From an uncultured Bacteroidota bacterium (GTDB lineage: Bacteria; Bacteroidota; Bacteroidia; Flavobacteriales; Flavobacteriaceae), in the NCBI GenBank assembly GCA_902516925.1, contig CABYAF010000008.1, positions 1-35,652 of the forward strand: DNA of 35,652 nucleotides, written 5' to 3'. The translations under genes and the position numbers were made by a program. Below are positions 1-35,652 of this stretch, piece after piece. Below the pieces are notes generated by a model. The model had not been told where the DNA came from and ran no database searches. It saw nothing but the letters and a program-made list of their open reading frames with translations. How positions within the stretch are numbered: position 1 is the first letter of the stretch; every line of letters begins with the position of its first letter.

Positions 1-1266
1 AACCATCTCTATGAAGATTATGCTAAATTTTTCAAATCTTTAGATTTTGATTCATTTAAATATCCAAATTTAACATTTCCTCTATGGGGATATGGATTTT
101 TTCATCTACTAGGAAAGAGTATACTCATAAACCTATTGTTACAACAATCATTTACATTTATAAATTTGGTGTTTCTAGACCGAATAATAATCAAGTATAA
201 ACTTTTTAAAGAAATTAATTTCTTTAGGTTAATTGTATTGTTATCATCAACTTGGTTTTTATATCATACCCAAATGTGGCCTAAAAGTATTGCATCAAAC
301 TTACTTCTGTTAGGTATTATTTTTTTAATCGAGTATTTAAAGACAAGTCAAATTAGCAAACTTATATTTTCAGCTATCTCTTTTGGTATTCTTCACAATT
401 TTCGATCAGAGTATATTTACTTAGCTATTGTAATAATGTTGTTTATTTTACTATTAAATGATAAATCAATAAAAATAAAAATAAAGAAAATGTCTTTCCT
501 ACTCATTCAACTTATATTTTTAATCCCATGGATGCTTTTTACTTTCAAGCAAACCGGAAAACCTTTGATTAACTCAACAAATTCAGGACATGTTTTTTTT
601 ATTGGATTAGGTCAACTTCCTAATAATGTATGGGGTATAACACCTCATGATAAAGACCCTCTTAAAACAAAAATTTTGATAGAAAAATTTGGTGAAAAAT
701 ATAATTATATTGATTATGAAGCTTGGAATACTATAAAAGAAGATAAGTACCTAAAAGAGGTGTTTTTTGAGTTTATTAAAAATAATCCAAAGGAATGGAT
801 TAGAAAATGTATATATGTGACAAGGCTTTTATTTCTTGACCCATTTTATGTTGGAAATGTAGGAAATTTTCAGCAGAATCAAATTTCTAACATAGATGAA
901 ATAAGAAAATTAGAGTCTATGTTCTATAATTTTAAATTTAATGAGTTCTTCAATACTCTTATAAAAACTGATTGGAAAATTGATTTTAAAGAGTTTTTTC
1001 AAATAATTTATACTCTATATACTAAGATATTTGGAATACTTATTTTTTTATCATTTATCATTATATCGTTTTTAACAATAATCAATCAGGTTAGGAAAAA
1101 AATATTTTTTTCAAAGGAAGAGATTTTATTCGGATTAGTTATTCTTTACCAATTAGCAATTTCAATTTTTGCTTTTCATATGCCAGTTTATAATTCCTCA
1201 GTATATATAATCTACTTATTGTTTACATATCTTTTATTCCAAAAATATTTATCAATAAGACAGTAA
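1..1266 (+). CDS. Membrane glycosyltransferase-like protein (GT-C/GT39-like), 5' end outside window
   Basis: The reading frame is open from the first base with no start codon that must be used, so this is the C-terminal 421 residues of a longer protein. The visible part alternates very hydrophobic stretches (about eight likely membrane segments) with a soluble stretch rich in Asn, Lys and Glu in the middle. That layout resembles the ArnT/PMT-like membrane glycosyltransferases that move sugars from polyprenyl carriers. The catalytic N-terminal loop is not in the window, so the call rests on topology and on the neighbouring glycan genes. Its 3' end overlaps the convergent GT2 gene by 55 bases. 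It could instead be an O-antigen polymerase-like protein. Confidence 0.5.
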   Translation, partial: NHLYEDYAKFFKSLDFDSFKYPNLTFPLWGYGFFHLLGKSILINLLLQQSFTFINLVFLDRIIIKYKLFKEINFFRLIVLLSSTWFLYHTQMWPKSIASNLLLLGIIFLIEYLKTSQISKLIFSAISFGILHNFRSEYIYLAIVIMLFILLLNDKSIKIKIKKMSFLLIQLIFLIPWMLFTFKQTGKPLINSTNSGHVFFIGLGQLPNNVWGITPHDKDPLKTKILIEKFGEKYNYIDYEAWNTIKEDKYLKEVFFEFIKNNPKEWIRKCIYVTRLLFLDPFYVGNVGNFQQNQISNIDEIRKLESMFYNFKFNEFFNTLIKTDWKIDFKEFFQIIYTLYTKIFGILIFLSFIIISFLTIINQVRKKIFFSKEEILFGLVILYQLAISIFAFHMPVYNSSVYIIYLLFTYLLFQKYLSIRQ

Positions 1267-1949
1267 ATTAAAATTATGGAGTATGTAATAAGAGAATTGA
1301 ATAGTTTCATTTTAGATATTCCATGCTCTCTATTCTCCCATGAGTTTTCGATAACCTTATACTCAAAACCTCTAGTAATCATTTTTAAAGGAAGTTCAAC
1401 AGTTATACTAAAATGATTTGAAAGAATTGGATAAATTTTCAGTAATGATTTTCTTTTATAAATTTTAAAAGAGTTTGTAAAATCATAGTATTTAACTCTA
1501 AAAATTTTCGAAATCACAAAGTTACCGGATCTGTTTAATATTTTTTTAAAAATAGGATAGTTTTTCACTGTTCCTTTAATCCATCTATCACCAAAAACAC
1601 AGTCTAACTTTGCATTTGACAACATAATTTCATAGTATTTCATTAAGTCTTCTATTGAATCGGAATTATCTGCCATCATAATCACAATATAATCAGAGTT
1701 ACTCTTCTCAATCCCCATTACGACTGAGTTACCAAACCCTCGTTTATTTTTGTTTAAATAAAACTTTATTTTATTATTCTTTATTTTTAAGGCTTTTATT
1801 ATATTTTTTGTTTCATCAGAGGAATGATCATCTACAACTATTATTTCATATTCCAAATTATTTCTATCTAATTGTTTTGTAATTTTGGAAATAGTTTTGC
1901 CAATATTTTTTTCCTCTTGAAATGTTGGTATTATAATTCCTAGCTTCAA
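1212..1949 (-). CDS. Family 2 glycosyltransferase (DPM1/polyprenyl-phosphate sugar transferase-like)
   Basis: A 245-residue GT-A type glycosyltransferase. The N-terminus has the IIIPTFQEEKNI nucleotide-sugar binding start, the VVDDHSSDET acidic motif at residues 38-46, and a later ADNSDS acidic patch in the position of the metal-binding DxD region. The C-terminal end is hydrophobic (LITYSIILIYCLI), compatible with membrane association. It is probably a sugar transferase to a polyprenyl phosphate or to a glycan. It is the last gene of the minus-strand glycan operon, 9 bases after the cupin gene. The start is TTG: an in-frame TAA, which is also the stop of the cupin gene, lies four codons upstream with no ATG between. 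Its 3' end runs 55 bases into the opposite-strand membrane protein gene. Confidence 0.85.
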   Translation of the reverse strand: MKLGIIIPTFQEEKNIGKTISKITKQLDRNNLEYEIIVVDDHSSDETKNIIKALKIKNNKIKFYLNKNKRGFGNSVVMGIEKSNSDYIVIMMADNSDSIEDLMKYYEIMLSNAKLDCVFGDRWIKGTVKNYPIFKKILNRSGNFVISKIFRVKYYDFTNSFKIYKRKSLLKIYPILSNHFSITVELPLKMITRGFEYKVIENSWENREHGISKMKLFNSLITYSIILIYCLIDKYFWNKRYVNNK

Positions 1950-1958
1950 AATGTAATT

Positions 1959-2339
1959 TTATGTTAGATTAATTTTATAAAAATCAGGATTATCAGGATT
2001 ATGTTTTACAGTCAACGCGTTTATCCATTTTGAATCTTCTTTGGCTATAAACGTATGAATTATATATGGCTCAATTAAAAAAATATCATTTTTTCTCACT
2101 ATAATACTACCTTTACCTTCCAATTTTCCTTTTTTAGAAATACCTTGGTATCTTACTTCAACATTTCCACCTATCATAAAAATTATTTCAGTTGTTTTTT
2201 TATGATAATGGTTCCCCCTAATTGTGCCTTTGTGAGTGTCAATAAAATTAATCTCCTCAATACTAAAATTATTTAGTATACCATAAATTTTACCTCTATC
2301 GTCATTATAAGAAAAATGGGAATTTAGTTTTTTAATCAT
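1959..2339 (-). CDS. Cupin-fold protein, CapF C-terminal/WxcM-like
   Basis: A 126-residue single-domain cupin. The first cupin motif is seen as RGNHYHKKTTE at residues 41-51, with His44, His46 and Glu51 as likely metal ligands, and the second half has the usual Gly- and Pro-containing turns (LIEPYIIHTF). The RGNHYH form is what I recall from the cupin half of CapF and from WxcM-like sugar isomerases or epimerases. The start overlaps the stop of the upstream SDR gene as ATGA, so the two are translationally coupled. A role in modifying a nucleotide sugar is inferred; a 3,4-ketoisomerase, an epimerase or a non-catalytic partner are all possible. Confidence 0.7.
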   Translation of the reverse strand: MIKKLNSHFSYNDDRGKIYGILNNFSIEEINFIDTHKGTIRGNHYHKKTTEIIFMIGGNVEVRYQGISKKGKLEGKGSIIVRKNDIFLIEPYIIHTFIAKEDSKWINALTVKHNPDNPDFYKINLT

Positions 2340-3178
2340 TTTAAAATTCTACTTAAATAATCATTTAATTCAATATTTTTATTTGAAAAGAAAGAACTCT
2401 TTAAAGATAAGTCTTTATAAAATTTTAATTCAGACTCAAGATAACTTTTCTTTATTATTGAGATCTTTGAGTTAAGAGTTTTAGAAACTAAAAGTCCAAA
2501 CTCATATCTACTCATATCAAAATTACCTGTTATATGAATAATCTTATCATCAATTATATTATTTAATATGTCAGCTATACAATTGAAAATATTTATAATG
2601 GGTGTAGGAGAAAAAATATTATCAAACAATTCAATTGAATTACCTTTTCTAAAAGATTTTATTAACCATTTTAAAAAATCAGAATCATCTCCAACAATTC
2701 CTCCTGCTCTAATTATATTATAATTTTTATGATTATCAATTAAATATTTTTCAGACATATCTTTCGATTTTCCATAGAAAGATTTTGGATTAGTCTTGTC
2801 AAAAATAGTATAACTTCCTTTTGAACCATCAAAAACATAGTCCGAGGAAATGAAAATTATTTTTGTCTTTTTGCTGATATATTCAGAATCTAACAGAGAA
2901 ATAAATGGGTATAAATTATCATCTAAAGTTGAGGATAAACTTAACTCTGTTTTTTTTAAATTTTTTTCACCAGCCGTCCAAATTATAATATCAGGTATGA
3001 TTTTACCTATAATTTTAAAATATTCTTTTTTCTTGTAATTAAATCTAATTAAACCGTCAAGCTCTGAATTATTGAATGTACCATATAAATCTATACTTTT
3101 ATTATTTATAAGTTGACTGTATAAATATTTTCCAATAAAACCAGATGCACCAATTATTAACACACTGGTTTTATTCAT
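2336..3178 (-). CDS. SDR-family nucleotide-sugar reductase (RmlD-like)
   Basis: A 280-residue extended short-chain dehydrogenase. The Rossmann motif GASGFIG is at residues 10-16, SSDYVFDG at 111-118, and the catalytic YxxxK is Tyr135-Lys139. These are typical of RmlD-like 4-keto reductases acting on 6-deoxy sugars. It directly follows and overlaps (ATGA) the GDP-mannose 4,6-dehydratase gene, so the substrate is plausibly GDP-4-keto-6-deoxymannose, making a GDP-6-deoxyhexose such as rhamnose. The overlap at the other end with the cupin gene suggests a three-enzyme set. Substrate assignment is inference; fold and catalytic pair are seen. Confidence 0.8.
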   Translation of the reverse strand: MNKTSVLIIGASGFIGKYLYSQLINNKSIDLYGTFNNSELDGLIRFNYKKKEYFKIIGKIIPDIIIWTAGEKNLKKTELSLSSTLDDNLYPFISLLDSEYISKKTKIIFISSDYVFDGSKGSYTIFDKTNPKSFYGKSKDMSEKYLIDNHKNYNIIRAGGIVGDDSDFLKWLIKSFRKGNSIELFDNIFSPTPIINIFNCIADILNNIIDDKIIHITGNFDMSRYEFGLLVSKTLNSKISIIKKSYLESELKFYKDLSLKSSFFSNKNIELNDYLSRILK

Positions 3179-4236
3179 GGCTTAAATCTCTCAAGGTCAT
3201 AATTTACCATCTCCTTAATTAAAGAATGTATATTATATTTGGGCTCCCACCCAAGTAGTCTTTTTGCTTTTGAATAGTCACCAAGTAAGTTATTTACATC
3301 ACTTGGTCTAAAATACCTTTCATCAATTTTAACAACTTCTTGTCCAATTTTAATTAAGCAATCTGAGTCTACTTTTGTTGCTATCCCTTTTTCGTTGACT
3401 CCCTTTCCACTAAACTCAATTTCAACTCCAATTTCTTTAAATACTAGCTTTGTAAATTCTCTAATACTGAAATTAGTATTCGTTGCAAGGACAAAATCCT
3501 CAGGATTTTTATACTGCAATATTTTCCACATTCCTCTAACATAGTCTTTTGCATGTCCCCAGTCTCTTTTTGCATCTAAATTTCCGAGATATATTGTGTC
3601 GGCAATACCATAATATATTTTTGCAGCAGCAGTAGTAATCTTTTTTGTAACAAATGTTTCTCCTCTATGAGGAGATTCATGATTAAACAATATGCCATTA
3701 GACGCAAACATGTTGTAAGATTTTCTATAATTTTTTATACTGTAAAAAGCAAAAAGTTTTGCAATCGCATAAGGTGATTGTGGGTTGAATGGAGTATCTT
3801 CTTTTTGAGGTATTATTTTACAATCTCCATATAGTTCTGATGTTGAAGCTTGATAATACTTAACTGATTCAGTCATTCCAAGTAGCCTAATTGATTCAAG
3901 CATTCTTAAACATCCAATAGCATTTGTATTTGCAGTATATTCTGGTGTTTCAAAACTAACATGAACATGACTCATAGCTCCAAGATTATATATTTCATCA
4001 GGATTTACTTTTTTTAAAATGCTTGTTACATTTAAGCTATCTGTCAAGTCACCATAATGAAGAATTAATTTTTTATCAGCCTCTTGATGATCTTTAACTA
4101 AATGATCAACACGATCAGTTATAAATCTTGAGGTTCTTCTTTTTATACCATGTACCTCATAACCCTTATTGATTAGATATTCAGCTAAGTAAGCTCCATC
4201 TTGACCAGTAATTCCAGAAATTAATGCTTTTTTCAA
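3175..4236 (-). CDS. gmd: GDP-mannose 4,6-dehydratase
   Basis: This enzyme converts GDP-D-mannose to GDP-4-keto-6-deoxy-D-mannose in the cytoplasm, the entry step for GDP-fucose, GDP-rhamnose and related sugars. All hallmarks are visible in 353 residues, a usual length: the GITGQDGAYLAE Rossmann loop at 8-19, the STSELYG motif with Thr132 and Glu134, and Tyr156/Lys160 in the YAIAK motif. The start is TTG; an in-frame TAA lies four codons upstream and no ATG is available. A 139-base gap separates it from the oxidoreductase pair upstream, so it may have its own promoter. No GDP-fucose synthase (fcl) is next to it; an RmlD-like reductase is there instead. Confidence 0.95.
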   Translation of the reverse strand: MKKALISGITGQDGAYLAEYLINKGYEVHGIKRRTSRFITDRVDHLVKDHQEADKKLILHYGDLTDSLNVTSILKKVNPDEIYNLGAMSHVHVSFETPEYTANTNAIGCLRMLESIRLLGMTESVKYYQASTSELYGDCKIIPQKEDTPFNPQSPYAIAKLFAFYSIKNYRKSYNMFASNGILFNHESPHRGETFVTKKITTAAAKIYYGIADTIYLGNLDAKRDWGHAKDYVRGMWKILQYKNPEDFVLATNTNFSIREFTKLVFKEIGVEIEFSGKGVNEKGIATKVDSDCLIKIGQEVVKIDERYFRPSDVNNLLGDYSKAKRLLGWEPKYNIHSLIKEMVNYDLERFKP

Positions 4237-4283
4237 TTTATTGATTTATACGAAATATATGAAATATATAAAACAAATTCTTT

Positions 4284-4303
4284 ACTATTTAATATTAAAT
4301 AGT
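4284..4303. repeat. Perfect 20-bp AT-rich palindrome ahead of gmd
   Basis: A perfect inverted repeat with 10-base half-sites (ACTATTTAAT and its complement) and no spacer. It lies in the 139-base gap between the Gfo/Idh-like gene and gmd, about 50 bases upstream of the gmd start. It could be an operator or a cruciform-prone element. No run of T follows it on the minus strand, so it does not look like an intrinsic terminator. Confidence 0.5.
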
Positions 4304-4375
4304 TACAAATTGATTGATAGTGTATATCAAGTAATTAATAAAACTTTATCCTATTTTATTAATTAAATTTTTATG

Positions 4376-5221
4376 TTAAAAATTATTAGATTTTCCTTTA
4401 ATAATTGTTTTCAAAGTGTTGAAGTATACATTAATCATTTTAGATTTTCTAAATTGATTTTTAGCAGTCTCTAAACTAATCAACTTACCTGAATCTTGAA
4501 TAAAATTTCTAATTAAAAGCTTTAAACCTAATCTTTTAATATCTAAAAACCTATAACTTACAGTATCATAATTAGAGAGACCTCCAATCAAATTTATTTC
4601 TGATTTATTCAAATTTGGGAAGGGAATTGATTTGAAATTTAAATATATGTTACCTCTTTCATAATTATTTGCACCCCTAATTATAGCAATTCCTTGTCTA
4701 CAGAATGCAAAATAAAAACCAAATAAAGAAAAATGAAAAATGATTTCATCCAGAATGGATTCAATAAAAGCAATCCCATGATATAAGTAGGCTGACCTGT
4801 CCATAAATAAAATATTATAATGACATAATTTATTCCCTTTAATTAAATAATCAGACAGATAAGCTGCATCCTCTGCAACACAAATATTTTTATTTGCAAA
4901 ACTTTTGACAATTTCTGAGCTAAAAATTGGAGTATCTAAAATTACCCTAGCTTTTGGATTAATTGTAAATATAGTTTTTAAAGTTTCAAATAAACTTTCG
5001 GAAGGTATCGCCACATAAACAAAATCTTCAATTGATTTTTTATTTAAACTTTCAATACTTGAAACTTTATAAACAGTATCTCTTACAAAAATACTTTTCT
5101 CTTTATTTGAATATATCGAAATATTTTTTGGTAAAAAACCTAGATAAACTAAAACTGGAATTAGATCCTGCTGAACTCTTCTCCCTGAACCAATTATAGT
5201 AAGCTTCTTATTAGTCATCAT
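4376..5221 (-). CDS. Short Gfo/Idh/MocA-like Rossmann protein lacking the usual EKP motif
   Basis: A 281-residue protein whose N-terminus (LTIIGSGRRVQQDLIPVLVYLG) matches the NAD(P)-binding start of Gfo/Idh/MocA oxidoreductases, including the GSGRR turn. Around residue 95 the family normally has Glu-Lys-Pro, with Lys as a catalytic residue; here the equivalent strand reads ILDTPIF, so that lysine seems absent. It is also shorter than the usual 330-370 residues. It overlaps the upstream GMC oxidoreductase as ATGA, arguing for joint function in glycan-sugar modification. It may be a divergent dehydrogenase or a non-catalytic partner of the flavoenzyme. Family assignment is moderate and activity is unknown. 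Confidence 0.55.
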   Translation of the reverse strand: MMTNKKLTIIGSGRRVQQDLIPVLVYLGFLPKNISIYSNKEKSIFVRDTVYKVSSIESLNKKSIEDFVYVAIPSESLFETLKTIFTINPKARVILDTPIFSSEIVKSFANKNICVAEDAAYLSDYLIKGNKLCHYNILFMDRSAYLYHGIAFIESILDEIIFHFSLFGFYFAFCRQGIAIIRGANNYERGNIYLNFKSIPFPNLNKSEINLIGGLSNYDTVSYRFLDIKRLGLKLLIRNFIQDSGKLISLETAKNQFRKSKMINVYFNTLKTIIKGKSNNF

Positions 5222-6636
5222 TTTAATTTATTTTCAACAAGCCATATTGCTAACGCAACATATGACATGGTTGGGTTTGCAACTCCTGAAAAAGGGAAGA
5301 TTGCCCCACCGCAAATAAAAATATCCTTTTCACCATGAACAGATAGGTCCAAATCTATAACCGAGTTTTCTTTAAAATATCCACATTTTACACCACCCAT
5401 ATGGTGACTTGCATCCAGGGAAGTTAATTTTTTTAAAGTTTTTTTTGATTTCGGTTTAAATTTTATTTTACAATTGAACTTATTCTCAAACATATTAATA
5501 AGATCTTTTGCGGCATTTAGCTCACCATCTCCTAACTCATAATTTACATATACTTTATTATTTTCTTTATGATATGTAATCTTATTATTTCTATTGAATT
5601 TAACCTCATTGTATAATTCTAGATAAACATGATCATAATTAATTCTATCTATAATTTTCTCAAAAATTCTTATTAAATAGTAAAGTATAAGAATCACATA
5701 TTTTTTCATGAAAAGATTAATCGAAAATGGTAAAATTCCTTTATATGATTCCAGGCTTCCAAGTAATCTCTGTGATACATAATAAATAATTGGAATTTTA
5801 AACCCTTTATTAATATTTAAATAATGATTATAACTAGAATCTTTTTGTTGAATTCCTAAATATGTAATTCTATTTTTCAAACTTTTTGAGATATATTTTT
5901 TAAATTTCTTGTTATTTTTCAAACTTCCAACTACACCCTTAGGATGATTCATAAAACCCTCTCCTAGAATTTTATGATTAATATTGATACTAGATTTTCT
6001 TAATAATTTATAATTTTCTATTGTGTTTGCACATAGGATAATCTTTTCACCATAAATTTCGTGAAAATCATTTTTAACCGTAAAAGCTAATTTCTTATTA
6101 GATTCAGTCTTTATTATTTTTTCAGCATAACAATTTTGAATAAAGTCAACATTTTCATTTTCAAGTACTGAGGAAAAGTTGAAAAACCTAATATTAGGAG
6201 TAACTTGAACAAACTTTTTTACCTTTAGAACATCTTCATCTGTTTGATTATGTTGAAACTCAGAGATATCTGGAAATCCATAGTTTTTAGTTTTTTTAAT
6301 ATACTTTAGATATTGAGAATATTTTAAGGGAAAATTCTTAGAATTATAGTATTTATCTACTAGTTCTTTTTCAAAAATTGCATTTAAAGATCCCCAAACA
6401 TTACTACCTCCTCCAACTCCTGAAAATTGGGAGTTTTGTTTAATTATATATTTTTTTGAATATACTTTCTTATCTGATGGGTATGGTTGACTAGATAGCA
6501 TGGTACCAGATTCAACAATTAAAATATCTTTTTTACCAATTTTAAGAAGTTCACTTAAAACTGTCATTCCAACTATGCCAGCACCAACAATTATATAATT
6601 ATATTTTTTTTTTATTGTATCTGATGTAATCTGCAT
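5218..6636 (-). CDS. GMC-type FAD-dependent oxidoreductase
   Basis: A 472-residue flavoenzyme. The FAD-binding Rossmann loop GAGIVG is at residues 18-23 followed by the acidic end of strand 2 (LIVESG). A GVGGGSNVWGS loop fits the GMC FAD-attachment region, and the C-terminal domain carries LDASHHMGG and NPTMSYVALAIW, which match the GMC C-terminal signature with its catalytic His. Family members oxidise alcohol groups of sugars or other alcohols. No signal peptide is seen, so it acts in the cytoplasm or on the inner membrane face. It is the first gene of the minus-strand glycan cluster and overlaps the Gfo/Idh-like gene by four bases. The substrate is unknown. Confidence 0.8.
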   Translation of the reverse strand: MQITSDTIKKKYNYIIVGAGIVGMTVLSELLKIGKKDILIVESGTMLSSQPYPSDKKVYSKKYIIKQNSQFSGVGGGSNVWGSLNAIFEKELVDKYYNSKNFPLKYSQYLKYIKKTKNYGFPDISEFQHNQTDEDVLKVKKFVQVTPNIRFFNFSSVLENENVDFIQNCYAEKIIKTESNKKLAFTVKNDFHEIYGEKIILCANTIENYKLLRKSSININHKILGEGFMNHPKGVVGSLKNNKKFKKYISKSLKNRITYLGIQQKDSSYNHYLNINKGFKIPIIYYVSQRLLGSLESYKGILPFSINLFMKKYVILILYYLIRIFEKIIDRINYDHVYLELYNEVKFNRNNKITYHKENNKVYVNYELGDGELNAAKDLINMFENKFNCKIKFKPKSKKTLKKLTSLDASHHMGGVKCGYFKENSVIDLDLSVHGEKDIFICGGAIFPFSGVANPTMSYVALAIWLVENKLK

Positions 6637-6775
6637 AAAAAAACATTTAGAAATATAATTTATTACTTAAATCAAGATAATTAAAATTGACAAATATTCT
6701 GCCCATCAAATTTTATAACTTTTTTTGAACTATTAGTCTTTGTCAGTTTCATAGGAAAAATGATAAAGAAAATAG

Positions 6776-6805
6776 TTGTTTTTTCTTTAAATTAGATTAG
6801 TTTTG
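6776..6805 (+). promoter_or_regulatory. Bacteroidota-type promoter for rplU-rpmA
   Basis: TTG at 6776-6778, a 19-base spacer and TAGTTTTG at 6798-6805 fit the -33 TTG and -7 TAnnTTTG elements known for the primary sigma factor of Bacteroidota. The ATG of rplU is 17 bases after the -7 element, so the leader would be only about ten bases long. The rest of the 186-base gap (6637-6822) is AT-rich with no further feature recognised. Confidence 0.6.
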
Positions 6806-6822
6806 CTATTCAAAAATTAACA

Positions 6823-7266
6823 ATGTACGCAGTAGTAGAAATACAAGGGAGTCAATTTAAGGTTTCAAAAGATCAAAAACTTTTTGTAAACAGAATTGAT
6901 GCTAAGGAAGGCTCAAAAGTTTCTTTTGATAATGTTTTACTTATTGATGACGGTAAAAAAGTTCAGGTTGGTAAACCAAATCTCTCTGGGACATATGTTG
7001 ATGCAAAAGTTGTTGCTCATAAAAAAGCCGACAAGGTGATTGTCTTCAAAAAGAAAAGACGTAAAGGTTATAAAGTAAAGAATGGTCATAGGCAAGCAAT
7101 TACTGAAATCATCATTCAAGCTATAAGCGAAAAAAAAACTGCTACTAAAAAGGATGCAGAAACTGCAAAGAAGACGACAGCTGCAAAGAAGACGACAGCT
7201 GCAAAGAAGACGACAGCTGTAAAGAAAACGATAGCTGCAAAGAAGACGACAGCTGCAAAAAAATAA
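6823..7266 (+). CDS. rplU: 50S ribosomal protein L21 with Lys/Ala/Thr repeat tail
   Basis: The first ~103 residues are a normal L21 (MYAVVEIQGSQFKVSKDQ at the start, KKRRKGYKVKNGHRQ near the end of the core), a 23S rRNA-binding protein of the large subunit. Unlike the standard protein, it continues for about 40 residues of low-complexity sequence made of KKTTAA units, encoded by an 18-base tandem repeat. The tail is strongly basic and resembles histone H1-like C-terminal tails. It is followed six bases later by rpmA, the usual gene order. The start ATG follows a good promoter match closely. Confidence 0.97.
   Translation: MYAVVEIQGSQFKVSKDQKLFVNRIDAKEGSKVSFDNVLLIDDGKKVQVGKPNLSGTYVDAKVVAHKKADKVIVFKKKRRKGYKVKNGHRQAITEIIIQAISEKKTATKKDAETAKKTTAAKKTTAAKKTTAVKKTIAAKKTTAAKK
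7165..7254 (+). repeat. Five 18-bp tandem repeats in the 3' end of rplU
   Basis: Five 18-base units follow one another without gaps (7165, 7183, 7201, 7219, 7237), the consensus being gcaaagaagacgacagct. Units 1, 2, 3 and 5 are identical and unit 4 has three substitutions. A truncated sixth unit runs into the stop codon. The period is a multiple of three, so copy-number change would only lengthen or shorten the KKTTAA protein tail. Confidence 0.95.
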
Positions 7267-7272
7267 TTAATT

Positions 7273-7533
7273 ATGGCACACAAAAAAGGAGTTGGTAGTT
7301 CAAAAAATGGAAGAGAATCAGAGTCGAAACGACTTGGGGTTAAAATATTTGGTGGACAATTTGCTCAAGCCGGTAATATAATTGTAAGGCAAAGAGGGAC
7401 TGTTCACAATCCAGGTGAAAACGTTTACCTTGGAAAAGATCATACACTTCACGCAAAGATTGACGGTATTGTTACTTTCAAAAAGAAATCAAACAACAAG
7501 TCTTTTGTTTCAATAGAGCCAGTTAAGGCTTAA
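7273..7533 (+). CDS. rpmA: 50S ribosomal protein L27
   Basis: An 86-residue L27 starting [24 protein letters not shown], the conserved N-terminal arm that reaches toward the peptidyl transferase centre, followed by the IIVRQRGT and [11 protein letters not shown] core. No N-terminal cleavage extension of the Firmicutes type is present. It is co-transcribed with rplU, six bases apart. Its TAA stop is shared, within TTAA, with the stop of the convergent ahcY gene. Confidence 0.97.
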
Positions 7534-8852
7534 TACCTATAATATTCTGGTTTGTAGGGACCGTTGATTTGCACTCCTATGTATTTTGCTTGTTCTTCAT
7601 TCAATTCCTCAAGCTCAACACCGAGTTTATCTAAATGAAGCCTGGCAACCATCTCATCTAAGTTTTTAGGAAGCATATAGACTTTGTTCTCATATTTTCT
7701 GAAGTTATTCCATAACTCAATTTGAGCAAGTACTTGGTTTGTAAAAGAATTACTCATTACAAAGCTTGGATGACCCGTAGCACATCCTAAATTCACCAAC
7801 CTACCTTCGGCTAATATTATAATTTCTTTGTCTTTATTAATTCTGTAGGAATCAACTTGAGGTTTAATTGTAGTCTTATTATCTCCAAAGTTAGACTGTA
7901 ACCAATTCATGTCTATTTCATTATCAAAATGTCCAATATTGCAGACTATGGTTTTATCTTTCATCATCATGAAAGAATTCTGATCAACAATATCTTTATT
8001 TCCAGTTGCTGTTACAACAATATCTGCATTTGAAACTACGTTTTCTAGTTTTTTAACCTCATATCCATCCATTGATGCTTGAAGTGCACATATTGGATCT
8101 ATCTCAGTTACTGTAACAATTGAACCAGCACCTCTAAAGGATGCAGCTGTACCTTTACCTACATCTCCATATCCACATACAACTACTCTTTTACCTGCGA
8201 GCATAATATCTGTTGCTCTTCTTACAGCGTCAACAGCACTTTCTTTACAACCATACTTGTTATCAAATTTAGATTTTGTTACAGAATCATTCACATTAAT
8301 AGCAGGCATAGGAAGTGTGCCATTTTTCATTCTATCATATAATCTATGTACACCAGTCGTAGTTTCCTCTGAAAGTCCTTTAATACCAGCCACAAGTTCT
8401 GGATAACCATCTAAAACCATATTAGTTAAGTCACCACCATCATCTAATATCATGTTAAGTGGTTTTTTATCTTCTCCAAAGAATAGTGTTTGTTCAATGC
8501 ACCAGTTAAATTCCTCCTCTGTCATCCCCTTCCAAGCATAAACAGCTACACCATTTGCAGCAATTGCTGATGCTGCATGATCTTGAGTTGAAAAAATATT
8601 ACAAGAGCTCCATGTCACCTGGGCACCCAGATCAACAAGTGTCTCAATCAGAACAGCAGTCTGAATTGTCATGTGAAGACAACCTGCAATTCTTGCATCT
8701 TTTAGTGGTTTGTCTTTTTTGAACTTATCTCTAAGAGCCATAAGCCCTGGCATTTCAGCTTCAGCAAGTTTAATTTCTTTTCTTCCCCATTCTGCAAGAG
8801 AAATATCTTTAACTTTATATGCAGTATATTTATTATCTGTCTTATTTTTCAT
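7530..8852 (-). CDS. ahcY: Adenosylhomocysteinase (S-adenosylhomocysteine hydrolase)
   Basis: This enzyme hydrolyses S-adenosylhomocysteine to adenosine and homocysteine, closing the methyl cycle in the cytoplasm. The 440-residue protein shows the [17 protein letters not shown] start of the catalytic domain, the NAD-binding loop [21 protein letters not shown], the [13 protein letters not shown] substrate region and the [10 protein letters not shown]-terminus, which reaches the cofactor of the neighbouring subunit. Length and motifs are normal. The gene is transcribed away from the phosphopantetheinyl transferase gene, with 47 bases between the starts. No SAH riboswitch-like structure was recognised in that gap. 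Confidence 0.97.
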
Positions 8853-8899
8853 AAGTATATTTATTGAGTAAAAATAAACTTAAAAATCAATTAAATCAA

Positions 8900-9514
8900 A
8901 TGCCATTTCTTAAAGATTTTATAATAAATCAGAATACAAAAATTAAGTTATGGGAAGTTAATCTGGGTGAGCTGGATTATTCCGATCTAGATGAGTATGA
9001 TATTAATCTTATAAAGTCAAGGAAAAATGAACTAGCTAGAGAACAATTTTTAGCAGTTAGAAAAACTTTACAACTAGAGAATCCTGGTTATAAGATTAGA
9101 TATGATGTGTCTGGGAAGCCCTCAATTAATTCTGATTTAAATATATCTATTTCACATTCAAACTTTATGGCAGCAATTGTATTTTCAGACTACAGTAAGA
9201 CAGGTATTGATATTCAACTAAAAGAGAGTAAAATACTTAATATTAGGAATAAGTTTTTAAACGAGTCTGAAAAACTGAACAATGAACATGAATCAGAAGT
9301 AAATTATCTAACAATGATATGGACTGCAAAAGAATCAATATATAAAGCTCTAGGAATTAAAGGGGTTTCTTTTTCTGATGATATCATAATAAAAAATATA
9401 TCTAACAATAAAGGTCAAGGATACTATATGAGTGGAAAAGAAAAATATAAATTTGATTTAACATTTTTTCCAATAGAGGATTATATCCTTTGCTATGCTC
9501 AACCAAATAATTAA
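8900..9514 (+). CDS. 4'-phosphopantetheinyl transferase superfamily protein
   Basis: It transfers the phosphopantetheine arm of CoA to a carrier-protein serine. The two family motifs are present: GIDIQ (normally GIDIE/GVDIE) and WTAKESIYKALG, giving the Asp and Glu metal ligands and the catalytic Lys. At 204 residues it is of the longer Sfp-like class rather than the short AcpS type, but no NRPS or PKS is in view, so the target may be the fatty-acid ACP. ATG at 8900 is preferred over a TTG at 8864, which would add twelve Lys/Asn-rich residues. The PnuC-type gene follows two bases after its stop, so it is probably the first gene of that operon. Confidence 0.85.
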   Translation: MPFLKDFIINQNTKIKLWEVNLGELDYSDLDEYDINLIKSRKNELAREQFLAVRKTLQLENPGYKIRYDVSGKPSINSDLNISISHSNFMAAIVFSDYSKTGIDIQLKESKILNIRNKFLNESEKLNNEHESEVNYLTMIWTAKESIYKALGIKGVSFSDDIIIKNISNNKGQGYYMSGKEKYKFDLTFFPIEDYILCYAQPNN

Positions 9515-9516
9515 TT

Positions 9517-10143
9517 ATGAATGAAATAATTGATTTTTTATTTTCTCAGTATTCAACTTATTCAGATACATTTATATTTCTTGAAATTCTTGCAGTAGGG
9601 ATGAACATTATTAGTGTTTTATATGCAAAACAAAACAATATCCTTGTATACCCAACAGGCCTTATAGGAACAGGAATATTTGTATACATTCTTTTTAACT
9701 TCTCTCTTTTAGGAGATATGATAATCAATGGATACTTTTTTATTATGTCCATTTATGGATGGTATTATTGGTCAAGAAAAAAAGATGAAGTATTTATAAA
9801 TAATGTTTCTAGACTTGAAAAAAAGGAATATATACAATTGATCTTTTTAGCTTTAGGAAGTCTTTTGTTTATTTATTTTGTATACGTTCAGTTTGATAAA
9901 TGGAACAGCTGGACAGCATATGTTGATAATATAACCACTGCTATTTTCTTTGTGGCTATGTGGTTAATGGCTAAGAGGAAGATTGAAAGTTGGATATTCT
10001 GGATTATAGGAGATATAATAACAGTTCCACTTTATTTCTACAAAGGATTGACTATTTCTTCACTTCAGTATATTATTTTTACAGTGTTAGCAATTTTAGG
10101 CTACATATCATGGAAAAAGATCTTACTCAAAACAAATCATTAA
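9517..10143 (+). CDS. pnuT: PnuC-family vitamin transporter, probably thiamine (PnuT)
   Basis: A 208-residue integral membrane protein with about seven hydrophobic segments. Family hallmarks are the YGWYYW motif and the C-terminal block WSSWT-like, WIFWIIGDIITVPLYFYKGL and LQYIIFTVLAILGYISWKK. PnuC proteins are facilitators that take up nicotinamide riboside or related vitamins, with trapping by phosphorylation inside. Here a TPP riboswitch and a TonB receptor follow, which favours thiamine (PnuT) over nicotinamide riboside. That assignment comes from context, not residues. The kinase gene starts 34 bases before this gene ends, so coupling is tight. Confidence 0.75.
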   Translation: MNEIIDFLFSQYSTYSDTFIFLEILAVGMNIISVLYAKQNNILVYPTGLIGTGIFVYILFNFSLLGDMIINGYFFIMSIYGWYYWSRKKDEVFINNVSRLEKKEYIQLIFLALGSLLFIYFVYVQFDKWNSWTAYVDNITTAIFFVAMWLMAKRKIESWIFWIIGDIITVPLYFYKGLTISSLQYIIFTVLAILGYISWKKILLKTNH

Positions 10144-10679
10144 TTAAGAGGATTGTCATTTGTGGTCCTGAATCAACGGGTAAGTCAACATTGACCGTAA
10201 AACTTGCATCCTATTTTAAGACCAATTATGTCAATGAATATGCAAGAGATTATCTTCAAAGAAAATGGGATGATAAAAAAGAAGTGTGTAATAAAGAAGA
10301 TCTAATAAAGATAGCTAGAGGTCAAGTTGAAAGAGAAAACACTAATATCACTAATTCTAATAAATTAATATTCTGTGATACGAACATTTTAACAACTATT
10401 GCATGGTCAAAAACTCATTTTGATGGATTCTGTGATCCATGGCTTATTAGACAATCAAAATTATTAAAATACGACTTTTACCTTATTCTCAATACAGATA
10501 CTTCATGGATCAAAGATGATTTAAGAGATAGACCAAATGATCGTAAAAAAATGTTTTTTGCTCATAAAGAGGAACTTAAGCTTTGTCATGTAAACTTTGA
10601 TATAATTACCGGTCCAGATTTTGAAAAAAGATTTCAAAGAGCCATCTATTTAATCAAAAAAATAATTAACTTTGATTAA
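10110..10679 (+). CDS. NadR-like P-loop vitamin kinase
   Basis: A 189-residue P-loop NTPase. The Walker A motif GPESTGKST (19-27) and the following VNEYARDYL match the ribosylnicotinamide-kinase domain of NadR; the NMN adenylyltransferase and DNA-binding domains of NadR are absent. The start ATG at 10110 lies inside the end of the PnuC-type gene, giving a 34-base overlap; an upstream frame extension to 9990 is rejected because it would overlap more and add no conserved sequence. In most annotations this is a nicotinamide riboside kinase. Next to a PnuC protein and directly ahead of a TPP riboswitch it may phosphorylate thiamine and trap it. Its stop codon overlaps the riboswitch. Confidence 0.75.
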   Translation: MEKDLTQNKSLIKRIVICGPESTGKSTLTVKLASYFKTNYVNEYARDYLQRKWDDKKEVCNKEDLIKIARGQVERENTNITNSNKLIFCDTNILTTIAWSKTHFDGFCDPWLIRQSKLLKYDFYLILNTDTSWIKDDLRDRPNDRKKMFFAHKEELKLCHVNFDIITGPDFEKRFQRAIYLIKKIINFD

Positions 10680-10752
10680 AATTGGGGTGCTTAAGGTAAG
10701 CTGAGATTAGACCCATAGAACTTAGACAGGTAATACTGTGAAAGGAAATTTT
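10678..10752 (+). promoter_or_regulatory. TPP riboswitch (THI element) abutting the receptor start codon
   Basis: The conserved TPP aptamer landmarks are in order: GGGGTGC at 10684, CTGAGA at 10701, ACCC at 10711, the GAACTTAGACAGG block, TAATACTG and a final GAAAGGA. Pairings that can be drawn are P1 AAAATT/AATTTT (10678-10683 with 10747-10752), P2 GGGT/ACCC, a very short P3 GCTTA/TAAGC, and P5 ACAG/CTGT. The 3' strand of P1 ends at the base before the ATG at 10753 and the 5' strand begins within the kinase stop codon. There is no room for a separate expression platform or terminator, so TPP most likely blocks translation of the receptor directly. Confidence 0.93.
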
Positions 10753-12918
10753 ATGAAAAAATACATATTTTTTGTACTTATTAGTACAATAGTTTATTCC
10801 CAAGACATTCAAAAAGATCAAACATTAGATTCTCTAGCTAATATCTTTAGCCTTGAAGAAGTTACTGTAAACGCACTTAGAGCAAAGGATAATACTCCTG
10901 TGCCATTTGTTAATGTTACAAAGAAGGATTTAGAAAAAACAAATTTAGGTCAAGACATACCGGCACTATTAAAAAACCTTCCATCGGTGGTAACCACTTC
11001 TGACTCAGGTTCAGGTATTGGATACTCCTCAATCATGATTAGAGGCTCCGATCAAACTAGGGTTAACGTGACAATAAATGGTGTTCCTTATAATGATTCT
11101 GAATCAATGATGAGTTATTGGGTTAATCTACCCGATTTATCATCTTCAATTGAAAGTATTCAAGTCCAACGTGGTGTTGGAACCTCAACAAATGGTCCTG
11201 CTGCTTTTGGTGGAAGCATTAATATTTTAACAAATGCAGCATCTGAAAAACCTTCATTTGAAATTAATAATACATTAGGAAGCTTCAATACAGTTAAAAA
11301 TTCTGTTGGATTTTCAACAGGATTTATTAATGATAAATTTGAGTTGTCAGGAAGATTATCTAGAATTAAATCAGGTGGGTATATTGACCGATCTGGATCA
11401 AAATTACGTTCATATTTTTTACAAGGAATATATAAGGATGAAAATACTTTACTGAAGATATTAAACTTTGCAGGGCATGAAATTACTGATCAAGCTTGGT
11501 TTGGAATAGATTCATCTACTCTTGAGACAAATCGTAAGTATAATCCTGCAGGGGAATATTATGATAAAATGGGGAATACACTTTATTATAATAATCAAGA
11601 TGATAATTATAAACAGGATCACTATCAGCTTCATTGGAATCAATCGTATGAAAATGGATGGATATCAAATCTTGGCTTACACTACACCTATGGAAGAGGA
11701 TACTGGGAAAACTATAATTTAGGATATGATGATGGTATATCTGTTCCTGAAGATTATATAGATAGAAGGCAGTTAGAAAATGATTTCTATGGACTTCTTT
11801 TTAGTATAAATCAGAAGACAGATATTTATAACGCAATAATTGGAGGCTCATTTAATATATATGATGGTCAACATTATGGTGAGTATATGTGGAGCTCTAT
11901 GAGTAAAATATCCTCTAATTTTAAAGAAAAATTTTATGATGATATTGGAGATAAACGGGAATTTAATATATATGCAAAACTTGATTATTATGTATCTGAG
12001 AAATTATCAGTTTATGGTGATTTACAGTTTAGAAATATCAATTATAATGCAAGTATTACTCCTTACTCAGTAGTTTCTGGTTATGTTGAACAGGGATACG
12101 AGGAAATAGACAAAAACTTTGACTTTTTCAATCCTAAAATAGGGGTTTTTTATAATCAAAATGAAAGTAATAAGTATTACTTGTCATATGCAAGAGCTCA
12201 AAGAGAGCCAACTAGAGCTGACTATGCTAGCGGAAGTCCAAATCCTGAAAAATTAGATGATTTTGAACTTGGGTGGCAAGGTCAATTTAATAACTTCTCA
12301 TTGAATTTAAATGCTTTTTATATGCTTTACGATGATCAACTAGTATTAACTGGTGAAAGAGATATTAATGGATATGAAATTAGAACAAATATTGGTGAAT
12401 CATATAGATTGGGATTAGAGCTTGATGCTAAGATATTTATAGACTCCAATCTTAATATTGAATCAAACATATCTTTAAGTGAAAATAAAAATAAGAACCT
12501 ATTCTATAGTTTTGATGGAGGACTTCAAAGTTTTGGAGATACAGACTTGGCATATTCTCCAAGTTTTATAGCTAATAATATCATTAATTTTTCTCCAAGT
12601 GATAAAGTATTAATCTCATTAAGATCGAATTATGTCAGTGAACAATTTTTTGCTCAGACTAATAGACCAATTTCTAAGTTGGACTCTTACTTCATAAATG
12701 ATTTAAACTTTATTCATGAACTATCGCTACCAAATTATGCAGACGAGTTAAAATTAAAAGTATTAGTGAATAATATTTTTGATATTAAATACACTAGCTA
12801 TGGTGGCTATTACACATATGACTTGCCTGAGGGTCAGGGACTTAAGACTTATGAAGGCACATATTATTATCCACAATCAGGAATAAACATTCTAGTAGGA
12901 TTAGATATTAAGTTTTAA
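10753..12918 (+). CDS. TonB-dependent outer membrane receptor under TPP control, probable thiamine receptor
   Basis: A 721-residue receptor from ATG 10753. A signal peptide (MKKYIFFVLISTIVYSQ) is followed by a TonB-box-like EEVTVNA, a plug domain (IPALLKNLPSVV, IMIRGSDQTRVNVTINGVPYND, SIQVQRGVGTSTNGPAAFGGSINI) and a long beta-barrel with alternating aromatic strands ending in an aromatic-rich final strand and Phe. TonB-dependent receptors import scarce ligands across the outer membrane using TonB/ExbB/ExbD. The aptamer immediately upstream indicates the ligand is thiamine or its phosphates. A GTG at 10738 in the same frame lies inside the aptamer and is not needed. An intrinsic terminator follows 29 bases after the stop. 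Confidence 0.9.
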   Translation: MKKYIFFVLISTIVYSQDIQKDQTLDSLANIFSLEEVTVNALRAKDNTPVPFVNVTKKDLEKTNLGQDIPALLKNLPSVVTTSDSGSGIGYSSIMIRGSDQTRVNVTINGVPYNDSESMMSYWVNLPDLSSSIESIQVQRGVGTSTNGPAAFGGSINILTNAASEKPSFEINNTLGSFNTVKNSVGFSTGFINDKFELSGRLSRIKSGGYIDRSGSKLRSYFLQGIYKDENTLLKILNFAGHEITDQAWFGIDSSTLETNRKYNPAGEYYDKMGNTLYYNNQDDNYKQDHYQLHWNQSYENGWISNLGLHYTYGRGYWENYNLGYDDGISVPEDYIDRRQLENDFYGLLFSINQKTDIYNAIIGGSFNIYDGQHYGEYMWSSMSKISSNFKEKFYDDIGDKREFNIYAKLDYYVSEKLSVYGDLQFRNINYNASITPYSVVSGYVEQGYEEIDKNFDFFNPKIGVFYNQNESNKYYLSYARAQREPTRADYASGSPNPEKLDDFELGWQGQFNNFSLNLNAFYMLYDDQLVLTGERDINGYEIRTNIGESYRLGLELDAKIFIDSNLNIESNISLSENKNKNLFYSFDGGLQSFGDTDLAYSPSFIANNIINFSPSDKVLISLRSNYVSEQFFAQTNRPISKLDSYFINDLNFIHELSLPNYADELKLKVLVNNIFDIKYTSYGGYYTYDLPEGQGLKTYEGTYYYPQSGINILVGLDIKF

Positions 12919-12947
12919 ATAAAATATTTTGTAAATTGGAACTAATT

Positions 12948-12971
12948 ATCCCCATTTATTAGGGGATTTTT
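12948..12971 (+). terminator. Intrinsic terminator after the TonB receptor gene
   Basis: A stem of ATCCCC and GGGGAT closes an eight-base loop (ATTTATTA) and runs into TTTTT. It lies 29 bases after the receptor stop and only nine bases before the greA start, so it would end the thiamine operon. It is one of the few clear hairpin terminators in the window. Confidence 0.8.
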
Positions 12972-12980
12972 GCATTGAAT

Positions 12981-13454
12981 ATGGGTAAAGTTTCATATTA
13001 TACTGAAAAAGGGCTAAAAGAGCTTAGAAATAAATTAGATCATCTTAAGGATGTTGAAAGACCTCTTGCATCAAAAGCAATAGGTGAGGCAAGAGATAAA
13101 GGAGATCTAAGTGAAAATGCAGAATATGATGCTGCAAAAGAAGCCCAAGGTATGCTAGAATTAGAGATTTCAAAACTTGAAGAGACACTTTCTAATGCTA
13201 GAATTATTGATGAATCAAAATTAGACTCTTCAAAAGCACTTGTTCACTCAACAGTAAAGATTAAAAATTTAACGAATTCAGCTGTTATGAAATATAAGCT
13301 AGTTGCGCAAAGTGAGGCAAACCTTGCCCAAGGAAAAATATCAGTTGATTCTCCAATTGGGAAAGGACTATTAGGTAAAAAGACTGGTGATGTTGCAGAG
13401 ATAGTGATACCAAGTGGGAATGTTAAATTTGAAATTTTAGAAATTTCAAGATAA
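12981..13454 (+). CDS. greA: Transcription elongation factor GreA
   Basis: A 157-residue GreA that rescues backtracked RNA polymerase by stimulating transcript cleavage. The N-terminal coiled coil is clear (YYTEKGLKELRNKLDHL) and its tip has the acidic GDLSENAEYDAAKE motif whose Asp and Glu act in the polymerase secondary channel. The C-terminal FKBP-like domain ends with SPIGKGLLGKKTGDVAEI. ATG at 12981 is preferred to a TTG two codons upstream. The start is just nine bases after the terminator hairpin. The HIT gene follows with a one-base overlap. Confidence 0.95.
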   Translation: MGKVSYYTEKGLKELRNKLDHLKDVERPLASKAIGEARDKGDLSENAEYDAAKEAQGMLELEISKLEETLSNARIIDESKLDSSKALVHSTVKIKNLTNSAVMKYKLVAQSEANLAQGKISVDSPIGKGLLGKKTGDVAEIVIPSGNVKFEILEISR

Positions 13455-13843
13455 TGGGATCAATTTTTTCTAAAATAATATCAGGAGAAATACCATCATT
13501 TAAAATTTATGAAGATGACAATTTTCTTGCGTTTTTAGATATAAATCCAAATGCTTTAGGTCATACGTTATGTATTCCCAAAAAAGAAATTGATCAGATA
13601 TTCGATTTAGACGACAAAACTTTGTCAGAACTAATTATTTTCTCAAAAAAAGTTGCTAACGCAATAAAAAAAGCTGTAGTTTGCGAGAGAGTTGGTATGA
13701 GTGTAATTGGACTTGAGGTTCCCCATGTTCATGTCCATCTTATTCCGATAAATAATATGAACGATATGTCTTTTGATACTAAAATTAATATGACAGACAG
13801 TCAATTTATTGAAACTATGAACAAAATAAAATCTTATATATAA
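13454..13843 (+). CDS. HIT-family nucleotide hydrolase/transferase
   Basis: A 129-residue histidine-triad protein. The triad HVHVHLIP is at 91-98, with the N-terminal FSKIISGEIPSFKIYEDD and FLDINPNALGHTL typical of the Hint branch, which hydrolyses purine nucleoside phosphoramidates. It is cytoplasmic. It starts within the greA stop codon and its own stop overlaps the next gene by one base, giving a tightly coupled three-gene set. Physiological substrate is not known. Confidence 0.92.
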   Translation: MGSIFSKIISGEIPSFKIYEDDNFLAFLDINPNALGHTLCIPKKEIDQIFDLDDKTLSELIIFSKKVANAIKKAVVCERVGMSVIGLEVPHVHVHLIPINNMNDMSFDTKINMTDSQFIETMNKIKSYI

Positions 13844-14211
13844 TGGAATTACTTGGAAAAATAAAACTTATTGGAGATATAAAAACATACGGAGACAATG
13901 GTTTTCGTAAAAGAGAATTAGTATTAACTACCGAGGATCAATATCCTCAGCACATATTGATTGAATTTGTTCAGAATAACTGCGAGCTTCTTGATAACTT
14001 TAACTTAGGACAAACAGTTAGGATAGGTATAAACATTAGAGGAAGAGAGTGGGAAAGTCCAGATCAAGGGACAAAATATTTTAATTCTATCCAGGGATGG
14101 AGAATAGAATCTTTAGATGATCAAGTTATGGATTCAGCACCAGCTGATTTACCTATGGAACCTGATACAGATTCACCCAGTGATTTAACGGAAGATGACT
14201 TACCTTTCTAA
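13843..14211 (+). CDS. DUF3127 protein with SSB-like acidic C-terminal tip
   Basis: A 122-residue protein. Residues 1-95 match what I know as DUF3127 (LLGKIKLIGDIKTYGDNGFRKREL, FNLGQTVRIGINIRGREW, YFNSIQGWRIE), an OB-fold-like family common in Bacteroidota. The last ~25 residues are a flexible Asp/Ser/Pro-rich tail ending EDDLPF, very close to the DDDIPF tip through which SSB recruits repair and replication enzymes. This suggests a single-strand DNA or SSB-network role, which is inference. Its TAA stop directly abuts the stop of the convergent sppA gene. Confidence 0.8.
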   Translation: MELLGKIKLIGDIKTYGDNGFRKRELVLTTEDQYPQHILIEFVQNNCELLDNFNLGQTVRIGINIRGREWESPDQGTKYFNSIQGWRIESLDDQVMDSAPADLPMEPDTDSPSDLTEDDLPF

Positions 14212-16041
14212 TTAATCAAGATTCACTAAACAATCATTACAGGTTAATAATGCTTTTGGTTGTTGAATTCCCATTAATGTTTCATATAGGCTTGCAAGAC
14301 CGTTAAGTGCTGAAAATACTTCAGTATTTCCAAGAGAAACATCAAAATTTTCAATTAACTCTTTGATAATTAACTCCTCAGGAGACGGTGCCTCACTGTA
14401 ATATTGAACTTTATAATCTTCTAACTCTGATATTTTGGCAGCATATGTAATGGCATCATTTATTCCACCAATCTCATCCACTAAACCAATTTCTTTAGCA
14501 CTTGTTGCAATCCATACTCTACCACCTGCAATGTCTTTAATTTCCTGATATGATTGAGACCTTGACTCAGCTACAAAGTTGATAAATCGATCGTATACAT
14601 CTGCTCCCCAACTTGCAAAAATTTTATCTAAATCATCATCAATGGCTTGAGTAGGATCCCAGCCTGCATACTTAGAGGTATAAACACCATCAAAATTTAC
14701 TCCAACGTAATCCATTGCATTTTCAAATGTTGGAAGGGCAATTGCAACTCCAATAGAACCGGTTATAGTTGTAGGTTCAGCAAAAATATAATCAGCTGGA
14801 GTTGATATGTATACTCCTCCAGACGCTGCATAGTCCCCCATAGATACAATCACGTTGATCCCTTTTCTTTTAGCAGCAATTAACTCATCTCTCATCATCT
14901 CACTGGCAATTACAGACCCACCAGGACTATTGACTCTGAAGACAATAGCTTTTGTGTTTTCATCTTCATGAGCTGACCTGATTTGTTTTACTATCCCATT
15001 AGCACCTGCAATACCTTGTATGATGTCTCCCTCCATGATTACCCCTTCAACAGTTATTAAAGCTATTTGATTTTCACTATTAGAGTAATCTTCATTTATT
15101 TGCTTTTTATAATCATCATAAGAAATAGTTTTATAAGTCTCTGTTTTAGCCTCTTTATCTAGACCAAATTCTTCAATCATATACTGACGAAATTCTGGAA
15201 ATGATTTTATACCATCAATAATATTTTTTTCTTTAGCATAGGCAATATTTCCAATTTCAGCCTCACCAAAAAATCCAACGTATTCATCTGCAAAAGATTG
15301 GATATCATCTAATTCAATACCACGCCCTTGTGCCATAAGAGATTTCATTTCATACCAAATAGGATTGAGCAGGTTCTCTCTTTGCATCTTATCTTTTTCT
15401 GACATCTTAGTTCTTGTGTTTGACTCAACTGCAGATTTGAAATCACCTTGAGAATAATTATGAAAATTGATTTTCAGATTTTCATAAAGCTCTTTTTGAT
15501 ATGCGCGAACTCCACCAATACCTCTAATGTTTATGCTCCCAACAGGATGCAGCCAGATCTCAGATGCTTGAGAGGCCATGAGATAAGAAGTTGTTGACAG
15601 ACGATCATTAAAAGCAATGACTTTTTTACCAGAATCACGAAGTGCCTTTATTTCTTTTGCAATATTGATTGCTGTAGTTGGTCCTGCAAAGCTTGTGGAT
15701 GAGAAATCAATAAGCACAGCAGGAATATCTTCATCTTTACCTGCAGCTCTTATTAATTGTATAAGATCTCTTGTTTGAATTTGTTCAGTTGAAGATCCTG
15801 CAGCAATGTCAAGTAGAAAATCTGAGCTAAACACTTCTTGATCTACTACAGTCCCTACGGGATCAATAAATAGTACTCTGCCACTTACATCTTTAACTTC
15901 AGATTTTACAGATGTTATCGGAACAAAAATTAATATGATAAAAAAAATCAAAACGATAGCTGTTGCTATGTTGAGCATTATGATCCTTGCTTTTTTTAGA
16001 AACCCATTAAGCCAAGAAAAAATAGATTTAATTTGATTCAT
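14212..16041 (-). CDS. sppA: Signal peptide peptidase SppA, 67K type
   Basis: A 609-residue membrane-anchored serine protease of family S49 that degrades cleaved signal peptides in the periplasmic membrane face. One N-terminal membrane anchor is seen at about residues 20-42. It has the duplicated 67K architecture: the first half holds the general-base Lys202 (FKSAVE), the second half the nucleophile Ser407 in YAASGGVYIS; E. coli SppA uses Lys209 and Ser409. Both catalytic residues are present, so it should be active. The C-terminus ends with a short tail containing CNDC. It is 74 bases downstream of tsf on the same strand. Confidence 0.93.
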   Translation of the reverse strand: MNQIKSIFSWLNGFLKKARIIMLNIATAIVLIFFIILIFVPITSVKSEVKDVSGRVLFIDPVGTVVDQEVFSSDFLLDIAAGSSTEQIQTRDLIQLIRAAGKDEDIPAVLIDFSSTSFAGPTTAINIAKEIKALRDSGKKVIAFNDRLSTTSYLMASQASEIWLHPVGSINIRGIGGVRAYQKELYENLKINFHNYSQGDFKSAVESNTRTKMSEKDKMQRENLLNPIWYEMKSLMAQGRGIELDDIQSFADEYVGFFGEAEIGNIAYAKEKNIIDGIKSFPEFRQYMIEEFGLDKEAKTETYKTISYDDYKKQINEDYSNSENQIALITVEGVIMEGDIIQGIAGANGIVKQIRSAHEDENTKAIVFRVNSPGGSVIASEMMRDELIAAKRKGINVIVSMGDYAASGGVYISTPADYIFAEPTTITGSIGVAIALPTFENAMDYVGVNFDGVYTSKYAGWDPTQAIDDDLDKIFASWGADVYDRFINFVAESRSQSYQEIKDIAGGRVWIATSAKEIGLVDEIGGINDAITYAAKISELEDYKVQYYSEAPSPEELIIKELIENFDVSLGNTEVFSALNGLASLYETLMGIQQPKALLTCNDCLVNLD

Positions 16042-16086
16042 AGACTTTTCAATAAAATTATTTAAATAAAATTAGGAGAGTAGCAT

Positions 16087-16115
16087 CATAAATACAAGCC
16101 TTTCGCAATAAACAA
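16087..16115 (-). promoter_or_regulatory. Weak Bacteroidota-type promoter candidate for sppA
   Basis: On the minus strand TTG (16115-16113), an 18-base spacer and TATTTATG (16094-16087) resemble the TTG/TAnnTTTG pair with one mismatch in the -7 element. It sits in the short tsf-sppA gap, 45 bases ahead of the ATG. The match is imperfect. Confidence 0.3.
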
Positions 16116-16934
16116 TTATATTCCCACTCTAGAAAAATCAGTTACTTCAACTGAATCAGAGTATCCTTTAATATATTGTGAGATACTTATTTTACTATCT
16201 TTTATAAATTGCTGATTAATAAGGGTATTTTCTTTGAAAAACTTTTTAAGCTTACCCTTAGCAATATTATCTAACATTTCCTCGGGCTTACCCTCTTGTC
16301 TTAGCTGATCCTTAGCAATTTCAATTTCTTTAGCGATTATATCCTGACTTACTCCATTTTCATCGATCGCAACTGGATTCATAGCAGCTATTTGCATTGA
16401 TAGATCTTTACCAACATCACCTGCATTATCAAAATTTTCTGATAAGCCAACAATTGAAGCTATTTTATTACCTGCATGAATATATGATCCGACAAAGCTA
16501 GCGGATACGTACTTAAAAGAACCTATTTCTATCTTTTCACCAATAACTCCAGTCTGTTCTAACAATTTCTCAGAAACTTTCATTCCATCAAAATCAGATT
16601 CTAAAAAGGAGTCTTTATCAGTGAAGTTAAGAGCATGATCTGCTAATTTTTGGGCCAATTGAATATAATCATCATTTTTTGCTACAAAATCAGTTTCACA
16701 GTTAAGCGAAATTATAACTCCAGAGGTATTATCTGAATTAACCTTAGCAAGCACTACACCTTCTGATGATTCCCTATCAGCTCTATTTGCAGCAACTTTT
16801 TGACCTTTTTTTCTAAGTACTTCTATTGCTCTATCAAAATCACCATTGGATTCTTCAAGAGCTTTTTTACAATCCATCATTCCGGCTCCTGTAGATTGTC
16901 TTAGCTTATTTACATCAGATGCAGTTATTTTCAA
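16116..16934 (-). CDS. tsf: Translation elongation factor Ts
   Basis: A 272-residue EF-Ts, the nucleotide exchange factor for EF-Tu. The N-terminal UBA-like domain (VNKLRQSTGAGMMDCKKALEESNGD) and the EF-Tu-contacting motif TDFVAKNDDY are present, followed by the two core subdomains. It follows rpsB by 21 bases, the standard arrangement. The start is TTG: reading upstream in frame there is a TAA seven codons away and no ATG or GTG. The N-terminal residues after TTG (KITASDVNKLRQ) are exactly where the family begins. Confidence 0.96.
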   Translation of the reverse strand: MKITASDVNKLRQSTGAGMMDCKKALEESNGDFDRAIEVLRKKGQKVAANRADRESSEGVVLAKVNSDNTSGVIISLNCETDFVAKNDDYIQLAQKLADHALNFTDKDSFLESDFDGMKVSEKLLEQTGVIGEKIEIGSFKYVSASFVGSYIHAGNKIASIVGLSENFDNAGDVGKDLSMQIAAMNPVAIDENGVSQDIIAKEIEIAKDQLRQEGKPEEMLDNIAKGKLKKFFKENTLINQQFIKDSKISISQYIKGYSDSVEVTDFSRVGI

Positions 16935-16955
16935 TTTGGTAAAATTTAAAGGTTA

Positions 16956-17732
16956 TTATTCTTTATCAGAAGCATTGGTGTCTTCAGCTTTAGTTGCTGA
17001 TTCAGCTTCTTCTAACTTTTTTTGTTCAGCAATTTCTTTTTCCTCTTTTCTTTCTTCTAAAGACTCTTGAATTGCATTACATACAATATCTAGAATTTTT
17101 TCGATAGACTTTGATGCATCATCATTTGAAGGAATAATAAAATCAACTTCATTAGGATCAGAATTAGTATCAACCATTGCAAAAATTGGAATATTTAATT
17201 TCTGAGCTTCTTGGACTGAAATTTTCTCATTTAATGTATCCACAACAAAGATAGCTCCAGGCAATCTTGTCATATCAGAGATTGAACCAAGATTTTTTTC
17301 CAATTTAGCTCTTTGCCTGTCAACTTGAAGTTTCTCTTTTTTAGAAAGTGTTTCAAATGTGCCATCAGCTTTCATCCTATCAATGGCATTCATCTTTTTA
17401 ACAGCTTTTCTAATTGTAACAAAGTTTGTTAGCATTCCACCAGGCCATCTTTCCGTAATATATGGCATATTAACTGAGTCAGCTTTTTGAGCCACTATAT
17501 CTTTTGCCTGTTTTTTTGTAGCAACAAAAAGTACTTTTCTTCCTGAAAGAACTATTTTTTTTAGTGCATTAACAGACTCCTCAAGTTTTGCAGCTGTTTT
17601 ATATAAGTTAATAATATGAATACCATTACGCTCCATGTATATGTATGGTGCCATATTAGGATTCCATTTTCTAGTTAAATGTCCAAAGTGAACACCTGCA
17701 TCCAATAATTCTTTAACGTCGGTCTTAGCCAT
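16956..17732 (-). CDS. rpsB: 30S ribosomal protein S2
   Basis: A 258-residue S2 of the small subunit. The LLDAGVHFGHLTRKWNPNMAPYIYMERNGIHIINLYKT start and the TERWPGGMLTNF and LPGAIFVVDTLNEKISVQEA blocks are diagnostic. After the core there is an acidic and Lys/Glu-rich C-terminal tail of about 30 residues. It is three bases downstream of rpsI and upstream of tsf. Confidence 0.97.
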   Translation of the reverse strand: MAKTDVKELLDAGVHFGHLTRKWNPNMAPYIYMERNGIHIINLYKTAAKLEESVNALKKIVLSGRKVLFVATKKQAKDIVAQKADSVNMPYITERWPGGMLTNFVTIRKAVKKMNAIDRMKADGTFETLSKKEKLQVDRQRAKLEKNLGSISDMTRLPGAIFVVDTLNEKISVQEAQKLNIPIFAMVDTNSDPNEVDFIIPSNDDASKSIEKILDIVCNAIQESLEERKEEKEIAEQKKLEEAESATKAEDTNASDKE

Positions 17733-17735
17733 AAT

Positions 17736-18122
17736 TTATCTTTTTGAGAATTGGAATTTTTTTCTTGCTTTCTTTTGACCAAATTTCTTTCTTTCAACCA
17801 TTCTTGGATCTCTGGTCATTAATCCTTCTGATTTTAAAACAGACTTAAATTCCTCATTGAATTCAACTAAAGCCCTGGAAATAGCAAGTCTAATAGCTTC
17901 AGCTTGTCCATTTACACCACCACCTTTAACACTTACTGATAAGTCAAATTTATCTTTTGTCTCTGTAAGATTGAAAGGCTGAAGAATTTTATATTGTAAT
18001 GTAGCAGTGCTAAAAAAATCTGAGTAAGCTTTCTTATTTACTGTAATGTTACCCTTACCTTCAGACATGTATACCCTAGCAACTGATGTCTTCCTTCTTC
18101 CTATTTTATGAATTATTTCCAT
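17736..18122 (-). CDS. rpsI: 30S ribosomal protein S9
   Basis: A 128-residue S9 beginning MEIIHKIGRRKTSVARVYM and ending FQFSKR, the conserved C-terminal tail that reaches the P-site tRNA. The GGGVNGQAEAIRLAISRAL core is present. The start ATG overlaps the rplM stop codon by one base, so the pair is translationally coupled. Confidence 0.97.
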   Translation of the reverse strand: MEIIHKIGRRKTSVARVYMSEGKGNITVNKKAYSDFFSTATLQYKILQPFNLTETKDKFDLSVSVKGGGVNGQAEAIRLAISRALVEFNEEFKSVLKSEGLMTRDPRMVERKKFGQKKARKKFQFSKR

Positions 18123-18577
18123 TATATTTTACTATTAATGTCGATTACTTTTGGTTTCTGTGCTTCGTGATTATGATCAGACCCTGGAAAAACCTTTAAG
18201 TTTCTATATAACTCAGCACCAAGCTTATTCTTTGGTAGCATGCCCTTAACAGCTTTCTCAACAAGCTTAATATTGTTTTTTTGATGAAGTTTTTCAGCAG
18301 ATATAATTCTTTGCCCTCCAGGGTATCCTGTATGGCTAATATATTGCTTTTGGCTCCATTTATCACCTGAGAGTTCAACCTTATTAGCATTAATAACAAT
18401 TACATTATCACCACAATCAACATGAGGTGTAAAGTTAGTCTTATGCTTTCCTCTTAAAAGGGTTGCAACTATTGATGCAGTTCTCCCCAATGGAAGCTCG
18501 GCAGCGTCAACAAGAACCCATTCCTTATTGACTGTTTTGCTATTAGCCGATATAGTTTTATAACTCGTTTTAGTCAT
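18122..18577 (-). CDS. rplM: 50S ribosomal protein L13
   Basis: A 151-residue L13 of the large subunit. Recognisable blocks are KEWVLVDAAELPLGRTAS, KTNFTPHVDCGDNVIVINA and VKGMLPKNKLGAELYRNLKV. It heads the conserved rplM-rpsI-rpsB-tsf unit. The 65-base gap after polA contains a perfect -7 type promoter element, so this unit is probably transcribed on its own as well as by read-through from polA. Confidence 0.97.
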   Translation of the reverse strand: MTKTSYKTISANSKTVNKEWVLVDAAELPLGRTASIVATLLRGKHKTNFTPHVDCGDNVIVINANKVELSGDKWSQKQYISHTGYPGGQRIISAEKLHQKNNIKLVEKAVKGMLPKNKLGAELYRNLKVFPGSDHNHEAQKPKVIDINSKI

Positions 18578-18599
18578 AATAGATTAAAATCTAGGCGTG

Positions 18600-18607
18600 C
18601 AAATGTA
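18600..18607 (-). promoter_or_regulatory. -7 element (TACATTTG) of the rplM-rpsI-rpsB-tsf promoter
   Basis: On the minus strand TACATTTG fits TAnnTTTG exactly and lies 22 bases ahead of the rplM ATG. The upstream -33 region is a T-rich tract without a clean TTG, so only the -7 half is strong. Placement between polA and a ribosomal protein operon supports it. Confidence 0.5.
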
Positions 18608-18642
18608 CAATTATAAAAAATTTTAAAAAAACTTTTTTTTAA

Positions 18643-21414
18643 TTAATGTGCCTCTAACCAGTTTTTTCCAAATTCTAAATCAATTTTAAGAGGAACAAGC
18701 AGCTTAACAGCTGATTCCATTGTGTCTTTGACAATATTTTTAACTATATCTTTTTCTAATTTATGTACATCAAAAACAAGTTCATCATGAACCTGAAGTA
18801 ACATTTTAGATTTTAAAGACTGTTCTTTAAACTTTTCATGAACTCTAATCATAGCAATTTTGATAATATCCGCTGCACTTCCTTGAATAGGGGCGTTGAT
18901 TGCATTTCTTTCAGCACCACTTCTTAGCATGTTATTCTGAGAGTTAATATTTTGTAAATATCTTCTTCTTCCCATTATAGTTTGAACATATCCATTGTTT
19001 CTTGCAAAATCAATTTGACTGGACATATAATCTTTAAGTCCAGGATAATTTTCAAAGTAGTTGTCAATCATAATCTTTGATTCAGATCTAGATAGGCTTG
19101 TTTGTTGACTCAGTCCAAAAGCAGATACACCATATATTATTCCAAAATTGACAGTCTTAGCATTCCCTCTTTGTTCTCTTGAAACATCATCTGGTTCTAC
19201 ATTATAAATTTTAGCGGCAGTTATAGTATGAATATCTTGGTTTTTTATAAATGCATCAACCATATTTTCATCTTTGCTAATTGAAGCTATAACCCTTAAC
19301 TCAATTTGGGAGTAATCAGCAGCTAAGAGCTCAAATTCTTCACTTCTGGGAATAAATGCTTCTCTTATTCTTTGACCATTCTGTGTTCTAATTGGGATAT
19401 TCTGCAAATTAGGATTATTACTACTTAAACGGCCTGTTGTTGTAACAGTCTGATTAAATTTTGTATGAATTCTTCCTGTCCTATTACTTACTTCATTTGG
19501 TAGAGATCTCACATATGTATTCTGAAGTTTGTCTAACGATCGCCATTCTAATATGTCTCTAATAATCTCATGATCACTTGCTAAACTAGATAAAACCTCT
19601 TCAGAGGTTGAATACTGACCGGTTTTAGTCTTTTTTGGTTTTGAGACTAATTTTAGCTTTTCAAAGAGGATATCTCCAAGTTGTTTAGGAGAATTAAGGT
19701 TAAACTCTTCACCAGACTTTTCAAAAATGCCTCTTTTTAATTTACTAAGTTCTATCTCAAATTCTTTATCTAATTTACTTAGGTATGACCTATCTATGCT
19801 AATTCCCTCTTTCTCCATATCTGCAAGGACATTGATAATAGGAATTTCTATATCATTGAAAATATCCTTAACTCCGTTTTCATTTAACTCTTTATCGAAA
19901 ACTTTCTTTAATTGAAGAGCAAGATCTGCATCTTCTGAGGCATAATCTGTGACTTCTTTAATTGGCACATCTCTCATTGATCCTTGATTTTTACCTTTTT
20001 TACCTATTAGCGTTTCAATAGATATTGGTGAATAATTCAAATAAGATTCTGATAATGTATCAAGGTTATGCCTCATGTCAGGATTGATAAGGTAGTGAGC
20101 TACCATAGTATCATATAATGGCCCTGAGACCGAAATATCATATTTAAACAATACCTTAATATCAAACTTCAGATTATGCCCAACTTTAATAATCTGATCG
20201 CTCTCAAAAAAAGGTCTCATAATATCAAAGTATTCTTTTTGAAGAGATTTATTATTAGCAATAGGTACATAAAAACCTTTTTTTTCTGTCCATGAAAATG
20301 AAATGCCTACTATTTCAGTATCTAGTGAGTTTAAACTTTCTGTCTCTGTGTCAAATGCTACCAAATCCTGGATTAAAAGTTTAGTCATTAAATATTCTAA
20401 CTCTTTATTTGAATCAATTCTTTGATAGTATGAATCACTTTTAATAAGGTTTGATTTATCTTGTTCTAAATCATTATCATTAAATAAGTCACCCTGAATA
20501 AGCTCTTTATTATTTTCTTTAGTTTCATTAAATCCAAAAATTTTAAAAAAAGTCTCTTTCACTCTTTTAAATTCTAGTTCATCAAAAATTTTCATGACAC
20601 TTTTATTATCAGGATCCGATAGTTTAAAGTCACTTAATGAATATTCAATAGGGACATCAAGAATTATTCGTGCTAATTTTTTTGATAAAACACCTAGCTC
20701 TTTATTATCCGTAATTTTCTCTCCTAGTTTTCCTGTTATTTCATATGATTTTTCAAGAAGTGTCTCTAAATTTCCATATTGCTTTATGAATTTTTTTGCA
20801 GTTTTATCTCCGACACCAGGTAGTCCAGGAATATTATCAACAGAATCTCCCATCATGCCTAGATAATCAATTACTTGTTCGGGTGAATCCACTTCAAACT
20901 TATCCTTAACTTCGTCAACTCCCCATATTTCCATACTATTTCCCATTCTAGCTGGCTTACATAGAAAAATATTATCAGATACAAGCTGAGCAAAATCCTT
21001 ATCAGGAGTTACCATATATACTTTAAAATTATTGATCTCAGCATCTTTGGCAACAGTTCCAATTACATCGTCAGCTTCGTAGCCCTCTTTTTCAAGAACA
21101 GAAATATTCATTGACTTCAGAATTTCTTTAATGTAAGGTATTGCAACAATTATTGGCTCTGGTGTTTTATCTCTATTGCTTTTGTAATCTGTGAACATTT
21201 CAGATCTGGTTACTGAACCACCTTTATCAAAAGCAACTGCAATGTAATCAGGATTTTGAGTCCTTATTATTTCTAAAAGAGAGTTCATGAATCCCAATAT
21301 TGCAGAAGTATCCGTTCCTTTTGAATTAATTCTGGGGTTTTTAATAAAAGCATAATAACCTCTGTATATTAGGGCATAAGCATCAAGTAAAAAAAGCTTT
21401 TTTGAACTTTTCAT
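18643..21414 (-). CDS. polA: DNA polymerase I
   Basis: A 923-residue three-domain polymerase for gap filling and Okazaki fragment processing. Residues 1-300 are the 5' nuclease (LFLLDAYALIYRGYYAF, GYEADDVIGT, TPDKDFAQLVS). Residues ~335-520 are a 3'-5' exonuclease with the DEDDy set visible: Asp355 and Glu357, Asp418, Tyr491 and Asp495, so proofreading looks intact. Residues ~520-923 are the polymerase with motif A DYSQIELR (Asp700), motif B (Lys753, Phe757, Tyr761) and motif C QVHDELVFD (Asp877). Phe757 at the dNTP-selecting position is the E. coli-like state. It is divergent from tadA across an 80-base gap in which no clear promoter was found. Confidence 0.97.
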   Translation of the reverse strand: MKSSKKLFLLDAYALIYRGYYAFIKNPRINSKGTDTSAILGFMNSLLEIIRTQNPDYIAVAFDKGGSVTRSEMFTDYKSNRDKTPEPIIVAIPYIKEILKSMNISVLEKEGYEADDVIGTVAKDAEINNFKVYMVTPDKDFAQLVSDNIFLCKPARMGNSMEIWGVDEVKDKFEVDSPEQVIDYLGMMGDSVDNIPGLPGVGDKTAKKFIKQYGNLETLLEKSYEITGKLGEKITDNKELGVLSKKLARIILDVPIEYSLSDFKLSDPDNKSVMKIFDELEFKRVKETFFKIFGFNETKENNKELIQGDLFNDNDLEQDKSNLIKSDSYYQRIDSNKELEYLMTKLLIQDLVAFDTETESLNSLDTEIVGISFSWTEKKGFYVPIANNKSLQKEYFDIMRPFFESDQIIKVGHNLKFDIKVLFKYDISVSGPLYDTMVAHYLINPDMRHNLDTLSESYLNYSPISIETLIGKKGKNQGSMRDVPIKEVTDYASEDADLALQLKKVFDKELNENGVKDIFNDIEIPIINVLADMEKEGISIDRSYLSKLDKEFEIELSKLKRGIFEKSGEEFNLNSPKQLGDILFEKLKLVSKPKKTKTGQYSTSEEVLSSLASDHEIIRDILEWRSLDKLQNTYVRSLPNEVSNRTGRIHTKFNQTVTTTGRLSSNNPNLQNIPIRTQNGQRIREAFIPRSEEFELLAADYSQIELRVIASISKDENMVDAFIKNQDIHTITAAKIYNVEPDDVSREQRGNAKTVNFGIIYGVSAFGLSQQTSLSRSESKIMIDNYFENYPGLKDYMSSQIDFARNNGYVQTIMGRRRYLQNINSQNNMLRSGAERNAINAPIQGSAADIIKIAMIRVHEKFKEQSLKSKMLLQVHDELVFDVHKLEKDIVKNIVKDTMESAVKLLVPLKIDLEFGKNWLEAH

Positions 21415-21494
21415 TAAAACTTTGAAAATATTTTATTTCAATATACGAAGATATCTATTCGAAAATCAATACACCTATTTTGTAAATTAGCAAT

Positions 21495-21932
21495 ATGAAA
21501 AAAGACCATAGCTATTTTATGAAAAAAGCATTTGAAGAAGCAAAATATGCATTCTACAAAGATGAAGTTCCAGTTGGATGTGTTATAGTTTATGAAAATG
21601 AAATTATTTCTAAATCATCAAACATGGTTGAGTTACTTAATGACTCAACTGCACATGCTGAACTTATTGCAATTACATCTGCACAAAACTTTTTAAATTC
21701 TAAGAACTTAAATAAATGTATTCTTTACTGCACTCTAGAGCCTTGTTTAATGTGTTATGGTGCAATCTACTGGTCTAAAATTGATACTGTAGTTTATGCA
21801 GCTTCAGATAAAAAAAGAGGTTTTTCAAGTTATAATTTAGAAATGGACAGAAATATTAAAACAATTTCAGGAATTATGGAGATTGAGTCAAAAGATTTAT
21901 TAAATAAATTTTTTAAAAAAATTAGAGATTAA
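21495..21932 (+). CDS. tadA: tRNA-specific adenosine deaminase/CDA-fold deaminase
   Basis: A 145-residue zinc deaminase. The zinc and proton-shuttle motif is HAE (54-56) and the two cysteines are in EPCLMC (84 and 87). The N-terminal VPVGCVIV and the C-terminal KKRGFSSY fit TadA, which makes inosine at position 34 of tRNA-Arg(ACG); I cannot fully exclude a guanine or cytosine deaminase of the same fold. Its TAA stop is shared within TTAA with the convergent small membrane protein gene. Confidence 0.85.
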   Translation: MKKDHSYFMKKAFEEAKYAFYKDEVPVGCVIVYENEIISKSSNMVELLNDSTAHAELIAITSAQNFLNSKNLNKCILYCTLEPCLMCYGAIYWSKIDTVVYAASDKKRGFSSYNLEMDRNIKTISGIMEIESKDLLNKFFKKIRD

Positions 21933-22171
21933 AATTCATCAGCTTTTTCTCTCATCTTTCTAATATTCTCTTCACTAAGAGTATAATCTTTTAATTTTTT
22001 TCCTTTCCATCTATGCGCAAGAAATAAAGGCATAAATATACAGGTTCCTGTAAGGACAGATACACCGATTATAATATCACCAACTTGGTCGCCAATAATT
22101 TCTTTAAAAAAGATCCCAGTAAAGATTCCAAAAAAAACTAAATAAGACAATATTTTAACTAAAATTTTCAA
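21929..22171 (-). CDS. Small two-helix membrane protein of unknown function
   Basis: An 80-residue protein with two hydrophobic segments (about residues 5-22 and 33-52) and a charged C-terminal tail (HRWKGKKLKDYTLSEENIRKMREKADEF) likely in the cytoplasm. I do not recognise a named family beyond small Bacteroidota membrane proteins. It lies five bases downstream of aspS on the same strand. The start is TTG: upstream in frame there is a stop inside aspS and no other start codon. Its stop overlaps that of tadA. Confidence 0.65.
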   Translation of the reverse strand: MKILVKILSYLVFFGIFTGIFFKEIIGDQVGDIIIGVSVLTGTCIFMPLFLAHRWKGKKLKDYTLSEENIRKMREKADEF

Positions 22172-22176
22172 ATATT

Positions 22177-23913
22177 TTAATTTTCCAGATCCTTTAATTG
22201 TTCTTTAGTTAATTTAGACGGTGCGTCAATCATAAGATCCTTACCAGAGTTATTTTTTGGAAATGCGATAAAATCTCTGATTACATCTTTTCCTTTAAGA
22301 ACAGCAGCAAGTCTATCGAGTCCAAAGGCAATACCTCCATGAGGTGGAGCACCATACTTTAACGCATCAATTAAAAATCCAAATTGACTAGTGTATTCTT
22401 CCTTACTCATACCTAGAAGCTCAAATATTTTCATTTGAGTATCAAAATTATGAATTCTTATTGAACCTCCACCTATTTCATTCCCATTAAGAACTAAATC
22501 ATATGCATTTGCAATCACTCTTTCCGGTTCTGTATCTAATAATTCTAGATGTTCAGGTTTTGCTGACGTAAATGGATGATGCATTGAAAAGAATCTTTTT
22601 TCATCTTCATCCCATTCAAAAAGAGGAAAATCAGTTACCCATATTGGACATGTTTTTTCGTAATCTATTAATTCAAATCTTTTTGCAAGTTCTATTCTTA
22701 AGGAGCCCATTTGCATCAAAGATTCTTTTTTGTTACCTGATATAATAAATAATATATCACCCGGTTTTGATGATACTCTATCCAAAATTGCTTTTAAATC
22801 TTTTTCAGAAAAAAACTTATCAAATGAAGATTTAATTGTAGAATCTGAATTATGTTTAATCCACAAAAGTCCAGTAGCTCCAATTTGTGGTCTTTTAATC
22901 CAATCGGTTAAATTATCAATTTCCTTTCTTGTAAGTTCAGATTTATTTTCAACATTAACGCAACATGAAAAACTATTATTATCAAAAACTTGAAAGCCGA
23001 AGCCCTTTGCTTCATTTGTTATATCATTAATTCTTAAATCATATCTAAGATCAGGTTTATCAATTCCATAATTTTCAATAGCATCATTATAAGTCATTCT
23101 TTCAAACTTAACATTATCTTGATTTAAAAATCTAGAGAATAGTCTTGACATTAATCCTTCAAACTGTTGAAATATATCTTCTTGATTAACAAAAGACATT
23201 TCACAGTCAATTTGAGTAAATTCTGGTTGTCTATCAGCTCTTAAATCTTCATCTCTAAAACATTTTACAATTTGATAGTATTTATCAATTCCACCTATCA
23301 TCAATAATTGCTTGAATATTTGAGGTGATTGAGGTAAAGCATAATAATGCTCAGGGTTTAGTCTACTTGGAACAATAAAATCTCTTGCACCTTCTGGAGT
23401 AGATTTTATTAAACAAGGTGTTTCTATATCAATGAATCCATTTTCAGAAAGAAAATTTCTTACTTCCAATGATAACTCGTGTCTAAATATTAAATTTTCT
23501 TTTACGGGTTGTCTTCTAATATCAAGATATCTAAACTTCATTCTTAATTCTTCACCACCATCAGATTCATTTTCAAGAGTAAAAGGTGGAACGATAGACT
23601 TATTTAAAATCTCCATACTAGACACAAGAATTTCTATTTCACCTGTACTTATCTTTTCATTAATATTTTTTCTTTCAATTACAGTTCCTACAACCTCGAT
23701 TACAAACTCTCTACCAAGCTGAGTAGCAGCAGAGAATAATTCCTCACTAGATCTTTCTTTATCAAACACTAATTGTGTAATCCCGTATCTATCTCTTAAA
23801 TCAACCCAAATAATAAACCCTTTCTCTCTAACCTTATTTACCCAGCCAGAAAGTTTGACATTTTGATTTAAATTAGTTTTTGATAATTCCCCGCAATTGT
23901 TAGTTCGATTCAT
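22177..23913 (-). CDS. aspS: Aspartyl-tRNA synthetase
   Basis: A 578-residue bacterial-type class II synthetase that charges tRNA-Asp. The N-terminal OB fold (VKLSGWVNKVREKGFIIWVDLRDRYG) binds the anticodon; class II motif 2 is FRDEDLRADRQPEFTQIDCE and motif 3 is GGIAFGLDRLAAVL, with GGGSIRIHN before it. The GAD insertion domain between motifs 2 and 3 is present as in other bacteria. It starts only 21 bases after the RND permease stop on the same strand, with no clear promoter between, so it may be read from the efflux operon. Confidence 0.97.
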   Translation of the reverse strand: MNRTNNCGELSKTNLNQNVKLSGWVNKVREKGFIIWVDLRDRYGITQLVFDKERSSEELFSAATQLGREFVIEVVGTVIERKNINEKISTGEIEILVSSMEILNKSIVPPFTLENESDGGEELRMKFRYLDIRRQPVKENLIFRHELSLEVRNFLSENGFIDIETPCLIKSTPEGARDFIVPSRLNPEHYYALPQSPQIFKQLLMIGGIDKYYQIVKCFRDEDLRADRQPEFTQIDCEMSFVNQEDIFQQFEGLMSRLFSRFLNQDNVKFERMTYNDAIENYGIDKPDLRYDLRINDITNEAKGFGFQVFDNNSFSCCVNVENKSELTRKEIDNLTDWIKRPQIGATGLLWIKHNSDSTIKSSFDKFFSEKDLKAILDRVSSKPGDILFIISGNKKESLMQMGSLRIELAKRFELIDYEKTCPIWVTDFPLFEWDEDEKRFFSMHHPFTSAKPEHLELLDTEPERVIANAYDLVLNGNEIGGGSIRIHNFDTQMKIFELLGMSKEEYTSQFGFLIDALKYGAPPHGGIAFGLDRLAAVLKGKDVIRDFIAFPKNNSGKDLMIDAPSKLTKEQLKDLEN

Positions 23914-23934
23914 ATTAATTATATGTAAATATAA

Positions 23935-26900
23935 CTAGATATTTTTTAGTTTGATTCTGCCTAAATGAATCAAGTAATACATTGAGGGTACTATTACTAA
24001 AGTCAAAAAAGTTGCAAATGTAATTCCAAATATAACTGTCCATGCCAATGGGCCCCAAAAAATTACATTATCTCCACCTAGGTAAATATTAGGGTTAAAA
24101 TCAGATAATAATGTGAAGAAATCAATATTTAGACCAACAGCAAGAGGGACTAGACCAAAAATTGTTGTAATTGCAGTTAACAGTACTGGTTTAAGTCTTG
24201 CTTTTCCTGCTATTTTAACCAGTTCAAGTGCTGAACTTTTGTCAATTAGTTTGTCTTTAGAAAGGTTTAAATCAATTTTTTTTCTTTTAAATAATAGATC
24301 TGTATAGTCAATTAGTACAACGGCATTATTAACTACAATCCCAGCTAATGAAATTATACCTAACATCGTCATTAAAATGCTAAAGGTTAAATTAAAGATT
24401 ACTATTCCTAGGAAAACACCAGTAAAGCTTAATACAATTGATAGTAGTACAATTAAAGGTTTAGAGATTGAGTTGAACTGGAAAACTAGTAATAAAACAA
24501 TTAAAGATATAGCAGTTAATAAAGCGGATGAGAGAAACTCTTGGTTTTCATCTTGCTCTTTTATCTCACCTGTAAATTTAAAAGAAACACCCTCTTTAGT
24601 CTCAAATCCACTTAGCGCAATTTCAGCTGTGTTAACTATCTGATTTGCATTTGAACCTGCTAATATTGATGAGTACAAAGTAACAACTCTTTGTAAGTCA
24701 ATATGCTTTATAGCATTAAATGATGCTATATTCTTCTCTTCAACTATTGATGCAACTGGTATATCCTTCGTCATCCCTGATGATTGGTCTCTAAAAGTTA
24801 TATTTTGATTTAGAATTGAGTTAAAGTCATTCTTAAATTCATTATCAAAACGAACATTAATCTCATAGTCTTCTCCATCTTGTTTATAAACACCAGCTTT
24901 TGTTCCAATTATTGAGTTTCTAATTGTTTGACCAACTAGTCCAGCTGGAATACCTAGTTCTCCAGCCTTCATCTTATCAACAGTAAATTCAAGTCCTGGT
25001 TTACTTTTAGTTACATCAATTTTTAGCTGTTCTATCCCTTCTATATTTTCTTGATCTAGGAAATTTTTCATAGAAATTGCAGTTTCAATTAATTCTTCAT
25101 AATCATCTCCATATATCTCTATATTAACCGGGTAACTTGAAGGTGGCCCCTGCGAATCTTTTTCTACAAGAATAGCTATACCAGGAAACTTATCAGTTAA
25201 ATTAAGTTGAATTTCTTTTCTTAAATCTTCACTTGACAACCCCCTTCTATATTTAAACTCTCTCATTGTCATGGTTATTAAAGATTTATGAGGAGTACCT
25301 GATCCTGAAGAAGAAACTGATGCCCCTTCCCCAACATTTGTAATTGATGATTCAACAATGAAATTATAACCATTGTCATTATATTCAGGTCTATTTATAA
25401 CCTTATAGATCTCCTTCTCAACAAGTTTTGAAGTTTCATTAGTCTTTAAAATATCAGTTCCTTCGGGGTACTCAATTGACACTAATATTTGTTGAGGCTC
25501 ATTATCAGGAAAAAACTCAATTTTAGGTGGGAAAACACCCATTAATACAATAGAAAAAATAAACAGTAAAAAAGTCCCAGACAAAAATATATATGGCCTT
25601 ATGCCAGATAAAGCATATGTCAAGAATTTAGAATAATTATTTTCTAAAACAGGGAGAACCTTTTCTCTGAATATAAATAGTTGATTTCTTAAAAAATATT
25701 TGTAAAACCATAAGAATAAACATATTAGCAAAAAAATTGATCCAAAGATTCTAGTACTACTAAAAATTATAAAAATTACACCCAGTGTACCTAAAAAATA
25801 TGTTGCTCTAAATAAAAATTTATTTGAAAAATTATCTTCATTAGTACTCATAAAGCTTGATACTAACATTGAGTTGAAAAAGATTGCTACTATTAATGAT
25901 GAACCTAAAATTGCAGACAGTGTTATTGGAAAATAAATCATAAACTCACCAATAATTCCTGGCCAAGTTCCCAGTGGAATAAATGCAGCAATTGTTGTGG
26001 CAGTTGAAACAATAATTGGTAGTGCAACCTCACCGATACCAAGTTTTGCAGCCTTAATCCTTGATAACCCCTCCTCTTTCATCAGCCTGTAAATATTATC
26101 GACAACCACGATTCCATTATCTACAAGAAGTCCAAGCCCCATAACTAATCCAAATAAAACCATTCTATTTAATGTAAAACCAAATAATGATAGAAAGAAG
26201 AGAGATAAAAACATTGACATTGGAATAGCAAATCCAACAAAAAGAGCATTTTTAATTCCAAGAAAAAAAGTAATAACAGTTACTACTAGTATTATACCAA
26301 AAATTAGATTATTCATTAAGTCATTAACTGAGTTTATTGTATAGTCTGATGAATCATTTATTACATTGACATCAAGATTATTTGGAAGGAAATCTATCTT
26401 AGCCTTATCGATAATATCTCTTATTGAGGTCGATGCAAAAATTGCATTTTCCCCTCCTCTTTTAATTACTTCAAGTCCTACTGTCTTATTATTGTAGTAT
26501 CTTACAAAAGATGTAGCTTCTTTCTCTTTAAAAGAAACAGAAGCAATATCTTTTAAATAAACAGGCCCATTGAAGTTATTGACTATTATGTTTTCTAATT
26601 CTGATGGTTTAGAAATCTCACCAACAATTTTTACATTTCGTCTTTGACCATCTGAAACTATATTTCCAGCAGATATCGTAACATTTTCTTGAGAAATTGC
26701 GGATATTATATTACCAAAACTTGTGTTCGTAGAATTCATTCTGTATGGATCTACTGCTACTTCAACTTCAAAGTCTTGTAATCCCCTAATCTCTACAGAT
26801 TTGATCTCTGGTAATCTCTCTATTCGGAGTTCAAGGTATTCAGCATAACTTTTTAACTCTTCTACAGTATAGTCCCCAATTAATGTTATATTAAGTACAG

Positions 26901-27348
26901 GATATCTTTCAGCAAAATCAAATTCTGTTACACTGGGGTCAATTTTTGAATTGTTAAAAGTTGGCCAGTCATCTCTTACTGTAACATTATCTACTAAATC
27001 TTTTACTCTTTGTCTGGCAACTTCAATTGGTACTTCATCGTCAAATTCAACATTAATTACAGATACACCTTCGTAAGAGCTTGACTCAACTTCTTCAAGA
27101 CCTTTTACACCCTTAATCTCTTCTTCTAATGGATTTGTAACTAATTTTTCTATTTCTTCTGCACTATTACCTGGAAATACTGTTGATACGAACACATTTG
27201 TAGTATTTATCTCTGGAAAGGGCTCTCTGGGCATAGTATCATATGCATTAATTCCAGACACTAAAAATATTACCATCAGTATGTATATGATGGTCTTATT
27301 CTCAATTGCCCAAGACGATAAGAAAAATTCTCTGTTCTTTTTATTCAT
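23935..27348 (-). CDS. RND efflux permease (AcrB/HAE1-like)
   Basis: An 1137-residue inner-membrane proton antiporter subunit. The N-terminal helix is followed by the porter domain (EPFPEINTTNVFVSTVFPGNSAEEIEKLVTNPLEEE), a helical block with GLGLLVDNGIVVVDNI where the proton-relay Asp residues sit, a second porter domain, and a second helical block (LGIISLAGIVVNNAVVLIDY). A somewhat longer stretch between the first helical block and the second porter domain adds extra hydrophobic segments near residues 520-550. It works with the adaptor and TolC proteins encoded just upstream. Substrates cannot be told from sequence. Confidence 0.93.
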   Translation of the reverse strand: MNKKNREFFLSSWAIENKTIIYILMVIFLVSGINAYDTMPREPFPEINTTNVFVSTVFPGNSAEEIEKLVTNPLEEEIKGVKGLEEVESSSYEGVSVINVEFDDEVPIEVARQRVKDLVDNVTVRDDWPTFNNSKIDPSVTEFDFAERYPVLNITLIGDYTVEELKSYAEYLELRIERLPEIKSVEIRGLQDFEVEVAVDPYRMNSTNTSFGNIISAISQENVTISAGNIVSDGQRRNVKIVGEISKPSELENIIVNNFNGPVYLKDIASVSFKEKEATSFVRYYNNKTVGLEVIKRGGENAIFASTSIRDIIDKAKIDFLPNNLDVNVINDSSDYTINSVNDLMNNLIFGIILVVTVITFFLGIKNALFVGFAIPMSMFLSLFFLSLFGFTLNRMVLFGLVMGLGLLVDNGIVVVDNIYRLMKEEGLSRIKAAKLGIGEVALPIIVSTATTIAAFIPLGTWPGIIGEFMIYFPITLSAILGSSLIVAIFFNSMLVSSFMSTNEDNFSNKFLFRATYFLGTLGVIFIIFSSTRIFGSIFLLICLFLWFYKYFLRNQLFIFREKVLPVLENNYSKFLTYALSGIRPYIFLSGTFLLFIFSIVLMGVFPPKIEFFPDNEPQQILVSIEYPEGTDILKTNETSKLVEKEIYKVINRPEYNDNGYNFIVESSITNVGEGASVSSSGSGTPHKSLITMTMREFKYRRGLSSEDLRKEIQLNLTDKFPGIAILVEKDSQGPPSSYPVNIEIYGDDYEELIETAISMKNFLDQENIEGIEQLKIDVTKSKPGLEFTVDKMKAGELGIPAGLVGQTIRNSIIGTKAGVYKQDGEDYEINVRFDNEFKNDFNSILNQNITFRDQSSGMTKDIPVASIVEEKNIASFNAIKHIDLQRVVTLYSSILAGSNANQIVNTAEIALSGFETKEGVSFKFTGEIKEQDENQEFLSSALLTAISLIVLLLVFQFNSISKPLIVLLSIVLSFTGVFLGIVIFNLTFSILMTMLGIISLAGIVVNNAVVLIDYTDLLFKRKKIDLNLSKDKLIDKSSALELVKIAGKARLKPVLLTAITTIFGLVPLAVGLNIDFFTLLSDFNPNIYLGGDNVIFWGPLAWTVIFGITFATFLTLVIVPSMYYLIHLGRIKLKNI

Positions 27349-27349
27349 T

Positions 27350-28513
27350 TTAATTAATTAGTTTAACCCTTTGAACATCCTCCACTAAATTTGCACCTTC
27401 TAAGACAATTATTTCTCCAAAATTTAAGCCTTCAATTACTTCGGCATCAGTATTGCTTTTATTACCGATTCTTATTATAGCTTTTCTAGTTATATATACA
27501 TCATCTTTCTTATCTTCATCCATTAAGTATATATAATTTTTTCCTTCAGCATCTTCTCTAATTATTCTTAGTGGAATAACTACAGCATTATCCTTTTTGT
27601 ATGTATTTATTTTAATTTTAGCATCTAAATTTTGTTTAATTCTTCTATCACTATTATCAACTGGGATTTCTATTCTAAATGTCCTGTTATTTGGATCAAT
27701 AAAGTTTCCTGTCTGTGTAACTTCAGATTTTATCTCTTTATTTAACAGAGGAATTTTTACTATTGCTTCTGTGCCATTACTAATATTTGAAATATACTTT
27801 TCAGAAACAAATGCCTCTGCATACACATCCTCTAGATTTACTAGCCTTAGGATATTAGTTATACCTGGAATTAGATTTGATCCTTGGTTCGCTATTATCT
27901 CATCAACTACTCCTGTGAAAGGAGCATAAATTTTTGTCTTTGAAAGCATATCTCTCATCTGATCAACACCTTTTTGAATTGATTCAAAATCTGACTTACT
28001 TTTTAGAAATTGAATTTCTGAACCAATATTATTTTCCCATAATCTCTGGATTCTTTCATAATTTTCTTTTGCAAAGTCTCTTTGAATTATGAGTTGATCT
28101 AACTGTTCTTTGAGCCCGGAATCGTTTATCTCAGCCAGAAGTTTGCCTTTTGAGACATTCTGTCCTTCATCTACATATATTTTTTCTAAGGTTCCTTGAA
28201 ATTCTGGAAGAATTAAAATATTTTTTCTTGTTTTTAGATTTGCTTGTGCCTCTATATAACTAGTAAATACTTGTTCTTTTATTTCATACTTAGATACTAG
28301 AGCAAGCCTTTCATTCTCATCTAAAAATGCAATTCCAGAATTAATTTCATTAAGCTCAAGTTTCATAGCATTCATAGCGTCTACATATTCATCCTTTCTT
28401 TTTTTAAGTTCATCTAAGTCGTTATTCTCTATAAGAGATTCAATAGATATACTGCCGGAGGAGTTACAGCCAATGATTACTGTGATCAATAAAATTGTAT
28501 AAAATTTATTCAT
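27350..28513 (-). CDS. RND efflux periplasmic adaptor (membrane fusion protein), lipoprotein
   Basis: A 387-residue HlyD/AcrA-type adaptor. The signal peptide ends in a lipobox (VIIGC) with Cys16, so it is anchored by lipid. A coiled coil (residues ~30-60 and ~135-190) is flanked by biotinyl-lipoyl halves (GTLEKIYVDEGQNVSKGKLLAEIND and KIYAPFTGVVDEIIANQGS), followed by beta-barrel and proximal domains. It bridges the permease and the outer membrane channel. It is two bases after the tolC-like gene and one base before the permease gene. Confidence 0.93.
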   Translation of the reverse strand: MNKFYTILLITVIIGCNSSGSISIESLIENNDLDELKKRKDEYVDAMNAMKLELNEINSGIAFLDENERLALVSKYEIKEQVFTSYIEAQANLKTRKNILILPEFQGTLEKIYVDEGQNVSKGKLLAEINDSGLKEQLDQLIIQRDFAKENYERIQRLWENNIGSEIQFLKSKSDFESIQKGVDQMRDMLSKTKIYAPFTGVVDEIIANQGSNLIPGITNILRLVNLEDVYAEAFVSEKYISNISNGTEAIVKIPLLNKEIKSEVTQTGNFIDPNNRTFRIEIPVDNSDRRIKQNLDAKIKINTYKKDNAVVIPLRIIREDAEGKNYIYLMDEDKKDDVYITRKAIIRIGNKSNTDAEVIEGLNFGEIIVLEGANLVEDVQRVKLIN

Positions 28514-28515
28514 GA

Positions 28516-29841
28516 TTAATTGTTATAAAGTGTTTCTAATTCTGTTTTTATTGAAATCAATTCTAGAACTGAGTTCAAATATTTTTGCTGAGAATCAAGT
28601 AATTGAATTTGTGCCTGTCTAAGTTCAAAAGATGTTACCAGGCCTTCAAAAAACTTCATTGAATTTTTTTCTTCAATGGAGATAGAAAGATTCATCGTCT
28701 GCTCGTTGACATCTAAAGACTTAAGGGCTAACTGGTAGTCATTTAATTTTTGTAATACTTCAGCCTGAGTTCTCTCTTCTTGTTCTTCTAGGCTTGTCCT
28801 AGCTTTTTCCATTGCAATTTTTGCTTTTTGGGATGATACATTCATTCTATTTGCATTAAATAATGGTATTTCAAGATTAACACCTACAATGGAGGAGCCA
28901 AACCAATTTTGTGATTTATCAGTGAAATTAAACTCATTATTATACCCAGTATATGTACCGCTTATAAAGCCAGATACTTTTGGTAACTGTTTAGATTTTT
29001 CTAGTTTATATTCAATTCTTTTTGTGTCAAACATATTCTGTGAGATTTTTATATCAACATTTCTGTCAGTACTAAAATCTTCAAAAGAATTAGCAAAGAC
29101 TACATTATCTCCTATAAAATCTTCTACAGAAGTGACAAGTATAAACTGATCTTTCATGTTGATCCCTAAAACTAACTTTAGAAGATTTAATTGATTGTCA
29201 CGAGTTTTTTGTGCCTGCAGTAATGAGAGTTCTGCTTGAGCCAATGTTATTTTTATCTGCTCAACATTTTCTTCTTCCCGAAATCCATTTTTGTACAATT
29301 CGGTTACTTCATTAAGATCTTTTTTAAAGTTATCAAGAGTGTCCTCTAATATTGAAATTCCCTTATTGAGGGTAGCGACAAGACTATATAGTTTAATAAT
29401 AGCTTCTCTAACCTCAAGTAAAGTTTTTTCATAAAAATTTTCGGATGTTGCAAGATATATTCTGCTATATTCTAAACCTACTAACCAGGAACCATCAAAT
29501 AATAATTGTTCCATTCTTACAGATCCAATTGCAGATTGTTCTGTGCCAAACTGAATCTCAGAAAAATCTCCTTTATTACCACCAAAAAACTCAGCAGGGA
29601 TTAGCGATGTGGGAAGTTCTAGATTGTTTAAATAATTTAAATCTAATGATACATTTGGTAATCCAATCGCAATTGTTTTCCACCTTTCTTGATATGCCAT
29701 TTGAATTTCTCTCTCAGCATTTTTCAAATTTCTGTTGTTCTCAATCCCATATTTTACAGCGTCCTCTATATTTAAGCTAACTATGCCTGATTGAGAATAA
29801 CATAAGTTTGATATAAATAGTGCTAATAAAAGTTTCTTCAT
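28516..29841 (-). CDS. TolC-family outer membrane efflux protein
   Basis: A 441-residue protein with a cleavable signal peptide (MKKLLLALFISNLCYSQS) and the long alternating helical and beta segments of TolC-type channels, including two repeats of paired long helices (VKYGIENNRNLKNAEREIQMAYQ and a matching stretch in the second half). It forms the trimeric exit duct for the RND pump. Its start overlaps the tetR stop as ATGA, which couples the repressor to the pump. Confidence 0.92.
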   Translation of the reverse strand: MKKLLLALFISNLCYSQSGIVSLNIEDAVKYGIENNRNLKNAEREIQMAYQERWKTIAIGLPNVSLDLNYLNNLELPTSLIPAEFFGGNKGDFSEIQFGTEQSAIGSVRMEQLLFDGSWLVGLEYSRIYLATSENFYEKTLLEVREAIIKLYSLVATLNKGISILEDTLDNFKKDLNEVTELYKNGFREEENVEQIKITLAQAELSLLQAQKTRDNQLNLLKLVLGINMKDQFILVTSVEDFIGDNVVFANSFEDFSTDRNVDIKISQNMFDTKRIEYKLEKSKQLPKVSGFISGTYTGYNNEFNFTDKSQNWFGSSIVGVNLEIPLFNANRMNVSSQKAKIAMEKARTSLEEQEERTQAEVLQKLNDYQLALKSLDVNEQTMNLSISIEEKNSMKFFEGLVTSFELRQAQIQLLDSQQKYLNSVLELISIKTELETLYNN

Positions 29842-30443
29842 TTTTTAATCATTTTTAATATCCATTCTGGAATTAATTTTTTACGTTCATACATCATTTC
29901 ATTAAATTCTTTTCTATTAAATTTTTTCATCTTAACTATTATAGGACTACTTATAAATGGAAATACAATTAGGCTTAAAATATTAGTCACAAAATGAATA
30001 GAATCTATTTTTTTATAAATTCCTTTTTTAACACCATCGTTATATTGATCAACTAGCTTAGATTCCATTATCTGCCCTTTTAAAATCTTTAATATGGAAG
30101 ACGGATTGTTTTTTAATTCATTTACAACAAATGTAGGCAGGTGAGGCTCTGCAATTATCATATCAATATATTTTGAGCTTGTTAATTTAAGCTTCTCCTC
30201 AAGAGAACTTTTTTCGTCATTATATACTTCAACCATTTTACTAATAAAATCATAGAATGTCTCAAGCATAATAATTTCAAAGAGTTTCTTTTTACTAGTG
30301 AAGTAATAATTTAATAGAGCAAGATTAATATCAGACTCTTTAGAAATATCTCTAGTAGTAGTGGCGCTATAACCTTTTTCCAAAAAAAGAGATTTTGCAG
30401 CAGTCTTAATTTTTATTTCAGTTTCCGAATACTTTTTCTTCAT
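29838..30443 (-). CDS. TetR/AcrR-family transcriptional regulator of the efflux operon
   Basis: A 201-residue regulator. The N-terminal helix-turn-helix (AKSLFLEKGYSATTTRDISKESDINLALLNYYFTSKKKLFEIIM) is typical of TetR proteins, and the helical C-terminal part would bind an inducer. It is the first gene of the tetR-tolC-adaptor-permease operon and so probably represses its own operon. A palindrome overlapping its promoter is a natural operator candidate. Confidence 0.92.
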   Translation of the reverse strand: MKKKYSETEIKIKTAAKSLFLEKGYSATTTRDISKESDINLALLNYYFTSKKKLFEIIMLETFYDFISKMVEVYNDEKSSLEEKLKLTSSKYIDMIIAEPHLPTFVVNELKNNPSSILKILKGQIMESKLVDQYNDGVKKGIYKKIDSIHFVTNILSLIVFPFISSPIIVKMKKFNRKEFNEMMYERKKLIPEWILKMIKK

Positions 30444-30460
30444 ATGAATTAAAATGAGTG

Positions 30461-30491
30461 CAAATTAAATTTAAACAATTGAATTAAACAA
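30461..30491 (-). promoter_or_regulatory. Promoter candidate for the tetR-efflux operon
   Basis: On the minus strand TTG (30491-30489), a 20-base spacer and TTAATTTG (30468-30461) resemble the Bacteroidota -33/-7 pair with one mismatch in the -7 box. It ends 17 bases ahead of the tetR ATG. The TTG lies inside the inverted repeat described next. Confidence 0.45.
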
Positions 30492-30500
30492 ATGTTTAAT
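30483..30500. promoter_or_regulatory. Inverted repeat, candidate TetR operator
   Basis: Half-sites ATTAAACA and TGTTTAAT are perfect complements around a two-base centre. A direct-repeat copy of one half-site (TTAAACAATTG) lies at 30471-30481. The palindrome covers the predicted -33 element of the tetR promoter, where a bound repressor would block transcription. The rest of the tetR-isoprenoid gap (30501-30548) is AT-rich with nothing else recognised. Confidence 0.45.
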
Positions 30501-30548
30501 AAAAAATTAACAATAAATTAAATAGTATATTTATTTTTAATTCATTAA

Positions 30549-31520
30549 ATGATAATGACGGAAAACATTAAACTTTTTGAGGATTACCTAAAAAAAGAAT
30601 TAAAATATAATAAACCAGAAAGCCTATACGATCCTGTAAAATATATTTTAGAATCCGGAGGGAAAAGATTAAGACCCCTTATTACGCTATATATATCAGA
30701 GCTATTTAATGGGAAGAAAATTGTTGCACTTCCAGCAGCAGCAGCTCTAGAAATTTTTCACAACTTTACTTTGGCACACGATGATATAATGGATAATTCT
30801 TCCATCAGAAGAGGGAAAAAAACTATTAATGCAAAATGGGATGATAATACTGGAATTTTATCAGGAGATGTAATGCTAATAATCTCTTATGAAATTCTTA
30901 ATCAATACGAAGATTCTAAATATATACTATTTTCAAAAAAACTAACTGAAATATCAAGACTCGTTTGTGAAGGTCAACAAGCTGACATGGATTTTGCATC
31001 TAAAAATGACATTACGGAAAATGAATATTTTGAGATGATTAAAAATAAAACAGCAGTTCTCATAGGCTGTTCATTTATGTTTGGTGGTATTGCAGCAGAA
31101 ACAAATACTTCAAATACTGATTTATTATACAGAATTGGATTGAATTTAGGTATAGCTTTTCAACTAGAAGATGATTTACTTGATTGCTTTGGAGATCAAG
31201 AAAAGTTTGGAAAAAAAATAGGAGGGGATATATTAGAGAAGAAGAAAACTTTACTATACCTTTTCACATATTCAAAATTAGAGTCAGAAAAGAAATTAGA
31301 ATTTGAGAATATTTTTAATTCTAATGAAATTGAAGAGTCAGAGAAAATTAATTCTATTAAATCATTTTATGAAACTTCAGGTGCTTTAGAATATCTCAAA
31401 AATAAAGTTAAAGTTTATTTTAATGAAGCGGAGATGCTAATTGATAAGTTAGAATTTGATCACGATACTAAGAAAAAATTAAATCTATTTTGCAAGACTC
31501 TATTAAATAGAGAGATTTGA
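30549..31520 (+). CDS. Polyprenyl diphosphate synthase (GGPP-type)
   Basis: A 323-residue trans-isoprenyl diphosphate synthase. The first Asp-rich motif is DDIMD (78-82), without the two-residue insertion of bacterial FPP synthases, and the second is LEDDLLD (Asp208, Asp209, Asp212). The GGKRLRP substrate motif is at 37-43. These enzymes extend FPP-like chains with IPP in the cytoplasm. Chain length cannot be fixed, but the neighbouring lycopene cyclase suggests GGPP for carotenoids; quinone side-chain supply is an alternative. ATG at 30549 and 30555 are both possible. Its 3' end overlaps crtY by 18 bases on the opposite strand. Confidence 0.88.
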   Translation: MIMTENIKLFEDYLKKELKYNKPESLYDPVKYILESGGKRLRPLITLYISELFNGKKIVALPAAAALEIFHNFTLAHDDIMDNSSIRRGKKTINAKWDDNTGILSGDVMLIISYEILNQYEDSKYILFSKKLTEISRLVCEGQQADMDFASKNDITENEYFEMIKNKTAVLIGCSFMFGGIAAETNTSNTDLLYRIGLNLGIAFQLEDDLLDCFGDQEKFGKKIGGDILEKKKTLLYLFTYSKLESEKKLEFENIFNSNEIEESEKINSIKSFYETSGALEYLKNKVKVYFNEAEMLIDKLEFDHDTKKKLNLFCKTLLNREI

Positions 31521-32639
31521 TATTCTCTTAAGTAAAGACCTGACAAATGTCTTTATGTCAACTGAGAGAAATATTGAAAGCTCCTCCATTAATGATGTTT
31601 TTTCATCTAAAAATTTAAATATTTTTATTGGATCATTATTTTTGAATAGGTCAGAAAATACTTGAGACCCTTTTCCTCTAGATGCAATTAAAACATCCAA
31701 AAATAAAAGGTCATAATACCAAAATCTATTTTTAAATCTAATTTTTGACAATGGCTTGTTTTGCTTTAAGGAGTTGATAATAATATCGATTTTTTCAATT
31801 GAATTTTTAATAGTATAACCTGTACTTGGCTTGGACCATCCACCTGCAGTTCCAATTTGAAAATAATTATCAGTATTCTTTTCAAAGAAAGGATAACATG
31901 TCATAGGAATCATGCCTTTCTCTTTTTCAACTATTGAATAATTTAAGATATTGCTCTTCTTTAAATATGCTTTAATTTCCTTCTCATATTCATCATCACT
32001 AATTATGTCACTTGAGAATAATGTATACTCTATTAATGCCTTATTTTTTGAAAATGGTAGTATATACATAAATCTAATCTCATCTTTCTGATCAACGCTG
32101 AAATCCATAAATGTAAATTTGTTATCATCAAAACTTTCATTTTTAGTTTCAATAGTCCAACCAATGAAGTGCTGTTTTAATAAGGGATATTTTTTAAAAC
32201 TTACCTCATTGTAAATACTGGAAAAAATTATTGAACAACTAAATTCCCCATCATCTGTTTTTACTTTATTATTTACCTGATCAATTTCATTAATAGTGGA
32301 ATTTAAATATGTAAAATTTGAAGCCTTTGAAATTTTATTTCCGATGTATGAATAAAATTCATTTGACTTTATCATTTTATACTTATAAGGAGAAAGCAAG
32401 AAGGAGTTGTGGGAATTAGAATCTCTAAATTCAGCATATTCCCATTCTTTAAAAACTATATTATCAAGAACAGATTCTTTATCATTCCAAAAGCCAAAGG
32501 TTTTATCATTATCTGTTTTCCTATCTTTTTCTATTACCAGAATTTTTTTATCATTAAAATGTTTATCTGACAATAACGCATTTGAAAGTAATAATCCAGA
32601 TGCCCCACCACCGCAAATTATGTAGTCAAATCTTTTCAA
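31503..32639 (-). CDS. crtY: Lycopene cyclase, CrtY type
   Basis: A 378-residue FAD/NAD(P)-binding cyclase that closes the beta-rings of lycopene to give beta-carotene. The N-terminal dinucleotide fold has GGGASG at 10-15, followed by DKTFGFWND where the acidic residue of the cyclase active site region lies, and PMTCYPFF and GTAGGWSKPSTGYTI near residues 245-275, both typical of CrtY. The start is TTG: an in-frame TAA is two codons upstream. Beta-carotene would feed zeaxanthin-type pigments or, after cleavage, retinal for a rhodopsin; neither is in the window. Confidence 0.9.
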   Translation of the reverse strand: MKRFDYIICGGGASGLLLSNALLSDKHFNDKKILVIEKDRKTDNDKTFGFWNDKESVLDNIVFKEWEYAEFRDSNSHNSFLLSPYKYKMIKSNEFYSYIGNKISKASNFTYLNSTINEIDQVNNKVKTDDGEFSCSIIFSSIYNEVSFKKYPLLKQHFIGWTIETKNESFDDNKFTFMDFSVDQKDEIRFMYILPFSKNKALIEYTLFSSDIISDDEYEKEIKAYLKKSNILNYSIVEKEKGMIPMTCYPFFEKNTDNYFQIGTAGGWSKPSTGYTIKNSIEKIDIIINSLKQNKPLSKIRFKNRFWYYDLLFLDVLIASRGKGSQVFSDLFKNNDPIKIFKFLDEKTSLMEELSIFLSVDIKTFVRSLLKRISNLSI

Positions 32640-32688
32640 GCTTTATTAAATTTTATAGTTTAGCAGAATTGATTTCTAATATACAAAG

Positions 32689-33504
32689 ATGGACCAAATA
32701 ATTGAATATTTTTCAGGATTAAACCCTGTTGTTGGAGCTCTATATGCGACTCTTTTTACATGGGGTGTAACTGCTTTGGGTGCTTCAACAGTTTTTCTAT
32801 TTAAAACAATTAGTAGAATGGCTCTAGATGGTATGTTAGGATTTACCGGAGGTGTTATGGTTGCAGCTAGCTTTTGGAGTTTACTGTTTCCTGCTATTGA
32901 AATGAGTTCTGGAGAAGGATTTATAAAAGTCATGCCCGCTGCTGTTGGTTTTGGATTAGGTGCATTATTTATATTCGGAATTGATAAAATTCTACCTCAT
33001 ATTCATATAAACTTTAAGGAGGCGGAGGGAATTAAGACACCCTGGAGACGAACAACTCTTCTTACACTTGCAGTTACACTTCACAATATTCCAGAAGGTC
33101 TTGCAGTAGGAGTATTATTTGGTGGAGTAGCAACTGGAATCCCTGAAGCATCAATTGCAGGTGCAGTTGTATTAGCGTTTGGAATTGGTCTTCAAAATTT
33201 TCCTGAAGGTATTGCTGTTGCAATGCCGCTCAGAAGATCAGGGCTAAGCAAACGAAAAAGTTTTTGGTATGGGCAAATGTCTGCAATTGTAGAGCCTATA
33301 GCAGGAGTTATAGGTGCACTTGCAGTTACCTTCTTTACTCCAGTACTTCCATATGCCTTAGCTTTTGCTGCAGGAGCAATGATTTTTGTTGTTGTAGAAG
33401 AAGTAATCCCAGAGACTCAGTTGGATAAATATACTGATATCGCAACTTTAGGTTTTATAGGTGGTTTTATAGTGATGATGACACTTGATGTAGCTTTGGG
33501 TTAA
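32689..33504 (+). CDS. ZIP-family metal transporter (GufA/ZIP11-like)
   Basis: A 271-residue, roughly eight-helix membrane protein. The metal-site motifs are HNIPEGLAVGVLFGG in one helix and QNFPEGIAVAMPLRRSG in the next, the pattern of ZIP carriers for Zn2+ and related divalent ions; the FGIGLQNFPEG form fits the GufA/ZIP11 branch. It takes metal into the cytoplasm. It is separated from crtY by 49 bases (divergent starts). Its stop TAA is shared within TTAA with that of thiL. Confidence 0.9.
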   Translation: MDQIIEYFSGLNPVVGALYATLFTWGVTALGASTVFLFKTISRMALDGMLGFTGGVMVAASFWSLLFPAIEMSSGEGFIKVMPAAVGFGLGALFIFGIDKILPHIHINFKEAEGIKTPWRRTTLLTLAVTLHNIPEGLAVGVLFGGVATGIPEASIAGAVVLAFGIGLQNFPEGIAVAMPLRRSGLSKRKSFWYGQMSAIVEPIAGVIGALAVTFFTPVLPYALAFAAGAMIFVVVEEVIPETQLDKYTDIATLGFIGGFIVMMTLDVALG

Positions 33505-34553
33505 TCACTACTGCTAAATGAATCCCAACCTGAACTATTAATATTAATTTTCTGACCCAAACTCGTGATCATACAGTTGTCATTCTTTTTATTTATGCAA
33601 GTTCCAATGATTGAAAGGTTCTGAGACTGTTGAATTTTTTTTAGATTTCTTTTTGAGGTAGTAAATAAAAGCTCATAATCCTCACCACCATTAAGTGAAG
33701 CTATTGAGTGATCAATTTTAAATTCATCACAAATAGTTTTTGTATTATCAGATATTGGGATTTGATCCTCATTTATATGAAATGATAATCCTGAAGACCT
33801 AGACAAATGATTAATCTCAGTGGATAAACCATCACTTATATCAATCATTGAACTTGGGATAATTTTCAAATCATCCAGATAATCAATAACATCTATCCTT
33901 GCGTCAGGTTTTAATTGTCTTTGAATACAGTAAGTATATTGACTTAAGTCAGGTTGAGAATTTGGGTTGACTTCAAATACATTCTTTTCTCTTTCTAGAA
34001 CTTGAAGGCCCATATAGGCTGCCCCTAAGTCTCCAGACACTACTAACAAATCATCGACTCTTGCACCATTTCTTTCTATTATTTTTCTGCTTTTTGTGTT
34101 ACCAATGCATGTAACGGATATCATTAAACCTTTATTTGAAGATGTAGTATCGCCTCCAATTAAGTCAATATTATAATTTGAACAAGCTAATTTGATACCT
34201 TCATATAATTCCTCAAGGGCATTTATTTTAAATCTGTTTGAAACTGCAATTGAGACTAAAATATGTGACGGCTTGACATTCATCGATATAATATCTGAAA
34301 TGTTAACCACTACACTTTTATAGCCTAAATGTTTGAGAGGTACATAAGATAAGTCAAAGTGGACGCCTTCTACCAAGATATCTTGCGAGATTGTTACGTT
34401 TGTTTTATCAAACTTTAACAATGCAGCATCATCCCCAATATCAATAATTGTTGACTTATTACTATTCTTGAAAGATTTAGTAATTCTTTTTATGAGCTCA
34501 ACTTCGCTAATATTTGAAAGATCTTTTTCTTCTTGATTATTTGTATCATTCAT
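33501..34553 (-). CDS. thiL: Thiamine-monophosphate kinase
   Basis: A 350-residue ThiL that phosphorylates TMP to TPP with ATP. The PurM/ThiL fold is seen from the N-terminal IIDIGDDAALL metal- and ATP-binding loop, VEGVHFDLSYVP and the KSVVVNISDIISMNVKP helix, then DLIGGDTTSS and, in the second domain, MIDISDGLSTEINHLSRSSG and LNGGEDYELLFT. All acidic metal ligands appear present. It needs TMP, which in this window could come from salvage by the NadR-like kinase. No TPP riboswitch is seen ahead of it, in contrast to the receptor gene. It is divergent from sufB. Confidence 0.95.
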   Translation of the reverse strand: MNDTNNQEEKDLSNISEVELIKRITKSFKNSNKSTIIDIGDDAALLKFDKTNVTISQDILVEGVHFDLSYVPLKHLGYKSVVVNISDIISMNVKPSHILVSIAVSNRFKINALEELYEGIKLACSNYNIDLIGGDTTSSNKGLMISVTCIGNTKSRKIIERNGARVDDLLVVSGDLGAAYMGLQVLEREKNVFEVNPNSQPDLSQYTYCIQRQLKPDARIDVIDYLDDLKIIPSSMIDISDGLSTEINHLSRSSGLSFHINEDQIPISDNTKTICDEFKIDHSIASLNGGEDYELLFTTSKRNLKKIQQSQNLSIIGTCINKKNDNCMITSLGQKININSSGWDSFSSSD

Positions 34554-34657
34554 AATTCAAATTTAAGCCAAATGATCTGTTAAATTAGGATGTAATTTCT
34601 AAGATAATTATAGATTTATTAACACTTAAAAATATTTAAAAAACCTTGATTTAATTG

Positions 34658-34665
34658 TATATTTG
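34658..34665 (+). promoter_or_regulatory. -7 element (TATATTTG) of the suf promoter
   Basis: TATATTTG matches TAnnTTTG exactly and ends 20 bases ahead of the sufB ATG. The -33 position is AT-rich without a clean TTG. The rest of the 132-base thiL-sufB gap shows nothing else that I recognise. Confidence 0.5.
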
Positions 34666-34685
34666 CGAAAGTTTATAGGTTATTT

Positions 34686-35652
34686 ATGGCATACACTGAA
34701 GAAGAATTAAAGAAACAACTTGAAACCAAAGAATACGAATATGGTTTCTACACAGATATAGACTCTGAAACTTTTCCTGTAGGACTTAGTGAAGAAATTG
34801 TGGTTGCTATTTCAAAGAAAAAGAATGAACCAAAATGGATGACAGATTGGAGATTGGATGCATTTAAAATATGGAAAGAAATGAAAAAACCATCATGGTC
34901 AAATCTCAAATACAAGGAGCCTGATTATCAAGGAATTTCATATTATTCAGCTCCAAAGAATAAGCCAGACCTCAAATCCTTAGATGAAGTTGATCCAGAG
35001 CTTATCAAGACATTCAATAAATTAGGGATTTCTATTGACGAACAAAAAAGATTAAGTGGAGTAGCAATGGATGTTGTAGTTGACTCTGTTTCAGTTGCTA
35101 CCTCTTTTAAAGATACATTAGAAGAAAAAGGAATAATTTTTTGCTCAATTTCAGATGCCATAAAAAACCACCCAAAACTTGTTAGAAAGTATATAGGGAC
35201 AGTGATTCCTAAAAGAGACAATTATTTTGCTGCACTTAATTCTGCAGTTTTTTCTGATGGATCATTTTGTTACATCCCTAAAGGAGTAAAGTGTCCAATG
35301 GAATTATCTACTTATTTCAGGATTAATCAAGCTGGAACTGGACAATTTGAAAGAACTTTACTAATTGCTGATGAATCAAGTTATGTAAGCTATCTAGAGG
35401 GCTGTACAGCTCCTTCTAGGGACGAAAACCAGCTTCATGCAGCAGTTGTAGAATTAATAGCTTTAGATGATGCTGAGATAAAATATTCAACCGTACAAAA
35501 TTGGTTTCCTGGTGACAAAAATGGAAATGGTGGAGTGTTTAATTTTGTAACTAAAAGAGGTATTTGCCATGACAGATCAAAAATTTCTTGGACCCAGGTA
35601 GAAACTGGTTCTGCTGTAACTTGGAAATATCCATCATGTGTTCTAAAAGGAA
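34686..35652 (+). CDS. sufB: Fe-S cluster assembly scaffold SufB, 3' end outside window
   Basis: The first 322 residues of SufB, open to the right edge with no stop. It starts [21 protein letters not shown] and shows the [25 protein letters not shown] and [27 protein letters not shown] blocks of the beta-helix core. SufB forms the SufBCD scaffold on which Fe-S clusters are built in the cytoplasm. The full protein is usually about 480 residues, so about a third is missing here. sufC and sufD probably follow beyond the window. A good -7 promoter element lies just upstream. Confidence 0.96.

Follow-up and report, generated by a model that had tools for sequence, protein, structure and literature searches.

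We wondered how a TPP riboswitch might control a gene when its aptamer ends directly at the start codon and leaves no room for anything else. Bacteroidetes mostly lack the Shine-Dalgarno (SD) sequences that translational riboswitches usually hide, and the mode of action of their TPP riboswitches was termed uncertain in 2017 (PMC5613172, in part; sources marked in this way are cited from part of their text). Such an arrangement lies in the window, by which we mean the whole analyzed stretch of 35,652 nucleotides from an uncultured member of the Flavobacteriaceae. A preliminary description had proposed a minimal TPP riboswitch between a kinase gene and a receptor gene of this window.

A cmscan search of the whole window against Rfam identified one element only, the TPP aptamer. 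The match to RF00059 spans the complete model (1-105 of 105) and lies above the gathering score of 54.3 bits, showing that the proposed aptamer is real. In the same genome, which is 63% complete, no TPP match was found beyond that of the window. Seventeen of the 25 genus genomes had a TPP aptamer match, and these 17 are referred to as the genus loci. The features of the window are listed here.

9517-10143 (+), pnuT-like transporter gene of the PnuC/NMN_transporter family (PF04973, 174.8 bits; TIGR01528, 95.8 bits, above cut-off)
10110-10679 (+), NadR-like kinase gene, translated from the ATG at 10110 (PF13521 AAA_28, 122.1 bits, scanned as 10104-10679)
10667-10674 (+), TAACTTTG, predicted promoter -7 box (TAnnTTTG) in the last kinase codons, of a kind positionally enriched before aptamers
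10673-10764 (+), TPP aptamer, full RF00059 match including model flanks (57.0 bits, E 8.8e-9)
10678-10682 (+), 5' strand of P1, AAAAU, starting within the kinase stop codon
10740-10746 (+), GAAAGGA, 3' side of P4 plus adjoining bases, a 7-nt complement of the 16S rRNA tail lying 6 nt before the ATG and kept in 16 of the 17 genus loci
10748-10752 (+), 3' strand of P1, AUUUU, its last base directly before the ATG
10753-12918 (+), TonB-dependent receptor gene, predicted outer-membrane thiamine receptor (PF00593, 83.3 bits; PF07715, 60.8 bits)
10772-10789 (+), hairpin UUGUACU-UAUU-AGUACAA in receptor codons, +20 to +37, present in all 17 genus loci (counterparts L032-L047)
12948-12967 (+), terminator-like hairpin followed by T's, 3' of the receptor gene (two such sites in 3.1 kb, 0.8 expected)

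The compact placement of the aptamer against the start codon, as originally described, was confirmed. The aptamer begins in the kinase stop codon (TAA, 10677-10679) and the last base of P1 directly precedes the receptor ATG (10753-10755), a P1-to-ATG distance of 0 nt. The coordinates given earlier were right to within one base, the 3' strand of P1 starting at 10748 and not at 10747; A10747 could pair with U10683, which would lengthen P1 to the 10747-10752 first proposed. P3 likewise has the five pairs (GCUUA/UAAGC) and the three-base loop (AGG) ascribed to it. The ATG at 10753 is a credible start because all 17 genus members begin there with MKK and a stretch that by eye resembles a signal peptide.

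The neighboring genes fit a TPP riboswitch, with a TonB receptor downstream and a pnuT-like gene close by. The kinase gene overlaps the pnuT-like gene by 34 nt, and orthologs lie upstream of the aptamer in 17 of 17 (kinase) and 16 of 17 (pnuT-like) genus loci. Thiamine is the presumed substrate of the receptor, given the riboswitch and the neighboring genes, and context points to the same substrate for the pnuT-like transporter. The receptor of the genus was also found in the records Flavobacteriales bacterium MED-G121, Flavobacteriales bacterium MED-G122 and Cryomorphaceae bacterium MED-G11. Neither ThiC nor TPK_catalytic was detected in any of the 25 genus genomes, most of which are incomplete, so thiamine uptake is probably needed and the genus likely consists of thiamine auxotrophs. 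The NadR-like kinase beside the pnuT-like gene is a candidate for the absent thiamine-phosphorylating enzyme.

We then asked how far the compact arrangement extends. The distance from P1 to the ATG was 0-2 nt in all 17 genus loci. None of the eight genus genomes that had no aptamer match is a counter-example, because the receptor ortholog is cut at a contig end in seven and only a distant receptor matches in the eighth. In seven genus assemblies (L316-L322) the contig ends inside the receptor gene, which hides the leader from surveys. The relatives were sampled, not counted exhaustively: 82 receptor loci came from other Flavobacteriaceae genera (a start was found in 81, the script finding no ATG in L154) and 38 from other families of the order, the latter picked for their small genomes; all were among the matches listed. 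Loci that had no downstream receptor ortholog (88 of 157 in one set; L272 and L276 among 40 at the order level) were excluded from the receptor statistics, and 28 further top order-level matches (L220-L247) lay outside the analysis. Among the matches listed, the P1-to-ATG distance had a median of 80 nt for the 81 Flavobacteriaceae loci outside the genus; in the 38 order loci its median was 64 nt and its lowest value 17 nt. Only two of the other Flavobacteriaceae loci among the matches listed did not exceed 15 nt, and each of these has an upstream in-frame ATG. We rejected L146 and L208 (5 nt, one genus) as well as L114 (20 nt) as short cases, as each has upstream in-frame ATGs and the methionine of the signal peptide, judged by eye, lies later. 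The nearest other distances among the matches listed were 17 nt (L248) and 19 nt (L249), both in another family. L248 carries at its predicted transcript start an 8-nt stretch, GTTCATTT, complementary to AAATGAAC four bases before the ATG, perhaps a second compact design. As judged by sequence comparison, compactness is lineage-specific and confined to the genus among the loci compared.

What the relatives have in place of this compactness is a longer region between the aptamer and the receptor ATG, in which many Flavobacteriaceae (L091-L157, L190-L219) share a stretch like AGAATAATGACCCCTTTTATTCG. Its C-rich part complements the aptamer 5' strand, and the stretch looks like a conserved, family-wide expression platform. 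An antiaptamer-like duplex beat 95% of shuffles in 38 of 79 family loci and 22 of 38 order loci among the matches listed. We rejected an antiaptamer within the genus, where such pairing beat 95% of shuffles in only five of 17 loci even though a longer stretch (-6 to +60) was offered. The genus has lost the platform of its relatives. Nor was a terminator-like site found between the aptamer and the receptor ATG, where there is no room for one, so that the intrinsic terminator of the transcription attenuation class is absent here. The earlier statement that the aptamer has neither a separate platform nor a terminator before the receptor, P1 ending at the ATG, therefore stands.

A rival view is that the aptamer itself is decaying and regulation has been lost. 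The genus aptamers score moderately (42.1-59.2 bits), and P1, which forms five of five pairs in 14 of 17 loci, is reduced to four, three and four in L045, L046 and L047. In contrast, 14 of the 17 matches exceed the gathering score, and the aptamer core is near-invariant across 16 aligned genus sequences while the 5' strand of P1 varies (L044, identical to L043 in this stretch, was omitted from alignments A1 and A2). Moreover, all 30 other-genus genomes of one search score lower yet keep full platforms. We consider decay very improbable, despite the shortened P3 of one locus. That locus, L047 (genome G313), has P3 down to two G-C pairs round four U's, misses one G of GAAAGGA and gives the lowest score of 42.1 bits.

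The preliminary description had also held that there is no space for a promoter and that the aptamer would control only the last gene of an operon. The first of these statements did not hold. The main -7 box of F. psychrophilum is TAnnTTTG at -12 to -5 (PMC9723704, in part), and TAACTTTG in the last kinase codons has this sigma-A Flavobacteria motif at the fixed distance. In receptor loci of other genera, TAnnTTTG starts 11-20 nt before P1 in 45 of 52 cases, where about 0.4 would be expected from the same loci 200-1200 nt upstream. In the larger sample, again among the matches listed, a box was found 5-30 nt ahead of P1 in 73 of the 82 family loci and 29 of the 38 order loci. Across the window's own genome, the 40 nt preceding ATGs are also enriched in the box (23 and 21 occurrences per 20 nt vs 4-9). 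Within the genus, the exact box occurs within 15 nt of P1 in 11 of 17 loci; in one of these, L035, it is displaced such that the start would fall at GGGG inside the aptamer, leaving ten loci with the box in its working place. The remaining six have TAATTTnn at the usual place. A -33 element was not visible in the window, and a TTG 22 nt before the -7 box was seen in nine of 45 loci of other genera. Conservation of the kinase protein is not a simple explanation of the box, as the kinase stop shifts relative to P1 within the genus, from 9 nt before it to 3 nt into it. Computed from the box position, the predicted transcription start is 10679, which would make the leader 74 nt long and equal to the aptamer alone.

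These data suggest that the receptor gene probably heads its own transcript. On the basis of the -7 box, the 'last gene of an operon' of the earlier account thus gives way to a probable transcript of its own; read-through from pnuT and the kinase gene may also occur. The alternative is that the receptor gene has no promoter of its own and that the aptamer is an intercistronic switch in a pnuT-kinase-receptor mRNA, P1 alone hiding the bases before the ATG; ribosomes ending at the kinase stop within P1 could then disturb the aptamer and couple both genes. The tight packing, with the kinase stop overlapping P1, speaks for it, as do the kinase ortholog upstream in every genus locus, the placement of this gene no more than 120 nt from P1 in 18 of the 82 family loci and 26 of the 38 order loci (among the matches listed) and the inexact box in six of 17 genus loci. 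Against it stand the strong positional enrichment of the box, seen also where the kinase gene is not adjacent, a kinase stop that wanders while the box stays put in ten of 17 loci, and the incomplete P1 in three of 17. We regard the intercistronic switch as unlikely.

We consider it probable that the receptor gene is controlled by a direct-translation TPP riboswitch that needs no platform. Transcription would start at about 10679 from the -7 box in the kinase 3' end and yield a leader consisting of the aptamer only. When TPP is scarce, the 3' side of the aptamer (P4 strand, GAAAGGA and P1 strand) would open enough for the 30S to reach the ATG at 10753. The TPP-bound aptamer would hold about -17 to -1, overlapping the ribosome footprint and excluding the 30S. 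Plentiful TPP would lower receptor synthesis and turn thiamine uptake off. The distance of 0-2 nt in all 17 loci places the arrangement in the direct class by the published rule that the start codon lies within 15 nt of the aptamer end. In B. thetaiotaomicron, the RNA of the transporter operons was unchanged by thiamine (PMC5613172, in part), which fits post-transcriptional control. Several observations count against the proposed mechanism, namely the imperfect P1 of L045-L047, the inexact box in six of 17 loci, the missing -33 element and a predicted free fold of the window in which the start codon is paired.

It had been suggested that TPP stabilizes P1 and that P1 thereby hides the region before the ATG. 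Direct occlusion of the start region is indeed the simplest mechanism, so this part of the interpretation is supported; P1 alone, in contrast, is a weak lock, consisting of A-U and G-U pairs only. The ten distinct P1 strand pairs average 4.6 of five base pairs vs 3.6 with random 5' strands; none of 2000 random sets did as well, a count that, coming from related sequences, is not a probability. Its imperfection in three of 17 genus loci led us to reject P1 as the sole conserved lock. We also estimated what it costs to open the stretch from -15 to +12 when the RNA is free. The median was 4.8 kcal/mol in the 17 genus loci vs 5.9 kcal/mol in 218 ORFs of the window's own genome, indicating that the unliganded start is ordinary. 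In the window itself the cost was 9.2 kcal/mol, near the 90th percentile of these control ORFs, because the predicted free fold pairs CAUAGAA with UUUUAUG. Forcing the aptamer fold here leaves the start codon more open than the predicted free fold does, and folding alone therefore does not show a switch. The case for ribosome exclusion is geometric, since the folded aptamer covers the very region where the 30S must bind. We further dismissed the idea that CAU in the joint between P2 and P4 acts as an anti-start-codon specific to the genus: CCCAT occurs in 80 of 120 loci of other genera among the matches listed, and the pairing with UUUUAUG or UUAUG is disturbed in L041 (CCCACAGAAC) and in L045-L047 (CCCATTGAAC).

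A further thought was that the platform had moved into the coding region, where the hairpin at +20 to +37, or a pairing of codons with the aptamer 5' strand, might switch, perhaps via pausing, decay or termination. The hairpin is matched by only 0-4.8% of synonymous shuffles per locus, its window is the most evenly structured of 54 along the receptor gene, L039 and L047 each change one pair on both sides, and TTIR pairing with codons was seen in five of 17 loci. These signs lose weight on comparison: 26 of 500 shuffles do as well in changing two pairs on both sides, and structure of -4.8 kcal/mol or lower occurs at the same place in 28 of 320 ORFs of the window's own genome and, among the matches listed, in 31 of 118 receptor ORFs from other genera. 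In addition, the hairpin has no terminator tail, and codon-aptamer pairing is not conserved. We think a coding-region platform very unlikely and retain direct occlusion by the aptamer.

Which signal brings the ribosome to this start codon? The lineage had been described as lacking SD leaders. This holds for the genome, in which SD-like tetramers precede 15 of 318 ORFs vs 15.1 in shuffles, that is, no SD enrichment was found. The same 318 ORFs show enrichment of A at -3 and -10/-11, comparable positions in F. johnsoniae being -3, -6, -12 and -13 (PMC6847099, in part), and GAAAGGA also provides A's at -12 to -10. In Flavobacteriales, the gene that usually carries an SD is rpsU (PMC9976891, in part). 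In the genus (L296-L315), unlike in most Flavobacteriales, rpsU has no SD, the anti-SD complement being at most 4 nt in 20 of 20 loci. The receptor gene stands apart in that GAAAGGA, within its aptamer, is a perfect 7-nt anti-SD complement and the longest among 364 sampled ORFs of the genome; six others reach 6 nt, and shuffles yield 0.7 ORFs with at least 7 nt.

GAAAGGA might thus be a working SD in an otherwise SD-less lineage, sequestered directly as TPP contends with the tail of the 16S rRNA for it. All eight genomes examined retain the anti-SD in that tail, GAAAGGA persists in nearly all genus loci, and among the matches listed none of 120 aptamers of other genera reaches a complement of 7 nt and two reach 6 nt. 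Bacteria that do use SD sequences employ the purine-rich 3' end of their TPP aptamers in this way (PMC2258182, in part). Conversely, aptamer conservation and common descent may account for the segment. Furthermore, bS21, which hides the anti-SD in Bacteroidia, is encoded in 20 of 25 genus genomes, rpsU itself shows no SD in the genus, and in F. johnsoniae a weak SD (AGGA) had virtually no effect, according to the part of the published work covered here. We judge SD sequestration distinctly unlikely. In its fullest form, the idea would be that the receptor gene regained SD-like initiation, with the purine strand of the aptamer as its SD and a leader of aptamer only, that TPP vies with the 16S tail for the same seven bases, perhaps mainly on bS21-short ribosomes, and that P1 and the coding hairpin bracket the start codon; we give this a slim chance. 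If the SD reading were true, the receptor gene would join rpsU as one of the rare genes of Flavobacteriales that depend on an SD.

By the distance of its start codon, the arrangement belongs to a known class. Direct translation attenuation, in which by definition the start codon lies no more than 15 nt from where the aptamer ends, occurs among TPP riboswitches and is commonest in Actinobacteria and Cyanobacteria (Barrick and Breaker 2007, PMC2258182, in part). The genus loci share with these riboswitches the aptamer class, the close ATG, a purine-rich aptamer 3' end near the ribosome site and the lack of any further platform; they differ in belonging to a Bacteroidota genus that makes no genome-wide use of SD sequences, in their distance of 0-2 nt and in a predicted leader that equals the aptamer (PMC2258182, in part). 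A 2025 survey found transcriptional activity in six of 57 TPP riboswitches, none of the six from Bacteroides (PMC12121620, in part). In the part of the journal literature covered, we found no description of the genus arrangement; a 2019 preprint on transcription or translation control by Bacteroides TPP riboswitches may bear on the point. A second comparison lies outside TPP riboswitches. The SAM-sensing motif of Pelagibacter goes by the name SAM-V. It is likewise found near start codons and differs in its ligand, its pseudoknot fold and its phylum (PMC2704228).

Closely related are the OMthi TPP riboswitches of Flavobacteriaceae and Bacteroides (PMC5613172, PMC7366714), which have the same aptamer and the same target gene; those of other Flavobacteriaceae also share the -7 box ahead of the aptamer. 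Unlike the genus loci, those relatives place the ATG at a median of 80 nt from P1, among the matches listed, and often carry the antiaptamer-like segment that the genus has lost. They thereby offer an ancestral comparison for aptamer-only translation switching, for which the genus is a natural minimal case: the aptamer stands against the start codon in all 17 readable loci, with no terminator, sequestering hairpin or extra leader. New are the lineage, the distance of 0-2 nt, the predicted leader that is the aptamer itself and the loss of the platform relative to platform-bearing relatives. In these small-genome ocean bacteria, a mode of action known elsewhere would be at work where the usual ribosome-binding signal is not in use.
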